Of a DNA stretch of 64,000 nt, positions 1 through 64,000 are shown in pieces (the stretch's first letter is position 1; each line of letters opens with the position of its first letter). The notes below the pieces were generated by a model. It saw only the letters and a program-made list of their open reading frames with translations, was not told the DNA's origin and did no database searches. This stretch comes from Desulfofarcimen acetoxidans DSM 771 (GTDB taxonomy: Bacteria; Bacillota; Desulfotomaculia; Desulfotomaculales; Desulfofarciminaceae), in NCBI RefSeq assembly GCF_000024205.1, contig NC_013216.1, positions 1,054,001-1,118,000 of the forward strand, read 5' to 3'. Both the position numbers and the translations under genes were made by a program.

Positions 1-144
1 TGTTTTGGTCTATGTGAGCAGGGTCCCATAGTTGTTGTCTATCCGGAAAATGTCTGGTACGGTGCAGTTGTACCGGATGATGTGGAGGAAATCATGGATG
101 AACATATAGAAGGTGATAATGTAGTGAAGAGATTGGAGTTGTAG
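1..144 (+). CDS. [2Fe-2S] thioredoxin-like ferredoxin, 3' end only
   Basis: The reading frame is open from the window edge and ends at TAG 142-144, giving 47 residues that begin CFGLCEQGP and include VVYPENVWYGAV. A Cys-x3-Cys pair followed by a Tyr-Pro-x-x-x-Trp-Tyr segment is typical of the C-terminal half of thioredoxin-fold [2Fe-2S] ferredoxins (NuoE-like). This identification is family recognition; the N-terminal cysteine pair lies outside the window. It ends 48 bp before anfO on the same strand, so it is probably an electron-transfer partner in the same nitrogenase-associated operon. Confidence 0.7.
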   Translation, partial: CFGLCEQGPIVVVYPENVWYGAVVPDDVEEIMDEHIEGDNVVKRLEL

Positions 145-192
145 TGCTTGTCCGCTAAAATAAGGGCTGAAGAGCGTTGGGAGGGATAACTT

Positions 193-831
193 ATGTCAAA
201 AAATATAGCCGTGTGTTTGGGCGAAGACGGGAATACAGCCACTCTGTTTGATAAAGGAAAGCTGGTTGTCTATACAAAAAGTGCGGGCAAATGGGAATCC
301 GTCAGGGAGATGGAGCATCATATAGACAGAAGCTTGGGTATGGTTCAATTGCGCCTTAGGATGAAAGAGATTTTGAATTTTTTAAACGGCTGCCAGGTTT
401 TTGCGGGTCTTTCAGTAACGGGTGTGCCCTATTTCGAGTTAGAGAAGCAAAAAATCAGTATCTGGGAATTTTCCGAAAAGCCTGCCGAATTTTTGGACTA
501 TATATTAGAGAAGGAAGAAGAGGCGGAAATAGAAAATGCAGCGACACAGAAGAAAGATAACATTATTCAAATGACACCGGTAGAGATTGCAGCCGGTTGC
601 TACAGAATTTCTATTAAGGAGATTCAGGAGAAAAATACGGGGATAACATCAAAACAAGTGCTATTGCCATTTTTACGAAAGAGCGCTTTTTATTCCCTGG
701 AGATTATCTGCAACCATATCCCGCCCTGGTTGGAAGCAGAAATGATTGTTGGCAAATTAGAAGGGAATATTGCCAGGACAGGGGAAAATGAGCATACAGT
801 TGTTTTGAGTAAAAAGTGTTGTCCGGTATGA
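193..831 (+). CDS. anfO: AnfO-like Fe-only nitrogenase accessory protein
   Basis: A 212-residue soluble protein with ATG after GGGAGGGATAACTT. The N-terminus (IAVCLGEDGNTATLFDKG), the middle (VFAGLSVTGVPYFELEK followed by ISIWE and PAEFLDYILE) and the length match my recollection of the AnfO family, which is found beside Fe-only (anf) nitrogenase genes; its biochemical role is poorly defined. It ends in KKCCPV, so a Cys pair sits at the extreme C-terminus. The ferredoxin-like gene just upstream supports a nitrogenase context, but the structural genes anfHDGK would lie to the left of the window. A terminator follows at 867-897. A generic hypothetical is the alternative. Confidence 0.7.
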   Translation: MSKNIAVCLGEDGNTATLFDKGKLVVYTKSAGKWESVREMEHHIDRSLGMVQLRLRMKEILNFLNGCQVFAGLSVTGVPYFELEKQKISIWEFSEKPAEFLDYILEKEEEAEIENAATQKKDNIIQMTPVEIAAGCYRISIKEIQEKNTGITSKQVLLPFLRKSAFYSLEIICNHIPPWLEAEMIVGKLEGNIARTGENEHTVVLSKKCCPV

Positions 832-866
832 GAGCAGAATTATGATATTTATTAAGGGATATTTAT

Positions 867-897
867 AACGCTATTGGGTAACTAAATAGCGTTTTTT
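867..897 (+). terminator. Rho-independent terminator after anfO
   Basis: The inverted repeat AACGCTATT (867-875) and AATAGCGTT (885-893) forms a 9-bp stem, followed by a T-run to 897. It closes the left-edge operon and, with weaker symmetry, could also serve the convergent EAL gene. Confidence 0.85.
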
Positions 898-945
898 ATT
901 TCGTGGAGATTATAAATTTTACATATATTGCCGTTATGTTTTTTG

Positions 946-2187
946 TTACTCAAAATCAGTGATAATATCCGCGCATAAAATATAATTATTGTCTTTTACT
1001 TGAAACAGAGTGGAAATTGTCACACACAGGTTACCGGAAGCCATGGAAATATATGGTTCTGTAAAAAAATAATCTGATCCTGAGTCTTTTAATAAATAAT
1101 AATACTTTTTAAAAGAATGATCGGTTCCCTGAGCAGCGGGTCGAAAAATAGATACTCTGCGTTTGAAAAGTTTGCTGTCATTGCATACTGTGTTGCTTAT
1201 TTGCACTCCTTGTTCATTGAGAATATATATGCAATCCATAATAGGATAGTTGGATATTATTTCTGATAGTTTTGCATTTATATCCTTTGTATCAATACTA
1301 TCCATATGGGCTAAAATATTACTGGCGATTCTGCGATATTCCATCCTGCGCATTTTGTCAGTTTTAGTTTTTATGATCATGTGGTTCTTGAATTTATTCG
1401 CCAGCAGTCTGATTTTGTCTTTGTAGTCATTATTAGTACACAGAATATTAACACTTGGTTTGTCAAAATAATAACCCTGCAACATATCTGCTCCCAGTTC
1501 TAAGGCACAAATTGATTCATCTTCTCCTTCAATACCCTCAGCTACAACCAGCGCACCTATTTTTTTAGCAAGGTTGACCAGTGATTTAAAAACTTCCTGC
1601 TTGTGAAATTCCTTATTTATATTCCTGATTAAAAAGGCATCCAGTTTTAGAAGGTCTGGTTTTACCAGGGATATTCTATTCAAATTTGAGTGTCCTGAAC
1701 CAATATCATCCAAAGCGATTATAAAACCATAGTTTTTATAATTATTAATAAATTTATCAAGTTCCTTTAGATTATTAGCTTCAGATTCTTTAATTTCAAT
1801 TACTATTCTTTGTGGGTCTACATTAAAACAGCGAACCATATTTAGCAAATTGCCGGAACCAACTACACCTTTGTCAATTATTGTAGTATCAAAATTAAGA
1901 AAGAGAAGGCTGTTTTTTACTTTTTGCTGTACCAGTTTAAAATTGGCTAAGGCTAGTTTTCTGCATAATCTGTCTAACTCCAGAGTTAACTGTTGTTTTG
2001 CTGCGTATTCAAACAGAATGTTTGGGGGAATAATTGTTTTTGTATTAGGATCTATACCCCTGCTCAAGGCCTCAAAACCAATGACTGATCGTTTTCTTAC
2101 AGATAAGATTGGTTGGAAATGTGTTATGATATGTTCTTGTTCAATAATTTTTTTAATGTCAGGGGTATTTATGTCTAAAACAAACAA
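946..2187 (-). CDS. ykuI: EAL-domain cyclic-di-GMP phosphodiesterase, YkuI-like
   Basis: 413 residues, starting at TTG behind GAGGTG. The EAL domain occupies about residues 10-250: FEALSR at 38-43, DDIGSGHSNL at 160-169, KLD at 181-183, AEGIE at 216-220 and QGYYF at 237-241. The metal and catalytic residues of active EAL enzymes (Glu39, Asp160/161, Lys181, Glu217) are all present, so hydrolysis of c-di-GMP to pGpG is likely. The last 160 residues look like a PAS/Cache-type sensing domain, as in Bacillus YkuI, which is about the same length. No transmembrane segment is evident, so it is probably cytoplasmic. It is transcribed away from the nitrogenase tail and lies downstream of asnB on the same strand, with a structured leader between them. 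Confidence 0.85.
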   Translation of the reverse strand: MFVLDINTPDIKKIIEQEHIITHFQPILSVRKRSVIGFEALSRGIDPNTKTIIPPNILFEYAAKQQLTLELDRLCRKLALANFKLVQQKVKNSLLFLNFDTTIIDKGVVGSGNLLNMVRCFNVDPQRIVIEIKESEANNLKELDKFINNYKNYGFIIALDDIGSGHSNLNRISLVKPDLLKLDAFLIRNINKEFHKQEVFKSLVNLAKKIGALVVAEGIEGEDESICALELGADMLQGYYFDKPSVNILCTNNDYKDKIRLLANKFKNHMIIKTKTDKMRRMEYRRIASNILAHMDSIDTKDINAKLSEIISNYPIMDCIYILNEQGVQISNTVCNDSKLFKRRVSIFRPAAQGTDHSFKKYYYLLKDSGSDYFFTEPYISMASGNLCVTISTLFQVKDNNYILCADIITDFE

Positions 2188-2508
2188 AAATATGCACCTC
2201 AGTTTTCAACAAATTAAGCATAGTTAACGAAAAGAGATAAATAGAAGGTTAAAGGATTTAAAAAATAAAAAAGGTCTCGCCGAATGAACGACCAGACTCC
2301 ATTGCCTAATTTCTGCATCACCGTTAATGCAAATATTTTTTCTATTTATAAAATTATACACATAAGCTGTTTAAAATACAAGAAAAATTATGTTGAATGG
2401 TTTATTTTTATTATCTTTTGATTTACATTTGCTATATATATCGCTTAAATATTTTACAATCTGTCTTAAATTATTGCGTTTGGTTTAATATTTAGATATT
2501 AAAACACT
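2188..2508 (-). promoter_or_regulatory. Intergenic leader of the EAL gene with terminator/attenuator hairpin
   Basis: This 321-bp gap has no gene. On the minus strand, GTCT-G-GTCG and CGGC-G-AGAC (about 2276-2300) form an 8-bp stem with one internal G.G mismatch and a TTCATT loop, followed by CTTTTTTATTTTTT. A second small hairpin (TGCAT/ATGCA) lies at about 2313-2331. The T-tracted hairpin can act as the asnB terminator or, if a promoter lies at 2340-2500, as an attenuator in the EAL leader. The rest is AT-rich. The conserved core of the c-di-GMP-I riboswitch is not present. Confidence 0.55.
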
Positions 2509-4353
2509 TTAGCAAATACTGATTTTGTACTCTTTCAACCAAGAATTTACCTGTATCAAATAGGCAAAAAGCTGCGGCCCGGTCATAAGCTGGCCGAACC
2601 AGGGCCTGTCAAATGCATCTCCTTCTTGCTGAGCCAGCTTGCGTATGGCATTTATATTGATTAATGGCAGCAAAGGTGAGTTTGCGTCATCCAGTATTTG
2701 CAGCAGTTTGCTTCGTACAGCTGCCGTATAAGCCGGGTTGTGGGTTTTGGGATAAGGGCTTTTACGCCTTTCCAGCACATCACCGGGCAAAATTCCGGTA
2801 AGAGCCCTGCGCAAAAGTCCTTTTTCTCTATTACCGTGGTTTTTTATAGCCCATGGAATATTCCAGACATATTCTACTAAACGATGATCGCAGAAAGGTA
2901 CTCGGACTTCCAATCCCGTGGCCATGCTCATGCGGTCCTTGCGGTCAAGCAAGGTAGTCATAAACCAGGTGATATTCAGGTAACATATTTCGCGTAACCT
3001 GGCTTCCAGAGGTTCTTCACCTGGCAGTACCGGTGTTTTGGCCAGTGTTTCCTGATACCTGTCAGAAATGTATTCTTCCGGTTTCATTAATTCCAGCAGT
3101 TCCGGGGAGAATATACTCATACGATCTTTAAGGGATCTGGACCAGGGAAAGGTAGTGGCGTTAATAGCCTCCTGGTTATGAAACCAGGGATACCCTCCGA
3201 ATACTTCATCCGCGCACTCACCTGATAGCGCTACTGTAGCTTCCTTTTTAATTGCCTGGCAGAATAAGAGCAAAGAAGAATCAACATCTGCCATACCCGG
3301 TAAATCCCTGGCCAGCATGGCTTGTTCCAGCGAATTTACTAATTCTATAGTCTCTAATTCAATATTATGATGGTTTGTGTTAAATTGCCGGGACATCCTG
3401 TATACCCAGTGACTATCGGAATTAGGTTGAAAATGACTGGGACGGAAGTGCTGATCATTGCCAACATAGTCAACGGAGTAAGTGTTGAGCTTTCCTAATG
3501 AGGATTGTTTGAAAGCAGCTGAAGCAACGGCGGTTATGGCGCTGGAGTCTAATCCTCCCGACAACAGTGTGCAAACAGGAACATCGGAAACCAGCTGTCT
3601 TTCAATGCTGTCAATTACCATTGAGCGAACTTTGCCGGTTGTGGTTTCAAAGTCATCATCGTGAGGTAGGCTTTGCAGTGACCAGTATTTATGTGTGTAT
3701 AGACCTGCTTGGTTATAGATTAAAAAATAACCGGGTTTAAGTTCATAAATATTGCGAAAAACACCGTGCCCGGGTGTTCTGGCCGGTCCCATAACGAAAA
3801 TTTCGGCCAACCCCTCGCTGTTCACCTCCGCTTTGATGGCCGGGTGGGTTAATAGGGCTTTTAGCTCGGAGCCAAATATAAGTGCGTTTCCCTTGCGGGT
3901 GTAAAACAGAGGCTTTACTCCCATTCTATCACGTGCCATAAATAAACTTTGCTCGGCTTCATTCCAAACGGCGAAGGCATAAATGCCGTTCAGGTAATCA
4001 ACGCAGCCTGTACCCCACTCGATGTATGACAGTAAAAGAGCCTCCGTATCCGAGTGGCTCTGAAAGATATGCCCCCTGCTTTCTAATTCCCGCCTCAATT
4101 CAGGTGTATTATAAAGTTCCCCGTTATATATTATGACGTATTCGTGTTGGCAGTAACGGCGGGACATTGGTTGAGCGCCGCCTTCCGGATCTATGACAAT
4201 CAGCCTGCGGTGCGCCAGTGCCGCACAAGTTGAAAACCAGTAACCCTTGTCGTCCGGTCCCCGTTTGGCCAGTGTTTCCGACATTACCTCCAATACATGT
4301 TTCTGTTTTGTAAGATCCTCCGACCAATCTATCCAGCCTGTTATTCCACACAT
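2509..4353 (-). CDS. asnB: asparagine synthetase (glutamine-hydrolysing)
   Basis: 614 residues beginning Met-Cys-Gly-Ile; Cys2 becomes the N-terminal nucleophile of the Ntn glutaminase domain (residues 2-210, with RGPDD at 31-35 and YNGELYN at 76-82). The synthetase domain carries the ATP-pyrophosphatase loop SGGLDSS at 265-271. It transfers glutamine-derived ammonia to aspartate through a beta-aspartyl-AMP intermediate in the cytosol. The C-terminal half includes DRKDRMSMA and EVRVPFCDHRLVEY, conserved in AsnB. The length is normal for the Bacillus AsnB/AsnO type. The start is preceded on the minus strand by GGAGGGATGTAATTAG. It is expressed opposite to nadE, with a 550-bp divergent gap. Confidence 0.95.
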   Translation of the reverse strand: MCGITGWIDWSEDLTKQKHVLEVMSETLAKRGPDDKGYWFSTCAALAHRRLIVIDPEGGAQPMSRRYCQHEYVIIYNGELYNTPELRRELESRGHIFQSHSDTEALLLSYIEWGTGCVDYLNGIYAFAVWNEAEQSLFMARDRMGVKPLFYTRKGNALIFGSELKALLTHPAIKAEVNSEGLAEIFVMGPARTPGHGVFRNIYELKPGYFLIYNQAGLYTHKYWSLQSLPHDDDFETTTGKVRSMVIDSIERQLVSDVPVCTLLSGGLDSSAITAVASAAFKQSSLGKLNTYSVDYVGNDQHFRPSHFQPNSDSHWVYRMSRQFNTNHHNIELETIELVNSLEQAMLARDLPGMADVDSSLLLFCQAIKKEATVALSGECADEVFGGYPWFHNQEAINATTFPWSRSLKDRMSIFSPELLELMKPEEYISDRYQETLAKTPVLPGEEPLEARLREICYLNITWFMTTLLDRKDRMSMATGLEVRVPFCDHRLVEYVWNIPWAIKNHGNREKGLLRRALTGILPGDVLERRKSPYPKTHNPAYTAAVRSKLLQILDDANSPLLPLININAIRKLAQQEGDAFDRPWFGQLMTGPQLFAYLIQVNSWLKEYKISIC

Positions 4354-4903
4354 CTAATTACATCCCTCCTGTATAGGTTGAATTTATTTTTGGGTAGAGC
4401 GCGTTTTTGCCTGTTTTCGAATAAAGTTGCCGCAACCCGTGTTTTTTCCCAAAATACCGGATATGAATAGTGATGACGTAAAAAGATATTACAGAATACT
4501 TTCATATATGTATGCATAAATGAAAAAAACAATTTTTTGTTTATATATGTTGTTTGGATAATGTTTTCGGAATATAAAGCAATGTATTTTATATGCAGTA
4601 GATTTATACAGCAGTTTCCCAAATATCTTTTGTAACTATATTATGTTTGGTGACGGTGTATGGTGCAATATTTACAGTTTAAAAGAGCAAGTGACAGGAG
4701 ATGTTCCGGTAAGCATGCAACATAAAAAGGAGTATTTGTTTTAGGAAAACCATGACTTTAAACCCTTTCCAACACAGGCAAGTCTCAGCATCCGTCGAAC
4801 TGGCGGTTGCTCATTTAGGGACGGTTTTGTATAATAAATTAAGCAATCATGCCTTTAGTTTTGAAAATATTCTTAATTATACTTTAGCGGGGAGGAGCAC
4901 TTG
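4354..4903. other. Divergent intergenic region asnB/nadE
   Basis: No supported gene in 550 bp. The half next to asnB is very AT-rich. The nadE-proximal part holds a sigma-A-like promoter (4807-4835). Short open frames here have neither ribosome sites nor recognisable products. No promoter for asnB could be fixed by eye. Confidence 0.5.
4807..4835 (+). promoter_or_regulatory. Sigma-A-type promoter for nadE
   Basis: TTGCTC (4807-4812), a 17-bp spacer and TATAAT (4830-4835) lie about 70 bp upstream of the nadE start. The -10 and the spacing are ideal and the -35 is a 4/6 match. Confidence 0.55.
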
Positions 4904-6580
4904 TTGAAAATAGCCTTGGCACAGATTAACCCTACTATAGGTGACTTAACAGGTAACTCTGCAAAAATAAAACAATATTTAAATAAGGCTTTGCAAGCCG
5001 GGGTTGATTTAATGATTTGCCCGGAATTGGCGGTAACCGGTTATCCGCCCAAGGATCTTTTATATCGCAAGGAATTTTTGCGGGAAGTTAATCAAGTGGT
5101 TGAAAGAGATATTTTGCCTTGTACCGGTGATATCGGCTTAATTTTAGGCGTGCCGGTGGAGGGTGACGGTGAGGACGATTTGTATAATTCAGCCATTGTT
5201 ATGGAAAACGGTAAGATTATAAGCCTGCATGATAAGACGCTGCTTCCCAACTATGATGTTTTTGACGAAAAGAGATATTTTAAACCCGGTTTAATCAGAA
5301 TGCCGCTGCATTTCAGGGATTTGGTTTTGGGTGTGACCATTTGCGAGGATATTTGGAATGATAAAGATTATTGGCCAAGACAAAAGTATGCCGTTGACCC
5401 GGTTCAGGAGCTGGCAGACCGTGGGATAGAGATAATAATAAATATTGCTGCATCCCCTTACCATTATGGGAAGCAAAACTTGCGTATGCAAATAATGCAG
5501 CAGTTAGCAAAAAAATACCGACTGCATATTATTTATGTCAACCAGGTGGGCGGTAATGACGAACTTATTTTTGATGGCTGCAGTATGGTTGTCAATAAGC
5601 ATGGCCAGGTAGTGAGGAAAGCTAAAAGTTTTGCCGAAGATTTTCTGGTTTTTGAAATCGACGATTTACGGGAAAAGGAATCAGTATCCGAAAAATTTTT
5701 CCCGGCTGCCGGTCAAACTCAGCTCCATGAAGCCGGAGAGGAAAACATTGCTTCCGTGCACGACGCGCTTGTTTTGGGAATAAGAGATTATATCGGTAAA
5801 ATTGGTTTTAATAAAGCCCTGATTGGTTTAAGCGGCGGCATTGATTCAGCTGTTACCGCGGCGCTGGCCGTAGCTGCCCTGGGGAAAGAGAATGTGTTGG
5901 GCGTGGCTATGCCATCCAGGTATTCTTCAGCCGGCAGTAAAAGTGACGCGGAAAAACTGGCGGCTAATCTGGGCATAGATTTCCGGATTATACCCGTAGA
6001 GAGTATATTTGATGTTTTTTTGACTGTATTTAATCAAGGAGCAAACCCGTTAATGGATCTGGCTGAGGAGAATATTCAGGCACGAATTCGTGGCAGTATA
6101 CTCATGTTTCTCTCCAATCGCGAGGACTACTTTGTTCTGACAACCGGCAATAAATCGGAAACCGCTGTCGGTTACTGTACATTATATGGAGATATGTGCG
6201 GTAGTCTGGCTGTTATAGGTGATGTGCCCAAGGTCATGGTCTATGAACTGGCCCGCTATATCAACAGGCAGAATGAAGTTATTCCTGAAACTACAATTAT
6301 CAAAGCGCCTTCTGCCGAGTTGAGACCGGATCAATTGGATCAGGATTCTCTTCCTCCCTACGATATTCTTGATGAAATAATTAGATTATATGTTGAAGAG
6401 GGTAAATCATCGGAGGAAATTGCAGTCTTGGGCTATGAGCCTTTGCTGATAAATAATATTATACGTAAAATCAACGCTGCCGAGTATAAGAGGCAGCAAG
6501 CCGCTCCGACCCTTAGAGTTACCAGCAAGGCTTTTGGCAGCGGGCGGCGCATGCCAATTGTACAGCGTTGGCATAAATGA
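4904..6580 (+). CDS. nadE: glutamine-dependent NAD+ synthetase
   Basis: About 558 residues. The start is placed at the second of two TTG codons (4904), because GGAGGAG at 4891-4897 then has a 6-nt spacing. Residues 1-250 form a nitrilase-type glutaminase: PELAVTGYPP carries the catalytic Glu, LLPNYDVFDE the Lys and TICEDIWND the Cys. Residues from about 290 form the NAD synthase domain with the ATP loop SGGIDS at 310-315. It amidates nicotinic acid adenine dinucleotide, the last step of NAD synthesis. The length and fused layout match glutamine-dependent NadE. The next gene starts 21 bp downstream with its own ribosome site, so cotranscription is likely. Confidence 0.95.
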   Translation: MKIALAQINPTIGDLTGNSAKIKQYLNKALQAGVDLMICPELAVTGYPPKDLLYRKEFLREVNQVVERDILPCTGDIGLILGVPVEGDGEDDLYNSAIVMENGKIISLHDKTLLPNYDVFDEKRYFKPGLIRMPLHFRDLVLGVTICEDIWNDKDYWPRQKYAVDPVQELADRGIEIIINIAASPYHYGKQNLRMQIMQQLAKKYRLHIIYVNQVGGNDELIFDGCSMVVNKHGQVVRKAKSFAEDFLVFEIDDLREKESVSEKFFPAAGQTQLHEAGEENIASVHDALVLGIRDYIGKIGFNKALIGLSGGIDSAVTAALAVAALGKENVLGVAMPSRYSSAGSKSDAEKLAANLGIDFRIIPVESIFDVFLTVFNQGANPLMDLAEENIQARIRGSILMFLSNREDYFVLTTGNKSETAVGYCTLYGDMCGSLAVIGDVPKVMVYELARYINRQNEVIPETTIIKAPSAELRPDQLDQDSLPPYDILDEIIRLYVEEGKSSEEIAVLGYEPLLINNIIRKINAAEYKRQQAAPTLRVTSKAFGSGRRMPIVQRWHK

Positions 6581-6601
6581 TATTTTTCGAGGAGGGGTTA
6601 T

Positions 6602-7666
6602 ATGAAATTCAGTCCCAATGGGTTGGTTACAGGTATAGGCAGTCTTCCTTACTTAAAACCGGAGCCAGCTTTGGAGCTTATTAGGGGGAATATGCCAATA
6701 ATACCGCACTGGCCGCAAATGCCCATGTTAGGTGCTCAGGAGGGATTTGTCTTTCAGTTTCTCAACCCTCTGGTAGAAATGGGCCTTTTGGTGCAAAATG
6801 AAAGGCGAAGTTTTTTTACTACAGGTGCGGAAGACTGGGCAGAGCGTTTAACGGAATTTTATACCGCTTATTTTGCCGCCATGGAAGGGGATGAGGAAGC
6901 CTTATGCCGCTTTGCTTTTCCTCGTTCCTCGGCTAGTGGTTTTTATGCTTTTATAGAGGACATGGAGAAGGACCGGGGGGAGGCGGCTTATCTAAAGGGG
7001 CATTTGGCCGGACCCCTGACCGTGGGCTTTCAACTTTATGATGAGGAGGGCAAGATAGCCTATTACCAGGATCAGTTAAGAGACTTGTTGGTTAAAACGT
7101 TGGCTCTGCATGCCCGCTGGCAAGCTGCGGCTCTGGGTAAACTGGGACTTCCGGTAATGGTCTTTTTAGATGAACCCGGCATAAGAATTCTCGGCCGCTC
7201 TGATTATATCACTGTAACCAGGGAGATGATCCTGGAGGATATCGGCGCTATTTTTTCCGGGATACATGACGGGGGTGCAATGGCGGGGGTACATTCCTGT
7301 GATGCGATAGATTGGGATATTTTATTTGAATCTGATTTAGAAGTGATTAGCTTCGATGCTTTCACATACTTTAATTCTTTTTTGCCTTATACCTCTGGTT
7401 TGAAGAAATTTCTGCAAAGAGGAGGCTGTCTGGCCTGGGGTATCGTGCCTACATCACCCAGAATATGGGATGAAAGTACCGAGAGTCTGGTTGGCCTGTT
7501 AAGCAGTCAGTGGCTGCAGCTTGAGGCAAAGGGTATAAACAGAGAAATGCTTAAAAAACAGGCCTTAATCACTCCTGCCTGCGGTACCGGACTGTTAAAA
7601 GTCGAAGAAGCGGAGGGGATTTACAGTTTTAGCCGGCAGATAGGGGAACAGGTGCGCAGTTTTTAG
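6602..7666 (+). CDS. MetE/UROD-superfamily methyltransferase-like protein
   Basis: 354 residues, ATG after GAGGAGGGG. Landmarks are VTGIGSLPY near residue 10, LDEPG near 195, GVHSCDAIDW near 230 and TPACGTG near 335. The HxC and later Cys pattern is the zinc site of the cobalamin-independent methionine synthase/uroporphyrinogen decarboxylase-like superfamily, which activates a thiol for methyl transfer. It lacks the N-terminal duplicate domain of full MetE (about 750 residues), so it is a MetE C-domain homologue of the kind common in anaerobes and methyl-corrinoid systems. The substrate cannot be told from sequence. It sits between nadE and a PHP phosphatase, without corrinoid protein genes nearby. 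Confidence 0.75.
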   Translation: MKFSPNGLVTGIGSLPYLKPEPALELIRGNMPIIPHWPQMPMLGAQEGFVFQFLNPLVEMGLLVQNERRSFFTTGAEDWAERLTEFYTAYFAAMEGDEEALCRFAFPRSSASGFYAFIEDMEKDRGEAAYLKGHLAGPLTVGFQLYDEEGKIAYYQDQLRDLLVKTLALHARWQAAALGKLGLPVMVFLDEPGIRILGRSDYITVTREMILEDIGAIFSGIHDGGAMAGVHSCDAIDWDILFESDLEVISFDAFTYFNSFLPYTSGLKKFLQRGGCLAWGIVPTSPRIWDESTESLVGLLSSQWLQLEAKGINREMLKKQALITPACGTGLLKVEEAEGIYSFSRQIGEQVRSF

Positions 7667-7735
7667 TTCCATCAAAGCCAATAATGGGTTTTGTGCTATC
7701 TCCTTAGTTCTAAACCCTGTATAGGAAGTGAAATA

Positions 7736-8548
7736 ATGAAATTTCCTGCAGACTATCACCTGCATACTATGCGTTGCGGGCATGCCTCGGGAAGCATTGA
7801 AGAATATTTAAAAACAGCGCGGGAGCTTGGACTGGTGGAGGTGGGTTTTTCCGATCACCTGCCCTTATATTTTCTGCCAACGGAGCAAAGAGAAGCGGGG
7901 TTGGCGATGGATGAATCGGAATTAGCTGATTATTTTGGTGATGTCATCCGGGCCCGACTGGCTTTTCCTGACTTAACTGTCAAGCTGGGTATAGAAGCTG
8001 ATTATATGCCGGGAATGGAGAACCAGTTGGTAAATGTTTTAAAAGACATGCCACTGGATTATGTACTGGGTTCGGTGCATTATATTGACGGGTGGGGATT
8101 TGATAATCCTGATTACATTTCTCAATATGACAGTATGGATATTGAGAAGCTTTACCGGCGTTATTTCCAGCTGTTAAAACAGGCTGCTCTTTCAGGTATA
8201 TTTGATATATTGGCGCATCCTGATTTAATTAAGAAATTTGGCTACTTTCCGGCGCGGGATATGACTCAGGTTTATGAGGATACTGTTCAAGCCATTCATG
8301 CAAGCAATGTTTGTATTGAGGTAAATACAGCCGGTTTAAGAGTTCCTGCCCGTGAAATATACCCGACAGAGGAGTTTTTGCAGCTTTGCTGCCGGTACGG
8401 TGTGCCCGTAACTCTGGGTTCCGATGCTCACAAACCCGAGCAGGTTGGTTGGGGCTTTGCTGAAGCAGTGAAGTTGCTGAAAAAAGTCGGTTATCGTGAA
8501 ACAGTGCTATTTACAGAGCGGCAGCGCAAGTTTATAGCTTTGGAATAA
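7736..8548 (+). CDS. hisK: histidinol-phosphatase, PHP family
   Basis: 270 residues. ATG 7736 is chosen because AGGAAGTG precedes it; the frame is open further upstream but has no ribosome site. The N-terminal DYHLHTMRCGHA is the first metal-binding PHP motif, followed by FSDHLPLY, GIEADYMP, LGSVHYIDGW, DILAHPDL and LGSDAHKPEQVG, which together give the trinuclear metal site of HisJ/HisK-type enzymes. The expected reaction is L-histidinol phosphate to L-histidinol. No other his genes are in the window, so a broader PHP phosphoesterase role is possible. Confidence 0.85.
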   Translation: MKFPADYHLHTMRCGHASGSIEEYLKTARELGLVEVGFSDHLPLYFLPTEQREAGLAMDESELADYFGDVIRARLAFPDLTVKLGIEADYMPGMENQLVNVLKDMPLDYVLGSVHYIDGWGFDNPDYISQYDSMDIEKLYRRYFQLLKQAALSGIFDILAHPDLIKKFGYFPARDMTQVYEDTVQAIHASNVCIEVNTAGLRVPAREIYPTEEFLQLCCRYGVPVTLGSDAHKPEQVGWGFAEAVKLLKKVGYRETVLFTERQRKFIALE

Positions 8549-8590
8549 GAGCACAGCTTGCCAGGGATAATAAAATAGCAATGGTATAGC

Positions 8591-8618
8591 TTGCTTCCTT
8601 AGTCAAAAATGGTATAAT
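8591..8618 (+). promoter_or_regulatory. Sigma-A-type promoter for the amidotransferase gene
   Basis: TTGCTT (8591-8596), a 16-bp spacer and TATAAT (8613-8618). Transcription would start near 8625, giving a leader of about 105 nt that contains the hairpin at 8646-8682 and repeat copy D. Confidence 0.55.
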
Positions 8619-8645
8619 GGATATATAAAAATATTTGACAATGTT

Positions 8646-8682
8646 GTCCTGACCGTTTTCCAGCGGTGAGGACTTTTGTTTT
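8646..8682 (+). terminator. Terminator-like hairpin in the leader of the amidotransferase gene
   Basis: GTCCT-G-ACCG (8646-8655) pairs with CGGT-G-AGGAC (8664-8673) with one G.G mismatch, and TTTTGTTTT follows. It lies between the probable promoter (8591-8618) and the gene at 8730, so it may attenuate that gene. If the promoter call is wrong, it is simply the terminator of the nadE-hisK run. Confidence 0.6.
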
Positions 8683-8690
8683 ATTCAAGG

Positions 8691-8724
8691 AAATTATGCT
8701 TATGATTTAAAAGAAGAGGAGGTT
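8691..8724 (+). repeat. Intergenic repeat, copy D (core only)
   Basis: AAATTATGCTTAT at 8691-8703, identical to the cores at 15602, 36927 and 40444. It begins 8 bp after the T-tract of a terminator-like hairpin. The right half seen in the other copies is not conserved; a Shine-Dalgarno sequence takes its place. Confidence 0.5.
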
Positions 8725-8729
8725 TGATT

Positions 8730-9437
8730 ATGAAAATACATTACCTGCAGCATGTTCACTTCGAGGATCCGGCCAATATCGAACAGTGGGCAAAAGAGAG
8801 GAATTATCAGTTGAGCGGGACAAAGCTTTTTCAAGAAAACCAACTGCCGTCATTGGGTGAATTCGACTGGTTGGTGGTTATGGGCGGACCCATGAATATA
8901 TATGAGGAAGAGATTTATCCGTGGTTGGCTGCGGAAAAAAAATTTATTGCCCAAGCCATAGCAGCCGGAAAGCAGGTTCTCGGTATTTGTCTCGGGGCGC
9001 AATTAATAGCCGCTGTTTTGGGGGCAAAGATATACGGAAATGAAAACAAGGAAATCGGTTGGTATCCCGTCAGGATATCGGAGGGGGTCCAAAAGTTGCC
9101 CGTTTTCAGCGGCCTACCGCAAACCTTTACCGCTTTTCACTGGCACGGGGATACTTTCGAATTGCCCGCGGGTTCTGTAAGAGCGGCCCATAGCGAGGGT
9201 TGTATCAACCAGGCTTTTGCTTATAACGATGGGAAGGTCATAGGCTTGCAGTTTCACCTGGAATCTTCCCTTGAGAGTGTGGCTAAGCTGGTTGACAATT
9301 GTGGGGATGAATTGGTGGGGGGTAAGTATATTCAGTCTGCAGCTGTAATACAGGATTTGGACAATAATTGGTCGGGTATACGTGAAATAATGGCTAGACT
9401 TCTGGATAATATAGTCACTTTAATAGCTGATAAATAA
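8730..9437 (+). CDS. class I glutamine amidotransferase (GMP synthase-like)
   Basis: 235 residues, ATG 8730 behind AGAGGAGG with a 7-nt gap. The domain is a complete class I glutaminase: MGGPMNIYEE near residue 50, the nucleophile elbow GICLGAQLIA with its Cys near 88, and FHLES near 175 carrying the catalytic His and Glu. It has no synthetase domain. Such stand-alone proteins hydrolyse gamma-glutamyl amide or peptide bonds, or serve an unknown acceptor; the substrate cannot be assigned. It is a single-gene unit with its own promoter, leader hairpin and downstream palindrome. Confidence 0.8.
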   Translation: MKIHYLQHVHFEDPANIEQWAKERNYQLSGTKLFQENQLPSLGEFDWLVVMGGPMNIYEEEIYPWLAAEKKFIAQAIAAGKQVLGICLGAQLIAAVLGAKIYGNENKEIGWYPVRISEGVQKLPVFSGLPQTFTAFHWHGDTFELPAGSVRAAHSEGCINQAFAYNDGKVIGLQFHLESSLESVAKLVDNCGDELVGGKYIQSAAVIQDLDNNWSGIREIMARLLDNIVTLIADK

Positions 9438-9475
9438 AATTATTAATCAGCCCTGTACAGGGCTTAATTATTCTC
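9436..9475 (+). terminator. Palindromic terminator-like site
   Basis: AGCCCTGTACAGGGCT is a perfect palindrome flanked by AATTATTAAT and TAATTATT, so the symmetry extends outward. It directly follows the amidotransferase stop codon. The T-tract is weak, so efficiency is uncertain. Confidence 0.5.
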
Positions 9476-9549
9476 AGCTTTTGCGATATTTTTCACGAAA
9501 TTATCGTAAGGGAATTGCTTTTAGTTTAACGGGAATCTAAATTTGTAGG

Positions 9550-9583
9550 TTGACACATTGCCAACATAAAAATGGTGTATAAT
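9550..9583 (+). promoter_or_regulatory. Possible promoter of the MacAB-type operon with long spacer
   Basis: TTGACA (9550-9555) and TATAAT (9578-9583) are both perfect hexamers but are separated by 22 bp instead of 17. Such spacing is known for activator-dependent promoters. The macA start lies about 70 bp downstream. Confidence 0.4.
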
Positions 9584-9657
9584 ATCTATTTAGTAGAATG
9601 ATTATATTATTGTTTAATTTTGATTATCGTACACTCAAAACTAAGGGGGGATTCTTT

Positions 9658-11160
9658 TTGCAAGACACAGTGACTAAGAGCACAAGATTTTATATGATCA
9701 GCAGTTTTTTGAAAAAGAAAAAGTTGCTGGTCTTTATTGTGCTGGCAATATGTCTTGTTGTTCCCGGCTACTATTATTGGACAAGCGGCAAAAAAATAAA
9801 TGCAAATTTTTTAACTGAGACGGTTAGCAAATCCAGCATTATCAGTACAGTTTCAGCCAGTGCCACTATAGAACCGGTGAGTTCCGTTTCTTTAAGTTTT
9901 AAAAACTCAGAAATAATAAACAAACTTTATGTTAAAGTAGGCGATCATGTAAACGGAGGACAACTTTTGGCGGAACAGGACGGCAGCAATCTCACGGAGC
10001 AGCTCAACCAATCCAGGGCAAGCCTAAAGTCTGCTGAAGCCAAACTGGCCTTATTGCAAAACGGAGCCCGTTCAGAAGACATAGCGCAATCAAGAGAAAA
10101 TGTTAATATGGCTCAAAATGCTTATGATCTGGCTAAATCCACACTGGAGCGAAATCAGGTACTTAAAGAGCAGGGGGCCTTGTCGCAATTTGATTTTGAC
10201 AAAGCCCAGTCAGACTTCAAAAATGCTGAGAGCAGACTTAAACAGGAACAGGAATCACTTAAGGCACTTTTAGCCGGTAATAGACCGGAGGATATAGCAA
10301 CTGCGTCTGCTCAGGTAGATAGTGCGAAATCTCAATTGCAGATGGCTCTAAATGATATGTCCGGTACAAAATTATACAGTCCTATGAATGGCACGGTAAG
10401 TGTTATGAACGGTGCCGAGGGTCAGAGAGCCACAGCTAACAACAATAACACCAGCGGCGGCGGTTTTATATCTGTGATTTCTGATCAGCTTCAGGTAAGG
10501 GCTCAGGTGAATGAATCAGATATAGGTAAAGTAAAGAATGGCCAAAAGGTGGAATTAAGTGTTAACTCATATCAGGATAAAATTTTTAATGGCAAGATTT
10601 CCAGTATTTCTCCGCAAGCTTATACCGTCTCCAATGTGCAGATTTATGACGTGATTATAAATCCTGACCAAAATTATTCGGAATTAAAAGCAGGTATGCC
10701 TGCCAATGTTAATATTATTCTGGACAGGCATGATAATGTGCCTGTTGTTCCTAAAGGGGCAGTCTCTTATGCTATAAGTTATCTGAATAAAAACAGGGCG
10801 GCACTATCCTCTATTCGGACAGCCCAGGACTCGGGACAAATGAGGAACAGGTTAAACAGCGACAATAACAAACAGTCAACAGGTGAAAAAGACACTTCTA
10901 AGAACTCGGAGGCAGCAACTGACTCCGGTCAACAAAGGGCAACCGTATTGATCTATAATAAATCAGGTGAACCTAAAATACAAAGAGTTGTGCTGGGATT
11001 GTCAGACGTGAAAAACTATGAGGTTATTCAGGGATTAAAAGAAGGAGATATAGTAGTTGTGGGTTCTTTGGAGCAGTCAGCTTCTTCTAATGCACAGGGT
11101 AACCAGTCAACTAATGCACCGCTTGCACCTCGGGTTGGCGGGGGCGTCAGGGTCCGATAA
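9658..11160 (+). CDS. macA: MacA-like periplasmic/membrane-fusion adaptor (HlyD/RND-MFP family)
   Basis: About 500 residues from TTG 9658, chosen because AAGGGGGG ends 8 bp upstream; the frame is open 20 codons further. One N-terminal membrane helix follows FLKKKKLL (LVFIVLAICLVVPGYYYW). Then come a barrel-sandwich half-motif (KVGDHVNGGQLLAEQDG), a long alpha-helical hairpin (about 120-240), the second half-motif and a beta-barrel domain (LQVRAQVNESDIGKVKNGQ). A Ser/Asn/Gln-rich linker near 410-440 and a Gly-rich tail are unusual. It should link the MacB-type ABC transporter to the outside in export of lipids, peptides or drugs. The ATPase gene follows. Confidence 0.85.
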   Translation: MQDTVTKSTRFYMISSFLKKKKLLVFIVLAICLVVPGYYYWTSGKKINANFLTETVSKSSIISTVSASATIEPVSSVSLSFKNSEIINKLYVKVGDHVNGGQLLAEQDGSNLTEQLNQSRASLKSAEAKLALLQNGARSEDIAQSRENVNMAQNAYDLAKSTLERNQVLKEQGALSQFDFDKAQSDFKNAESRLKQEQESLKALLAGNRPEDIATASAQVDSAKSQLQMALNDMSGTKLYSPMNGTVSVMNGAEGQRATANNNNTSGGGFISVISDQLQVRAQVNESDIGKVKNGQKVELSVNSYQDKIFNGKISSISPQAYTVSNVQIYDVIINPDQNYSELKAGMPANVNIILDRHDNVPVVPKGAVSYAISYLNKNRAALSSIRTAQDSGQMRNRLNSDNNKQSTGEKDTSKNSEAATDSGQQRATVLIYNKSGEPKIQRVVLGLSDVKNYEVIQGLKEGDIVVVGSLEQSASSNAQGNQSTNAPLAPRVGGGVRVR

Positions 11161-11251
11161 TAAAAGTATCTTTCAGTTTATTAAGTAAAAATAAGCTTTG
11201 GGCAGTTTATGTCAAGGCGAGTTGATAAAATATAACCGGGCGGTGTTTTGT

Positions 11252-12007
11252 ATGCCGGATCAAAAAGTTATAGAGTTGGTAAACATAAAAAAAATATACG
11301 ATATGGGAGAAACTCGAATCTTTGCTCTACAGGGTGTTAGTTTAACTGTAGCTGTCGGTGAAATGGTGGCAATAATGGGTTCTTCCGGTTCAGGGAAAAG
11401 CACTATGCTTAATATTATAGGTTGCCTGGACAAACCGACGGAAGGGTCTTACTTTCTGGACGGGGAAGATGTCTCAAAACTGGACAAAGACAGGTTGGCC
11501 GCGATTCGCAATAAAAGAATTGGCTTTGTTTTTCAAGGCTTTAATCTTTTGGGTAGAGTAAAGGTTATAGATAATGTGCAGTTGCCTCATATCTATGCAG
11601 GAACGGAAAAAAGGATTATGGCTGCCAGTGCACAAGAAGCCCTGAACTGGGTAGGTTTGAGTAAGTATCATAACCATTATCCGACTCAAATGTCGGGTGG
11701 ACAACAGCAAAGAGTGGCTATTGCCAGGGCCTTAGTCAATAATCCCTCCTTGATTTTAGCGGATGAACCGACCGGTGCTTTGGATTCAAAAACCAGCCTT
11801 GAAATAATTGCGGTATTGCAGAGGCTAAACGAGGAAAAGGGTATTACCCTGGTTATAGTAACTCACGAAAAGGAAATAGCCTCCTATTGTCAGAGGTTGG
11901 TGGTGTTAAAGGACGGCCGAGTAATTGAAGACAAAACCATAAGCAACCGCAGAAACGCAAGCAGAGATCTCAATGCCTTCCTGCAGGAAACGGAGGTAGA
12001 AGAGTGA
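11252..12007 (+). CDS. MacB/LolD-type ABC transporter ATP-binding protein
   Basis: About 251 residues from ATG 11252; the ribosome site is weak (GGGCGG), so the start is uncertain and the frame opens at 11198. It has Walker A GSSGSGKST, Q-loop FVFQGFNLLGR, signature [15 protein letters not shown], Walker B LILADEPTGALD and the H-loop VTHEKE. This combination is typical of the LolD/MacB/FtsE subfamily. It powers the permease encoded next, whose GTG start overlaps its stop by 4 bp (GTGA), implying translational coupling. Confidence 0.9.
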   Translation: MPDQKVIELVNIKKIYDMGETRIFALQGVSLTVAVGEMVAIMGSSGSGKSTMLNIIGCLDKPTEGSYFLDGEDVSKLDKDRLAAIRNKRIGFVFQGFNLLGRVKVIDNVQLPHIYAGTEKRIMAASAQEALNWVGLSKYHNHYPTQMSGGQQQRVAIARALVNNPSLILADEPTGALDSKTSLEIIAVLQRLNEEKGITLVIVTHEKEIASYCQRLVVLKDGRVIEDKTISNRRNASRDLNAFLQETEVEE

Positions 12008-13218
12008 ATCTATTCAATAACTTAGAAGTTGCTTTGAATGGTTTGAAAGCTAATAAATTAAGATCAGCTTTAACTATGTTGGGAATAATTATAGGTGTTT
12101 CAGCAGTGATTATTATGGTTTCCGTGGGACAGGGTGCCAGTAAAAAGATTTCAGCCCAGATTTCAAGTATGGGTTCTAATCTCTTAATGGTTTTTCCCGG
12201 TGCGGGAAGTGGACCGGTAAGGGGCTCCGGGGGCAATGTAAACACACTTACTCTGGATGATGCGAATGCTATTGCTGAATTGAACCTGGTATCTAATACA
12301 GCTCCCGAGCTTTCAACCGGTGTTACTGCCACTTATGGCAGTCAGACATGGACGGCTGAAGCTGATGGAACAACTCCTGAAATGCAGCTTATCAAAGACT
12401 TATCCGCTTCTTCCGGGTCATTTTTTACAGCGGATGACGTTAAGTCGAGTTCCATGGTGGCAGTGCTGGGAAAAACAGTAGTGGATAATCTCTACCCGGT
12501 TGATATAGACCCGGTTGGGACGACAATCAGGATTAATAAACTCACATTTACAGTAGTTGGCGTGCTGGCTTCTAAAGGAGCTTCAATGGGTGGGCAGGAT
12601 CAGGACAATGTAATTTTTATACCGATAACTACCGCGCAGATCAAGCTCCTGGGAGTAAAGAATGTACGTTTAATTAATGTACAAACAGAAACACCTGAGA
12701 GTATGAGTTATGTTCAAGCAAGTGTAGAAGACTTATTGAGAAACAGGCATCGGCTGAATCATCAGCAGGATGATTTTAATGTGCGCAACCTGACTTCAGT
12801 TCTGGAGACCGCTGAGAGTGCTACCAATATAATGACACTCCTGCTGGCCAGCGTAGCCGCTGTTTCACTGCTGGTGGGGGGTATAGGTATAATGAATATA
12901 ATGCTGGTATCCGTAACCGAGAGAACCAGGGAAATAGGTTTACGTATGGCAGTGGGTGCTACTCAGAGCAATATAAGAAACCAGTTTCTGGTGGAAGCAC
13001 TGGTGCTGTGCCTGATCGGGGGGCTGGCGGGGATCATTATCGGTATTGCCGGTTCTAATTTGGTTTCAAAGTTGTTGGGTTGGACAACCAGCGTTACAAT
13101 GACCTCTGTATTAATTTCAGCCGGTTTTTCAGCTGCTATAGGAATATTTTTCGGCTTTTACCCGGCCAAAAGAGCGGCGGAGCTTGACCCGATAGAAGCG
13201 CTGCGATTTGAAAAGTAA
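12004..13218 (+). CDS. MacB/FtsX-type ABC transporter permease
   Basis: 404 residues from GTG 12004. A transmembrane helix near residues 20-42 (LTMLGIIIGVSAVIIMVSV) is followed by a large extracytoplasmic MacB periplasmic-core domain (45-270) and three C-terminal helices (near 280, 330 and 370). The motif VTERTREIGLRMAVGA between the second and third helices is the FtsX-family coupling segment. With MacA and the ATPase it forms a mechanotransmission-type exporter; Gram-positive versions export antimicrobials or peptides. Its natural terminator appears to be the hairpin at 14640-14676, displaced by the IS element. Confidence 0.9.
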   Translation: MNLFNNLEVALNGLKANKLRSALTMLGIIIGVSAVIIMVSVGQGASKKISAQISSMGSNLLMVFPGAGSGPVRGSGGNVNTLTLDDANAIAELNLVSNTAPELSTGVTATYGSQTWTAEADGTTPEMQLIKDLSASSGSFFTADDVKSSSMVAVLGKTVVDNLYPVDIDPVGTTIRINKLTFTVVGVLASKGASMGGQDQDNVIFIPITTAQIKLLGVKNVRLINVQTETPESMSYVQASVEDLLRNRHRLNHQQDDFNVRNLTSVLETAESATNIMTLLLASVAAVSLLVGGIGIMNIMLVSVTERTREIGLRMAVGATQSNIRNQFLVEALVLCLIGGLAGIIIGIAGSNLVSKLLGWTTSVTMTSVLISAGFSAAIGIFFGFYPAKRAAELDPIEALRFEK

Positions 13219-13346
13219 GGGTGGACATAATATAAATATTCATGTATATTGATAGGTAATAAAGTGTTATATAGAGAGATATGCAGATATATTGTCTGTT
13301 TCTTTTTATAGAAAGAGTGTATGTTTTCAGACTTCTGTCAAGACTA

Positions 13347-14629
13347 GTAGAACGATTCCTAATTAACATATCAATAAGCTAGTTAAATAATATAATTTCT
13401 ACTAATAATTTAAATTATTTCAATATCATCCATTTTGTACTTCCAGCGGTAAACAGTAGGACAATCATTAATTTCTTTTATATATTTGTAAATTCTATCT
13501 TTTAATTCTTCTTTAGTTTTTACCCTAATAGCCCTCAGCATTGATTTAGCCATTTTGCCAAAAAATGATTCAATTAAGTTCAACCAGGATCCATGTTTTG
13601 GTGTAAAAACAAATTCAAAACGATTTGGGACAGTACTAAGATAAGCCCTTGTTTCTTTTGAAATATGAGCGGAGTGGTTGTCCAATATAATTACTATTTT
13701 CTCTATATCTTTGTAGTACTCACTTATCATTTTTAGAAACTCTACAAACTCAATACTACGATGGCGGTCTTCTACTTGAGCTAAGATATGACCTGTTACC
13801 AAATCAATACCGGCCATGAGACTAAGTGTACCATGGCGAACATATTCATAATCACGAGCAAGACATGAATACGTTCCAGGAGAAGGAGAAAGATCCGGAG
13901 CAATATTTTCTATAGCTTGAATACCGGGTTTTTCATCATATGATATATAAGCATACATTGATTGTTCATCATTTTTTGATACCATTTCAACTTCTTTATA
14001 GACATATAACACGTTAGCCATTTTTTGTTCAAATTCTGGATCCCTTTTTTCCAAGTAATATTTAATTTTATGTGGCTTAACTTTGTTTGCTGAAAGTATT
14101 TTTGATACTGTACCTTTTGCTAGATTTTGCAGGGTTGGATGGCCATTTTCTACACAATGATTTCGTGCATGTTTGGCTAATAAATCTGTTGTCCATAATT
14201 CATAGCTATATCCAAATTCCTTAGGTTTTTGGCAAGCAAGAGAAACAAGCCACGCTTTATCTTCTTTGGTTATTGTATCCGGCCTGCCTGAACGAGGAAG
14301 ATCATTGAGTGCTATATCTAAGCCAAATTGTAAAATTTTATCTATATGTCGTTCTACTTTTGCACGGTTAGTCTCTAATATTCTACCAATTGAAGCTATT
14401 GTTTCTCCTTGATGATACAAGAGAAACATTTTAGCCCGTTCAATATGACTCACACTTTCTGTTCTTGAATGTATAATTTTTTCTAATCTATTTATTTCTT
14501 CTGTTGTCAAATCTAATTTTGCTCTTTGACTTATGAATGGCATAGTTTGGTCTCCCCACCTGTTATGTATTATAGGAAATTATATACCATGCCGATTTGT
14601 GGTTCAATGATAATTAAGAATTGCTCTAC
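13347..14629. mobile_element. IS630-family insertion sequence, complete
   Basis: 1283 bp. The left end GTAGAACGATTCCTAATTA and the reverse complement of the right end GTAGAGCAATTCTTAATTA match at 16 of 19 positions, with weaker matching beyond. Both ends are flanked by TA (13345-13346 and 14630-14631), the target duplication of IS630/Tc1-mariner elements. One transposase gene fills the interior. It inserted between the MacB permease stop and a strong terminator hairpin at 14640. Intact ends and an intact gene suggest a recent, possibly active element. Confidence 0.88.
13410..14543 (-). CDS. IS630-family transposase
   Basis: 377 residues, ATG behind AGGTGGGGAG on the minus strand. The N-terminal 110 residues are a helix-turn-helix domain (ETIASIGRILETNRAKVERHI). 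The C-terminal DDE domain shows the three acidic positions in context: ISYDEKPGIQ (Asp), VIILDNHSAH (Asp) and HGSWLNLIESFFG (Glu). No frameshift is present, unlike many IS630 elements that encode the enzyme in two frames. It cuts and pastes at TA. Confidence 0.9.
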   Translation of the reverse strand: MPFISQRAKLDLTTEEINRLEKIIHSRTESVSHIERAKMFLLYHQGETIASIGRILETNRAKVERHIDKILQFGLDIALNDLPRSGRPDTITKEDKAWLVSLACQKPKEFGYSYELWTTDLLAKHARNHCVENGHPTLQNLAKGTVSKILSANKVKPHKIKYYLEKRDPEFEQKMANVLYVYKEVEMVSKNDEQSMYAYISYDEKPGIQAIENIAPDLSPSPGTYSCLARDYEYVRHGTLSLMAGIDLVTGHILAQVEDRHRSIEFVEFLKMISEYYKDIEKIVIILDNHSAHISKETRAYLSTVPNRFEFVFTPKHGSWLNLIESFFGKMAKSMLRAIRVKTKEELKDRIYKYIKEINDCPTVYRWKYKMDDIEII

Positions 14630-14639
14630 TAGGTTATTG

Positions 14640-14682
14640 GAAAGGAACTATCCTTTTTATTTAGATAGTTCCTTTCTTGTAT
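14640..14682 (+). terminator. Strong hairpin, probable original terminator of the MacAB operon
   Basis: GAAAGGAACTATC (14640-14652) pairs perfectly with GATAGTTCCTTTC (14664-14676) over 13 bp, followed by TTGTATT. It begins 9 bp after the TA that borders the IS element, so before the insertion it stood about 135 bp after the permease stop. Confidence 0.75.
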
Positions 14683-14795
14683 TCTGTTGTTGATGTTTTA
14701 AAAAGAAATAGGCAGAGTGGTTATATAATTGGACAAGTTTTCACTTTGTTTTAGGAATTGATTAATTTGAAAAAATTTAAAGGGGTGGTTTATTA

Positions 14796-15482
14796 GTGAA
14801 GCATAAAATTTTATACCCTGGTGCTTTTCCCTTGTTGGAAGTTGAACTGCAGCATGGGGAGTCAATTAAAGCGGAATCAGACGCCATGGTTTCTATGTCT
14901 GATACCCTGGATGTGGAAGGTAAGATGGATGGTGGTATAATGGGCGGACTGGCGCGCATGGTTGCGGGAGAAAGTTTCTTTTTTCAAACTCTCACTGCCA
15001 AAAGGGGACCGGGAAAGGCCTTGCTGGCACCGTCGGCACCTGGCGATATTATTGATGTGGAGTTGGACGGTTCTTATAGTCTGGTGGTGCAAAAGGATGG
15101 TTTTTTTGCCGGTTCCAGGGATCTACAGGTTTCAGCTAAAATGCAGAATCTGGCTCAGGGGATATTTTCCGGCGAAGGCTTTTTTGTTTTAAAAGTCAGC
15201 GGACAGGGAATCGTTTTTTTGAGTTCCTACGGTGGTATCCATGTAATTAACCTGGAAAAGGGAGAAGAGGTGGTTGTGGATAACGGTCACCTGGTAGCCT
15301 GGCCGGAATATATGAGTTATACTGTTGAAAAGGCTTCCAAGGGCTGGATATCCACTTTTACTTCCGGGGAAGTTGCGGTGTGCCGGTTCCGGGGGCCGGG
15401 TCCTGTTATTATTCAAACCAGGAATCCAAAGGGTTTCGGTCACTGGATCAGACAGTTCATTCCTACTCGCGGCAGTAATTAG
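14796..15482 (+). CDS. AIM24 family protein (TIGR00266 type)
   Basis: 228 residues, almost entirely beta-strand and Gly-rich. Typical features are ILYPGAFPLLEVEL at the start, ESDAMVSMSDTLDVE, GGLARMVAGESFFFQT and a final HWIRQFIP. AIM24/DUF124 proteins form a beta-prism; a mitochondrial member organises membranes, but bacterial function is unclear. ATG follows AAAGGGGTGG closely, and the track's start looks right. It is monocistronic, with terminator hairpins on both sides. Confidence 0.85.
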   Translation: MKHKILYPGAFPLLEVELQHGESIKAESDAMVSMSDTLDVEGKMDGGIMGGLARMVAGESFFFQTLTAKRGPGKALLAPSAPGDIIDVELDGSYSLVVQKDGFFAGSRDLQVSAKMQNLAQGIFSGEGFFVLKVSGQGIVFLSSYGGIHVINLEKGEEVVVDNGHLVAWPEYMSYTVEKASKGWISTFTSGEVAVCRFRGPGPVIIQTRNPKGFGHWIRQFIPTRGSN

Positions 15483-15560
15483 CTAACTTATATATTTTGA
15501 TCAACCTGTAATGTTATTGTTGTGAAAATAATATTATTTTGAATAATGGATGTGATTTGT

Positions 15561-15591
15561 GAGGCAGGAGAATCTCCTGCCTCATTTTTTT
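15561..15591 (+). terminator. Rho-independent terminator after the AIM24 gene
   Basis: GAGGCAGGAG (15561-15570) and CTCCTGCCTC (15574-15583) form a 10-bp stem with a tight loop, followed by A and seven T. Confidence 0.92.
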
Positions 15592-15601
15592 ATGACCTGG
15601 T

Positions 15602-15635
15602 AAATTATGCTTATTTCGGACTTGTGAATAAGTTA
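15602..15635 (+). repeat. Intergenic repeat, copy A
   Basis: AAATTATGCTTAT, then CGGA, then GTGAATAAGTTA. CTTAT and ATAAG inside it are inverted and can form a small hairpin. It starts 10 bp after the T-tract of the AIM24 terminator and lies about 350 bp upstream of mraZ. Confidence 0.6.
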
Positions 15636-15923
15636 AGGTATACCGCAAATGTGTCATTTTCAACGCCCCTTTTTATGAAATAATTTATAGCATTGTATTT
15701 TGGTGTTTTGTAAATGAAGTGAACTAATAATTCCCTGCTGACATATAAAAAATATTTAGCCTGATCCTTGTAAATAATTTCAAAACACAAATTGTTGATT
15801 GGTGAATTTATTATGACACGATATGTTGTATAAAATATGTTTTTTCGGCCTTGAAGCAGAGGCAAGCTTTAATTTTTTTAAAAAACAAATGCAGGAGAAT
15901 GCGAAGTGAAATAGAATTAAAAT

Positions 15924-15960
15924 AAAGTGGATTAAAGTGGTGGAAAGTGGTTAATAGTGA
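15924..15960 (+). promoter_or_regulatory. MraZ operator boxes
   Basis: AAAGTGG occurs at 15924-15930, 15934-15940 and 15944-15950, each separated by 3 bp, and a degenerate fourth box (ATAGTGA) sits at 15954-15960. The exact 10-bp phasing puts all boxes on one helix face. MraZ is known to bind tandem GTGG-type repeats at its own promoter in several bacteria, including AAAGTG-N3 repeats in mollicutes. The array ends 24 bp before the mraZ start. Confidence 0.85.
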
Positions 15961-15984
15961 AGCCAATGGTGGGAGTGGTATGCT

Positions 15985-16422
15985 ATGTTCATGGGTGAGC
16001 ACCAGCACACCATAGACAATAAGGGAAGAATGATTATTCCCGCTCGCTTTCGGGAAGAACTGGGCGAGCGTTTTGTCATGACCAAAGGCCTTGAAGGCTG
16101 TCTGGCCCTTTATCCTTTACAAGAATGGTCAGTTTTAGAGCAAAAAATGCGTTCCCTGCCTTTTACTCGTAAAGATGCGCGCGCATTGGCAAGGTTTATA
16201 TTTTCAGGTGCCAGTGAGTGTGAGATAGACAAACAGGGTAGAATACTAATTCCTAACAACTTGCGGGAGCATGCAAAATTAGTTAAGGATGTGGTTGTTA
16301 TTGGAGTTTCATCGAGGGTTGAAATATGGTCAAAAGCCGAGTGGGAAGCCTATAGCAATGAAACTGCGGTCTCAGTGGAAGAAATAGCAGAAAAAATCGT
16401 TGATTTTGATTTGGGTTTTTAA
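15985..16422 (+). CDS. mraZ: MraZ transcriptional regulator of the division/wall cluster
   Basis: 145 residues beginning [17 protein letters not shown], the standard N-terminus. Two SpoVT/AbrB-like DNA-binding repeats follow: IPARFREEL in the first and [18 protein letters not shown] in the second. It acts as an oligomeric ring that binds the phased boxes just upstream and autoregulates the cluster. The ribosome site is weak (GGGAG). It is the first gene of a cluster running to ftsZ. Confidence 0.97.
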
Positions 16423-16490
16423 TGCCGGGTTAACTTTACTCCGGGTGGTAATAATACATATTATTTATAGGCGGCAAGAGGTGTATTAAA

Positions 16491-17426
16491 ATGAATTTTT
16501 CACATAAACCGGTAATGCTGGCGGAGGTAATTGACGGTTTAAATATAAGGCCCGGAGGCATTTATGTGGACTGTACGCTGGGTGGTGCGGGTCACAGCAG
16601 TGCAATTGCTCAAAAACTTGATGGCAGAGGGTTATTAATAGGCCTGGATCAGGATCCGGAAGCACTGGCGGCCGCTTCAGAACGCCTGGCTGTATACGGG
16701 GCGCTGGTCAAAACAGTGGGTAGGAACTTTTCTGAAATTGCCTCAGTGTTGTCTTCCCTGAATATCGAGAGTGTGGATGGTATACTGTATGATTTAGGAG
16801 TTTCCTCCTATCAATTAGATAACCCCTCACGTGGTTTCAGCTACATGCATGAGGCTCCGCTGGACATGCGGATGAACCCTCAGAGCGGCATAACGGCGGG
16901 AGATCTGGTCAACAGCCTATCACAGGAGAAACTTGCGGAGATTATTCAAAGCTACGGTGAAGAGAGATGGGCCTCCAGAATTGCCGGGTTTATTATTGAA
17001 GAAAGGCGGCATAAGAATATTTGCACTACCGGCCAGTTGGTGCAAATAATTAAGAAAGCCATACCTGCCGGTGCCCGCCGCGACGGACCGCACCCGGCTA
17101 AACGAACCTTTCAGGCTTTACGTATAGCAGTCAACAGAGAACTGGAGATATTGCAGCAAGCCTTAAGGGATGGCATTAAGTTTTTAAGGACCGGTGGTCG
17201 TATTTGTGTAATAACTTTTCATTCACTGGAAGACCGCCTGGTAAAAGAAGTATTTAAGAGTGTGGCAAAAGGTTGCATATGTCCTCCCAGGCTGCCGGTT
17301 TGCTTGTGCGGTAAGCAAAAAGAACTGAAAATAATTACCGGTAAACCGTTGGTACCAACGGAAACTGAATTGAAGGACAATCCCCGGGCCCGCAGCGCTA
17401 AACTTCGCATAGCGGAAAGGTTCTAA
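16491..17426 (+). CDS. rsmH: 16S rRNA (cytosine-1402-N4)-methyltransferase
   Basis: 311 residues. [15 protein letters not shown] opens the protein, [12 protein letters not shown] at 25-36 is the S-adenosylmethionine loop, and [12 protein letters not shown] and [14 protein letters not shown] are RsmH signatures. The C-terminal part has [12 protein letters not shown] and a Cys-rich segment ([13 protein letters not shown]). It N4-methylates C1402 in the ribosomal P-site region. ATG follows GGCAAGAGG; position 2 in the cluster is conserved across Firmicutes. Confidence 0.97.
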
Positions 17427-17447
17427 AAAAAATGAGAGGTGAATACC

Positions 17448-17978
17448 TTGGTAGTAACGCAAAATCTTGCGGAAAAACTTAACCCTACCGAAAACGATCA
17501 GATGGAAACGCTGCAGCAGCCGCCAACAAGGTCTAAAAAACATTTTTGTATATCCAGAAGCCAGTGTTTTGTCTTTACAAGTTTAGTATTGGCCGCCTTT
17601 TTAACCGGAGCAGTAATCTCCTTTTATTGTGCGCAAATTTTCACCATGGGCTATAAGATGAGCAAGATGAAAAAAGAAATAGCCGAGATTCAAAACGACA
17701 GTCAAGATATGCAGGTTGAAATCACCAGGCTTTCTTCTTTGGACCGGGTAGAGGCAATGGCGACACAAAAACTGGGCATGGTTGCGCCTGGCAGGGACAT
17801 TGTACTGGTAGATGCCCCGTTAACCAAACAAAATCAGGTGCAGTCACCGGTTCAAGCGCAGGTGAATACGGATCCGGCAATAGATGAGGAAAATGTCGAC
17901 CCGGAAAAGTCCAGCTGGGTAATAGAGGCGATAACCCAATTAGTCAGTTATCTGGAACAACATGTGAAAGCTTGCTAG
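17448..17978 (+). CDS. ftsL: cell division protein FtsL
   Basis: About 176 residues from TTG 17448, which has GAGAGG at an 8-nt distance; a GTG at 17439 overlaps the ribosome site. A single membrane helix (FTSLVLAAFLTGAVISFYCA, about 43-62) is followed by a septum-side coiled coil (KMSKMKKEIAEIQNDSQDM) and the ATQKLGMVAPG motif typical of FtsL/FtsB-like proteins. A Gln/Pro-rich tail follows. Identity rests on topology and position between rsmH and the penicillin-binding protein. It belongs to the FtsQ/FtsL/DivIC complex that activates septal synthesis. Confidence 0.9.
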   Translation: MVVTQNLAEKLNPTENDQMETLQQPPTRSKKHFCISRSQCFVFTSLVLAAFLTGAVISFYCAQIFTMGYKMSKMKKEIAEIQNDSQDMQVEITRLSSLDRVEAMATQKLGMVAPGRDIVLVDAPLTKQNQVQSPVQAQVNTDPAIDEENVDPEKSSWVIEAITQLVSYLEQHVKAC

Positions 17979-18009
17979 ATTGAATTCGGCAAGGGTGGGG
18001 GAGGAGTCC

Positions 18010-20136
18010 ATGCGCACGACTAATATAACGGTTAGAAAAAGGATTACCATACTCTTTCTCCTGATAGCTGCTTTTTTGCTCTTTTTAATTTTTCGTTTAG
18101 CCTGGTTGCAATTTGTCAAAGGTGGTGATCTGAGCCGCAAATCCTTTGAAATGCGTACCACTGATGTACCGGTTGAGGCAAAGCGTGGATCAGTATATGA
18201 TCGCAACGGAAATGAACTGGTTACCAGCATCAGTACGGACTCTGTTTATGCTATTCCCAAGCAAATAGAAAAACCGGCGGAAGTTGCTAAAAAACTTGCC
18301 CCTTATCTTAAAATGGATGAGGAAAAGATATATAAGATCCTAACCAAAAAATCAGCCTTTGAATGGGTATCCCGCAAGCGAATAGATTTTGAAGCATCAC
18401 AGGAACTTAAAAAAATGAAGCTGCAGGGAATAGGCTTTGCCGAAGAGAGCAGGCGTTATTACTTGCATGACACTCTGGCGCCTCAAGTTCTGGGATTTAC
18501 CGGAATCGACAACCAGGGTTTGATGGGCATAGAGAAAGCTTATGATCAAGAATTAAAAGGGGTACCGGGCCGGGTAGTTGTTGAGCATGACGCAGCCGGC
18601 AACACTGTTCCCCAGGCTATGCATAAATATTACGCACCCCGGCAGGGACATAATATTATACTGACAATCGATCAGAGTATTCAGTATTTTGTAGAGAGAG
18701 AACTGGATAAGGTAGTGAGTGAATATAGCCCGAAAAATGCCGTAATTGTAGTAATGAATCCTAAGACAGCAGAGATACTGGCAATGGGTTGTCGACCTAC
18801 TTTTAATTCCAATGACTGGTCAAGCGCGCCACAGACTTCCTGGGACAGAAACCCGGCTATCTGGTATAATTATGAACCTGGCTCGACATTCAAGATTATT
18901 ACCATGTCTGCTGCTCTGGAAGAGGGGACGGTAAAAGAAAGCGATACTTTTAATGATCCCGGTTTCATTAAAGTTGCAGACCGAATTATTAAATGCTGGA
19001 AAGCCGGGGGGCATGGCTTTGAGACTTTTGCCGATGTTGTCGCTAATTCTTGCAACCCTGGCTTTATTGAAGTAGGTTTGGAACTGGGCAAAGAGCGCTT
19101 CTATAAGTACATTAAGGCTTTTGGTTTCGGTGAGTTAACTAATTTAAATTTGCCGGGCGAAGCCAATGGCATACTCATACCGGAGGAAAAAGCAACTACT
19201 CTAAACCTTGCTACCATATCTATTGGCCAGTCTGTAGCGGTTACTCCCATACAATTGATTACTGCGGTTTGCGGTGCCGTTAACGGCGGCACACTAATGA
19301 AACCACAACTGGTTAAATCAATAACTGACAGTGAGGGAAAGGTTGTTAAAACCTTTGAGCCGGAAAAAATACGCCAGGTCATATCCAAAGCAACTTCTCA
19401 AGAGGTCAGGCATCTTTTGGAAGGAGTCGTAATGAACGGTTCAGGCGCTAATGCTTTTGTAGAAGGTTACGGTACCGGTGGTAAGACAGGTACGGCTCAA
19501 GTAGTTGGTGAGAGGGGCGGTTATGTAAGCGGTAAATATGTTGCCTCTTTTGTGGGCTTTTCCCCGGTAGATGACCCGCAGGTTGTCTGTTTGGTGGTAG
19601 TCAGCGAGCCGCAGACCACTGCTTATTACGGCAGCCAGGTAGCTACACCTATATATAAAGAAGTAGTTCAGAATACATTAAGGTATATGGGGGTGCCGGA
19701 ACGCCCCGGGATTAAAAAACCTAAAGATCCGCTGGTATTTTATGAAGAGCCCGAAATAAGGGTAAGTGTGCCAAATGTTGTTAACTACCCTCTGGAGCAG
19801 GCTCAGGAAGTTCTGAGAGGCCGTGGTTTAGCCTTTAAAACCAGCGGCAGCGGTGATATGGTTGGCAGTCAAACACCCGGTGGGGGAGCGGAAGTGCTCA
19901 ACGGCACGACAGTACTGCTTAACCTTGACGCACAAGAACAGAAGGATCCTTCTGTAATAATTATGCCTGATTTAAGAGGTCTTAGTATCAAGGAAGCCGG
20001 CAATCTGCTCGATAAGTTGGGTCTAAAATTAGAATCGCAGGGAACCGGACTGGCAGCAGAACAGAGTGTGGCACCTGGCAATAAGGTTACTGCCGGAACT
20101 GTGATAAAAATAGATTTTGCGGCACCGGATGAATAA
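18010..20136 (+). CDS. spoVD: class B penicillin-binding protein with PASTA repeats (SpoVD/PBP2B)
   Basis: About 708 residues from ATG 18010, behind GGGGGAGGAG. An N-terminal membrane helix (ILFLLIAAFLLFLIF) precedes the dimerisation domain (RGSVYDRNGNEL), then the transpeptidase with catalytic Ser292 in GSTFK, the SxN triad S-C-N in ANSCNPG and the KTG triad in GGKTGTAQ. Two PASTA domains close the protein (VSVPNVVNYPLEQAQ and MPDLRGLSIKEAG). It cross-links septal or spore-cortex peptidoglycan outside the membrane. Only one class B PBP gene is here, where Bacillus has pbpB and spoVD in tandem, so it may do both jobs. A terminator follows. Confidence 0.93.
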   Translation: MRTTNITVRKRITILFLLIAAFLLFLIFRLAWLQFVKGGDLSRKSFEMRTTDVPVEAKRGSVYDRNGNELVTSISTDSVYAIPKQIEKPAEVAKKLAPYLKMDEEKIYKILTKKSAFEWVSRKRIDFEASQELKKMKLQGIGFAEESRRYYLHDTLAPQVLGFTGIDNQGLMGIEKAYDQELKGVPGRVVVEHDAAGNTVPQAMHKYYAPRQGHNIILTIDQSIQYFVERELDKVVSEYSPKNAVIVVMNPKTAEILAMGCRPTFNSNDWSSAPQTSWDRNPAIWYNYEPGSTFKIITMSAALEEGTVKESDTFNDPGFIKVADRIIKCWKAGGHGFETFADVVANSCNPGFIEVGLELGKERFYKYIKAFGFGELTNLNLPGEANGILIPEEKATTLNLATISIGQSVAVTPIQLITAVCGAVNGGTLMKPQLVKSITDSEGKVVKTFEPEKIRQVISKATSQEVRHLLEGVVMNGSGANAFVEGYGTGGKTGTAQVVGERGGYVSGKYVASFVGFSPVDDPQVVCLVVVSEPQTTAYYGSQVATPIYKEVVQNTLRYMGVPERPGIKKPKDPLVFYEEPEIRVSVPNVVNYPLEQAQEVLRGRGLAFKTSGSGDMVGSQTPGGGAEVLNGTTVLLNLDAQEQKDPSVIIMPDLRGLSIKEAGNLLDKLGLKLESQGTGLAAEQSVAPGNKVTAGTVIKIDFAAPDE

Positions 20137-20154
20137 TAAGGAAGAAACCTGTGA

Positions 20155-20192
20155 CTCAGACTGCTTCCTTTGCGGGGATGTCTGAGTTTTTG
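20155..20192 (+). terminator. Terminator between spoVD and murE
   Basis: ACTCAGAC and GTCTGAGT form an 8-bp stem with an 18-nt loop, followed by TTTTT. A TATAAT with an upstream TG lies just downstream (about 20199), so murE and later genes may also start from their own promoter. Confidence 0.65.
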
Positions 20193-20333
20193 GTGTATAA
20201 TGTAAAATGTTTTGCCAGGTTAGATTATGCTATTATGGGAATAATATATAGCTAAAAGCTTTTAGATAAAAGTCAACAGAGGCCGCTCATGATGATTATG
20301 GGGCGGGTAAAATATGTTTAAGGGGGGCTGGTT

Positions 20334-21830
20334 TTGCTTTTTGGAGAAATTTTACAATCTGTAGAAGTTTTATCGGCAGGCGGTAATTCGGAAATACAGC
20401 TTACCGGTATTGCCTATGATTCAAGGCAGGCTAACCCAGGCTTTTTGTTTGTGGCTGTGGAGGGTTTTCAAACTGATGGCCATGATTATATATTAGATGC
20501 AGTAAATAACGGTGCAGTGGCAGTGATTTTGCAAAAAGATATGATTTTGCCTGATTATATTGCCTGGGCAAGAGTACCTGACAGCAGAAAGGCCCTGGCT
20601 CTTTTATCAGCCAGGTTTTATAACTATCCCTCGCGCCGGCTGAAAATGATTGGTGTGACCGGAACCAACGGTAAAACAACTACCGCTCACTTAATTGAAT
20701 CAGTATACCGTGCTGCGGGCCATAGAACCGGGTTAATCGGGACTTGTTACAACCTGATTGGTGAAGAAATCTTTGAGGTTAAGCATACAACGCCTGAATC
20801 CACTGATTTGCAATCTCTTTTATCAGCTATGCTGAAGGCAGGGGTTGAGGTGGTGGCCATGGAGGTGTCTTCGCATGCCCTAAATCTGCACAGGGTAGAT
20901 GGGTGTGAGTTTGATATCGCTGTGTTTACAAATTTGACTCAAGATCACCTGGATTTTCATGAGAATATGGAAGATTACCTGGCTGCCAAGAGTATTCTGT
21001 TTTCCGGCTTGCAAGGTGATGGCGGTAAGAACGGTGCCAAGTATGCGATTATCAATGCTGATGACGAGGCTGCGGCCAGGCTTACAAGGCTTAGCGGGGG
21101 CCAGGTAATCACTTATGGTATGGTCAAAAAGGCTGATATAATAGCGGAGAATATTACGGTCAGAGCGGATGGTGCTTCTTTCACTGTAGCCAGCCGGCAG
21201 GGAAAGGTAACAATTAATTTAAACTTGACAGGTAAGTTCAATGTTTATAATGCGTTGGCCGCTTACTCTGTAGGGATGGTTTCCGGTTTTTCACCTCAAG
21301 TTATTAAGCATGCTCTGGAAGGAGTAAAAGGTGTTCCCGGACGTTTTGAGCTGGTGGACGAGGGTCAGGATTTTGCAGTTATTGTTGATTACGCCCACAC
21401 ACCTGACGGTTTAAGAAATATCCTGAATACGGCCCGTGAGTTCACTGCCGGTAAACTAATTAATGTTTTTGGCTGTGGTGGTGATCGTGACCGCACTAAG
21501 CGACCGTTAATGGGAGAGATAAGCGGCAGACTCAGTGATTTCACGATTGTTACCTCTGATAATCCTCGCCGCGAGGACGCGGATAGGATTATTTTGGACA
21601 TTCTTGTTGGGATCAGCAGAGTGGTGGAAAGAGATTATTACACCATTATAAGCGATCGGAGAGCGGCTATAAAAGCAGCTCTGGCTCAAGCTGCTTCAGG
21701 TGATGTAGTGATTATTGCCGGAAAGGGTCACGAGACCTATCAAATAATAGGTGACGTTCGTTATGCGTTTGACGACAGGGAGGAAGTCCGGCAAGCTCTA
21801 AGGGAACTTTTCTCGCTGCCTGTCACTTAG
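20334..21830 (+). CDS. murE: UDP-MurNAc-L-Ala-D-Glu:meso-diaminopimelate ligase
   Basis: 498 residues, TTG start at 20334 after AAGGGGGG. The central ATP loop is GVTGTNGKTTTAHLIES (near residue 108). SDNPRREDAD near 410 contains the DNPR motif that recognises meso-diaminopimelate rather than lysine, so the wall is DAP-type. It adds the third amino acid of the stem peptide in the cytosol. Other family motifs present are HTTPESTDLQ, EVSSHALNLHRV and DYAHTPDGL. It is followed 15 bp later by murF. Confidence 0.97.
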   Translation: MLFGEILQSVEVLSAGGNSEIQLTGIAYDSRQANPGFLFVAVEGFQTDGHDYILDAVNNGAVAVILQKDMILPDYIAWARVPDSRKALALLSARFYNYPSRRLKMIGVTGTNGKTTTAHLIESVYRAAGHRTGLIGTCYNLIGEEIFEVKHTTPESTDLQSLLSAMLKAGVEVVAMEVSSHALNLHRVDGCEFDIAVFTNLTQDHLDFHENMEDYLAAKSILFSGLQGDGGKNGAKYAIINADDEAAARLTRLSGGQVITYGMVKKADIIAENITVRADGASFTVASRQGKVTINLNLTGKFNVYNALAAYSVGMVSGFSPQVIKHALEGVKGVPGRFELVDEGQDFAVIVDYAHTPDGLRNILNTAREFTAGKLINVFGCGGDRDRTKRPLMGEISGRLSDFTIVTSDNPRREDADRIILDILVGISRVVERDYYTIISDRRAAIKAALAQAASGDVVIIAGKGHETYQIIGDVRYAFDDREEVRQALRELFSLPVT

Positions 21831-21845
21831 ATATTGGAGGAAAGT

Positions 21846-23219
21846 ATGAAAACCATGTCTTTAGATGAGATTGCCGGGGTTATTGGAGCCAGACAAGTGC
21901 AGAAAGGCTCAGTTAATGAAGTTTCCTCTGTTTGCACTGATACACGCAGGTTAAAGCCGGGAGAATTGTTCTTTGCCTTAAAAGGAGAAAATTATGATGC
22001 CAATGATTTTGTCGAACAAGGTAAAGCTAAGCAAGCAGCGGCGGTTGTTGTAAGCCGGGTTTTGTCCGCTGTAAATTCCGGTACTGCAGTATTGCAAGTG
22101 CAGGACAGTTTAAAAGCCCTGCAGGCTCTGGCCCGTTATAACAGGCAGCTTTTTAATATTCCTGTCATTGGCGTTACCGGCAGTAATGGTAAAACCTCTA
22201 CCAAGGATATGATAGCAAGTGTTTTGGGTGTGCGATATAAAACTTTAAAAACCAGCGGTAACTACAATAACGAAATCGGTTTGCCTTTAACTCTGTTGTC
22301 TATGGATAGTTCACACCAGACAGCAGTTGTGGAAATGGCCATGCGAGGCAGGGGGGAAATTGATTTTCTTTGCCAACTGGCCAGACCAACTGGCGCTGTA
22401 ATAACCTGTATAGGCGAAGCCCACCTGGAACTGCTTGGTTCCCGGGAGAATATTGCTGCCGCCAAAGGCGAGATGCTTCAGCATATTGGGCCGCAGGGGT
22501 TTGCCTTGCTGAGCGGAAACAGTTCTTTGACCAGGCAATTGGCGGGGCTTACTGCCGGTAAGGTATTATTTTACGGAACAGAACCACAGCTGGATATTAG
22601 AGCCTGCGATATTCAAACCGGCAGTAATGGGAGTAAATTTACTGTAATCACATCCCGTGGGCAGGAGGATATCTTCCTTCCGATACCAGGTCGGCATAAT
22701 ATTATAAATTCTCTGGCAGCTGTAGGAGTGGGTCTGGAACTGGGCCTTTCTTTGCCGGAAATCAAAGCAGGTTTGGCGGAAGTGGTTTTAACTGGTATGA
22801 GAATGGAAATAATAAAAATTAATGGCATAACGGTGATAAATGATGTGTATAACGCTAACCCTGACTCCTCTAAAGCTGCTTTGACAACACTGGCGGATTT
22901 GGGACATAACCGAAGAAAGATTGCAGTTTTAGGCAGTATGTTTGAATTGGGCTGCAGGGCGGTAGAGGGCCATCGTGAGGTGGGCAGAGCGGCTTTTGCA
23001 GCAGGAACCGAATATCTGGTGACAGTGGGAGAATTGGCCCGGCAAATTGCTGTAGGTGCAAAAAATGCAGGTATGCCTGCTGACAGAATATTTGTTTATG
23101 AAGATAAGCAGAGAGCCTGTGATTGCCTGGGTGAATTGTGTAAAAAGGAAGATGTGATCCTGGTTAAAGGCTCACGGGGAATGCATATGGAGGAAGTTGT
23201 GAGTTATTTAGCGCAGTAA
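21846..23219 (+). CDS. murF: UDP-MurNAc-tripeptide:D-Ala-D-Ala ligase
   Basis: About 457 residues; ATG 21846 lies 5 bp after GGAGG. Motifs are CTDTRRLKPGELFFAL near 30-46, the ATP loop GVTGSNGKTSTKDM near 110, AVVEMAMRGRGEID and NDVYNANPDS near 330. It completes the UDP-MurNAc-pentapeptide in the cytosol by adding D-Ala-D-Ala. Length and motif order are regular for the family. It lies between murE and mraY as in other Firmicutes. Confidence 0.96.
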   Translation: MKTMSLDEIAGVIGARQVQKGSVNEVSSVCTDTRRLKPGELFFALKGENYDANDFVEQGKAKQAAAVVVSRVLSAVNSGTAVLQVQDSLKALQALARYNRQLFNIPVIGVTGSNGKTSTKDMIASVLGVRYKTLKTSGNYNNEIGLPLTLLSMDSSHQTAVVEMAMRGRGEIDFLCQLARPTGAVITCIGEAHLELLGSRENIAAAKGEMLQHIGPQGFALLSGNSSLTRQLAGLTAGKVLFYGTEPQLDIRACDIQTGSNGSKFTVITSRGQEDIFLPIPGRHNIINSLAAVGVGLELGLSLPEIKAGLAEVVLTGMRMEIIKINGITVINDVYNANPDSSKAALTTLADLGHNRRKIAVLGSMFELGCRAVEGHREVGRAAFAAGTEYLVTVGELARQIAVGAKNAGMPADRIFVYEDKQRACDCLGELCKKEDVILVKGSRGMHMEEVVSYLAQ

Positions 23220-23273
23220 GTTATAACCTCGGGTTTATTTTTTATATGCCGGCGGTTTAAGGTGGGGGGGTTT

Positions 23274-24254
23274 ATGAATATAATATGGGAGGCTCTTGGT
23301 GTATCCCTGGCAGTGACTCTTTTTTCCGGGCCTGTAGTTATTCCACTGCTGCGTCGTTTGAAGTTCGGCCAGCAGATTCGTGATGACGGGCCGCAGAGGC
23401 ACTTAAAAAAAGCTGGTACACCGACTATGGGTGGGATAATGTTTTTGCTGGGGGTTGTTGTGGCAGGGCTATGGCTGGGCAATAAGTCTGCGGAAGGTAT
23501 GATGTTATTAGGTATTACTTTGGGATTTGGCTTAATTGGTTTTTTAGATGATTACATAAAGGTTGTTTTAAAAAGATCCCTGGGTTTAAGAGCCAGGGAA
23601 AAATTATTAGGACAGTTTGTACTTGCTATTATTCTGGTTTGGTTTGCAGTATTCCATTTCGGCAGAGGTACTGATCTGGCCTTGCCTTTTAGCGGAACAA
23701 CCTTTGATTTTGGGTGGTTGTTCTACTTTGTTTTTGCGGTATTTTTGATTGTAGGTATGGTTAATGCGGTTAATCTGACAGATGGCCTTGACGGTTTGGC
23801 TGCAGGAACAAGTGCACTGGTTGCCTTTGCCTATGTGGTCATAGCCATGACCACAGGCAAGCCGGGTATTGCCCTGATCATGGCAGCAGTTGTCGGTGGT
23901 TGTTTGGGTTTTCTCTGGTATAATAATTATCCGGCCAGGGTATTTATGGGTGACACCGGTTCGCTTGCCTTGGGCGGATCCCTGGCAGCGGCCGCTGTAT
24001 TAACACGCAGTGAACTGATTTTTCTAATTGTGGGGATAATTTTTCTAGTCGAAGCTCTATCAGTAATTATTCAGGTGATTTCCTTTAAATTAACTGGTAA
24101 GCGTGTGTTTAAAATGAGTCCGCTGCACCATCATTTTGAACTGAGCAACTGGTCTGAAGTTAGAATAGTGCTCACCTTCTGGTTGGTCACAGTTATTTTC
24201 GCAGTTTTTGGTCTGGCAGGAATGGCGGTAGATTTATCTTTGCTTTGGGACTGA
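23274..24254 (+). CDS. mraY: phospho-MurNAc-pentapeptide transferase
   Basis: About 326 residues from ATG 23274 (AGGTGGGGGG upstream), with about ten membrane helices. Signatures include KAGTPTMGGIMF, FLDDYIKVVLKRSLGL with the metal-binding Asp pair, NAVNLTDGLDGLAAG and the cytoplasmic SPLHHHFEL loop. It transfers phospho-MurNAc-pentapeptide to undecaprenyl phosphate to make lipid I at the inner face of the membrane. Confidence 0.97.
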   Translation: MNIIWEALGVSLAVTLFSGPVVIPLLRRLKFGQQIRDDGPQRHLKKAGTPTMGGIMFLLGVVVAGLWLGNKSAEGMMLLGITLGFGLIGFLDDYIKVVLKRSLGLRAREKLLGQFVLAIILVWFAVFHFGRGTDLALPFSGTTFDFGWLFYFVFAVFLIVGMVNAVNLTDGLDGLAAGTSALVAFAYVVIAMTTGKPGIALIMAAVVGGCLGFLWYNNYPARVFMGDTGSLALGGSLAAAAVLTRSELIFLIVGIIFLVEALSVIIQVISFKLTGKRVFKMSPLHHHFELSNWSEVRIVLTFWLVTVIFAVFGLAGMAVDLSLLWD

Positions 24255-24282
24255 AGCAGTAAAGTGGAGGTTTAAGATTATC

Positions 24283-25632
24283 ATGGAACTGGAAAACAAA
24301 AAGGTACTGGTTGTGGGAGCCGGAAAAAGCGGTCTGGCCGTTGCCCGTTTTTTAAAGACGAAAAATGCTGAGATTGTGATAACTGATCAGAATTACTCTG
24401 TTGAGTTGCAAAAGCAAATTGAGCAAATTGGTGTGGTGCCTGTTCTGGGGCGATATCCGGAGTTTTCTGATAATGATTATGACTTAGTTGTGGTTAGTCC
24501 CGGTGTTCCGCTCAGTGTTCACCCGGTTGTTAAGGCTCATAGCTTGGGTATTGAGGTTATAGGTGAATTGGAATTAGCCGCTCGTTTTATTAAAGCTCCT
24601 GTTGTGGCTATCACCGGTACGAATGGAAAAACCACAACTACTTCCCTGATCGGTGAAATATTTAGAAATAATGGTATAAAAACATTGGTAGCCGGTAATA
24701 TCGGCTTGCCTTTGGTTACTGAGGTAGAAAAATATGGTCCTGGTGACATTATTGTGGCTGAAGTATCCAGCTTTCAATTAGAGACTACCGTGCATTTCCG
24801 TCCTAATGTTGCTGTAATCCTCAACATTACGCCTGATCACCTTGACCGGCATGCTACCATGCAAAACTATGCGCAGGCCAAAGCAAATATTTATAAGCAG
24901 CAGCTGTCCTCTGATTACACTGTTCTAAATTATGATGATTCTTTGACAGCTTCACTGGCAGTTAAAGTGCCGGGCAGGGTCATATTTTTTAGCCGCAAAC
25001 ATATTTTAGATAGAGGGGTTTTCGTTCGTAACGAGGAGATAATAGCAGCGTTAGATGGCGATGAAACAGCTATCTGCCGGGTCGATGAAGTTAAGATACC
25101 GGGGGCTCATAACCTGGAAAACGCTTTGGCATCTGTAGCTGCCGGATTTGTTTTGGGAGTTGGTCGGCAAGTACTGGCTAATACTTTGAAAACTTTTCCC
25201 GGTGTGGAACACCGGCTGGAATTTGTGGCGGAGATTAACGGTGTTCGCTATATCAATGATTCCAAGGGAACCAACCCAGATGCCGCTGTCAAGGGATTGC
25301 AGGCCTATAGTCAGCCTATTGTTTTAATTGCCGGGGGCAGGAATAAAGGCAGTGATTTTAAAGAATTTATGCAGGCAGCCAAGGAGAAGGTAAGAACAAT
25401 GGTGGTGTTGGGCGAGTGTGCTCAGGAACTGCTGGAAGCGGCGCAAGCTGTTGGTTTCGGCAATGTTATTCAGGCGACTGATTTTATAAGTGCGGTAAAG
25501 CTGGCTGCGCAAACTGCCCGCAGCGGTGATGTAGTGCTGCTGTCTCCTGCGTGCGCCAGTTGGGATATGTTCAAGAATTATGAGGAGAGAGGCAGGCTTT
25601 TTAAGGAGATTGTTAAGGATTTGAGGTGTTAA
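24283..25632 (+). CDS. murD: UDP-MurNAc-L-alanine:D-glutamate ligase
   Basis: 449 residues, ATG after GGAGGTTTAAG. The N-terminal Rossmann loop is VVGAGKSGLAVARF; the ATP loop ITGTNGKTTTTSLIGE lies near residue 113. VAEVSSFQLE, LNITPDHLDRH, YINDSKGTNPDA and LSPACASWDMF are MurD signatures. It adds D-Glu to UDP-MurNAc-L-Ala. The following gene starts at its stop codon, suggesting coupling. Confidence 0.97.
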   Translation: MELENKKVLVVGAGKSGLAVARFLKTKNAEIVITDQNYSVELQKQIEQIGVVPVLGRYPEFSDNDYDLVVVSPGVPLSVHPVVKAHSLGIEVIGELELAARFIKAPVVAITGTNGKTTTTSLIGEIFRNNGIKTLVAGNIGLPLVTEVEKYGPGDIIVAEVSSFQLETTVHFRPNVAVILNITPDHLDRHATMQNYAQAKANIYKQQLSSDYTVLNYDDSLTASLAVKVPGRVIFFSRKHILDRGVFVRNEEIIAALDGDETAICRVDEVKIPGAHNLENALASVAAGFVLGVGRQVLANTLKTFPGVEHRLEFVAEINGVRYINDSKGTNPDAAVKGLQAYSQPIVLIAGGRNKGSDFKEFMQAAKEKVRTMVVLGECAQELLEAAQAVGFGNVIQATDFISAVKLAAQTARSGDVVLLSPACASWDMFKNYEERGRLFKEIVKDLRC

Positions 25633-26754
25633 GTGAACATGAGGGGAAGAAAGCGGCCTCCCGATTTTCTGCTGTTCATAACGGTACTTATGTTATTAGG
25701 TATCGGGGTGGTTATGGTATTCAGTGCCAGTGAATACACTGCTTTGGTCAGAGAGTACTATAACCACGATCCCTTCTATTTTTTTAAAAAGCAGCTTATG
25801 TTTGCCGTAGCGGGCTTGTTGATTATGGGATTGATAGTAAAATACGATTACTGGAGATTTAAAAAGCATACCAATAAAATTGCTATAGCTGCCTTTGTGC
25901 TGCTGATTTTAGTTTTAATCCCGGGTATCGGAGTCGTGTCACACGGAGCCAGGCGTTGGATTGGCATTGGTTTGTGGACATTTCAACCTTCTGAATTGGT
26001 GAAAATGTGTTTGATTATTTTTACTGCTCATGGCTTATCTCAAAAAGGTCATCAGATAAAAAGTTTTACCAGGGGCTTATTACCGTACTTGATGATGATG
26101 GCGGGGGCCAGCGGCTTGATCCTGCTTCAGCCTGATTTAGGGACTGCGTCTACTTTGGCCGGAACTATTGTGTTTATGTTCTTTGCTGCCGGAGCCAGGT
26201 TAAGCAACATGGCCGCCCTGTCAGGCGCGGGAATAATGGCAGTGGCTTTAGCCATATATTTTGAACCATATAGGATGAAGAGATTTTTAGCTTTTTGGGA
26301 TCCTTGGGCAGATCCTCAAGGAGACGGTTTTCACATTATTCAGGGACTCCTGGCACTTGGCTCGGGCGGATTTTTCGGCACCGGCTTGGGACAGGGAAGA
26401 CATTCTAAATTGCTCTATGTGCCTGAGCAGCATACTGATTTTATTTTTGCTGCGGTTGGTGAAGAGCTGGGTTTTATCGGTGCCTGTCTGGTAATACTTC
26501 TATTCGGCATGTTTGTTTGGCGGGGCTTGAAAATTGCCATAGATTCTCCGGATCCTTTTGCCAGCTTAACGGCAGCGGGTTTGACTTTAGGAATAGCACT
26601 GCAGGCCATCATTAATATGGGTGTGGTAACAGGATCACTGCCGGTGACAGGAATTACCCTGCCATTTATCAGTTATGGAGGCACATCCTTGATCTTTACT
26701 CTTATAGGTGTAGGCATTATATTAAATATTTCCAGGTATACTACTTCAAGATGA
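25633..26754 (+). CDS. spoVE: SEDS glycosyltransferase FtsW/SpoVE
   Basis: 373 residues, GTG at 25633 with GAGGTG upstream (ATG 25639 is an alternative), directly abutting murD. About ten membrane helices. Family landmarks are GIGVVMVFSAS, GARRWIGIGLWTFQPSELVK, LLQPDLGT (the catalytic Asp region), the large loop with GDGFHIIQGLLALGSGG, LPEQ-like VPEQHTDFIFA, and ITLPFISYGGTSL. It polymerises lipid II during septation or cortex synthesis together with the class B PBP. FtsW and SpoVE cannot be told apart here; only one is present. Confidence 0.92.
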   Translation: MNMRGRKRPPDFLLFITVLMLLGIGVVMVFSASEYTALVREYYNHDPFYFFKKQLMFAVAGLLIMGLIVKYDYWRFKKHTNKIAIAAFVLLILVLIPGIGVVSHGARRWIGIGLWTFQPSELVKMCLIIFTAHGLSQKGHQIKSFTRGLLPYLMMMAGASGLILLQPDLGTASTLAGTIVFMFFAAGARLSNMAALSGAGIMAVALAIYFEPYRMKRFLAFWDPWADPQGDGFHIIQGLLALGSGGFFGTGLGQGRHSKLLYVPEQHTDFIFAAVGEELGFIGACLVILLFGMFVWRGLKIAIDSPDPFASLTAAGLTLGIALQAIINMGVVTGSLPVTGITLPFISYGGTSLIFTLIGVGIILNISRYTTSR

Positions 26755-26787
26755 TTATATATCATAAGATAAAGCAGGGGTGAATCC

Positions 26788-27888
26788 ATGCGGGTTGTAA
26801 TTACCGGAGGAGGTACGGGTGGCCATATTTATCCTGCTCTGGCTGTTGCCAGGGGCATAAAAGACAGGCACAGGCAAGCCGAATTATTGTATATTGGAAC
26901 AGAGTCTGGTTTGGAGTCTGATTTGGTGCCCAAGGCCTGTATTTCTTTTTCTGCTATTACTGCAGTGGGATTAAAACGCAAAATGTCTTTACATAACCTG
27001 ACTGTACCCTGGAAGGTTACTGGAGGAATGCTCAGAGCTGCAAAGTTGCTGCGTGATTTTTCTCCCCGTGTGGTTGTAGGCACGGGTGGTTATGTATGCG
27101 GTCCGGTTGTATTGGCGGCAGCTTTGTTAAAAATACCTACGTTGATTCACGAGCAAAACGCTTTTCCCGGTATAACTAACCGGATTCTTTCGCGCTTTGC
27201 CGATCGTGTAGCGGTTACCTTTTCTGAATCATTTAAATATTTTCCAAAACGTGCCAAATTAAAGCTTACCGGCTTGCCGGTACGTACGGAAATACTGGCA
27301 GTTGACAGGGAGAAAGCCCGTGCCAGCCTGAAATTGTCTCCAGAAATCAAATTTCTCCTAAGTTTTGGGGGAAGTCAGGGTGCGCGTAGTATTAATCAGG
27401 CTGTGCCGGTCCTCATGAGCAATTTTTCTAATGACCCTGGGGTGCATATTTTACATATTACAGGTCCCAGAGGTTATGATGAGTTTATCGAAGCAAATAA
27501 AAGTATATGTATGGATAATCATGGAAATATTACAGCTGTGCCCTATTTGTATAATATGCCGGAAGCTTTAGCCGCTGCTGATTTAGTTATTTGCCGGGCT
27601 GGTGCGGCTACTCTGGCTGAACTTACTGCAAGAGGACTACCCGGGATACTAATACCTTATCCTTACGCTTCGGAAAACCACCAGGAGCATAATGCACGAG
27701 CCCTGGTCAAACGTGACGCGGCGGAAATGATCTTGGACCGGGAGTTAAGCGGTGAAGCGTTATATGAAAAGGTTAAGGAGCTTTTAGCCAACCCGTCAAG
27801 GCTGAATAAAATGTCTGAAGCCAGCAAAAAGCAGGGGCATCCAACAGCTTTGGAAGAAATTTTAGATTGTATTGAAGAGATTATTTAA
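26788..27888 (+). CDS. murG: lipid II synthase (GlcNAc transferase)
   Basis: 366 residues, ATG preceded by CAGGGGTGAATCC. The N-terminal GGGTGGHIYPALA is the GT28 glycine loop; HEQNAFPGITNR, FGGSQGARSINQ and CRAGAATLAEL match lipid I and UDP-GlcNAc binding segments. It acts at the cytoplasmic membrane face and makes lipid II from lipid I. The size is normal. Confidence 0.97.
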   Translation: MRVVITGGGTGGHIYPALAVARGIKDRHRQAELLYIGTESGLESDLVPKACISFSAITAVGLKRKMSLHNLTVPWKVTGGMLRAAKLLRDFSPRVVVGTGGYVCGPVVLAAALLKIPTLIHEQNAFPGITNRILSRFADRVAVTFSESFKYFPKRAKLKLTGLPVRTEILAVDREKARASLKLSPEIKFLLSFGGSQGARSINQAVPVLMSNFSNDPGVHILHITGPRGYDEFIEANKSICMDNHGNITAVPYLYNMPEALAAADLVICRAGAATLAELTARGLPGILIPYPYASENHQEHNARALVKRDAAEMILDRELSGEALYEKVKELLANPSRLNKMSEASKKQGHPTALEEILDCIEEII

Positions 27889-28012
27889 GTAAAAAATTTT
27901 ATTTTACCGGAGGACAAGCTTTTGTAACACATACAGTATGCAGTGAATAGGATATTGTATATTTTTATTAACCTTGTGCTGTTATCCGGTGTTTGGAGGG
28001 GGATGAACCTAA

Positions 28013-29389
28013 GTGCAACCGATACCGAAAAAAATTCACTTCATTGGCATAGGTGGTGCAGGTATGAGTGCCGTCGCGCAAATTTTGTTGGAACTGGGAT
28101 ACACGGTTACCGGTTCTGATCAAAAGCTTTCTCATATTACTGAACGCTTGGAAGAGTTAGGTGCAGTTTGCTATGCCGGTCATAATGCAGAAAATATCGG
28201 TGATGCTGAGCTAATTGTTATATCTTCTGCAATTCCCAGCAACAATCCGGAATGGCAATTTGCTTTGCATAAAGGTGTACCGGTCATTCACAGGGGTGAG
28301 ATGCTGGCTCGTATGATGGATAGGCAGACCGGTATAGCTATAGCCGGAGCACATGGTAAAACAACCACCACTTCAATGATTGCCTTAACCCTGGTCAAAA
28401 ACAATCTAGACCCGACAGTATTAATCGGAGGTGAATTGACTGATATAGGCGGAAACGCAAAACTGGGTTACGGGCAGTATCTGGTTGCCGAGGCGGATGA
28501 AAGTGACGGGTCTTTCTTACTATTGAGGCCCAATATTATTGTTGTAACAAATATCGAAAATGATCACCTGGATTACTATAAGACTGAAGAAAAAATCACA
28601 GAGGCCTTTAGTAAGTTTATCAGGAAAATACCATCTGATGGTATGGCTGTGCTATGTACTGATGACCGGCAGTTAAAACATATGAGCACTCAATTAAAAC
28701 GGCCTTGTAAAACCTATAGCGTAAAGAGCACAGACGCGGATTACACAATACGAAATATGATTACTGACGGGCCAAAATCAAAAGTGGAAGTATATGAAAA
28801 CGGTACTTTATTAGGTATTTTGGAGTTGCTGGTGCCAGGTCTGCATAATATTTCAAACGCCCTGGCAGTAGTAGCGGTTGGCAGGCATATAGGTTTGGAT
28901 TTTGACAAGATAGCTGAGGCATTGAGCACTTTTAAAGGAGCGCAGAGGCGTTTCCAGTTGATTGGCATAGAAAAAGAAGTGCAGGTAGTAGATGATTATG
29001 CCCACCACCCCAGTGAAATCAGAGCTACTTTGAAGGCGGCCAGGCAGGCTCACGCAGGACGTATAATAGCGGTTTTTCAACCACATCGATATAGTAGAAC
29101 TCAGCACTTGTATGAGCAGTTTGGGGAGGCCTTTGGTGATGCGGATGTTGTGATTGTCAGCGATATATACAGCGCTGGGGAGAAGCCAATTGAGGGTGTG
29201 CATGCCGGGCTGATTGTTGCAGCGGTGCAAAAAAATACTGGTCGTGAGGTAATTTACCAGCCGGGAATTGAGCAAATTACTGATTGTCTGGAAACTATTG
29301 TAAAACATGGTGATTTAGTTTTAACTATGGGCGCGGGAAATATTCAATCGGCGGGTGTTGAACTAGTATTAAGATTGAAAGGGAATTAA
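28013..29389 (+). CDS. murC: UDP-MurNAc:L-alanine ligase
   Basis: 458 residues from GTG 28013; GGAGGGGG is 12 bp upstream, rather far. FIGIGGAGMSAVAQILL is the N-terminal dinucleotide-like loop, and AGAHGKTTTTSMIA near residue 108 the ATP loop. EADESDGSFL, NIENDHLDYY and DYAHHPSEI are MurC signatures. It performs the first amino-acid addition of the stem peptide. A 124-bp gap after murG holds an unused GGAGGACAAG and no clear terminator. Confidence 0.96.
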   Translation: MQPIPKKIHFIGIGGAGMSAVAQILLELGYTVTGSDQKLSHITERLEELGAVCYAGHNAENIGDAELIVISSAIPSNNPEWQFALHKGVPVIHRGEMLARMMDRQTGIAIAGAHGKTTTTSMIALTLVKNNLDPTVLIGGELTDIGGNAKLGYGQYLVAEADESDGSFLLLRPNIIVVTNIENDHLDYYKTEEKITEAFSKFIRKIPSDGMAVLCTDDRQLKHMSTQLKRPCKTYSVKSTDADYTIRNMITDGPKSKVEVYENGTLLGILELLVPGLHNISNALAVVAVGRHIGLDFDKIAEALSTFKGAQRRFQLIGIEKEVQVVDDYAHHPSEIRATLKAARQAHAGRIIAVFQPHRYSRTQHLYEQFGEAFGDADVVIVSDIYSAGEKPIEGVHAGLIVAAVQKNTGREVIYQPGIEQITDCLETIVKHGDLVLTMGAGNIQSAGVELVLRLKGN

Positions 29390-29392
29390 TCT

Positions 29393-30307
29393 ATGACTGA
29401 GACAATTTTCAATGATTTGGAGCAAGTATTGTCTGGTCAGCTAAAATATAATGAGCCTATGAGCAGGCATACCAGCTGGCGTGTCGGAGGACCGGCGGAG
29501 GTATTAGTGGAGCCATCGGGAATGGTTGATATTAAGACAGCCTGTGAATACGCCCGGGATAAAAAAATTCCGTTAACCGTTATCGGGAATGGCAGTAATT
29601 TACTGGTGTCCGACTATGGTATAAAGGGCATGGTGCTTAAAATAGGCAAAGGTTTGTCTGATATAGAAATTGATAATGAGACTATAATGGCGGGGGCAGG
29701 GGCTAAATTATCCCGCATTGCCGCAGCGGCAGGAGCGGCGGGTGTGGGGGGGTTGGAATTTATGGCCGGTATCCCGGGCACGCTTGGCGGGGCAGTGGTA
29801 ATGAATGCCGGGGCTTACGGAAAATCTATCAGTCAAGTCCTGAAAAGAGTTTCTCTAATTAATCAGAATGGTCAGGTAAGCTGTCAAGAGCAAGAGAATA
29901 TTATTTTTGATTACCGCAGCAGCAGTCTGCAGGAATCAGGCCTGATAGTTACTGAAGGTGTTTTAGAGGGTTATCTCAGGGATGAAAAACAAATAAAAGA
30001 TGATATGAAGGATATGGGAGAAAAGCGACGGTCCAGTCAACCTTTAAATTACCCTAATGCCGGCAGCGTCTTCAGGAATCCTCCTGGTTATTCAGCCGGC
30101 AAGCTGATAGAAGAGTCGGGAGCAAAGGGTTTAAGAGTCGGTGACGCTCAAGTCTCTGAAAAACACGCTAATTTTATAATCAATTTGGGCAGCGCAACAG
30201 CTGAAGACATATTGCAACTCATTGAAAGGGTGCAACGTATGGTGGAAAAAAGATTTGGTATTAGACTTAAGAAAGAAATCAGGGTGCTGGGCAGGTTTCT
30301 TAGGTGA
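29393..30307 (+). CDS. murB: UDP-N-acetylenolpyruvylglucosamine reductase
   Basis: 304 residues, ATG 3 bp after the murC stop. A FAD-binding PCMH fold is seen: HTSWRVGGPAEVLVEP, GNGSNLLVSDYG, GLEFMAGIPGTLGGAVVMNAGAYG. NAGSVFRNP carries the proton-donating Ser of type II MurB enzymes. It reduces enolpyruvyl-GlcNAc to UDP-MurNAc with NADPH. MurB precedes MurA here and both are cotranscribed with murC. Confidence 0.96.
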   Translation: MTETIFNDLEQVLSGQLKYNEPMSRHTSWRVGGPAEVLVEPSGMVDIKTACEYARDKKIPLTVIGNGSNLLVSDYGIKGMVLKIGKGLSDIEIDNETIMAGAGAKLSRIAAAAGAAGVGGLEFMAGIPGTLGGAVVMNAGAYGKSISQVLKRVSLINQNGQVSCQEQENIIFDYRSSSLQESGLIVTEGVLEGYLRDEKQIKDDMKDMGEKRRSSQPLNYPNAGSVFRNPPGYSAGKLIEESGAKGLRVGDAQVSEKHANFIINLGSATAEDILQLIERVQRMVEKRFGIRLKKEIRVLGRFLR

Positions 30308-30316
30308 GGTGATGTT

Positions 30317-31570
30317 GTGGCGAAATATAAAATTTCTGGTGGCAGGCGACTGGAAGGAACTGTACAGGTGAGCGGTTCCAAAAATGCTTCCCTGCCTATA
30401 TTAGCCGCCTGCTTATTAAATGGGGAAGTAAACACTGTTTACGGCATTCCCAGGTTGCGTGATATTATGGTAATGCAGGAGTTGTTGCGTTACCTGGGTG
30501 GTAATGTAGCCTGGGAAGGCAATGTCATGACTATTGACAGCAAAAATATAAAGAGCAAAAAGATATCAGAAATTCTCATGCGCCGCATGAGAGCTTCAAA
30601 CCTGGTGTTGGGACCACTTTTGAGCAGGTTTGGCAGGGTAGAAATGGCCTATCCGGGAGGCTGCCAAATTGGGACCAGGCCTATGGATTTACACATTAAA
30701 GGAATTCAAGCTTTAGGGGCGGTAACCACTGAAAAGCATGGCTATATTATTGCAGAGGCAGATGAACTGGTAGGAGCGGAAATACATCTTGACGTGCCCA
30801 GCGTGGGAGCAACAGAGAATATAATGATGGCTGCTGTATTTGCTAAAGGACAGACTGTGATTCGCAATGCGGCCAGAGAGCCGGAAATTGTTGATTTGCA
30901 GAAGTTTCTCAATAGTATCGGAGCTGATGTCAGAGGAGCCGGATCTGATACGATAAAAATAAGAGGTGTCAAGCTGCTTAAAGCCGGACAGCATAAGGTT
31001 ATTCCTGACAGAATTGAGGCGGGTACGCATATGGTAGCAGCGGCTGTTACACGTGGGGATATAACTATAGAAAATATAATACCTGATCATATGGAACCTG
31101 TAACGGCTAAATTAAAGGAAGCGGGTATACCGGTATATGTAAGAGAGGACAGTATAAGAGTTTGCTGTGACAGGCGACCTGTTCCGGTAGACATAAAGAC
31201 CATGCCATATCCGGGATTTCCAACCGATATGCAGCCGCAGTTAATGGTTTTGATGTGCATAGCCTCCGGTACAGGCATTGTGACTGAGACAGTTTTTGAA
31301 AACCGCTACAAGCATGTAGCAGAATTGCGCCGGATGGGGGCTGACATTCGTGTAGAAGGACAGACCGCCATTGTTAAAGGGGTTAAATGCCTCAGCGGTG
31401 CCTGTGTCGAAGCCACCGACCTGAGAGCCGGTGCGGCACTTGTTCTGGCGGCATTGGCAGCGGATAACGGGTCTGTTATAGAAAAAGTTATGCATATTGA
31501 GCGTGGTTATGAGAGCCTGGAAAGTAAATACTCATCCCTGGGAGCAAACATTGTCAGAGTTCACGATTAG
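30317..31570 (+). CDS. murA: UDP-GlcNAc 1-carboxyvinyltransferase
   Basis: 417 residues, GTG start after GTGAGGTGATGTT. ISGGRRLEGTVQVSGSKNA opens the EPSP-synthase-like fold, with Lys in SGSKNA. The loop GGCQIGTRPMDLHI carries the catalytic Cys (fosfomycin target) near residue 115. TDMQPQLMVL and DLRAGAALVLA close the active site. It catalyses the committed step of peptidoglycan synthesis. The next gene has its own promoter after a 230-bp gap. Confidence 0.97.
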   Translation: MAKYKISGGRRLEGTVQVSGSKNASLPILAACLLNGEVNTVYGIPRLRDIMVMQELLRYLGGNVAWEGNVMTIDSKNIKSKKISEILMRRMRASNLVLGPLLSRFGRVEMAYPGGCQIGTRPMDLHIKGIQALGAVTTEKHGYIIAEADELVGAEIHLDVPSVGATENIMMAAVFAKGQTVIRNAAREPEIVDLQKFLNSIGADVRGAGSDTIKIRGVKLLKAGQHKVIPDRIEAGTHMVAAAVTRGDITIENIIPDHMEPVTAKLKEAGIPVYVREDSIRVCCDRRPVPVDIKTMPYPGFPTDMQPQLMVLMCIASGTGIVTETVFENRYKHVAELRRMGADIRVEGQTAIVKGVKCLSGACVEATDLRAGAALVLAALAADNGSVIEKVMHIERGYESLESKYSSLGANIVRVHD

Positions 31571-31686
31571 TGACTCTTTTTTGGTTTATAGGAGGACAAG
31601 AAGGGTTTTATAAAGATTACTGTCGATTAAAGATAGAATAATTAAGTGATTAATTTATGGTGTATGATAGTTTTTAAGTTTTTAGT

Positions 31687-31716
31687 TTGGACAAGTTAAT
31701 CCATGTCAGGTATAAT
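31687..31716 (+). promoter_or_regulatory. Sigma-A-type promoter upstream of ftsQ
   Basis: TTGGAC (31687-31692), an 18-bp spacer and TATAAT (31711-31716) in the 230-bp gap between murA and ftsQ. It would drive ftsQ through ftsZ independently of the mraZ promoter. Confidence 0.55.
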
Positions 31717-31800
31717 AAAAACAGTATGACAAAATTGTACAGATTTCACATAATAGTATTCTAACACTGACTTAATGTTTTTTGACTGGGAGTGGAGAAC

Positions 31801-32538
31801 TTGACTAACGGTTACCACCCAATAAGAAGAAAAAAAAACAACATGACAGAAAGTATTTTCTTTATCCTTATGGTTCTGGTGGCTGTGTTTATACTTTTTA
31901 AATCGCCATTATTTGAAGTGCGGCAAATTTCAGTAGAAGGTACTTCTATTCCCTCCGAGAAAATTATTAATGTTTCCGGTATTAGTTCCGGTCAAAACAT
32001 TTTTAAACTTGATTTAAAGTCAGCTCAAAATAAAATACAGCTTTTGCCGCTTGTAAAAAATGTTAATATTGCAAGGCAACTCCCTGCAACTGTGAATATT
32101 AAAGTGGAAGAAAGAAAGGCTGTGGGAGTTTTACAGATTAAAGACGGTTTTGCCGAAGTGGATGATGAGGGTGTTTTTTTGCGCACGGCTAATGTCGCTA
32201 ATACGAAGCTGCCTGTTCTTACCGGTGCATCAATTAATTTTCCCGGTATCGGAAAAAAAATAGAATCGGAAAAACTTTCTACGTTGATAAATGTAGTTTG
32301 TGAATTGCCGCAAGAGATTTTGCCTAAACTATCAGAAATACATATAGATGAGGAAGGATCTATTCAACTTTATATGTTGGAAGGCATTCAATGCCGTTTA
32401 GGTTTGCCCGAAAAAATAAAAGAAAAAAGTCAAATGTTGCTAAATGTTCTGCAGGAGTTACAGCCTCAAGGCAAGAAAATAGAATATATCGAACTTACTT
32501 ATTATGGTAAACCAGTCGTCAAGTATAGTGACAGGTAA
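31801..32538 (+). CDS. ftsQ: cell division protein FtsQ/DivIB
   Basis: About 245 residues; TTG 31801 is chosen because GGGAG ends 8 bp upstream, although GTG 31792 is possible. A short basic cytoplasmic tail (IRRKKNN) and one membrane helix (IFFILMVLVAVFILF) precede a POTRA domain (LFEVRQISVEGTSIPSEKIINVSGI) and the FtsQ domain (LPATVNIKVEERKAVGVL). It acts in the divisome outside the membrane, scaffolding FtsL/DivIC and the septal synthase. Confidence 0.9.
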   Translation: MTNGYHPIRRKKNNMTESIFFILMVLVAVFILFKSPLFEVRQISVEGTSIPSEKIINVSGISSGQNIFKLDLKSAQNKIQLLPLVKNVNIARQLPATVNIKVEERKAVGVLQIKDGFAEVDDEGVFLRTANVANTKLPVLTGASINFPGIGKKIESEKLSTLINVVCELPQEILPKLSEIHIDEEGSIQLYMLEGIQCRLGLPEKIKEKSQMLLNVLQELQPQGKKIEYIELTYYGKPVVKYSDR

Positions 32539-32550
32539 GGGGTGTAAGTT

Positions 32551-33282
32551 TTGGGGAAAAAGGATGTTCAGTGGGTAATTGTACTGGTGGGTGTTATCAT
32601 GGGTTTGCTGCTAACCATACAATTCAGGGCAACCCAGCAAGTAAAAATGAATGTTCCTGTGCAGCGCGCTAAGGAAATTTCGACACAACTGGAAAAGGTC
32701 AGATCGGATAGGGAAGGACTGAAATTGAAAGTAGAAAAACTTCGTAAGGATTTAGACCAAATGGCTCAGGGTCCACAACTTTCCGAGCAAAAAAGCAAGC
32801 TTGAGGCAGCCAGAATAGAAGCAGGGGTATCGAATGTCGCCGGTAGGGGTGTAAGGGTAACTTTAAATGACAGTAATGTTGCTTTGCAGCCTGATGAAAA
32901 TCCTAATTTATATGTATTGCATGATGAGGATGTACTTAAGGTGCTCAATGAATTAAAATCTTCCGGTGCAGAAGCTATTTCTATAAATGACCAGAGATTA
33001 CTTGCTACCACAGAGGTGCGCTGTGTTGGTCCCACTATTCTGGTTAATAAGACCAAACGTTTAGCCCCTCCTTTTACAATATATGCTATTGGTGATCCCG
33101 TTACTATGGAAAACGCATTAAAAATGAGGGGTGGCGTTATTGAATCCTTAAAGATTTGGGGTATTCAAGTTAATGTAGAGAAACAGGATAGGGTGGTCAT
33201 TGATGCTTATTCCGGTACAGTAAGTTATAAATATGCCCAATCCGCCGTAAGCTTGAAAGGGGATGGACAGACTAGTGAATAA
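32551..33282 (+). CDS. ylxW: DUF881 protein, YlxW-like
   Basis: 243 residues from TTG (GGGGTGTAAGTTT upstream). One N-terminal membrane helix (WVIVLVGVIMGLLLTIQF) precedes a coiled coil (residues 45-95) and the DUF881 domain (GRGVRVTLNDSN, LNELKSSGAEAISINDQRL, INVEKQ-like end). The domain is related to ferredoxin-like folds and the protein is probably exposed outside the membrane. It sits between divIB and sbp as in Bacillus. Function is unknown. It is clearly paralogous to the next gene. Confidence 0.85.
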   Translation: MGKKDVQWVIVLVGVIMGLLLTIQFRATQQVKMNVPVQRAKEISTQLEKVRSDREGLKLKVEKLRKDLDQMAQGPQLSEQKSKLEAARIEAGVSNVAGRGVRVTLNDSNVALQPDENPNLYVLHDEDVLKVLNELKSSGAEAISINDQRLLATTEVRCVGPTILVNKTKRLAPPFTIYAIGDPVTMENALKMRGGVIESLKIWGIQVNVEKQDRVVIDAYSGTVSYKYAQSAVSLKGDGQTSE

Positions 33283-33979
33283 AACCAGGTTTCTTTCTAT
33301 TGCTGTTGTCTCGGTAGTTCTTGGCTTGATGCTGGCTATCCAGTTTCGCAGCACCGTTGCCAGTCAAAACAAAAATGCAGGGGTCCCTTTTGACCGGGCA
33401 CAGGAATTATCAGTGGAAATGAGACAGTTGGAAAAGGAAAGAGATGCATTGCAGCAAGAAGCGGAGGATTTAACGAATAAGCTAAACCAGGCCAATAAAG
33501 GGCAGGCGCAGGCACTGCAGGCTATTAGCAGTGAGTTAAACAAAGTAAAGATGATGGCAGGTATGTTGCCGGTTAAAGGGACAGGCGTAGAAATAGTCCT
33601 GGATAATGGAAAAGCAGGTGCACAAAGCCCGGCTGAGAATTTATTTGCTGTTCGTGATGACGACATATTAAAAGTTCTTAATGAACTGCGTGGTGCCGGA
33701 GCAGAGGCGATAAGTATTAACGGTGTGCGCGTAATAGCTACCAGCGAAATAAGGTTAGCAGGTACCTTTATTAATGTTAATTTAACCAGAGTGCTGCCGC
33801 CTTACCGCATTGAGGCCATTGGTGACAAGGATATATTAAGCAGCAGTTTGGAAATCAGCGGTGGTGTAGTAGAGTACCTTAGAAGTATGGGGATAAAAGT
33901 GTCTTTGGAAAAGAAAGAACAAATTAATATACCGGCTTATGCCGGAAGAAATCGTTTTGATTATGCTAAACCGATTTAA
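33275..33979 (+). CDS. ylxX: second DUF881 protein, YlxX-like
   Basis: About 234 residues. GTG 33275 fits the ribosome site better than ATG 33263, which directly abuts GGGG; either way the gene overlaps the previous stop. Same architecture: a membrane helix (FLSIAVVSVVLGLMLAIQF), a coiled coil (45-90) and a DUF881 domain with LNELRGAGAEAISINGVRVIA. Strong similarity to the preceding protein indicates a tandem duplication that is common in Firmicute division clusters. Confidence 0.82.
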   Translation: MNKTRFLSIAVVSVVLGLMLAIQFRSTVASQNKNAGVPFDRAQELSVEMRQLEKERDALQQEAEDLTNKLNQANKGQAQALQAISSELNKVKMMAGMLPVKGTGVEIVLDNGKAGAQSPAENLFAVRDDDILKVLNELRGAGAEAISINGVRVIATSEIRLAGTFINVNLTRVLPPYRIEAIGDKDILSSSLEISGGVVEYLRSMGIKVSLEKKEQINIPAYAGRNRFDYAKPI

Positions 33980-33993
33980 TGGAGGTGGATATA

Positions 33994-34371
33994 ATGTGGC
34001 TGGGTGTTTGGTTGGCCGTTCTCGGTTTGTTTTTGGGGGTTATGATTGGCCTTAATGTTCCGTTAATTTTACCGTCAATATATGCTCATTATATGTCGGT
34101 CGCTGTTCTGGCTGCTTTGGATTCAGTTTTAGGCGGTATTAGATCGGCTATGGAAGATAAATTTGATAATGGAATTTTTCTCACCGGTTTTTTCAGCAAT
34201 GCACTCTTGGCAGCCGGTTTGGCTTTTATCGGGGAAAGGCTGGGTATCGAACTTTATCTGGCTGCGGTAGTGGCTTTTGGAGTAAGATTATTTCAGAATC
34301 TGGCTATTATTCGGCGTCACTTACTTAAACGATCTTATGTTATAAAAGAGGAAAACAGGCTTTCGCGTTGA
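33994..34371 (+). CDS. sbp: small basic membrane protein Sbp (DUF1290)
   Basis: About 125 residues from ATG 33994 (GGAGGTGGATATA upstream). Three membrane helices, with GLFLGVMIGLNVP, YAHYMSVAVLAALDSVLGGIR and LEDKFDN-like MEDKFDNGIFLTGFFSNALLA typical of the family. The tail is basic (RRHLLKRSY). It always sits beside ftsA/ftsZ in Firmicutes; its role is unknown, presumably in division or the membrane. Confidence 0.9.
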   Translation: MWLGVWLAVLGLFLGVMIGLNVPLILPSIYAHYMSVAVLAALDSVLGGIRSAMEDKFDNGIFLTGFFSNALLAAGLAFIGERLGIELYLAAVVAFGVRLFQNLAIIRRHLLKRSYVIKEENRLSR

Positions 34372-34409
34372 ATTTTACATTTTAAGTAAAGTTATGCGGG
34401 GGTACCTTT

Positions 34410-35627
34410 GTGTTAAAATATAACGATCAATTAATTATGGCTTTGGAGATCGGTTCAACAAAAACAGTGTGTGGGGTTGGGAAGCTGAGCCACGCCGGGA
34501 GGTTAAGTATTCTAGGTTATCATGAGGAATCCTCTATAAGCTGGCGAAAAGGTAGAATTGGTGATAATGAATTAGCTATTAGATTTTTTCGTAATATTGT
34601 TGAAGCTGTTCAGCATTCTACCGGTGGTCGGCCGTATGTGGTGCATGTTGGCATGGCCAACCATGAATTATATATAACACGGCAAAATTTCAAGCATGTT
34701 TTTTCTGAAACAGCACACAGGATATCGGAGGAAGATATATGTTTTGTTTTCCAAATGCTGAAAGCTTTGGCAGCCAGGGAAAACAACAGGATAATACATG
34801 TTGTCCCAACAGGTTTTTATATAGATAATCAATTGGTTAAAGAACCTCTTGATTTATCTGGAAAATGTTTTTCTATAGAGGCAATTGTTATATCAATGAA
34901 TACTGAAGCGCTAGATAATCTGCTTATGCTACTAAAGCTTGCGGGCATAAAGGTAAAGGAAGTGATATTAGGTTCACTGGCATCGGCTGATGCGGTTTTG
35001 AATGCTACGGAGAAAGAATTCGGTTCGGTTTATGTGGATATAGGCGGGCAAACCACAGCTATTGTTGTATACTCTCATGGCTTTTTACAGGATGTAGTGG
35101 TCTTACCTGTAGGCAGTAATTATATAACCGGTGATTTGGTCTTTGGTTTGGGCATATCTTATACCGCCGCCGAGTACCTGAAGCTTGAGCTGGGTTTAAC
35201 ACCGGTAAGGAATCTAGCAGAGGAAATAGAAGTCAAGAGTGGTTCTGAATTAAAGAGAGTATCAGCTCGCCTGATTCTTGATATTATTGAGGCCAGAATA
35301 AATGAGATTTTAGACTTAATCAAAAAAAATATAGAAATATATAACTGTGAGGGGTTAATAAAAACAGGGTTTGTTTTTGGCGGCGGTGGAGCCAAGTTGG
35401 CTGGTTTGGTTGATTATGCTGAAAAGCATTTAGATATGCCGGTTCGGGTGACAGGTCCAGATGCATATTTAGATGCAGGAACTAGTACCGAGGCTGTGAG
35501 TTTGGGAGTAATAGGATTAATTAGATTCCGGGAAAATCAGAGTTTATTGCCTGCCAAGCCAGATACTTCAAATATTCTTGGAACCGGCTGGTTGGAAAAA
35601 ATAAAATTATGGGCAGTTAAAAAATAG
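34410..35627 (+). CDS. ftsA: cell division protein FtsA
   Basis: 405 residues, GTG with GGGGG upstream. Actin-like ATPase: [14 protein letters not shown] is the phosphate-1 loop, [14 protein letters not shown] the phosphate-2 loop and [12 protein letters not shown] the adenosine motif. An SHS2-like 1C subdomain occupies about 85-165. The C-terminal [13 protein letters not shown] is an amphipathic membrane-targeting helix. It tethers FtsZ filaments to the membrane. The sequence is more divergent than Bacillus FtsA (for example [10 protein letters not shown]), but its position before ftsZ supports the call. Confidence 0.88.
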
Positions 35628-35646
35628 CATGGGGGGAAAGCGCAAA

Positions 35647-36708
35647 ATGCTCGATTTTGAAATGAATATTGAACAATTTGCCAATATAAAAGTAATTGGG
35701 GTGGGAGGCGGCGGAAATAACGCTGTAAACCGGATGATTGTAGCGGGTTTAAAAGGCGTTGAATTTGTTTCAGTTAATACTGACGCACAAGCTTTGCAGT
35801 ATGCACAGACAAGTACGAAAATTCAAATCGGTACTAAATTGACCAAAGGATTGGGAGCGGGTGCAAATCCGGATATTGGCCAGAAAGCTGCGGAAGAGAG
35901 TCGCGATGAGATTATGCAGGCGTTAAAAGGGTCAGATATGATTTTTGTTACTGCCGGTATGGGTGGTGGGACAGGTACCGGGGCAGCGCCTGTAGTAGCT
36001 GAAATTGCTAAAGAGCTTGGTGCTTTAACGGTTGGTGTAGTGACAAAGCCTTTCACTTTTGAGGGAAGAAAGCGCATGACTCAGGCAGAATCCGGTATAG
36101 AGTCACTGAAAAATAATGTGGACACCTTGATTACTATTCCTAATGACCGTTTGTTACAGGTAATAGAGAAAAACACTACTATTGTTGAAGCTTTCAGAAT
36201 TGCCGATGATGTTTTAAGACAGGGTGTACAGGGTATTTCCGATTTGATCGCGGTTCCCGGTTTGATAAACCTGGATTTTGCAGATGTAAAAACTATTATG
36301 CGTGAAACCGGTTCTGCCTTGATGGGTATTGGCAGTTCCTCCGGTGATAACCGTGCGTCTGAAGCTGCCCGGAAAGCTATTTCCAGTCCACTGTTGGAAA
36401 CCTCAATTGAAGGTGCCAGAGGTGTTCTTTTAAATATCACCGGAGGAACTTCATTGGGATTATTTGAAGTCCATGAGGCTGCAGAGATTATATCCCAAGC
36501 TGCGGATCAGGAAGCCAATATTATTTTTGGCGCAGTTATAGATGATCGGTTGGAAGAAGAAGTTCGTGTAACTGTTATCGCCACAGGTTTTGACCAGAGA
36601 ATCGAAAACCGCAAAAACATATTTGACAGCGCTAAAAAGAAAAAAATAGAGGTAAAATCCTTCTCTACTGATGATTTGGATATTCCGGCATTTTTGCGCA
36701 GAAAATAG
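35647..36708 (+). CDS. ftsZ: cell division GTPase FtsZ
   Basis: About 353 residues from ATG 35647 (GGGGGGAAAG upstream). The tubulin signature GGGTGTG is at 106-112, preceded by [12 protein letters not shown] and followed by the T7 loop [12 protein letters not shown] short linker leads to the C-terminal peptide [12 protein letters not shown], which binds FtsA, SepF and other partners. The linker is short (about 15 residues). A terminator follows at 36799. Confidence 0.98.
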
Positions 36709-36798
36709 TTTTTTATAACTAATTAAATCTAATAAAAAATAAAAAACAAGAAAAAACTTTAAGGAAAATAATATTTTAATTATCTATAACGACAAAAA

Positions 36799-36845
36799 TA
36801 ACAACCCGGTCATTGTATAATAAGACCAGGGTTGTTATTTTTTTG
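36799..36845 (+). terminator. Rho-independent terminator after ftsZ
   Basis: TAACAACCC (36799-36807) pairs with GGGTTGTTA (36829-36837), extended inward by GGTC/GACC; eight T follow. Confidence 0.9.
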
Positions 36846-36867
36846 AAGTCAATAAACCAGGTTATAA

Positions 36868-36916
36868 AAAAACCGGTTTTTAATATAAATATTATATAGT
36901 TGTATGCCCGGTTTTT
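36868..36916 (+). terminator. Secondary CCGG hairpin with T-tract
   Basis: AAAAACCGG (36868-36876) and CCGGTTTTT (36908-36916) form a 9-bp stem with a 31-nt AT-rich loop. It may back up the ftsZ terminator. Repeat copy C begins 10 bp later. Confidence 0.45.
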
Positions 36917-36926
36917 ATACTCTAGG

Positions 36927-36960
36927 AAATTATGCTTATGATGGATTTGCGGATGAGTTA
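36927..36960 (+). repeat. Intergenic repeat, copy C
   Basis: AAATTATGCTTAT then GGAT and GGATGAGTTA. Beyond the core it matches copy A at 14 of 21 positions. The small hairpin of copies A and B is kept through a G.U pair (CTTAT with ATGAG). It lies about 90 bp before spoIIGA. Confidence 0.6.
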
Positions 36961-37009
36961 AAACTAATACTACATAATTTCCAACGAGTACGAGTGCCTG
37001 CGGCTGCTT

Positions 37010-37035
37010 GGAAGTCGCTTGTGGCGACTTTCTTT
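37010..37035 (+). promoter_or_regulatory. Hairpin at the spoIIGA ribosome site
   Basis: AAGTCGC and GCGACTT form a 7-bp stem with a TTGTG loop, followed by TCTTTT and then the GGGGGG ribosome site of spoIIGA. It resembles an attenuator or could control ribosome access. The hairpin ends about 20 bp before the start codon. Confidence 0.45.
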
Positions 37036-37051
37036 TCGGGGGGTGTGTGAC

Positions 37052-37969
37052 ATGCCGGCTTATGTGGTTTACCTGGATCAGGTGATGTTGGGAAACCTGG
37101 TAATGAATTATGCAATTTTGTGGTCTACCGCCCGTTTTGGTAGAATAAATATTGCCAAATGGCGTTTGTTTGCCGGGGCCGGTTTGGGAAGTCTTTATAC
37201 TCTGGCGCTCTTTCTTCCTCGCTGGAACAGCCTGCTTACAGTAAGTTGTAAATTTACCGTATCAGTGTTAATGGTTTTCATTGCTTTTGCGCCACTGCGG
37301 CTAAAACGTTTTTTTCAGGTGCTGGCTTATTTTTATTTATCATCGTTTATTTTGGGTGGTGTTGTTTTAGGGTGCATGTATTTTTTACGCAGTGGAAACA
37401 GCTTTTTTAACAGTGGTCTGGGCAGCCCTTCAAAAGAGTATTTTGGTTATGGCATAGCTCTTGCTCTGGTTGTGGCCTGGATAATGGGAAAAATCTTTGA
37501 GCTGGCTCGAAAAAAGGCCTTTCAAGATACTTGTAAGGCTTCTTTACTGGTAAGACTCTGGGGCAGCAGTGTTGAATTGGAGGCTCTTGTGGATACCGGG
37601 AACAGCTTAACGGATCCGCTGAGTCAGCACCCGGTAATTATTGTTGAATATAAAGCAATTAAGGAACTTTTACCCCCACCTATACAAAACTTATTTGATA
37701 AAGACAATTTGTCTGATTTTGCCTTGCTGCATGATACTTTGTCAGGAAATAAATGGTCCGAAAGATTTCGTTTAATACCTTTTCAATCCCTTGGTCGATC
37801 TGATGGCTTATTGTTGGGTTTTCGTCCAGATGAAATCATTACTGGAGCAGATGACAGAAAAAAACTGGTTCGCAAAGTAGTTGTAGGAATTTATCCGGGG
37901 CGGTTGGATGCGAATGACTCATATCATGCACTTCTCCACCCTTTAATTATGGATGAACACGCAGCATAA
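37052..37969 (+). CDS. spoIIGA: sporulation sigma-E factor processing peptidase SpoIIGA
   Basis: About 305 residues from ATG 37052 (GGGGGGTGTGTGAC upstream). Five membrane helices fill residues 1-150 (beginning YVVYLDQVMLGNLVMNYAILW). The cytoplasmic C-terminal half is an aspartic protease with the active-site motif LVDTGNSLTDPLS near 187, one Asp per monomer, so it works as a dimer. It cleaves pro-sigma-E in the mother cell after the SpoIIR signal. sigE follows 38 bp later. Confidence 0.95.
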   Translation: MPAYVVYLDQVMLGNLVMNYAILWSTARFGRINIAKWRLFAGAGLGSLYTLALFLPRWNSLLTVSCKFTVSVLMVFIAFAPLRLKRFFQVLAYFYLSSFILGGVVLGCMYFLRSGNSFFNSGLGSPSKEYFGYGIALALVVAWIMGKIFELARKKAFQDTCKASLLVRLWGSSVELEALVDTGNSLTDPLSQHPVIIVEYKAIKELLPPPIQNLFDKDNLSDFALLHDTLSGNKWSERFRLIPFQSLGRSDGLLLGFRPDEIITGADDRKKLVRKVVVGIYPGRLDANDSYHALLHPLIMDEHAA

Positions 37970-38007
37970 AAAAATATAGATTTATATAGATAGGAGGGAA
38001 TAGGCTT

Positions 38008-38733
38008 TTGCAGATAATATGGCCGGAAAAGTTATTGGTGCATCTATGGCTGGAACGTGTTTTTCGTCTATTTACGCAACGACCGGAGATCCATTATGTA
38101 GGGAGCAGTGAAGCATTGCCACCCCCCTTAAGTATAGATGAAGAATCAATATTAATTAACAGATTGGAAACGGGTGACGGTGCAGTCAGGGGTGTATTGA
38201 TTGAACGCAATCTTCGACTGGTGGTATATATAGCGCGAAAATTTGAAAACACCGGTATCAGTATTGAGGATTTGGTGTCTATTGGAACTATAGGCCTTAT
38301 AAAAGCTGTTAATACTTTTGATCCGGCTAAAAAAATCAAACTTGCTACATATGCGTCTCGATGTATAGAAAATGAAATTTTAATGTATTTACGGCGCAAC
38401 AATAAGACCCGCTCGGAAGTTTCTTTTGATGAGCCTCTTAACATTGATTGGGACGGTAATGAGCTTCTTTTATCAGATGTTTTAGGAACAGAAAATGACG
38501 TTATATATAAATATATTGAGGAAGAAGTTGATCGAAAACTGCTTCATTTGGCGCTGCAGAAGCTTTCAGGCCGGGAAAGGAGAATTATGGAACTGCGTTT
38601 TGGCCTAAACAACGGTTCGGAAAAAACACAAAAAGAAGTCGCTGATATGCTGGGTATTTCCCAATCGTATATCTCACGCTTGGAGAAAAGGATAATTAAA
38701 AGATTAAAAAGAGAAATTCACCGAATGGAATAG
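38008..38733 (+). CDS. sigE: RNA polymerase sporulation sigma factor SigE (pro-sigma-E)
   Basis: 241 residues from TTG 38008 (AGGAGGG upstream). The first 30 residues form the amphipathic pro-sequence ([15 protein letters not shown]), removed by SpoIIGA. Region 2 has [19 protein letters not shown], the [18 protein letters not shown] helix and [16 protein letters not shown]; region 4 ends with [20 protein letters not shown]. It directs early mother-cell transcription. It is cotranscribed with spoIIGA and followed by a terminator. Confidence 0.97.
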
Positions 38734-38749
38734 AATACGAATATTTAGA

Positions 38750-38779
38750 ACACCCTGATAAACCAGGGTGTTTTTTTTT
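38750..38779 (+). terminator. Rho-independent terminator after sigE
   Basis: ACACCCTG (38750-38757) and CAGGGTGT (38764-38771), then eight more T. It separates sigE from sigG so that the latter is read from its own forespore promoter. Confidence 0.9.
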
Positions 38780-38805
38780 GCTTTGCTGGCAGGTAATCTT
38801 TTCAT

Positions 38806-38835
38806 GTATAAATCAGTTGACGCAAGGTAATAATG
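38806..38835 (+). promoter_or_regulatory. Sigma-F-type promoter of sigG
   Basis: GTATA (38806-38810), a 15-bp spacer and GGTAATAATG (38826-38835). The -10 fits the Bacillus sigma-F consensus GGNRAHAHTR at every position. It lies 45 bp before the sigG start, right after the sigE terminator, as expected for forespore-specific sigG. Confidence 0.75.
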
Positions 38836-38880
38836 AAAAAAAGAAATTATGCAAAAAACTGGAAAGAGGTGGGAGACATC

Positions 38881-39654
38881 ATGTTGATCAATAAAGTAGA
38901 GATTTGTGGTGTAAATACAGCTAAGCTCCCAGTAATACCTAACAGTAAGATGCGGGAATTGTTCGAAGCAATACAGCAAGGTGACACCTCTGCCCGGCCA
39001 CAGTTGATAAACGGCAACCTCAGGCTAGTTTTGAGTGTAATCCAACGTTTCACTAACAGGGGGGAATATGTAGATGACCTTTTTCAGGTAGGTTGTATTG
39101 GTCTTATGAAAGCTATTGATAATTTTGATCTTGCACAAAACGTGAAGTTTTCTACCTATGCTGTACCCATGATTATTGGAGAAATCAGACGATATTTAAG
39201 GGATAATAATCCTATAAGGGTAAGCAGATCGCTTCGGGATGTTGCTTATAAGGCGTTACAGGTGAGAGATACACTGGTTAATAAGCACTCACGTGAACCT
39301 TCAGTTAATGAGATAGCCAAGGAATTAAAAATGCCGCGTGAAGAAGTGGTATTTGCCCTGGATGCCATACAAGAACCAATATCACTGTTTGAGCCGATAT
39401 ATCATGACGGTGGCGATCCGATTTTTGTTATGGATCAAATAAGTGATGATAAAAATCAAGATTTAAACTGGTTAGAGGGAATTGCAATTAAAGATGCTTT
39501 GAGAAAACTCAGTGACAGAGAGAAGCATATCCTGACATTACGTTTTTTCGACGGGAAAACCCAAATGGAAGTAGCTGATGAAATAGGTATATCACAAGCC
39601 CAAGTATCACGTTTAGAAAAAGCGGCGTTGCACCATATGCGCAAGTACATATGA
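38881..39654 (+). CDS. sigG: RNA polymerase sporulation sigma factor SigG
   Basis: About 257 residues from ATG 38881 (AAAGAGGTGGGAG upstream). The N-terminus NKVEICGVNTAKLPV is typical of SigG and contacts its regulators. Region 2 has RLVLSVIQRFTNRGEYVDDLFQ-type sequence and FDLAQNVKFSTYAVPMIIGEIRR; region 4 ends QMEVADEIGISQAQVSRLEK. It drives late forespore gene expression. A sigma-F promoter precedes it; spoIIR follows, starting 56 bp later. Confidence 0.97.
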   Translation: MLINKVEICGVNTAKLPVIPNSKMRELFEAIQQGDTSARPQLINGNLRLVLSVIQRFTNRGEYVDDLFQVGCIGLMKAIDNFDLAQNVKFSTYAVPMIIGEIRRYLRDNNPIRVSRSLRDVAYKALQVRDTLVNKHSREPSVNEIAKELKMPREEVVFALDAIQEPISLFEPIYHDGGDPIFVMDQISDDKNQDLNWLEGIAIKDALRKLSDREKHILTLRFFDGKTQMEVADEIGISQAQVSRLEKAALHHMRKYI

Positions 39655-39710
39655 ATTTATTGCTGAGAGTGAAAGATTGTATGCGGCAATTTGTCGGGGG
39701 AGGGAGTAAT

Positions 39711-40382
39711 ATGAGGGATAAATTTATGGCAGGAGCTGTTTTACTGACAATTGTCGGTATGACTTATGTTGTGTACTGGCATGCTCAAAAAGCTAAAGTA
39801 TCTGAGGCATATAATGCCAATAATTTAATTAGATTTCATGTGATAGCTAACAGTGATACTGAAGCAGATCAAACCTTAAAACTTAAAGTAAGGGATAAAG
39901 TGGTAAGGGCTATGACACCTTCTTTTAGTCAAGCCGGTAATGTAGATGAAGCTCGTGTTGTGGTTAAAGAAAATTTAAGTTTGATAAAATCTGTGGCAAG
40001 TCAAGAAATTGCCAGAGAGGGTAAAGATTATCCGGTTCAAGTTAGTTTAGGTAATTATATGTTTCCGACAAAGACTTACGGCAACTTGACCCTGGAAGCA
40101 GGAGAATATGAAGCTGTTCGTGTGGTGATTGGCGAGGGTAAGGGCGCAAATTGGTGGTGTGTATTATTCCCCCCTCTTTGTTTTGTGGATTTTAGTGCGG
40201 ATCAAGAGGGGATAAATATTCCGGAAAAAGCTAAGGGAGTTTCTTTGGCGGAAACGCCAAAACAACAAACAGATTCGCAGGTTCAGGTTAAGTTTAGAGT
40301 AGTTGAAGTGTTTGAAGACTCGGTAACCAGGGTGGTTCGAGTTCTTGGCAAACATCTAGTGGCATTCACGGGAGGAAAATAG
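39711..40382 (+). CDS. spoIIR: stage II sporulation signalling protein SpoIIR
   Basis: About 223 residues; ATG 39711 has GGGGGAGGGAG upstream, while an ATG at 39651 overlapping the sigG stop lacks one. A signal-type N-terminal helix (FMAGAVLLTIVGMTYVVYW) directs export from the forespore. Then LIRFHVIANSDTEADQ and GKGANWWCVLFPPLCFVD are SpoIIR signatures. It crosses into the intermembrane space and activates SpoIIGA. Its placement behind sigG under the sigma-F promoter fits its known forespore expression, so signal, protease and target genes lie in one 3.3-kb block. Confidence 0.95.
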   Translation: MRDKFMAGAVLLTIVGMTYVVYWHAQKAKVSEAYNANNLIRFHVIANSDTEADQTLKLKVRDKVVRAMTPSFSQAGNVDEARVVVKENLSLIKSVASQEIAREGKDYPVQVSLGNYMFPTKTYGNLTLEAGEYEAVRVVIGEGKGANWWCVLFPPLCFVDFSADQEGINIPEKAKGVSLAETPKQQTDSQVQVKFRVVEVFEDSVTRVVRVLGKHLVAFTGGK

Positions 40383-40390
40383 AAAATAGG

Positions 40391-40436
40391 CACAAAAAAA
40401 CAGTGAAACTTGTACAAGTTTTGCTGTTTTTTTGTG
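40391..40436. terminator. Symmetric terminator after spoIIR
   Basis: CACAAAAAAACAG (40391-40403) pairs with CTGTTTTTTTGTG (40424-40436), with an inner palindrome AAACTTGTACAAGTTT. A-run and T-run make it bidirectional in form. Confidence 0.85.
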
Positions 40437-40443
40437 GCCTAAA

Positions 40444-40476
40444 AAATTATGCTTATAACGGATCAGTGATAAGTTA
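40444..40476 (+). repeat. Intergenic repeat, copy B
   Basis: AAATTATGCTTAT then CGGAT and GTGATAAGTTA. It differs from copy A by one deleted base and a few substitutions. It begins 7 bp after the symmetric terminator and 84 bp before ymxH. Confidence 0.6.
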
Positions 40477-40559
40477 TTGTAAAGGTAATTAGTGAACAGT
40501 TTTTTATTCCTCTTCTTGTTTAGTTGTGTCCCGCATATATTAATACGGGGGTGATTGCA

Positions 40560-40838
40560 GTGGTAAAAATCTCTGACTTAAGAGCGAGGGAGATTATAAA
40601 TACGGTGGATGGCAGAAGACTGGGTGTAATCAAGGATATTGATATTAACCTGGAGGAAGGGCGAATCAGTGCTCTGATTATACCGGGTGTTCAGGGAAAA
40701 ATTCTGGGTTTTTTTGGGCGTGAAGAAGAAATTATTATTCCCTGGGAGAAGATTAAAAAAATCGGTATTGATGTAATTCTAGTGGAATTAAACGGTTTCG
40801 GTGATTATCAGGATGATAACAGGGGCCTTGGTTGGTGA
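40560..40838 (+). CDS. ymxH: PRC-barrel protein YlmC/YmxH
   Basis: About 92 residues from GTG 40560 (GGGGGTGATT upstream). A single PRC-barrel domain: ISDLRAREIINTVDGRRLG, then LIIPG and EIIIPWEKIKKIGIDVILVE. Homologues (YlmC/YmxH) are sporulation-associated small proteins of unknown mechanism. The gene marks the start of the ylm-type region and follows spoIIR. Confidence 0.88.
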   Translation: MVKISDLRAREIINTVDGRRLGVIKDIDINLEEGRISALIIPGVQGKILGFFGREEEIIIPWEKIKKIGIDVILVELNGFGDYQDDNRGLGW

Positions 40839-40875
40839 AACGAAAAAAAGACCAATTAAATATTGCATATCGCGC

Positions 40876-40933
40876 GGTGTACTTTGGTTATCCGCCCTGG
40901 GGGGGCAGGAAGGGGGGATAACCAAAGTACGCC
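40876..40933. repeat. 18-bp inverted repeat with G-rich loop
   Basis: GGTGTACTTTGGTTATCC (40876-40893) pairs with GGATAACCAAAGTACGCC (40916-40933) at all 18 positions, one of them G.U. The 22-nt loop contains runs of seven and four G, and the right arm is preceded by more G. CTTTTGAGG follows, a weak T-tract. It may be a terminator for ymxH, but the long arms and G-rich loop are unusual for one. Confidence 0.8.
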
Positions 40934-41091
40934 CTTTTGAGGATCTATAATTTACCAAGGAATAAGCTGTTTGTGATAGGCAGATGGTTAAGTAAATTGA
41001 ATAATTATAGTAAGTTTTTATCTTAGCCAGAAATATGTAATTAAAGTCTTGTAAATGAGCAATTATAATCTCAGGAGACTGTTTTTAGATG

Positions 41092-41119
41092 TTGCCCATT
41101 TATCTTTATATTGTATAAT
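41092..41119 (+). promoter_or_regulatory. Sigma-A-type promoter of nrdR
   Basis: TTGCCC (41092-41097), a 16-bp spacer and TATAAT (41114-41119), about 68 bp upstream of nrdR. AACACTACATATAGATGTT at 41131-41149 is a loose NrdR-box-like sequence over the likely start site. Confidence 0.55.
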
Positions 41120-41186
41120 AATTATATCTTAAACACTACATATAGATGTTCTAAGGGAAAGAACAATTATTTAGGAGGAGCCAAAA

Positions 41187-41639
41187 ATGCGTTGTCCTTT
41201 CTGTGCAAAAATGGACAGCAGGGTTTTAGATTCACGGCCTGCTGACGAAGGCAACTCAATCCGGCGCAGGCGCGAATGCGGCGTTTGCGGGAAGAGGTTT
41301 ACAACATATGAAAAGGTGGACGAGCTGCCCCTAATGGTTGTTAAAAAGGATGGTGGAAGAGAAGTATTCAGTATTGTTAAGCTGCTGTCCGGTATGCTAA
41401 AAGCCTGTCATAAGAGACCTGTCTCCACGGTTTTGCTCGAAGGGATTGCGGGCGAAATTGAAAAAGAACTTCGCAACACGATGGATATAGAAATTAAAAG
41501 TGAGAACATAGGAAGGCTGGTTATGAACAGGTTGCGTGAGATTGACGAGGTTGCTTATATCAGGTTTGCTTCTGTCTACCGTGAATTCCGCGATGTTAAG
41601 AGTTTTATGGAAGAAGTGCAAAGCCTGTTGCAAAAATAA
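41187..41639 (+). CDS. nrdR: ribonucleotide reductase repressor NrdR
   Basis: 150 residues, ATG after AGGAGGAGCC-like TAGGAGGAGCC. The zinc ribbon uses CPFC at 3-6 and CGVC at 31-34; RRRRECGVCGKRFTTYEKV is diagnostic. An ATP-cone (VVKKDGGREVFSIVKLLSGMLKA) senses ATP/dATP. It represses nrd genes when dATP is high. Directly upstream of nrdD, it probably controls that gene and itself. Confidence 0.97.
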   Translation: MRCPFCAKMDSRVLDSRPADEGNSIRRRRECGVCGKRFTTYEKVDELPLMVVKKDGGREVFSIVKLLSGMLKACHKRPVSTVLLEGIAGEIEKELRNTMDIEIKSENIGRLVMNRLREIDEVAYIRFASVYREFRDVKSFMEEVQSLLQK

Positions 41640-41689
41640 CTGAATAATATGGTAGAGTGTTCTTGCTGAAGAATTTGGAGGGAATCTAT

Positions 41690-44600
41690 TTGTTTAATAC
41701 GATAAAAAAGAGAGATGGCCGGGAAGTAAGCTTCGATGATAAGAAAATAACTGATGCAATTTTCAGAGCCGCCCGGTCAGTGGGTGGTGAGGACCGTCAA
41801 TTGGCAATGGAGTTGACCATCGAAGTCTTAAAGATGATTAAAGCCAAGTACAATGGTAATGCCTTTGGCGTTGAAGATGTTCAGGACATCGTTGAAAAGG
41901 TGCTGATAGAAAACGGGCATGCTCGTACTGCCAAGGCCTACATATTGTACAGGGACAGGCGAACCCGCATGCGTGAAGCTAAAGGCGAGTTGATGGATGC
42001 GGTGGAGGAAATCCTGGTTGAGACGAGTAAGGAAAATGCTAATGTGAGCAATTCTCCCTCGGCTAAAATGCTGCAGATTGCCAGCGCGGCCAGTAAGAAA
42101 TACTACCTGACCAGGCTGATTCCCGATGAGCTTTCACAGGCACATACACGAGGAGATATTCATATTCACGATCTGGACTTTTATGGAAAAACCCTGACCT
42201 GCATACAAATCCCTCTAAAAAGATTGCTGGAGGAAGGATTTGATAATGGGCATGGCTATATCAGACCGCCTCAGAGACCAAATTCAGCTACCGCACTGGC
42301 GGCCATAATTCTGCAGAGTTCTCAAAATGATATGCACGGGGGCCAATCTTTTGCTTTCTTTGATCGTGATATTGCCCCTTATGTGGAGAATGCCAGCGAG
42401 GATGAAACATTTCAGGCAATGGAAGCACTGGTATATAATCTCAATAGCATGCACTCCCTCAGGGGGAGTGAACGTATTTGGATATTGGATAAGGAAGAAA
42501 ACCGCTTAAAGACAGTATCTATGGAGGAATTTCATGAGCAGTTTGAAGAAGGTAAGTTCGCTGCCTTGAGCGTTAATTATACTACAGGTAAGACAGAGTT
42601 AAAGGATATTACAGCTTCATTAAAACATAATAATTTTAATCGACTTTTGCAAGTAAAATTAAAGTCAGGACAGAGGGTAGAAGTTACTGATAATCATTCA
42701 ATGATGGCAGTAAATAAAAATGGCGAAATTACTACTGCCGTTCCGGAAATGTTGAGTACAGGACTGACACCTGCACGCTGGCAGGCTGTAGAACAGGTTC
42801 ATACTTATGAACTAAGTAAGTATCCTAATTCATCAAAATATCAACTTAAAGAAATTGTATTAGATGAGATTTTGGCCAGATTCCTGGGTTTTTATGTTGC
42901 GGAAGGTGCGGCAGACGGTTCAACGATATATCTGTCGCTGTTTAATAAAGAGTTGGAAGCGGAAGCCGGTAAAATGTTGGAGCGAATACACCCGGATTTT
43001 TCAACCAGGCTTCGTTATAATGAAACAGGTTCTAGGGATTTAGCTTGCCGGGTGGGTCAACAGTTTGCTGCTTTTGTTGCAGATATCTGCGGGAAAGGTG
43101 CTCAAAATAAAAGAGTCCCATCGGAAATTTTCTTTGCAACGGATAATGTTATTCGTGCTTTTTTAGACGGTTATCTTAGCGGTGACGGTACTGTTGGCAA
43201 GAACCGTGTTGTTGCCAGTTCTGTATCTCAAAAATTAAGGGACGGAATATTTTTATTATTAACTCGCCTGGGACTAATGGCTTCAATGAGTCAGGAAATA
43301 CCTTCTGCTCAGTATGCTGCAGCACGGGAACGTTATAAAATTGCAATTGGTGGTTATTACGCTACCGCGCTTAATCTTTCGGGCCCCAAGCAAGGGGATC
43401 TGGCAAGTTTGTACCAGGTTAGCATTGAGCAATCACGGTATGATTATGAATATCTTCGCCCGTTAATTGCTGACGTGTATGGGGTAGATTGTCGTAATGC
43501 CTACCAATACAGGATAAAACCTGTATATATTGAGGAATTGATTTTTGATCTCAAGTCACGCAGGCTTACCGGTGAAGAAGAGGAAATTATAGTAAAACTG
43601 GCCTCATCTGCCTACTGGTTTGAAGAGGTTGAACGGGTTATTCCTCTGGTTAAATCTTCTCAAAGGCACCATTTGAGAAAGTTGTTGGCTAAAGGTAAAT
43701 TGCCTCGCTATAGTAAATATTTAAGTGTGAGATTCCCTTATGCGGATTGGCTGCCGCGCTTTATGTTATCAAAAGAACTGGGATTCAGAAACCATGGAGG
43801 CATGATTACTAGCGATTGTCGCAGTCCGGAAATGGTTATGCGTTGGGCAAGAGCAATTTTAAATAAAAATTTACAAATCAATAAACTCTTAATAAAACTT
43901 GAGCGCGCTTTGGAAATTAGACCTGTTACTGTTGATTCAATTAAAGAATTACCGTATGAACCGTATGTGTATGATATATCTGTAGAGGGCAATGAGAATT
44001 TTTTAACTTCCCAGGGTATATTTGTGCATAATTCCCGCGCTGGGGCACAGGTACCCTTCTCCTCCCTAAATCTTGGTACGGAGACATCAGAAGCCTCGCG
44101 TAAGGTGACGAGGAATTTGCTTATGGCCTACGAGGCAGGTTTGGGACGGGGAGAAAACCCTATTTTCCCTAATATTATATTCAGGGTTAAAGAGGGAATT
44201 AATTTAAACCCGGATGATCCCAATTATGACCTGTTCAAAGTAGCTTTAAGGGTTGCCTCAAAAAGACTTAACCCCACTTTTAGCTTTATGGATGCCGGCT
44301 TTAACAGTCCTTTTGGGGATCAGGTCAGTTATATGGGCTGCCGAACCAGGGTAATGTCCAACCGGCATGGGCAGGCTGTTACTGATGGCCGGGGCAATCT
44401 GTCCTTCACAACGGTTAATCTGCCCAGGGTGGCTATTAAGGCTGAGCGCAACATGGCAAAGTTTTATCGTGATCTGGAGGATATTTTCGACTTATCCGCC
44501 CGCCAGTTGTATCACCGCTACCAGGTGCAAGCTAAGTTAAAAGTAAGGGATATGCCTTTTGTCATGGGACAAGGCTTGTATATGGATTCCCAGGGCTTAA

Positions 44601-45283
44601 GACCGGAGGATGTCATAGAACCGGCTATTAAGCATGGCACACTGGCTATTGGTTTTATCGGTCTGGCTGAGACACTGACTGCCTTAACCGGCAAGCATCA
44701 TGGAGAAAGCAAGTCGGCCCAAGAAATAGGTCAGGAAATAGTAGCTTTTATGGCCAAAAAAGTTGATGAGGCTGCGGAAAAGTATGATAAGAACTATACT
44801 TTTCTGGCTACTCCCGCGGAGGGGTTGTCCGGGCGTTTCATCAAGCTTGACCGCCGGGAGTACGGGATTATCCCAGGCGTTACTAATAAAGAATATTACA
44901 CTAACTCTTTCCATATTCCTGTTAATTATCCAATCAGCATTTTTGATAAAATTAGTCTGGAAGGAGTCTACCATAAGTATTGTAATGCCGGTCATATCAG
45001 TTATGTGGAACTGGAAGCCCCACCGGTGCACAATATTGAGGCGATGGAGTCTATAGTGCGTCATATGAAGGACAGTAATATGGGCTACGCTGCCATCAAT
45101 TATCCTGTGGATTTTTGTACCGGGTGCAGTCACCTTGGAGTGATCAATGAGGACATCTGTCCGCGCTGCGGTTCACCGTTTATTCGGCGGGTGCGCCGGA
45201 TTACCGGGTATTTGAGTACTGTTGACCGGTTTAATGACAGTAAGGTGTCCGAGTTGAAGGAGCGGATTACGCACAGGTTTTAA
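41690..45283 (+). CDS. nrdD: anaerobic ribonucleoside-triphosphate reductase (class III) precursor containing an intein
   Basis: About 1197 residues from TTG 41690, which lies 7 bp after GGAGGG; the frame opens at 41657. The N-terminal ATP-cone (NTIKKRDGREVSFDDKKI) precedes the barrel domain. The intein occupies 42455-44032, between NLNSMH and SRAGAQVPF. Without it the enzyme is about 671 residues, normal for NrdD. Later landmarks are SYMGCRTRV with a catalytic Cys, the zinc cysteines FCTGC and CPRCG, and the glycyl radical loop RRITGYLS near the C-terminus. It makes dNTPs without oxygen. The ribonucleotide and formate sites are intact. Confidence 0.95.
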   Translation: MFNTIKKRDGREVSFDDKKITDAIFRAARSVGGEDRQLAMELTIEVLKMIKAKYNGNAFGVEDVQDIVEKVLIENGHARTAKAYILYRDRRTRMREAKGELMDAVEEILVETSKENANVSNSPSAKMLQIASAASKKYYLTRLIPDELSQAHTRGDIHIHDLDFYGKTLTCIQIPLKRLLEEGFDNGHGYIRPPQRPNSATALAAIILQSSQNDMHGGQSFAFFDRDIAPYVENASEDETFQAMEALVYNLNSMHSLRGSERIWILDKEENRLKTVSMEEFHEQFEEGKFAALSVNYTTGKTELKDITASLKHNNFNRLLQVKLKSGQRVEVTDNHSMMAVNKNGEITTAVPEMLSTGLTPARWQAVEQVHTYELSKYPNSSKYQLKEIVLDEILARFLGFYVAEGAADGSTIYLSLFNKELEAEAGKMLERIHPDFSTRLRYNETGSRDLACRVGQQFAAFVADICGKGAQNKRVPSEIFFATDNVIRAFLDGYLSGDGTVGKNRVVASSVSQKLRDGIFLLLTRLGLMASMSQEIPSAQYAAARERYKIAIGGYYATALNLSGPKQGDLASLYQVSIEQSRYDYEYLRPLIADVYGVDCRNAYQYRIKPVYIEELIFDLKSRRLTGEEEEIIVKLASSAYWFEEVERVIPLVKSSQRHHLRKLLAKGKLPRYSKYLSVRFPYADWLPRFMLSKELGFRNHGGMITSDCRSPEMVMRWARAILNKNLQINKLLIKLERALEIRPVTVDSIKELPYEPYVYDISVEGNENFLTSQGIFVHNSRAGAQVPFSSLNLGTETSEASRKVTRNLLMAYEAGLGRGENPIFPNIIFRVKEGINLNPDDPNYDLFKVALRVASKRLNPTFSFMDAGFNSPFGDQVSYMGCRTRVMSNRHGQAVTDGRGNLSFTTVNLPRVAIKAERNMAKFYRDLEDIFDLSARQLYHRYQVQAKLKVRDMPFVMGQGLYMDSQGLRPEDVIEPAIKHGTLAIGFIGLAETLTALTGKHHGESKSAQEIGQEIVAFMAKKVDEAAEKYDKNYTFLATPAEGLSGRFIKLDRREYGIIPGVTNKEYYTNSFHIPVNYPISIFDKISLEGVYHKYCNAGHISYVELEAPPVHNIEAMESIVRHMKDSNMGYAAINYPVDFCTGCSHLGVINEDICPRCGSPFIRRVRRITGYLSTVDRFNDSKVSELKERITHRF
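42455..44032 (+). other. Intein with LAGLIDADG homing endonuclease in NrdD
   Basis: 526 residues, in frame. It begins at Ser1 (SLRGSERIW) and ends with GIFVHN, followed by Ser as the +1 residue (SRAGAQ), so splicing rejoins MH to SRAG. Block B contains VTDNHSMM (TxxH), and the penultimate His, final Asn and +1 Ser needed for splicing are present. The central endonuclease has two LAGLIDADG motifs, LGFYVAEGAADG and LDGYLSGDGTVG, about 93 residues apart, each with the acidic residue. Splicing and homing both look functional. Its DNA appears more AT-rich than the flanking host exons, suggesting acquisition. Confidence 0.93.
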
Positions 45284-45297
45284 TTCTTGTTGATATA

Positions 45298-45350
45298 AGC
45301 AAAAGCCAACACCCCTAATTATCAGGTGGCTTTTGCTTTTGCTTTATTTT
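45298..45350 (+). terminator. Terminator between nrdD and nrdG
   Basis: AGCAAAAGC and GCTTTTGCT with inner CACC/GGTG, then TTTGCTTTATTTT. It uncouples nrdG from nrdD at least partly. Confidence 0.8.
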
Positions 45351-45395
45351 GTGGCAGAGTAATACTAATAAATTGTTAGTAAAGGAGAATAACTA

Positions 45396-45884
45396 ATGAT
45401 TAGGTATGCAGACATTATCGGTGATTCAATTGTTGACGGTCCCGGGTTGAGAGTCGTTGCTTTTCTGCAGGGTTGTCCACGGAATTGTGCCGGATGCCAC
45501 AACCCTGCTTTATGTCCTGAGGAAGGCGGTAGTTTGATTTCGGAGAAGAGCTTTGCCGAATTATTATTGAATAAATTGACATCGCTAAACTCCGGGATAA
45601 CTTTCAGCGGTGGAGATCCTTTAATGCAGGCAGGGTCCTTATACGATGTTATAGGTTATATTCGCTTACAGAAGCCGGGACTAAGTATATGGGTTTATAC
45701 CGGATATGTTTTTGAGGAGGTCAAGGATCTGCCCGTAATGAAGCTGATTGACGTGCTGGTAGACGGGCCTTTTATTGCTGCGGAAAAAAGCTTGAACCAT
45801 GCTTTTCGTGGTTCATCCAACCAGAGACTTATTAATGTTAAGCAGTCTCTGGAAAATGGTGGGGTGGTTGAGCTGGCTTTTTAG
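45396..45884 (+). CDS. nrdG: anaerobic ribonucleotide reductase activating enzyme (radical SAM)
   Basis: 162 residues, ATG after AAAGGAGAATAACTA. FLQGCPRNCAGCHNP carries the radical-SAM CxxxCxxC motif near residues 31-38; GITFSGGDPLMQ is the S-adenosylmethionine GGE-like motif. It installs the glycyl radical on NrdD. Its neighbour is the matching enzyme, though a terminator lies between. The length is typical. Confidence 0.94.
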   Translation: MIRYADIIGDSIVDGPGLRVVAFLQGCPRNCAGCHNPALCPEEGGSLISEKSFAELLLNKLTSLNSGITFSGGDPLMQAGSLYDVIGYIRLQKPGLSIWVYTGYVFEEVKDLPVMKLIDVLVDGPFIAAEKSLNHAFRGSSNQRLINVKQSLENGGVVELAF

Positions 45885-45971
45885 CATGCTGTTTTCGGAT
45901 GCAACATTTTACCTTTTTATGCATAGCATATTATGAACCTGCTTACTGAAAGGGAAAAGGGGTAATATGTT

Positions 45972-46637
45972 ATGATAAACTACACCGTGAAACCGGGAGA
46001 TACACTGTTTAAAATCGCCCAAAATTTTAATACAACAGTGGAAAATATACTGGAATTAAATCCTGCTATAAAAAACCCTAACCTTATTAATATCGGTCAG
46101 GTTATCATTATTGAGAGCAGCGGAACAGGGGAACCCCAGCCATGCCCGTCCGGCAATCTGCTTATAAACAGCAGCTTTGAAGACTGGGCTGTTCCCGATC
46201 AGAACCCGTCCGGCTGGCAGGTTAACAATGTCTACCGCACTACCCTATCTAACTACGGTTATTACGCTGCTGAGATGGGTGCAGCAGCTCCTAACAGGCA
46301 GGCAGCTTTGACACAAATAACATCTGTTCAGGCAGTTAATACTTATAGGTTGGAGTTTTACCTCAGAGAAAGTGAACAATTTGGAGGAGTATCCCAATAT
46401 CAAATGGATATAAAAGTCGTATTTTATAACAACTCAATGCAGGTCACCGGGCAAGTTAATACTGTCCTCTCACAGACTGCCATACCTAATAACTCTTTTC
46501 AATTATATACTCTAACCACAGACAAAGCACCAATTAATTCAACAAGTGCGGAAGTCAGGTTTAATTTTATGCCGGCTTCCCGCAATGATAATACTGTAGT
46601 TGTAGATAATGTTGTTTTCTACTGTTTACCTGAATAG
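45972..46637 (+). CDS. LysM-domain protein with C-terminal beta-sandwich, possibly spore-associated
   Basis: 221 residues, ATG after AAAAGGGG. Residues 2-50 are one LysM domain (YTVKPGDTLFKIAQNFNTTVENILELNP). After a short linker comes a roughly 160-residue beta-rich domain (NLLINSSFEDWAVPDQNPSGWQVNN, ending VVVDNVVFYCLPE) resembling carbohydrate-binding jelly-roll modules. No signal peptide is seen. That points to a spore-coat or cortex protein assembled in the mother cell, such as SafA-like LysM proteins; this is inference. No catalytic domain is present. Confidence 0.7.
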   Translation: MINYTVKPGDTLFKIAQNFNTTVENILELNPAIKNPNLINIGQVIIIESSGTGEPQPCPSGNLLINSSFEDWAVPDQNPSGWQVNNVYRTTLSNYGYYAAEMGAAAPNRQAALTQITSVQAVNTYRLEFYLRESEQFGGVSQYQMDIKVVFYNNSMQVTGQVNTVLSQTAIPNNSFQLYTLTTDKAPINSTSAEVRFNFMPASRNDNTVVVDNVVFYCLPE

Positions 46638-46793
46638 GAATAAGGCCCGACAAATGCCAGGCGATTTTTCCCTAAGGCAAATTTATGGCATTAGCAGTTA
46701 AAGAAAAGAAAAACTGCCTATTGGCAGTTAGAGTAATTTATTGAAGCCATTTAAAATAGTGACTCCCAAAAGGCCAACCCCGCTTTATATGTA

Positions 46794-47015
46794 TTAGTGA
46801 CAGGAACTGCAGTTGCCGGAGGAACAACCTGAGCACTTAGAATTGCCGCCCCCGCTGCCACTATCACCGCCAGGTGAACTAAAGGTTGAAAACACTCGCT
46901 GCGGTTTTATAGCCCCGCACTCAGGACACAGCAGGTTCTCTCCTTTATCTCCCATAGAACACATTTTTTCAAAACGAAATCCACAAGCGGAGCATTTAAA
47001 TTCATAAAAAGGCAT
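46794..47015 (-). CDS. FmdB-family zinc-ribbon regulatory protein
   Basis: 73 residues. FYEFKCSACGFRFEKMCSMGDKGENLLCPECGA is the typical FmdB zinc ribbon (CxxC...CxxC), and the Gly/Ser/Cys-rich tail (SKCSGCSSGNCSSCH) supplies further Cys/His. Named after a putative regulator of formamidase; function is unknown. It is transcribed opposite to its neighbours. On the minus strand GGGGGTTTTAGTT precedes the start. Confidence 0.85.
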   Translation of the reverse strand: MPFYEFKCSACGFRFEKMCSMGDKGENLLCPECGAIKPQRVFSTFSSPGGDSGSGGGNSKCSGCSSGNCSSCH

Positions 47016-47172
47016 AACTAAAACCCCCTTTAATTAAAAGGTTAGTCCTATAAAAAATCTTTGTCAAGCCTTTATGGAATTAGTTTTTCACAAAATAGCA
47101 GGGATTAGACCTTTTAAGAGGAATTATTACAAAGGAAGAATATATCCGTTTTCTTATGGGGGTAAAAATAAA

Positions 47173-48741
47173 ATGAGAATACGTTTTTTGGGTGCTGCTC
47201 AAACTGTTACCGGATCATGTCATCTTCTCAGTGTTGACGGTAAGAATATCATGATTGATTGTGGCATGTTTCAAGGAACAAAAGCTATAAAAGAGAGAAA
47301 CTATCAAGATTTTTTAATTCCGCCGAAAAGCCTGGCATGTGTTATACTGACACATGCTCATATTGATCACAGCGGCTTGTTGCCTAAATTAGTTAAGCAG
47401 GGTTACAAGGGTCCTGTATATGTGACGGAGGCTACCGGTGATTTGTTGGAGGTAATGCTTCCGGATAGCGGGCATATTCAGGAAACTGAGGTTGAGGCTA
47501 AAAACCGCAAGGCAAAAAGGGCTGGTAAGAAACTGATTGAACCAATTTATACAGTGGATGATGCTTACGCTGCATTGGAACTTATGCAGAAAGTAAAATA
47601 TGACGAGGAGTTTCAGGTTGCAGACAATATTACTGCACGTTTTCAGGAGGCCGGACATATTTTAGGTTCTGCTATGCTGGAATTATGGGCAGAGGAAACC
47701 GGTGACAAAGCTAAGTTTGTATTCAGCGGGGATCTGGGCAATCCAGATGCTCGTTTCATCAATGACCCGGCAGTGGTGGAAGAAGCAGATTATGTAATAA
47801 TAGAGTCCACTTATGGTAACCGCCGGCATAAAGACCGTAACGGGCGGTTGGATATTCTAAAAGAGATTATCTGGGAGACCTATAATAAAGGCGGCAATCT
47901 GGTTATCCCCGCTTTTGCGGTAGAGCGAACCCAGGATATATTATATGATTTGAACCAACTGGCCCGGGAAAAACAATTACCCGACATGAAGGTGATTATT
48001 GACAGTCCTATGGCAGTAGCTGCTACTGCTGTATTTAGAAAACACTGGAGAATTTTTGATAAAGAAACCAGACAATTGATGAAAGACGGTTTCGATCCAT
48101 TAAGCCTGCCAAATCTGTCTTTTTCTGTAACTGCGGAGGAGTCCAAGGCCGTTAACCAAATTGAGGGCGGAGCTATTATTATTTCTGCCAGTGGGATGGG
48201 TGATTTTGGACGTATTAGGCATCATTTGAAGCATAATTTGTGGAGGCCTGAGTCAACCATCTTATTTGTAGGCTATCAAGCGGTTGGCACTAACGGGCAG
48301 CGCCTTTTATCAGGAGAAAAAAGTATACGCATCGGCGGTGAAGAAATTGCTGTTCGTGCTAATATCAGAGCTATTAACGGGTTTTCCGCTCATGCCGACC
48401 AGTTCGGTCTGTTAAACTGGATTAAGCAGCTTAAGAACAAACCACGTGAAATTTTTATTGTACATGGTGATCCGGAACCATCGTCAGTTTTAGCAGAATT
48501 GATTACTAAAGAAACCGGTTTTAAAACGACAATTCCCGCCTGGCAGGAAGAAATAGATTTAACTCCCCCGGTAGAATCTGTTACAAGGGAAGATGTAAGA
48601 GCAATTTATCAGGAAGTTATGGAAAAAATGCAGGTATTTTTATATTCCGAACAGGTTAACGACAGTCGCAAGTATGCCGAAGTAATGAATAAACTTAGTT
48701 CCTTGCAGCATTATTTATCAGTTTGCACTGATTGCAGATGA
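47173..48741 (+). CDS. MBL-fold/beta-CASP RNA-processing exonuclease-like protein
   Basis: About 522 residues from ATG 47173 (GGGGG 10 bp upstream); the upstream open frame is unlikely. HAHIDHSGLLPKL is the zinc motif 2, SGDLGNPDARF motif 3, and a beta-CASP insert follows (IIDSPMA, SASGMGDFGRI, NGFSAHADQ). It resembles the YSH1/CPSF-73 type exonucleases (COG1236). It probably processes RNA; substrate unknown. A C-terminal RMMBL domain includes VHGDPEPSSVLAE. The 150-bp gap before pgeF has no obvious terminator. Confidence 0.85.
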   Translation: MRIRFLGAAQTVTGSCHLLSVDGKNIMIDCGMFQGTKAIKERNYQDFLIPPKSLACVILTHAHIDHSGLLPKLVKQGYKGPVYVTEATGDLLEVMLPDSGHIQETEVEAKNRKAKRAGKKLIEPIYTVDDAYAALELMQKVKYDEEFQVADNITARFQEAGHILGSAMLELWAEETGDKAKFVFSGDLGNPDARFINDPAVVEEADYVIIESTYGNRRHKDRNGRLDILKEIIWETYNKGGNLVIPAFAVERTQDILYDLNQLAREKQLPDMKVIIDSPMAVAATAVFRKHWRIFDKETRQLMKDGFDPLSLPNLSFSVTAEESKAVNQIEGGAIIISASGMGDFGRIRHHLKHNLWRPESTILFVGYQAVGTNGQRLLSGEKSIRIGGEEIAVRANIRAINGFSAHADQFGLLNWIKQLKNKPREIFIVHGDPEPSSVLAELITKETGFKTTIPAWQEEIDLTPPVESVTREDVRAIYQEVMEKMQVFLYSEQVNDSRKYAEVMNKLSSLQHYLSVCTDCR

Positions 48742-48895
48742 GGTAATTCTGTTTAACTAGCCAGTGAGGTATTTTGCTGGAGATATTTTATTGTTATGTT
48801 GTTATGGCTTTTCCATCGCTAGGTATATATTTTTGCGGACATAATAGATTTAGATATGCGTTGTTTTCGTGAAAATATAATTTGGGAGGATGACC

Positions 48896-49717
48896 ATGTC
48901 GGATAATTCTTCTGATACTGTCCGGGAGGATTTGGAGTATTATAGTTTCAAATTACTTGAAGCAATTCCCGGATTGGTTCATGCTTTTACTACCCGCCGG
49001 GGCGGCATTAGTGAAGCTGAGTATAAGTCGCTAAACATGGCTTTTCACGTGGGGGACAGTGAGCAGGCTGTATTGGAAAACCGCAGCAGGGTATGCAGTA
49101 AACTAGGTCTTAATCCGGTTCACTTAGTGGCAGGTCAGCAGACTCATGATGATCTGGTGGCAGTTGTGGGACTTGAGCACAGGGGGGCGGGGGCATTAAG
49201 CTATGCTTCCTCATTGCCCGGTACGGATGCTTTAATTACTAACCAGCCCGGTGTGCCGCTGTCATCTTATTATGCTGACTGTGTTCCCTTATTTATAGTG
49301 GATCCGGTTAAGTCGGTTATTGGTTTGGCTCACGCTGGCTGGCGAGGTACAGTTCTTAGAATAGCTGAGAAGACGGTAAAGGAAATGAGGCGAGTATTTG
49401 GCAGCCGGCCGGTTGAATGTCTGGCAGTGGTAGGTCCTTCTATCGGCCCTTGCTGTTATGAGGTGGACAGCCGTGTAACCGGGCAACTGCAAGCAAGTTT
49501 TCCTTATTGGAGTGAACTGGTAGAAGCTACTTTGCCGGGTAAATACAGATTTGATCTCTGGCAAGCCAATTACCGGGTTTTTCTTGATGCAGGCCTCAGG
49601 CCGGAAAATATTTATGTATCTAAGCTATGTACCGGCTGCAACACTGATATATTTTATTCTTACCGGGCGGAAAACGGTCATACCGGACGTATGGCTTCTC
49701 TGATGATGTTAAGATAG
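48896..49717 (+). CDS. pgeF: YlmD/PgeF, purine nucleoside phosphorylase / peptidoglycan editing factor
   Basis: About 273 residues; ATG 48896 is 6 bp after GGGAGG, the earlier ATG 48890 overlaps it. HAFTTRRGGISEAEY, ADCVPLFIVDP, GLAHAGWRGTVLRIAE and GPSIGPCCYEV are signatures of the DUF152/YfiH family, with His and Cys ligands of a zinc site. Members cleave nucleosides and, in E. coli, edit peptidoglycan precursors; the job here is open. Ylm-region position matches Bacillus ylmD. Confidence 0.93.
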   Translation: MSDNSSDTVREDLEYYSFKLLEAIPGLVHAFTTRRGGISEAEYKSLNMAFHVGDSEQAVLENRSRVCSKLGLNPVHLVAGQQTHDDLVAVVGLEHRGAGALSYASSLPGTDALITNQPGVPLSSYYADCVPLFIVDPVKSVIGLAHAGWRGTVLRIAEKTVKEMRRVFGSRPVECLAVVGPSIGPCCYEVDSRVTGQLQASFPYWSELVEATLPGKYRFDLWQANYRVFLDAGLRPENIYVSKLCTGCNTDIFYSYRAENGHTGRMASLMMLR

Positions 49718-49729
49718 GGGGCGTGACAG

Positions 49730-50437
49730 ATGCCAAGTGTTCTGGTAGTGGATGATGAGCAGAATATTATAGAAATCATCAAGTTTAATCTGGAACGGGA
49801 AGGCTACCAAGTTATTACAGCCAGAGACGGTACAACAGCTCTACAACTGGCCCGCTCAGAAAAACCGGATCTGATTATACTGGATATAATGCTTCCTGAG
49901 CAGGATGGTTTAGCAGTGTGTCGCTTGCTGCAGCAGGAGCAAAAAACCAGAGGGATTCCCATTATTATGGTCAGTGCAAGGGGAGATGAATTGGACAAAA
50001 TTCTTGGGTTGGAAATGGGAGCGGATGATTATGTAACCAAACCTTTCAGCCCTCGAGAACTGGTAGCCAGGGTTAAGGCCAGACTGAGGCGTAGTGAGGA
50101 AGTGGAAACAACGCCGGAAAAACCCGTTGAAAATACTCTCGTGAGAGGGAATTTACTTATTGATCAGGATCGCTATATGATTGAGTTGGGTGGGGTAAAA
50201 CAGTATTTAACCCCCAAGGAATTTGAATTAATCCGTTTTTTAGCCAGACAACCGGGAAAAGTATTCTCCCGTGATTATCTTTTGGAACAAATCTGGGGTT
50301 ATGATTTTGTGGGGGATTCTCGAACGGTTGATGTGCATATAAGACACATCAGGCAAAAACTAGAGGGAATGGATGCCTCCCAACAGTATATTGAAACGGT
50401 CAGGGGAGTAGGCTATCGCTTTAAAGAATCTTCTTAG
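49730..50437 (+). CDS. phoP: PhoP/PhoB-like response regulator
   Basis: 235 residues. The receiver has the DDE pair at 8-9, phospho-acceptor Asp in IILDIMLPEQDG near 52 and Lys in VTKPFSPREL. The OmpR/PhoB winged helix follows (LTPKEFELIRFLARQPGKVFSR, DSRTVDVHIRHIRQKLE). It probably controls phosphate starvation genes, judged from pstB-phoU downstream. ATG follows GGGGGCGTGACAG. Confidence 0.9.
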   Translation: MPSVLVVDDEQNIIEIIKFNLEREGYQVITARDGTTALQLARSEKPDLIILDIMLPEQDGLAVCRLLQQEQKTRGIPIIMVSARGDELDKILGLEMGADDYVTKPFSPRELVARVKARLRRSEEVETTPEKPVENTLVRGNLLIDQDRYMIELGGVKQYLTPKEFELIRFLARQPGKVFSRDYLLEQIWGYDFVGDSRTVDVHIRHIRQKLEGMDASQQYIETVRGVGYRFKESS

Positions 50438-50453
50438 AGGAGTCTGGCGGCAG

Positions 50454-51830
50454 ATGTTGTTAAAAGGTGTAATCTGGCGGGCAGCGGCCAGCTATTTTAT
50501 ATTGCTGGCTGTTTTTTGGGGTCTCCTGGAACTGTATAAGGCACAGTTATTAACTTTTGCCGGGGCTTTTCTGACCGCATCTTTATTATCCGTGGTTTTT
50601 GCCTGGCTCTTATATAAGAGGGTAATTAATCCTCTTGCTGTGATGAGTGAAGTTACCCAGGAAATGGCCCGAGGTAATTTTGACCAGCAAATTATTATCA
50701 GGTATCAGGATGAGATAGGTGAATTGGCGGCTAATATAAATAACCTGGCCGGTCAGCTAAAAACCGTTATTACGGATATTACTACAGAAAAAAACAGAGC
50801 GCGGGCTATACTGGACAGTATGGCCGACGGGGTAATCGCACTGGACCGTGAGGGCAAGGTGCTGCTGGTTAACCCTGCCGTGGAGGATATATTTGCCATA
50901 GAAAATCCGGCTGATCAGGTTAAAAATATTCTGGGTATAATTAGAAACTACGAATTGGAACAACTGCTATTTCACGCCTTAAAAAGGAATGAGCCGATGG
51001 TGAAGGTGCTGAAGATTTTAACATCAGAAGAACCCAGGGTCTTTCGTGTGCACCTGACACCACTCAGGTCTTCGGACACTAAAACAGAAGGTATAGTTGC
51101 TGTCTTGCGAGATATAACGGACAGGCGAAAACTAGAGCAAATGCGTACAGAGTTTGTAGCCAATGTTTCACATGAATTGCGTACTCCACTGACATCTATC
51201 AGCGGCTTTTTGGAAACGCTTTTAGACGGTGCACTGGAGGAGCCGGAAATAGCCAGAAGATTTTTGGAGCATATGAGTGATGAGACAGAGCGTTTGACCA
51301 GATTGATCAATGATCTGCTGAATCTCTCTAATATTGAAGACCGGCAATTTGTGCCGAATTTTCAGCCGGTAGATATGGCCGAGCTTATACATAGAGTGGC
51401 GCCTGTTTATGAACCGAGAGCCAGGGAAAAAGGTTTGACCTTAATGGTTACTCTTTCTCCCAACCTGCCTCCGGTAATCGGGGATGAGGACTTGCTGATG
51501 CAGGTTTTGACCAATTTGATTGACAATGCAATAAAATACACACCGGCTAAAGGTAAAATAGAAATAAAAGCCAGGGCCAGTGAGCAGGAAATGAAGGTTA
51601 TTGTGACCGATACCGGTATAGGTATTCCCACAGAAAGCCTGGCTCGAATTTTTGAACGATTTTATCGTGTTGATAAAGCCCGTTCACGTGAAATGGGAGG
51701 GACGGGGCTTGGACTTTCCATTGTGAAGCATATTGTTGAGAGGCACGGCGGTTCTCTGGAGGTAACCAGTACAGTTGGCAAAGGCAGTATATTTGCTTTT
51801 ATTTTGCCGGTTGCCGGAGATTTACACTGA
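50454..51830 (+). CDS. phoR: PhoR-like sensor histidine kinase
   Basis: 458 residues. Two membrane helices lie close together (about 12-28 and 33-52), so no sizeable extracellular sensor exists. HAMP (INPLAVMSEVTQEMARGNF), a PAS domain (AILDSMADGVIALDREGKVLLVN), HisKA with FVANVSHELRTPLTSI, and HATPase (DNAIKYTP, GTGLGLSIVKH) follow. As for PhoR of enterics, sensing is likely via PhoU/Pst rather than direct. It is cotranscribed with phoP, 16 bp apart. Confidence 0.9.
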   Translation: MLLKGVIWRAAASYFILLAVFWGLLELYKAQLLTFAGAFLTASLLSVVFAWLLYKRVINPLAVMSEVTQEMARGNFDQQIIIRYQDEIGELAANINNLAGQLKTVITDITTEKNRARAILDSMADGVIALDREGKVLLVNPAVEDIFAIENPADQVKNILGIIRNYELEQLLFHALKRNEPMVKVLKILTSEEPRVFRVHLTPLRSSDTKTEGIVAVLRDITDRRKLEQMRTEFVANVSHELRTPLTSISGFLETLLDGALEEPEIARRFLEHMSDETERLTRLINDLLNLSNIEDRQFVPNFQPVDMAELIHRVAPVYEPRAREKGLTLMVTLSPNLPPVIGDEDLLMQVLTNLIDNAIKYTPAKGKIEIKARASEQEMKVIVTDTGIGIPTESLARIFERFYRVDKARSREMGGTGLGLSIVKHIVERHGGSLEVTSTVGKGSIFAFILPVAGDLH

Positions 51831-51978
51831 TGGGCTTGTTGAAAGGTTTGAGTCAACAACGAAACAAAGGCTATCTTTATATAAAATTAACATTGCTCTA
51901 ACAGCCAAATTATTTTAGTTTGCTAGAATAAAAATATGATTCAGGTTTCTAGCGGAATAACCGGGGAGGATAAATAAA

Positions 51979-52737
51979 GTGTCTGAAATAAAGATGAGTA
52001 TTGCTCAACTAAATCTTTATTATAAAGATTATCAGGCTTTACATAATATTAATCTTGACATTGAATCCTGCCGGGTAACAGCATTAATAGGTCCTTCCGG
52101 GTGTGGTAAATCGTCTTTTTTAAGAACCTTAAACCGGATGAACAATTTAATTGAGGGTGTAAGGGTTAACGGTAAGATATTGTTGGATGGTGAAGATATT
52201 TATAAACCAGGTGTTGATCTTGTTCTGCTTCGTAAAAGAGTAGGTATGGTTTTTCAAAGGCCTAATCCTTTTCCCATGTCTGTTTATGATAATGTTGCTT
52301 ATGGACCTCGGATTCACGGTATTAAAAAAAAGCGGCAGTTAGATGAGATAGTGGAAAACAGCTTGAGGGCTGCGGTGCTTTGGGATGAAGTTAAGGATAA
52401 GCTTTTTAAATCAGCTCTGGGCCTTTCCGGCGGGCAGCAGCAGAGAGTATGTATAGCACGTTTGCTGGCAGTTGAACCTGAAGTGCTGCTTATGGACGAA
52501 CCTACTTCAGCTCTTGACCCTATATCAACTTTGAAAATAGAAGAATTAATTCAGGAATTGAAAAAAAAATATACAGTGGTTATCGTTACACACAATATGC
52601 AGCAGGCGGCGAGGGTATCGGATATGACCGCCTTTTTCTTAAATGGCGAGCTGGTGGAAAACGGCAATACGGATTTTATATTTACTCAGCCAAGTGATAA
52701 ACGAACGGAGGACTATATAACCGGAAGATTTGGTTAA
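51979..52737 (+). CDS. pstB: phosphate ABC transporter ATP-binding protein PstB
   Basis: 252 residues, GTG start after GGGGAGGATAAATAAA. Walker [20 protein letters not shown] is the PstB-specific form; [23 protein letters not shown] and signature [15 protein letters not shown] follow, with Walker [13 protein letters not shown]. It energises high-affinity phosphate import. pstS, pstC and pstA are not in the window, so the permease must be encoded elsewhere. phoU follows 16 bp later. Confidence 0.93.
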
Positions 52738-52752
52738 GGAGCTGGTAATAAA

Positions 52753-53412
52753 ATGTCACCCAGGCAGAATTTTGATAAGGCATTATATGCTTTAAAGCAG
52801 GATATACTGCGCATGGCAGGATTGGTTGAGCAGGCTATCTATGAATCAGTGGAAGCTTTGATGAGGAAAGATGTATCTCTGGCAGCTCAGGTTATTATGG
52901 GTGATGAGACTATTGATGAGTTGTACTTGGAGATAGAATCTAAAATAATTAAATTAATTGCCACCCAGCAGCCTATGGCCAAGGATCTTCGAATTGTTGT
53001 AACCGGTATAAAAATACTGTTGAGCTTGGAGCGTATGGCAGATCATGCCGTCGATATTGCCAGAGCCACTATGTGCCTGTCATCCAGGCCCTTTAAAGTA
53101 GATGTCGTGGATTATATTCCGCAAATGGCTAAATTGGCCAGGCAAATGCTGAAAGACGGTTTGGATGCCTACGTAAATGATGATATTGAGAAGGCACAAA
53201 AAATGTGTGCCGGTGATGACGAAGTGGATTATATTTTCGCTAAGGTTTTTCGGGAATTAATGTCTTGTATGAGAAAAGACCCGGATACAGTAACCGAGTG
53301 TTCTTATTTGCTTTATGTCAATCGTTATCTGGAAAGAGTGGCGGATCACGCTACTAACATTGGAGAGGCCGTAGTGTATTTGGTTACCGGGGAAAGAAAA
53401 GAATTAAACTAA
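52753..53412 (+). CDS. phoU: phosphate signalling protein PhoU
   Basis: 219 residues in two three-helix repeats, each with the conserved metal/E(D)xxxD-type pattern: ERMADHAVDIARATM in the first and LERVADHATNIGEAVVYLV in the second. It couples Pst transporter state to the PhoR kinase. It ends the unit with a terminator at 53537. Confidence 0.95.
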   Translation: MSPRQNFDKALYALKQDILRMAGLVEQAIYESVEALMRKDVSLAAQVIMGDETIDELYLEIESKIIKLIATQQPMAKDLRIVVTGIKILLSLERMADHAVDIARATMCLSSRPFKVDVVDYIPQMAKLARQMLKDGLDAYVNDDIEKAQKMCAGDDEVDYIFAKVFRELMSCMRKDPDTVTECSYLLYVNRYLERVADHATNIGEAVVYLVTGERKELN

Positions 53413-53536
53413 GGAAAAAATTACTTGCGAATTGTTTAAATGGCTTGTGAGCCTTTAAAGTAACAGTTAATTATAATCTACATAAATTCAGATAGTCAGG
53501 ATTTATTAACTTATCAATAAAAATATTAACTGGAAA

Positions 53537-53559
53537 AGCGCCTGCGGGTGCTTTTTTTG
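53537..53559 (+). terminator. Terminator after phoU
   Basis: AGCGCC and GGTGCT form a stem (one G.T pair) with loop TGCG, followed by TTTTTT. Confidence 0.7.
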
Positions 53560-53595
53560 TGCAGGATTTACCATTTGGTTGTCGAATAGGTTTTC

Positions 53596-54573
53596 ATGGT
53601 TATAAAAAAGGTGAAACAAAGTAAAAAAGTTAAAAGTATATATTATCTACTGTTCATATTCCTGTTTATTTCATTTACTTTTATTAACACAGGTTTTTTT
53701 AGGGATATGTTCATCTCCAAAATTTTAGAGAACCGTATTTTGCAATATACTAAAATACAAAGGGAGGTTAATACTGAAGGTTTATTAATCAAGGGAGAGA
53801 CGATTGTCAGAATGCCTGAAAGAGGAAAGGTAAAGTATTTGGTTAAGGACGGTACACGCTTGCGCGCCGGTGTTCCTGTAGTTTCTTTGCAGAGTACTGA
53901 GTTGAATTCTGTTGAGGGAAAAGTAAATACCTTACTTTACAATAAGCAGGCCGGCATCTTCTGTCTTCATCTGGATGGACTGGAACAAGTCTTGTCTCCG
54001 GATAACCTGGATGTTTTACAGGTACCCAAAATAAAAGAAATAAAAAGCACGATTGATGATTTAGAAGCGTCAGAGTTAAAAGATGCTGCTATTATAGAGA
54101 GCGGCGAACCTGTCTATAAACTGGTGGACAACCTCAAGCCTCTATTGATTAAATTGGAGTTAAATCAGGAGCAAATACCCCAAAATGTGTTAAAGTTAGG
54201 CTATGGGATGAAGCTTCAGTGGCAAGGGTATTCATTTAACGGTAAGGTTGTAGATTGTAGGAAGCAGGACAGTAATTTTGATATTCTGCTGAGGGCGGAT
54301 GATTATCCCCATGATTTGGCCCATTACAGGAAAATTGCTCTGGTGGTTGTAACACAGGCGCTATCCGGTCTGGCAGTAGAGCGAAGATCAATTGTGTTAA
54401 AAGAAGGTCAACCGGGCATTTATTCCTTAAATAAAACCTTAATCAGGTGGCTGCCGGTAAAAATCGAAGCCCAGTCAGAAAATAATGTTATTATCAGTGG
54501 GGCAGAATTAGCTGAAGGCACCAGTTATATTCATAACCCTTTTTGGTATAAGGTGGTCAGTTTGGTTCTATAA
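53596..54573 (+). CDS. HlyD-like single-span membrane protein of the ylm region
   Basis: 325 residues. One N-terminal membrane helix (IYYLLFIFLFISFTFINTGFF) follows a basic start (KKVKQSKKVKS). The outer part has a barrel-sandwich half motif (ERGKVKYLVKDGTRLRAGVPVVSL) and beta-barrel like later segments, as in HlyD/membrane-fusion proteins, but no long helical hairpin and no transporter next to it. Its position just before ylmE-sepF suggests a division-related, not export, role; that is inference. The ribosome site is poor. Confidence 0.65.
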   Translation: MVIKKVKQSKKVKSIYYLLFIFLFISFTFINTGFFRDMFISKILENRILQYTKIQREVNTEGLLIKGETIVRMPERGKVKYLVKDGTRLRAGVPVVSLQSTELNSVEGKVNTLLYNKQAGIFCLHLDGLEQVLSPDNLDVLQVPKIKEIKSTIDDLEASELKDAAIIESGEPVYKLVDNLKPLLIKLELNQEQIPQNVLKLGYGMKLQWQGYSFNGKVVDCRKQDSNFDILLRADDYPHDLAHYRKIALVVVTQALSGLAVERRSIVLKEGQPGIYSLNKTLIRWLPVKIEAQSENNVIISGAELAEGTSYIHNPFWYKVVSLVL

Positions 54574-54589
54574 AGGAGAGGAGATTTTT

Positions 54590-55267
54590 TTGAATATCAG
54601 GGATAATATTTTATTAGTAAAGGAGAGGATAGCCGCAGCCGCCTGTCGCTCCGGACGTGATCCGGATGATATTACACTGCTGGCGGTTACTAAGAATGTA
54701 AGTGTTGATTTGATAAAGCAGGTTTATGATTGTGGTTTTAAGGAGTTCGGTGAAAACAGAGTTCAAGAATTACAAAAAAAAATTGCGTTGTTGCCCGATG
54801 ATGCTGTTTGGCATATGATTGGGCATTTACAAACCAATAAGATAAAGTATATTATAGATAAAATAGGTTTAATTCATTCTTTAGACAGTTTGTCTCTGGC
54901 CAGGGAGATTAACCGTCAGGCTCTGCTGCAGAATATGAAGGTGCAGGTTTTGCTGGAGATTAATATTTCCGGAGAGCAAAGTAAATTTGGCATACCTTTA
55001 TCTGAAGCAAGGGAGTTTGTTAAACTGGTAAACTGTTTGCCTGGTTTGACGGTGCGGGGATTGATGACAATGGCTCCTTATACGACTTACCCTGAAGAAG
55101 TAAGGCCCATTTTCAGGGGATTAAAAGATTTGTCCGAAAGAATCAGCAGAGAATCCTCTGAAATAAATATGGATGTGCTTTCCATGGGTATGAGCAATGA
55201 TTTTGAGGTGGCGGTAGAGGAAGGTGCAACTATAGTGAGAGTCGGCACTGCTCTTTTCGGAGTATGA
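54590..55267 (+). CDS. ylmE: YggS/YlmE pyridoxal-5'-phosphate homeostasis protein
   Basis: 225 residues from TTG, after AAAGGAGAGGAG. LLAVTKNVSVDLIKQ carries the PLP-binding Lys; FGENRVQELQKK, WHMIGHLQTNK, GLMTMAPY and SMGMSNDFEVAVEEGATIVRVGTALFG complete the family motifs. It is a single-domain alanine-racemase-fold protein that buffers PLP. In Firmicutes it sits upstream of sepF. Confidence 0.95.
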   Translation: MNIRDNILLVKERIAAAACRSGRDPDDITLLAVTKNVSVDLIKQVYDCGFKEFGENRVQELQKKIALLPDDAVWHMIGHLQTNKIKYIIDKIGLIHSLDSLSLAREINRQALLQNMKVQVLLEINISGEQSKFGIPLSEAREFVKLVNCLPGLTVRGLMTMAPYTTYPEEVRPIFRGLKDLSERISRESSEINMDVLSMGMSNDFEVAVEEGATIVRVGTALFGV

Positions 55268-55288
55268 AGATTTAGAGGGGGTTAAAAT

Positions 55289-55744
55289 GTGGCTAAAATA
55301 GTGGATAAGGTGTTAGGTTTCATGGGTTTTGAAGAAGTTCCTTATGAGGATGAAAAACATCATGAAGAACAAATAATAGAAGAAGTGCCTGTTAGCAGAA
55401 GCAGTAAAAGAGGATCTGTGGTTAGTTTGCATACTCAAAAGCAGTCGCATGTGGTTGTAGTGGAGCCTCGTTGCTATGACGAAGTTCAGGGTGTTGCGGA
55501 TCATTTAAAAAACCGCCGCTCAGTTATTGTTAATTTAGAAAATGCTGATGTTGAATTGGCCAAACGTGTAGTAGATTTTATGTTTGGGACAACCTATGCT
55601 TTAAATGGAAATATGCAGAAAGTAAGCAACGGCATTTTTGTTTTTGTGCCAAGTAATGTGGATATAACTGCCGAGATAAGAGAACAACAAAAGGAAAAAG
55701 GTTTTTTAAATTGGATGCGCAATGATACAAGGGAGGCCAGGTAG
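55289..55744 (+). CDS. sepF: cell division protein SepF
   Basis: 151 residues, GTG start after AGAGGGGGTTAAAAT. An amphipathic N-terminal helix (AKIVDKVLGFMGF) for membrane binding, an acidic linker, then the SepF domain (VVVVEPRCYDEVQGVADHLKNRRSVIVNLE, RVVDFMFGTTYALNG). It polymerises into arcs that bind the FtsZ C-terminus. Overlaps proC by 1 bp (stop/start). Confidence 0.96.
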   Translation: MAKIVDKVLGFMGFEEVPYEDEKHHEEQIIEEVPVSRSSKRGSVVSLHTQKQSHVVVVEPRCYDEVQGVADHLKNRRSVIVNLENADVELAKRVVDFMFGTTYALNGNMQKVSNGIFVFVPSNVDITAEIREQQKEKGFLNWMRNDTREAR

Positions 55745-56562
55745 TGAAAATAACCGGTTCTAAGCTTGGTTTTCTTGGCGGCGGAGCTATGGCTGAAGCG
55801 TTGATTGCCGGTATAGTCAAGCAGGAATTACTGCCGTGCAGCCAAATTGCCGCAAGCGATCCGAACCAGGCTCGTTTAAGCTGTTTGCAGAAAAAATATT
55901 CGGTTGTTGTTTTGAAGGATAACCGTGAATTAGTAAATTTTTCAGATATCATTATTCTGGCAGTTAAGCCTTTTGTGGTGGATAAAATACTGTCGGAGGT
56001 TAAGGATATATTCAAGCCGGGTAAATTATTAATATCTATAGCGGCCGGTTTAAAAACAGCTTATCTGGAAGAATTGCTTGACGCGCCTGTTCCGGTAGTG
56101 AGGGTGATGCCGAACACTCCCGCGTTAATCGGCTCGGGGATGAGTGCTGTGGCAGCGGGAAAATATGCTGATGAAATAGCTTCTGAAAAAACTTTGGCTA
56201 TATTTAAGGCTGTCGGCAAGGCTGTTATGCTGGCGGAAAATTTGCTGGACATTGTCACGGGACTAAGCGGCAGTGGCCCGGCTTACATGTATTTAATCCT
56301 GGAAGCTTTAAGTGATGCCGGTGTGCGTATGGGTTTGCCACGCGACACGGCCACACTTTTGTCTGCTCAGACCATGATTGGTGCGGCAGGCATGCTAATT
56401 GAGACAGGTGAACATGCGGCTGTTTTAAAGGAGCGTGTAACCACTCCGGGAGGAACTACTGCTGCGGGCCTGTTCGCATTGGAAGAAGCGGGAGTGCGCA
56501 CAGCCTTAATGAAAGCAGTGGAAGCGGCAACGGTTCGATCGCGGGAATTATCAGGCAGGTAA
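55744..56562 (+). CDS. proC: pyrroline-5-carboxylate reductase
   Basis: 272 residues from GTG overlapping the sepF stop. LGFLGGGAMAEALIAGIV is the NADPH loop; AVKPFVVDKIL, VRVMPNTPALIGSGMSA and ALSDAGVRMGLPRDTA with LKERVTTPGGTTAAGL are ProC signatures. It makes proline. The gene is commonly inserted in the sepF-ylmG interval in clostridia. Confidence 0.95.
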   Translation: MKITGSKLGFLGGGAMAEALIAGIVKQELLPCSQIAASDPNQARLSCLQKKYSVVVLKDNRELVNFSDIIILAVKPFVVDKILSEVKDIFKPGKLLISIAAGLKTAYLEELLDAPVPVVRVMPNTPALIGSGMSAVAAGKYADEIASEKTLAIFKAVGKAVMLAENLLDIVTGLSGSGPAYMYLILEALSDAGVRMGLPRDTATLLSAQTMIGAAGMLIETGEHAAVLKERVTTPGGTTAAGLFALEEAGVRTALMKAVEAATVRSRELSGR

Positions 56563-56583
56563 AATAAATCAAGAGGTGCATAT

Positions 56584-56847
56584 ATGATCAGAACTTTGGT
56601 AGATGTGGTTTTTGAGGTTTACACTGTTATGTTGTTTGTTCGTATCATTCTTTCTTGGATTAAACATAATCCTTATCAACCGGTTATCCGTTTTATCTAT
56701 GAGATGACAGAACCTTATTTGGCGTTATTCAGACGTATCATACCACCTATAGGTGTAATTGATATTTCACCTATAGCGGCGTTTTTTGCCCTTAGCTTAA
56801 TAAGGCAATTGTTTGTTATGCTGATCAGGCTAATGGGAATTTACTAG
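56584..56847 (+). CDS. ylmG: YggT-family membrane protein YlmG
   Basis: 87 residues, ATG after AGAGGTGCATAT. Two hydrophobic helices flank the family motif RIILSWIKHNPYQPVIRFIYEMTEPYLALFRRIIPP. YlmG/YggT proteins are small integral membrane proteins linked to division and chloroplast nucleoid distribution; mechanism unknown. The next gene starts 1 bp after its stop. Confidence 0.92.
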   Translation: MIRTLVDVVFEVYTVMLFVRIILSWIKHNPYQPVIRFIYEMTEPYLALFRRIIPPIGVIDISPIAAFFALSLIRQLFVMLIRLMGIY

Positions 56848-56848
56848 T

Positions 56849-57652
56849 TTGAAAATCGACGGTGAATACATGCTTGATCGCAGGAAGATGCTTGACCGTA
56901 TTCGGGACCCGGAAGAAAAGGTTCTGTTAGCTCGTATATTTGATTTGTGCGATAAGGTGAAGAACAATTGCCGCCTGCAGGTTACTGATTTTTATGACCC
57001 GCACCGAATGAATCTGATTGCTGCTATGATAGAAAATATGGATTTGAAAATTTTGCTCTGGGGTGGTTATGAAGAGGCGGAGAGAAAGAGAATGCTGCTT
57101 GTCCCTGAGCATTACAAGGGAGAATGGCCTTCACTTACTGGCTGCTTGCTGGCTGAGGGAAATTTCAAAACGATTGAAGTTACTCACCGTGATTACCTGG
57201 GTGCTTTGCTGGGTCTTGGCATTAAAAGAGAGAAATTGGGTGACATAATTGTTTTGGAAAACGCTGCACAGTTAATAGTGGCGGAGGAAATAAGCGATTT
57301 TATTGCAGCTAATTTGGTTAAAATAGGACGTGTTCGGGTTAGTGTTAAAAGAATAAAAGAGCAGGATCTAATTTTGCCTGAGAAAAAGTTTAAGGAAATA
57401 CGCACTACGGTACCCTCCTTACGCTTTGATGTTATCTGTGGCGAGGGTTTTGGTACGTCCAGATCCAAAATTGCCAGAGAGATAACGGCGGAAAAGATAA
57501 ATTTAAACTGGCAGTCCTGTTCTGATTTATCACGACCTGTTAAGGAAAAGGATATTATTTCAGCCCGTGGGAGGGGCAGGCTGGAAATATACGAGGTTGG
57601 CGGGAAAACAAAAAAGGGCAGGCTAGTGGTTGTTTTGCGTAAATATTTATAA
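56849..57652 (+). CDS. ylmH: YlmH RNA-binding S4-domain protein
   Basis: 267 residues from TTG 56849. The N-terminal part has FYDPHRMNLIAAMI and LLGLGIKREKLGDIIV; the S4 RNA-binding domain lies at about 180-245 (LRFDVICGEGFGTSRSKIAREITAEKINLNW) with an RGRGRLEI tail. Recent work on Bacillus YlmH points to a ribosome-quality-control role; here only homology is claimed. Translationally close to ylmG. Confidence 0.92.
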   Translation: MKIDGEYMLDRRKMLDRIRDPEEKVLLARIFDLCDKVKNNCRLQVTDFYDPHRMNLIAAMIENMDLKILLWGGYEEAERKRMLLVPEHYKGEWPSLTGCLLAEGNFKTIEVTHRDYLGALLGLGIKREKLGDIIVLENAAQLIVAEEISDFIAANLVKIGRVRVSVKRIKEQDLILPEKKFKEIRTTVPSLRFDVICGEGFGTSRSKIAREITAEKINLNWQSCSDLSRPVKEKDIISARGRGRLEIYEVGGKTKKGRLVVVLRKYL

Positions 57653-57671
57653 AGTGTTGGAGGTGGCAATC

Positions 57672-58292
57672 ATGCTAACCCCACTGGACATACATAAAAA
57701 AGAGTTTCGTCGTGGTTTTCGAGGGTATAATGAACAGGAAGTAGACATGTTTTTGGATCAGTTAGCCAAAGACTATGAAGAGGTATATTCTGCCAACCTG
57801 GATTTGAAAGAACAAATTGAAAAATATAAAAATGGTATAGTTAGGTACAAAGAGTTAGAAGATGTAATCAAAGAAACTCTAATTATGGCACAAAAAAATG
57901 CCGAAGAGCTAAAGAGTAATACTGAAAAGGAAGTACAGGTCATGCTCCAGGAGTCCAAACTGGAAGCAGAGAGAAAATCATCTGAGGCGGACAGAAAGTC
58001 TGAACAAATTCTTCAAGCTGCGGAGAAGAAAGCATCGCAAATGATTAATGAGGCTGAGGTTAGAGTAAAAGAAGCTATGAAGGAATATGAAGATTTATCA
58101 AATCAAATCAAATTTTTTAAAATTAGATTTCGCTCCTTTTTAGAACTGCAACTGCAGATGCTGGAAGAGGAACCTCTGAAAAACTCTGAATTGCCGGCTG
58201 AAGAGAATTCAACTGTTGAGTTAGAGTATACGTTGGAATTTAATAAGCTGAGAATTGACAATGCTGCTCAGGAAGAACAGCAGGTGATATAA
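57672..58292 (+). CDS. divIVA: cell division/polar scaffold protein DivIVA
   Basis: About 206 residues from ATG 57672 (GGAGGTGGCAATC upstream). N-terminal LTPLDIHKKEFRRGFRGYNEQEVDMFLDQL is the membrane-curvature-binding DivIVA domain with the exposed Phe-Arg pair. A long coiled coil follows (30-170) and a C-terminal tail. It marks negatively curved poles and septa. Placement before ileS is conserved. Confidence 0.95.
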   Translation: MLTPLDIHKKEFRRGFRGYNEQEVDMFLDQLAKDYEEVYSANLDLKEQIEKYKNGIVRYKELEDVIKETLIMAQKNAEELKSNTEKEVQVMLQESKLEAERKSSEADRKSEQILQAAEKKASQMINEAEVRVKEAMKEYEDLSNQIKFFKIRFRSFLELQLQMLEEEPLKNSELPAEENSTVELEYTLEFNKLRIDNAAQEEQQVI

Positions 58293-58293
58293 G

Positions 58294-58590
58294 ATGTTGG
58301 ACATCCGCTCAGTTCAAAACGGTGTGGTTTTTAAGGTTCGGGTGCAGCCGAGGGCTTCGAAAGATCAGGTTGCGGGTCTCTGGGAAGACGCTGTAAAAAT
58401 TCGTCTTACAGCTCCGCCGGTTGAGGGTGAGGCCAATAGGGCTTTGTGTGATTTTCTGGCTAAACATCTGGGTGTAACGCGAGCGCAGGTGGATTTAGTG
58501 ACCGGCCAGACAGGACGCAATAAACTGGTCAGGGTTTCCGGTATAACGGCGGAGAGTGTTTTGCAGCGCCTGGGACTCTATAAGAATTGA
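58294..58590 (+). CDS. yggU: DUF167 family protein YggU
   Basis: 98 residues. FKVRVQPRASKDQVAGLWEDAVKIRLTAPPVEGEANRALCDFLAKHLGV is the standard DUF167 fold; function unknown. It abuts divIVA by 1 bp and the ileS promoter -35 overlaps its stop codon. Confidence 0.92.
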   Translation: MLDIRSVQNGVVFKVRVQPRASKDQVAGLWEDAVKIRLTAPPVEGEANRALCDFLAKHLGVTRAQVDLVTGQTGRNKLVRVSGITAESVLQRLGLYKN

Positions 58591-58615
58591 CTTTTAACTG
58601 TTTATTGTTTATACT
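58587..58615 (+). promoter_or_regulatory. Sigma-A promoter of ileS
   Basis: TTGACT (58587-58592), a 17-bp spacer and TATACT (58610-58615); the start would be near 58622, at the 5' end of the T-box leader. Confidence 0.75.
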
Positions 58616-58621
58616 AGCAAC

Positions 58622-58884
58622 ATTGAACAAGGTAATATTATTTCGATGATCAGGACGAGTAAATAAGTCTAAAATGTTTTAGAGAGTCCGGGTTGGTGGA
58701 AACCGGATACTGAAGCTTATTGAATATCACCTGGGAGATACTTACTGAAGCCATAAATGGGTGTAGGTAGGGTCGGTTAGTCCCGTTACAGACTCGTGGA
58801 GCGGTCAGTTGCCGGTAGGCTTTGATTATTAGGGTGGTACCGCGGGTATTTTCCCGTCCCTTTCCGGGGGGCGGTTTTTTCATT
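58622..58884 (+). promoter_or_regulatory. T-box riboswitch leader, isoleucine type
   Basis: The T-box core AGGGTGGTACCGCGG is at 58831-58845. Upstream, the stem I elements AGAG and GGTTGGTGGAAACC lead to GAATATCACC, where ATC (58726-58728) is the specifier, matching the Ile codon and the gene controlled. The terminator is CCGTCCC with GGGGCGG then TTTTTT (about 58853-58880). Uncharged tRNA-Ile stabilises the antiterminator and allows ileS transcription. Confidence 0.95.
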
Positions 58885-58924
58885 TTTACAGGCTATTTTT
58901 ATTGATAAGAAGAGGTGGTCATAA

Positions 58925-61708
58925 TTGGATTACGGAAAGACAATTAATTTGCCCCAGACTGATTTTCCCATGCGAGCAAATCTACCCAACAGGGAACCGG
59001 AAATTCTGAAGTACTGGACAGAGAAAAACATCTACCGGGCGGTACAGGAAAAGAATGAGGGCAAACCCAAATTTATACTGCATGACGGTCCCCCTTATGC
59101 CAATGGTGATATTCACCTGGGACACACATTAAATAAAATCTTAAAAGATATTATTGTTAAATATAAGTCGATGACAGGTTATGATGCTCCCTATGTGCCG
59201 GGCTGGGATACACATGGTTTGCCTATCGAGCAGCAGGCGATTAAAGCTCTGGGCATTAACAGGCATGAAGTGGATACGGTAGTTTTTCGCAATAAATGCA
59301 AGGAGTATGCTCTTAAATTCGTTGGAATTCAAAAGGAAGAGTTTATTCGCCTGGGTGTCAGGGCTGATTGGGATCGTTCTTATGTAACCTTGATGCCTCA
59401 TTTTGAGGCCAGACAGATTGGCGTGTTCGGTGAAATGGCCAAACGGGGGTATATTTATAAAGGTCTTAAGCCGGTTTATTGGTGCGCCTCCTGTGAAACG
59501 GCATTGGCTGAGGCAGAGGTTGAATATCAGGATAAAAAATCCCCGTCTATTTATGTGCGCTTTCCGGTAGCGGACAGCAAGGGGTTATTTCCCTCCGAGA
59601 ATACCTATCTGGTTATCTGGACAACCACGCCATGGACTATTCCCGGTAACGTGGCAATTTCCCTGCACCCCGAATATTTCTACGTGTTGGTGCAGATAGG
59701 GGAAGTAAAATATATAGTAGCTAAAGAATTACTGGCTTCTTTTTTAGAATTGCTAGGTGCTCAAGGGACTGTGTTACAGGAGTTTGCCGGTGCTGAACTG
59801 GAGAGAGTGGTATGCCGACATCCTTTGCTGGATAGAGATTCACTGGTTATCTTGGGTGAACACGTAACCTTGGAGCAAGGTACAGGTTGCGTCCATACAG
59901 CACCGGGACACGGTCAGGAAGACTTTGAAGCAGCAAAAAAATATGGTTTGCCGGTCATTTCGCCTGTTAATGGAAAAGGAGTCTTTACTGACGAGGGTGG
60001 TATTTTCAGCGGCCAGTTTTATCTCAAGGCTAATCAAAGCGTTCTGGATGCGCTTACTGAGAGAGGTCATTTGCTGTTTCAGGCTGAAATCGATCACCAG
60101 TACCCTCATTGCTGGCGCTGCAAGAGTTCAATTTTCTTTCGGGCTACTGAGCAGTGGTTTGCTTCTATTGAAGGTTTTCGGCGCCAGGCATTGGAGGAAA
60201 TTAGGAAGGTTCAGTGGGTTCCTGCCTGGGGCGAAGAGAGAATTTACGGTATGGTAGAGAACCGGGGAGATTGGTGTATTTCACGACAGCGTACCTGGGG
60301 TGTGCCCATTCCTATTTTCTATTGCAGCAAGTGCGGTAAAGCTTTGATTAATGACCGGACAATTAAGCACCTACAGGGGCTGTTCAAAGAGCACGGTTCT
60401 GATGTTTGGTTTGCCAGGCAAACCGCTGATTTGCTTCCCCCGGACATTGCCTGTCCAGAGTGTTCAGCCGCTGATTTTACTAAAGAAACCGATATTATGG
60501 ATGTATGGTTTGATTCCGGTTCCAGTCACCTGGCTGTATTGGATGAGAAAACAGTTTGGCCCGAATTGAGTTGGCCGGCGGATCTTTATTTGGAAGGCAG
60601 TGACCAGCACAGGGGTTGGTTTAACTCTTCCCTGTCAACTTCTGTGGCTGTAACAGGCCGGGCACCTTACCGGGCTGTATTGACTCACGGTTTTTTGGTG
60701 GACGAAAAAGGACGTAAAATGTCCAAATCACTGGGCAACGTGGTCGATCCTCTTAAAGTTATCCAGCAGCTGGGAGCGGATATTTTAAGGCTCTGGGTTA
60801 GTTCAGCGGACTATAAGAGCGACCTGGCTGTATCACAAAACATTTTAAAACAGCTCAGTGAGGCTTACCGTAAAATCAGAAATACCTGTCGTTTCTTATT
60901 AAGTAATATTTATGACTTTGACCCGTCTGCGGACCAGGTGGCTTATGAAAAAATGGTTGAGCTGGACCGCTGGGCCCTGCTTAAGCTGCACCGGCTGATC
61001 GAGAAGGTGTTGAATGCTTATCATGATTACGAGTTCCATGTTGTCTACCATGCTATCCATAATTTCTGCACGGTGGATATGAGCAATCGCTACCTGGATA
61101 TTATCAAAGACCGCCTGTACACATCTCCTGCTGAATCGCCGGACCGAAGGGCCGCTCAGACAGTCCTTTATCTCATACTGGATGCTCTGGTCAGACTTCT
61201 TACTCCTGTACTGGCCTTTACCAGTGAGGAAATCTGGAAACACATGCCCAGAGTGGAGAGCAGGCCTGAGAGTGTTCAACTGGCGGATATGCCCGTAGTA
61301 AATGAAGCTTATTTAGATCTGGAATTAGAGGATAAATGGCAGCGCATCATGGCAGTGCGTAACGAAGTCATCCGTATTTTAGAGGGCGCGCGCCAGGAAA
61401 AAGTTATTGGCAACTCCCTGGAGGCACAGGTTGACCTTTATTGCGAAAAAGAGTTACATGATTTTTTAGAACCCTTAAAAGATGATTTAGCCGCTATATT
61501 TATTGTATCTGTTGCTCGTTTGAGCAATGCCGGCTCGGAAGTGCCTGTCCATGCTGTTGGCTCGGAAATTGTTTCAGGTTTGCATGTAGCTGTGAGCAGG
61601 GCTCCGGGGGGCAAGTGTGAGAGATGCTGGATGTATCATATTGCTGTTGGAAATGACTTGGAGCACCCTTCTCTTTGTCCGAGATGTGCCGGAGTTTTGA
61701 AAAAATAA
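58925..61708 (+). CDS. ileS: isoleucyl-tRNA synthetase
   Basis: 927 residues, TTG after AGAGGTGGTCATAA. HIGH-motif [13 protein letters not shown] is near residue 57, the CP1 editing domain spans about 200-390 ([10 protein letters not shown]), and KMSKS is near 598 in [10 protein letters not shown]. The C-terminal zinc site ([14 protein letters not shown]) is present, as in the bacterial (type 1, mupirocin-sensitive) form. It charges tRNA-Ile. The T-box upstream responds to tRNA-Ile. Confidence 0.98.
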
Positions 61709-61721
61709 ATATCTTTAGCAT

Positions 61722-61754
61722 TAAGAACCCCTTCTCATCTGAGAAGGGGTTCTT
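61722..61754 (+). terminator. Rho-independent terminator after ileS
   Basis: AGAACCCCTTCTC and GAGAAGGGGTTCT form a 13-bp stem (loop ATCT), with a short T-tract (TT ATGT) after it. The stem is strong but the T-tract is weak. Confidence 0.75.
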
Positions 61755-61920
61755 ATGTAATCGGGCACAATGGCAATTGCCTCACCCTGTTAAAGCTATT
61801 ATGTCCGAGAGCGGACTCAATTATGAGTTAATAAAGTTATCTTCATTTTTTAACAAATTTAAACCTCCAGTAATAGATTAATATGAGGGTGTGGTGTTAT
61901 CAAACAGGAGGGTTTGTATA

Positions 61921-62916
61921 ATGCAGGAAAATTTGCTCGAAATAGCTAAACAGGTGATTTTAGACTATGACATTAAGCCTTCTGTAGTGGAATTATTTCA
62001 GTACGGCAGCATTAAGACGGTTTGGAAGCTATATGATTCCAGTGGTTTATATTGTCTTAAGAGAATGAGATATGATATTGAAAAATGTCTTTTTTCTGTC
62101 AACGCACAGAAATATATGCTGGAAAAAGGAGCTAATCTGCCTGATATTGTTGATAATATCCACGGGAGCAGTTGTACGAAATATAAAGGTCAGACCTTTG
62201 TTTTATATAAGTGGTTGGCGGGCAGGCAGCTTAAGTTTGAAAAGAAAAGGGACTTGAAACTCCTGGTTAAAGGACTGGCCAGGTTTCACCTGGCTTCTGC
62301 CGGTTATACTGCTGGCTCTGAAATATTAATCTCAAGTAAACTGGGCAGGTGGCCGCACCAATACAGTTCTATGCGTGATAGATTGATTAGGTGGAAAGAA
62401 ACAGCGAGAGGTAAATCCCGGAATAAATTAGGGCGTATTTATTTGGAACAGGCCGACTTTTTTATCAGCTTGGCCGATAAGGCATTGGAGCTGCTTGAAA
62501 AATCAGGTTACAGCCAATGGGTGAATGAACTTCAATTAAGAAAAACTCTATGTCATCAGGATTATGGTGAAAGCAATACCTTGTGGACCGGCAAGCAGTT
62601 GGTGGTTTTAGATTTAGACGGTGTCGCTTATGACCTGCCGGTCCGCGATTTGAGAAAGCTGATATTCAAGGTTATGCTGCTGAGAAAAGGTTGGCACGAA
62701 GATACCTGGCGAAAGATCTTGACCTGGTATGAAGCTGAAAATCCTTTTACAGAAGAGCAGCGAAGGATTTTATTAATCGATTTGCTTTTCCCGCATGAAT
62801 TTCATAATACCGCTAAAAATCCTTTTCATAAGGGCAAAGAATCCAGTGCCAATAAATTGGCTTTAGTTTCCTCATGGGAGCAGCAAAAAGCGGCATTTTT
62901 GAAAAAATTGCTCTAA
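61921..62916 (+). CDS. CotS-family spore coat / kinase-like protein
   Basis: About 331 residues from ATG 61921 (AGGAGGG upstream). Kinase-like fold of the CotS/YutH type: SIKTVWKLYDSSGLYCLKRMR has the Lys region, LARFHLAS and TLCHQDYGESNTLW the catalytic loop with Asp, and VVLDLDGVAYDLPVRDLRKLI the metal Asp. Bacillus relatives are coat proteins; enzymatic activity is unproven. A paralogue follows, and a glycosyltransferase-like gene seems to start downstream. Confidence 0.85.
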   Translation: MQENLLEIAKQVILDYDIKPSVVELFQYGSIKTVWKLYDSSGLYCLKRMRYDIEKCLFSVNAQKYMLEKGANLPDIVDNIHGSSCTKYKGQTFVLYKWLAGRQLKFEKKRDLKLLVKGLARFHLASAGYTAGSEILISSKLGRWPHQYSSMRDRLIRWKETARGKSRNKLGRIYLEQADFFISLADKALELLEKSGYSQWVNELQLRKTLCHQDYGESNTLWTGKQLVVLDLDGVAYDLPVRDLRKLIFKVMLLRKGWHEDTWRKILTWYEAENPFTEEQRRILLIDLLFPHEFHNTAKNPFHKGKESSANKLALVSSWEQQKAAFLKKLL

Positions 62917-62964
62917 AAGCAGCTTTCGCTGCTTGTTGCGACAGCAAATTGCGGGGTGAAAATA

Positions 62965-63960
62965 ATGAGTGATGTCAAATCGTTAAGACAAGTGCTGGCC
63001 GAGTACGGTTTGGATAATGCGAAGTGCAGCCTTTTAAGTGATAAAGGTAAGAAATCAGTCTGGAAGATTGAGACTAGTAATGGTTATGCTGTCTTAAAAA
63101 AGATGCCCGGTTCACCTTCGAGAACGTCCTGGTTGGCCCGTGCAGTTGATCATTTGGGGCGCTCGGGTGTTAATCTTGCCCCGTTAATTCCATCCTTGAA
63201 GGGCAGTCTCTCTGTTACTGCAGATCAGTCCGGTTTTATTTTATACCGCTGGTTGAGCGGCAGGCAGCCTGAATTTAACCGTGATCTTGATGCTATACTG
63301 GAGTCTATGGCTTGCTTTCACCGGGGAGGGAAAGGTTTTCAATTAAGTCCTGAAGAGCATATGCGTTCGCATCTGGGCAAATGGCAGGATGACTACGCAA
63401 AGAAGAGGATAATCTTAACACAGATAAGGGATGAAAAATGCCATATAATGTTTGATAAATTTTCCCGACAGGTGTTTAAATACATTAATCACTTTATTGA
63501 CAAAATTGTCCGAATGGAAAAGCAGCTTAAAGCATCCTGTTACAAGGAATGGGTTAACCGACTGGGCGTGAATACATGTTTCTGCCACCAGGATTTTTCT
63601 CCGAAAAACCTGCGTTGGCATGAGGGTAAAGTTTATATATTCGATTATGATTCTCTTACTCTGGATATACCGGCCAGGGATATTCGTAAGTTAATTAATA
63701 AGCTGATGAAGAAAAAGTCTCTCGACAAGATACTGCTTAATAATATTTACCAACTCTACAACAAGTATAATCAAATAACTGAAAGTGAGTGGCGTGTTGT
63801 CTTAACTGATTTGCTGTTTCCACATCTGTTTTATGGTATTGTTACCAAGTATTATTTTAAACGTGCACAGGATTGGTCAAAAGAAAAATATATCAAAAAG
63901 TTAGAGAGTATGATCAATGTTGAGCTGGAAAAAGATATTGTTCTGTCCGGCCTAATTTGA
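62965..63960 (+). CDS. second CotS-family spore coat / kinase-like protein
   Basis: About 331 residues from ATG 62965 behind GCGGGGTG. Similar architecture to the preceding gene: KKSVWKIETSNGYAVLKKM, MACFHRGGKG, TCFCHQDFSPKNLRWH and VYIFDYDSLTLDIPARDIRKLI. Sequence divergence is large but motifs align, so this is an old tandem duplication. Expression in the mother cell late in sporulation is inferred from the family. Confidence 0.85.
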   Translation: MSDVKSLRQVLAEYGLDNAKCSLLSDKGKKSVWKIETSNGYAVLKKMPGSPSRTSWLARAVDHLGRSGVNLAPLIPSLKGSLSVTADQSGFILYRWLSGRQPEFNRDLDAILESMACFHRGGKGFQLSPEEHMRSHLGKWQDDYAKKRIILTQIRDEKCHIMFDKFSRQVFKYINHFIDKIVRMEKQLKASCYKEWVNRLGVNTCFCHQDFSPKNLRWHEGKVYIFDYDSLTLDIPARDIRKLINKLMKKKSLDKILLNNIYQLYNKYNQITESEWRVVLTDLLFPHLFYGIVTKYYFKRAQDWSKEKYIKKLESMINVELEKDIVLSGLI

Positions 63961-63976
63961 GAGACGGTGATTGATT

Positions 63977-64000
63977 TTGCGCATTGCTTTAATATCAAGT
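63977..64000 (+). CDS. 5' end of a gene, possibly a glycosyltransferase
   Basis: TTG 63977 follows GAGACGGTGATTGATT and reads MRIALISS to the window edge. MRIALIS-type starts are common in family 4 glycosyltransferases, which often follow cotS genes in clostridial coat operons. Only eight codons are visible. Confidence 0.35.

Follow-up and report, generated by a model that had tools for sequence, protein, structure and literature searches.

The nrdD gene of Desulfofarcimen acetoxidans DSM 771, encoding a class III ribonucleotide reductase, carries 526 additional codons within a conserved part of the enzyme. Is this insert an intein, does it still splice and home, and does its host depend on it? 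We addressed these questions in a window of 64,000 nucleotides, corresponding to positions 1,054,001-1,118,000 of the single 4,545,624-bp contig of the genome (NC_013216.1; G000 in comparisons). Almost certainly, the insert is a canonical class 1 LAGLIDADG homing intein, located at a recurring site of a housekeeping class III reductase and belonging to a family distributed sporadically in Bacillota.

The host gene

The host gene sits between nrdR (upstream) and nrdG (downstream), as follows (window coordinates, all on the + strand):

41187-41639, +: nrdR, repressor of ribonucleotide reductase genes (TIGR00244, 207 bits, over cut-off)
41657-45283, +: nrdD precursor ORF, 1208 aa, comprising N-extein, intein and C-extein (ORF, Pfam, NCBIfam)
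41657-42454, +: N-extein, 266 aa, ATP-cone and first part of NrdD (PF03477, PF13597; 92% identical to the intein-free NrdD of genome G001)
44033-45280, +: C-extein, 416 aa (PF13597; motif location; alignment to T4 NrdD)
44339-44341, +: radical cysteine codon in the C-extein
45206-45208, +: glycyl-radical glycine codon in the C-extein
45396-45884, +: nrdG, activating enzyme (TIGR02491, over cut-off)

Once the insert is removed, the product is a standard NrdD of the PRK07111 type (1026 bits) with an N-terminal ATP cone. It displays the features of a class III enzyme, namely the active-site cysteines of TLTC and YMGC, the RITGYL motif, the CxxC pairs (zinc) and the nrdG partner. At the start of the gene (41657-41690), homologues align only from about residue 10-12 (LF-x-x-IKKRDG), and the true start may lie ~30 bases downstream of the annotated GTG.

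Anatomy of the intein

At the N-terminal junction, the His266 codon CAC (42452-42454) is followed by Ser1, TCC (42455-42457); at the C-terminal junction, CAT AAT (His525-Asn526, 44027-44032) is followed by Ser+1, TCC at 44033. The limits of the intein are exact, because the junction codons are read directly in the DNA, and the 526 codons between them are in frame and without stops. The joined, intein-free site of this gene would read ...AATAGCATGCAC|TCCCGCGCT... The parts of the element are the following:

42455-44032, +: class 1 intein, 526 aa, Ser1...His-Asn526, then Ser+1 (DNA; Pfam and NCBIfam; AlphaFold model and PDB matches)
42455-42844, +: Hint (splicing) domain, N-terminal part, residues 1-130 (model; limits approximate)
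42686-42697, +: block B motif TDNH, with T78 and H81 (invariant in 17 homologues)
42845-43405, +: LAGLIDADG endonuclease domain, residues 131-317 (PF14528; I-Tsp061I match over 133-324)
42881-42907, +: LAGLIDADG motif 1, FLGFYVAEG, catalytic E150 (E in 15/17 homologues, G in L086 and L091)
43160-43189, +: LAGLIDADG motif 2, FLDGYLSGDG, catalytic D244 (D in 16/17 homologues, lost in L086)
43406-43924, +: predicted all-helical domain, residues 318-490 (model pLDDT 86; no relative detected outside this intein family)
43925-44032, +: splicing domain, C-terminal part, blocks F and G, with D507, H525 and N526 (TIGR01443; invariant)
44033-44035, +: Ser+1 codon TCC, probable homing footprint (TCN in 22/22 filled alleles; AGT in sister genome G001)

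The insert scores 68 bits against the Pfam Intein_splicing model (curated cut-off 35.8) and 42 bits against LAGLIDADG_3 (PF14528; curated cut-off 22.5), and the NCBIfam models for the N-terminal and C-terminal intein regions are both over cut-off. As originally predicted, we thus find a full-length intein with every splicing residue in place (Ser1, the TxxH of block B as TDNH, the block-F Asp, and His-Asn followed by Ser+1, the signature of class 1), and with both metal-binding acids of the two LAGLIDADG motifs (E150 and D244) retained. Judged by these sequence features, chance is no serious alternative as their origin, and the element would be expected both to splice and to cleave DNA; it is well preserved and probably active, an ordinary kind of mobile element.

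We propose the following course of events. The nrdD mRNA would be translated as a single precursor, from which the Hint domain would excise itself through an ester at Ser1, transfer to Ser+1 and cyclization of Asn526, with the exteins ligated to give a 682-aa NrdD. Once free, the intein would act as a homing endonuclease, cutting intein-free nrdD near NSMH|SRAG, and repair of the cut allele would copy the intein in. Homing would account for its spread between Bacillota lineages, sometimes together with adjacent bases such as a TCN codon for Ser+1.

Predicted fold and a helical domain

An AlphaFold2 model of the intein, built with 17 sequences (pLDDT 90.4, pTM 0.86), predicts an intein fold, in which the two ends match mini-inteins at Z ~20 with an rmsd of 1.5-2.2, as expected of a Hint fold. 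Among solved structures, PI-PkoII (2cw7) comes closest, with Z 37.4 over 380 residues, followed by TliVMA, PI-PfuI (Z 25.6) and PI-SceI. PI-PkoII, which is DNA polymerase intein 2 of Thermococcus kodakarensis, is likewise a full-length class 1 intein consisting of Hint and LAGLIDADG domains, and is the best match also in sequence (E 1e-26). It differs in its host protein and shares only 26% identity over aligned residues; a further difference lies in residues 318-490 of our intein, which lack a significant match when folded and searched alone.

Folded by themselves, these residues are predicted to be all-helical (pLDDT 86). Searches of PDB, Pfam, PHROGs, phages and viral contigs gave no significant match, and the fold matches for this domain alone were all at background level (with VIA-align as a second look only); it may still prove to have a known fold. 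Across 388 genomes of the phylum, the domain was found only in the five with this intein and in none of the 383 intein-free genomes. It is absent from the version of the intein on a viral contig (L092), and partly lost in L086. We infer that it may serve in DNA recognition.

The site is uninterrupted in most relatives

The family has just one further genome, G001; its nrdD is intein-free, with a product 92% and 86% identical to the N- and C-extein, respectively. In this and other intein-free alleles of relatives, residue 266 is joined directly to residue 793, at NSMH|SRAG. The insertion lies in the conserved NrdD core, as had been proposed. The uninterrupted alleles, sought as a check on the original prediction and readily found (G001, G078 and many others), also refute the notion that the 526 residues are a folded part of NrdD.

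Within the order, a homologous intein occupies this site only in G039 and G079, besides D. acetoxidans itself; of the 97 genomes that gave a match, most are uninterrupted there. Across the phylum, the filled junction was detected in 5 of 398 genomes and the empty junction in 151, such that the site is empty in 97% of the genomes scorable at it. Two filled/empty pairs fall each within a single genus: G079 (filled) and G078 (empty), with exteins 97.4% identical, and G281 and G329, with exteins 91% identical.

A family of site-matched inteins in Bacillota

The family was searched with a degenerate DNA pattern of the C-terminal junction (His-Asn-[Ser/Thr/Cys]-Arg-Ala-Gly-x-Gln-x-Pro-Phe) in GTDB r220, using one genome per species. 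This yielded 19 stretches, 18 of which encode NrdD with an intein ending at the same site. In total, at least 22 site-matched homologues are present across Bacillota, one of them on a 281-kb viral contig; the carriers include Syntrophomonadaceae, Syntrophaceticus, Dethiobacter, Tindallia, Negativicutes and others. A genome-wide search with peptide patterns derived from the single intein protein gave no matches, because the patterns fell in variable stretches, and tblastn of the intein against phages returned distant endonuclease matches only.

The inteins of Syntrophaceticus schinkii, Dethiobacter, Syntrophomonadaceae and Desulfotomaculum sp. MAG-1144 share the insertion point and the domain order of the D. 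acetoxidans element, at 44-68% identity. Among 17 aligned homologues, position 1 is Ser in 15, Cys in one and uncovered in one, and T78, H81, D507, H525 and N526 do not vary in any row that covers them. Unlike the D. acetoxidans intein, some relatives lack endonuclease acids: in L086 both are gone, with every splicing residue kept, and L091 no longer has E150. The endonuclease has therefore decayed in some members, with the splicing residues unchanged.

The viral-contig version (L092; IMGVR_UViG_3300028886_000035, 281 kb) differs from ours in having Cys1 and, as noted, no helical domain; its nrdD lies in several frames, with a 410-aa intein at the same site. This contig is a possible vector for the intein family. 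Two further loci are irregular. In a rumen MAG of Selenomonadaceae (L073, JAGABT010000016.1), a site-matched Cys1 NrdD intein is shortened in its C-terminal part, and one in-frame TAG follows its endonuclease region; sequencing error, decay or a natural split are possible. In G039 (L053 / L080, JAJOKN010000090.1), a TGA closes the NrdD frame shortly ahead of the glycyl-radical loop, reflecting either a frameshift in the MAG or a pseudogene.

Mobility and selection

In the extein tree, the NrdD of D. acetoxidans pairs with that of the empty G001 (support 100/99), and its intein lies closest, with weak support (80/66), to the one carried by G039, which belongs to another family. Synonymous divergence was informative in other alleles. 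For L079/L088, dS is 0.34 in the intein, half the value of the exteins (0.66); for L081/L085, it is 1.03 in the intein and saturated in the exteins. This contrast indicates transfer after host divergence in those alleles. Their endonuclease dN/dS values, 0.18 and 0.10 respectively, indicate purifying selection on the endonuclease; these estimates belong to the L079/L088 and L081/L085 alleles, dS being saturated in the nearest pair of the D. acetoxidans allele. Base composition, another check on the original prediction, gave a divided answer: GC3 is lower in the intein (0.325) than in the exteins (0.49-0.51), but the intein's codon usage distance does not exceed what other genes of the window show.

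These data bear on a different view of the element, in which it would still splice but would have lost homing, the endonuclease being a relic inherited vertically and the intein being kept since precise deletion is rare. The loss of both acids in L086, with splicing residues kept, and of E150 in L091 would fit such a history, as would the broad covariation of intein and extein identities (r 0.70), which is as expected under vertical descent. Nevertheless, we consider it unlikely for D. acetoxidans: both acids are intact in its own allele, both of the closest pairs that allow the test (neither of which includes it) show purifying selection on the endonuclease, in L079/L088 the host gene is older than its intein, and the site is empty in nearly all scorable genomes of the phylum.

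A probable synonymous footprint at Ser+1

We observed a bias in the codon for Ser+1, using search patterns that both admitted either Ser codon family. It is TCN in all 22 readable filled alleles. In a phylum sample of 138 empty alleles, 83 (60%) use AGY and 55 TCN (Fisher p 2e-8 versus filled, a value that is too small because the sequences are related to one another, with a clear direction); within the order, AGY is used in 34 of the 37 alleles empty at this site (92%). The codon is TCC in D. acetoxidans and AGT in its sister G001; G039 uses TCG, and its relatives within the same family use AGY. Since two substitutions separate AGY from TCN, this is most naturally read as arrival of the codon with the intein by co-conversion, or as a target limited to TCN, and we regard TCN at Ser+1 as a probable footprint of homing.

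Differences between G078 and G079 cluster on the upstream side of the site, within 99 bases of it (p 2e-4). For G281 and G329, it is the C-side flank that stands out, being unusually similar. A long co-conversion tract around the site of D. acetoxidans itself was sought and not clearly found; relative to G001, differences are weakly enriched on the C side (p ~0.02-0.04). A bolder reading is that the endonuclease reads the Ser+1 codon, so that alleles with TCN are open to invasion and those with the synonymous AGY are immune, with the helical domain (residues 318-490) constituting a new DNA-recognition module of intein endonucleases. We hold this to be doubtful; if the part on codon immunity were true, silent codon choice would decide which lineages can catch the element. 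The filled/empty pairs, some within one genus, together with the synonymous footprint make homing, target specificity and loss amenable to testing.

Probable dependence of the host on splicing

The original prediction held that the intein makes dNTP supply dependent on protein splicing. No class I/II large subunit (PF02867) was found in the genome. Outside prophage-like regions, it has no ribonucleotide reductase gene other than the interrupted nrdD, which is probably the sole housekeeping one. Two further nrdD genes are present, of the PRK08271 type, both intein-free, with phage-like surroundings and with cysteines and glycine that look intact. Among 113 genomes of the order, just 5 have this type of NrdD. 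Splicing is probably required for growth, although the prophage genes could take over if expressed. Given these two intein-free genes, the claim holds in a weaker form: dependence on splicing is likely, not absolute.

The prophage loci have features of their own. At ~4.07 Mb (L071:8514-11018, - strand; G000:C1), an ORF apparently fuses a phage-scaffold-like N-terminal region of ~190 aa, without Pfam match, to a full PRK08271-type NrdD, near dUTPase, ThyX and a cluster of portal, minor capsid and terminase genes. At ~1.99 Mb (L072:6374-8741; G000:C1), a phage-like nrdG-nrdD-dUTPase cluster adjoins a family A DNA polymerase, a KilAC antirepressor and a recombinase.

It had also been suggested that splicing could tie enzyme maturation to redox state. 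More generally, the intein could be regulatory, with splicing conditional on oxygen, metal or temperature and gating NrdD maturation in a way that benefits the host. The host enzyme is oxygen-sensitive and is the only reductase outside the prophage-like regions, and redox regulation is known in other inteins (PMC6195587). The known redox-sensing intein, however, acts via a catalytic cysteine that forms a disulfide (PMC6195587). Here the nucleophiles are Ser1 and Ser+1, and the only cysteines of the intein are at residues 198, 212, 346 and 455, with none in the splicing domain (1-130, 491-526). A thiol redox switch is thus without basis, and we rejected a redox-regulated intein. Moreover, most relatives, including the closest, are intein-free. 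Taken together, we find a regulatory role very improbable. That the intein is dead, leaving nrdD non-functional and NrdD activity to the two intact-looking prophage-type ORFs, is scarcely credible, given that all splicing residues are conserved, the frame is open over its full length, the exteins are intact including the catalytic Cys and Gly, and few relatives possess an NrdD of the prophage type.

Known reductase inteins and other sites in NrdD

Inteins in phage NrdD have been reported or suggested for Clostridium phage c-st and Lactococcus phage 949 (PMC3653736), and for Jug phages (PMC12363816). Compared by host gene only, these likewise lie in a class III reductase; they differ from the intein described here in residing in phage genes rather than in a chromosomal housekeeping gene. 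RIR1-type inteins (for example in Pyrococcus, phage SPbeta and Corynebacterium phage P1201) are likewise found in conserved ribonucleotide reductase cores (PMC3653736), but their hosts are class I/II enzymes, another gene family than the glycyl radical class III. RNRdb mentions ~80 curated reductase inteins, not named in its text (PMC2795772). The portion of the genome paper of Desulfotomaculum acetoxidans DSM 771 considered here mentions neither inteins nor ribonucleotide reductase (PMC3035247), and our incomplete literature search returned no report of this chromosomal allele, with NrdD inteins from phages only. The present data show that an intein allele of a chromosomal class III reductase is widespread.

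NrdD is also interrupted elsewhere in the order. In seven relatives, an intein lies directly before the Cys of TLT|C (spliced residue 182, C79 of T4 NrdD by alignment). These inteins (L055-L060 and L063, from G023, G034, G033, G096, G031, G097 and G087) have Cys1 and Cys+1, and that of G087 is a mini-intein of ~166 aa without endonuclease. A third site, in G008 (L061, G008:C1), lies directly before the radical Cys of YMG|CRSR (spliced residue 369, T4 C290). C79 and C290 are the catalytic cysteines of T4 NrdD, as is well established. With three intein sites, two of them exactly at catalytic cysteines, NrdD is therefore an intein hotspot in this order. The intein at the third site seems to end in Gly-Gln rather than His-Asn.
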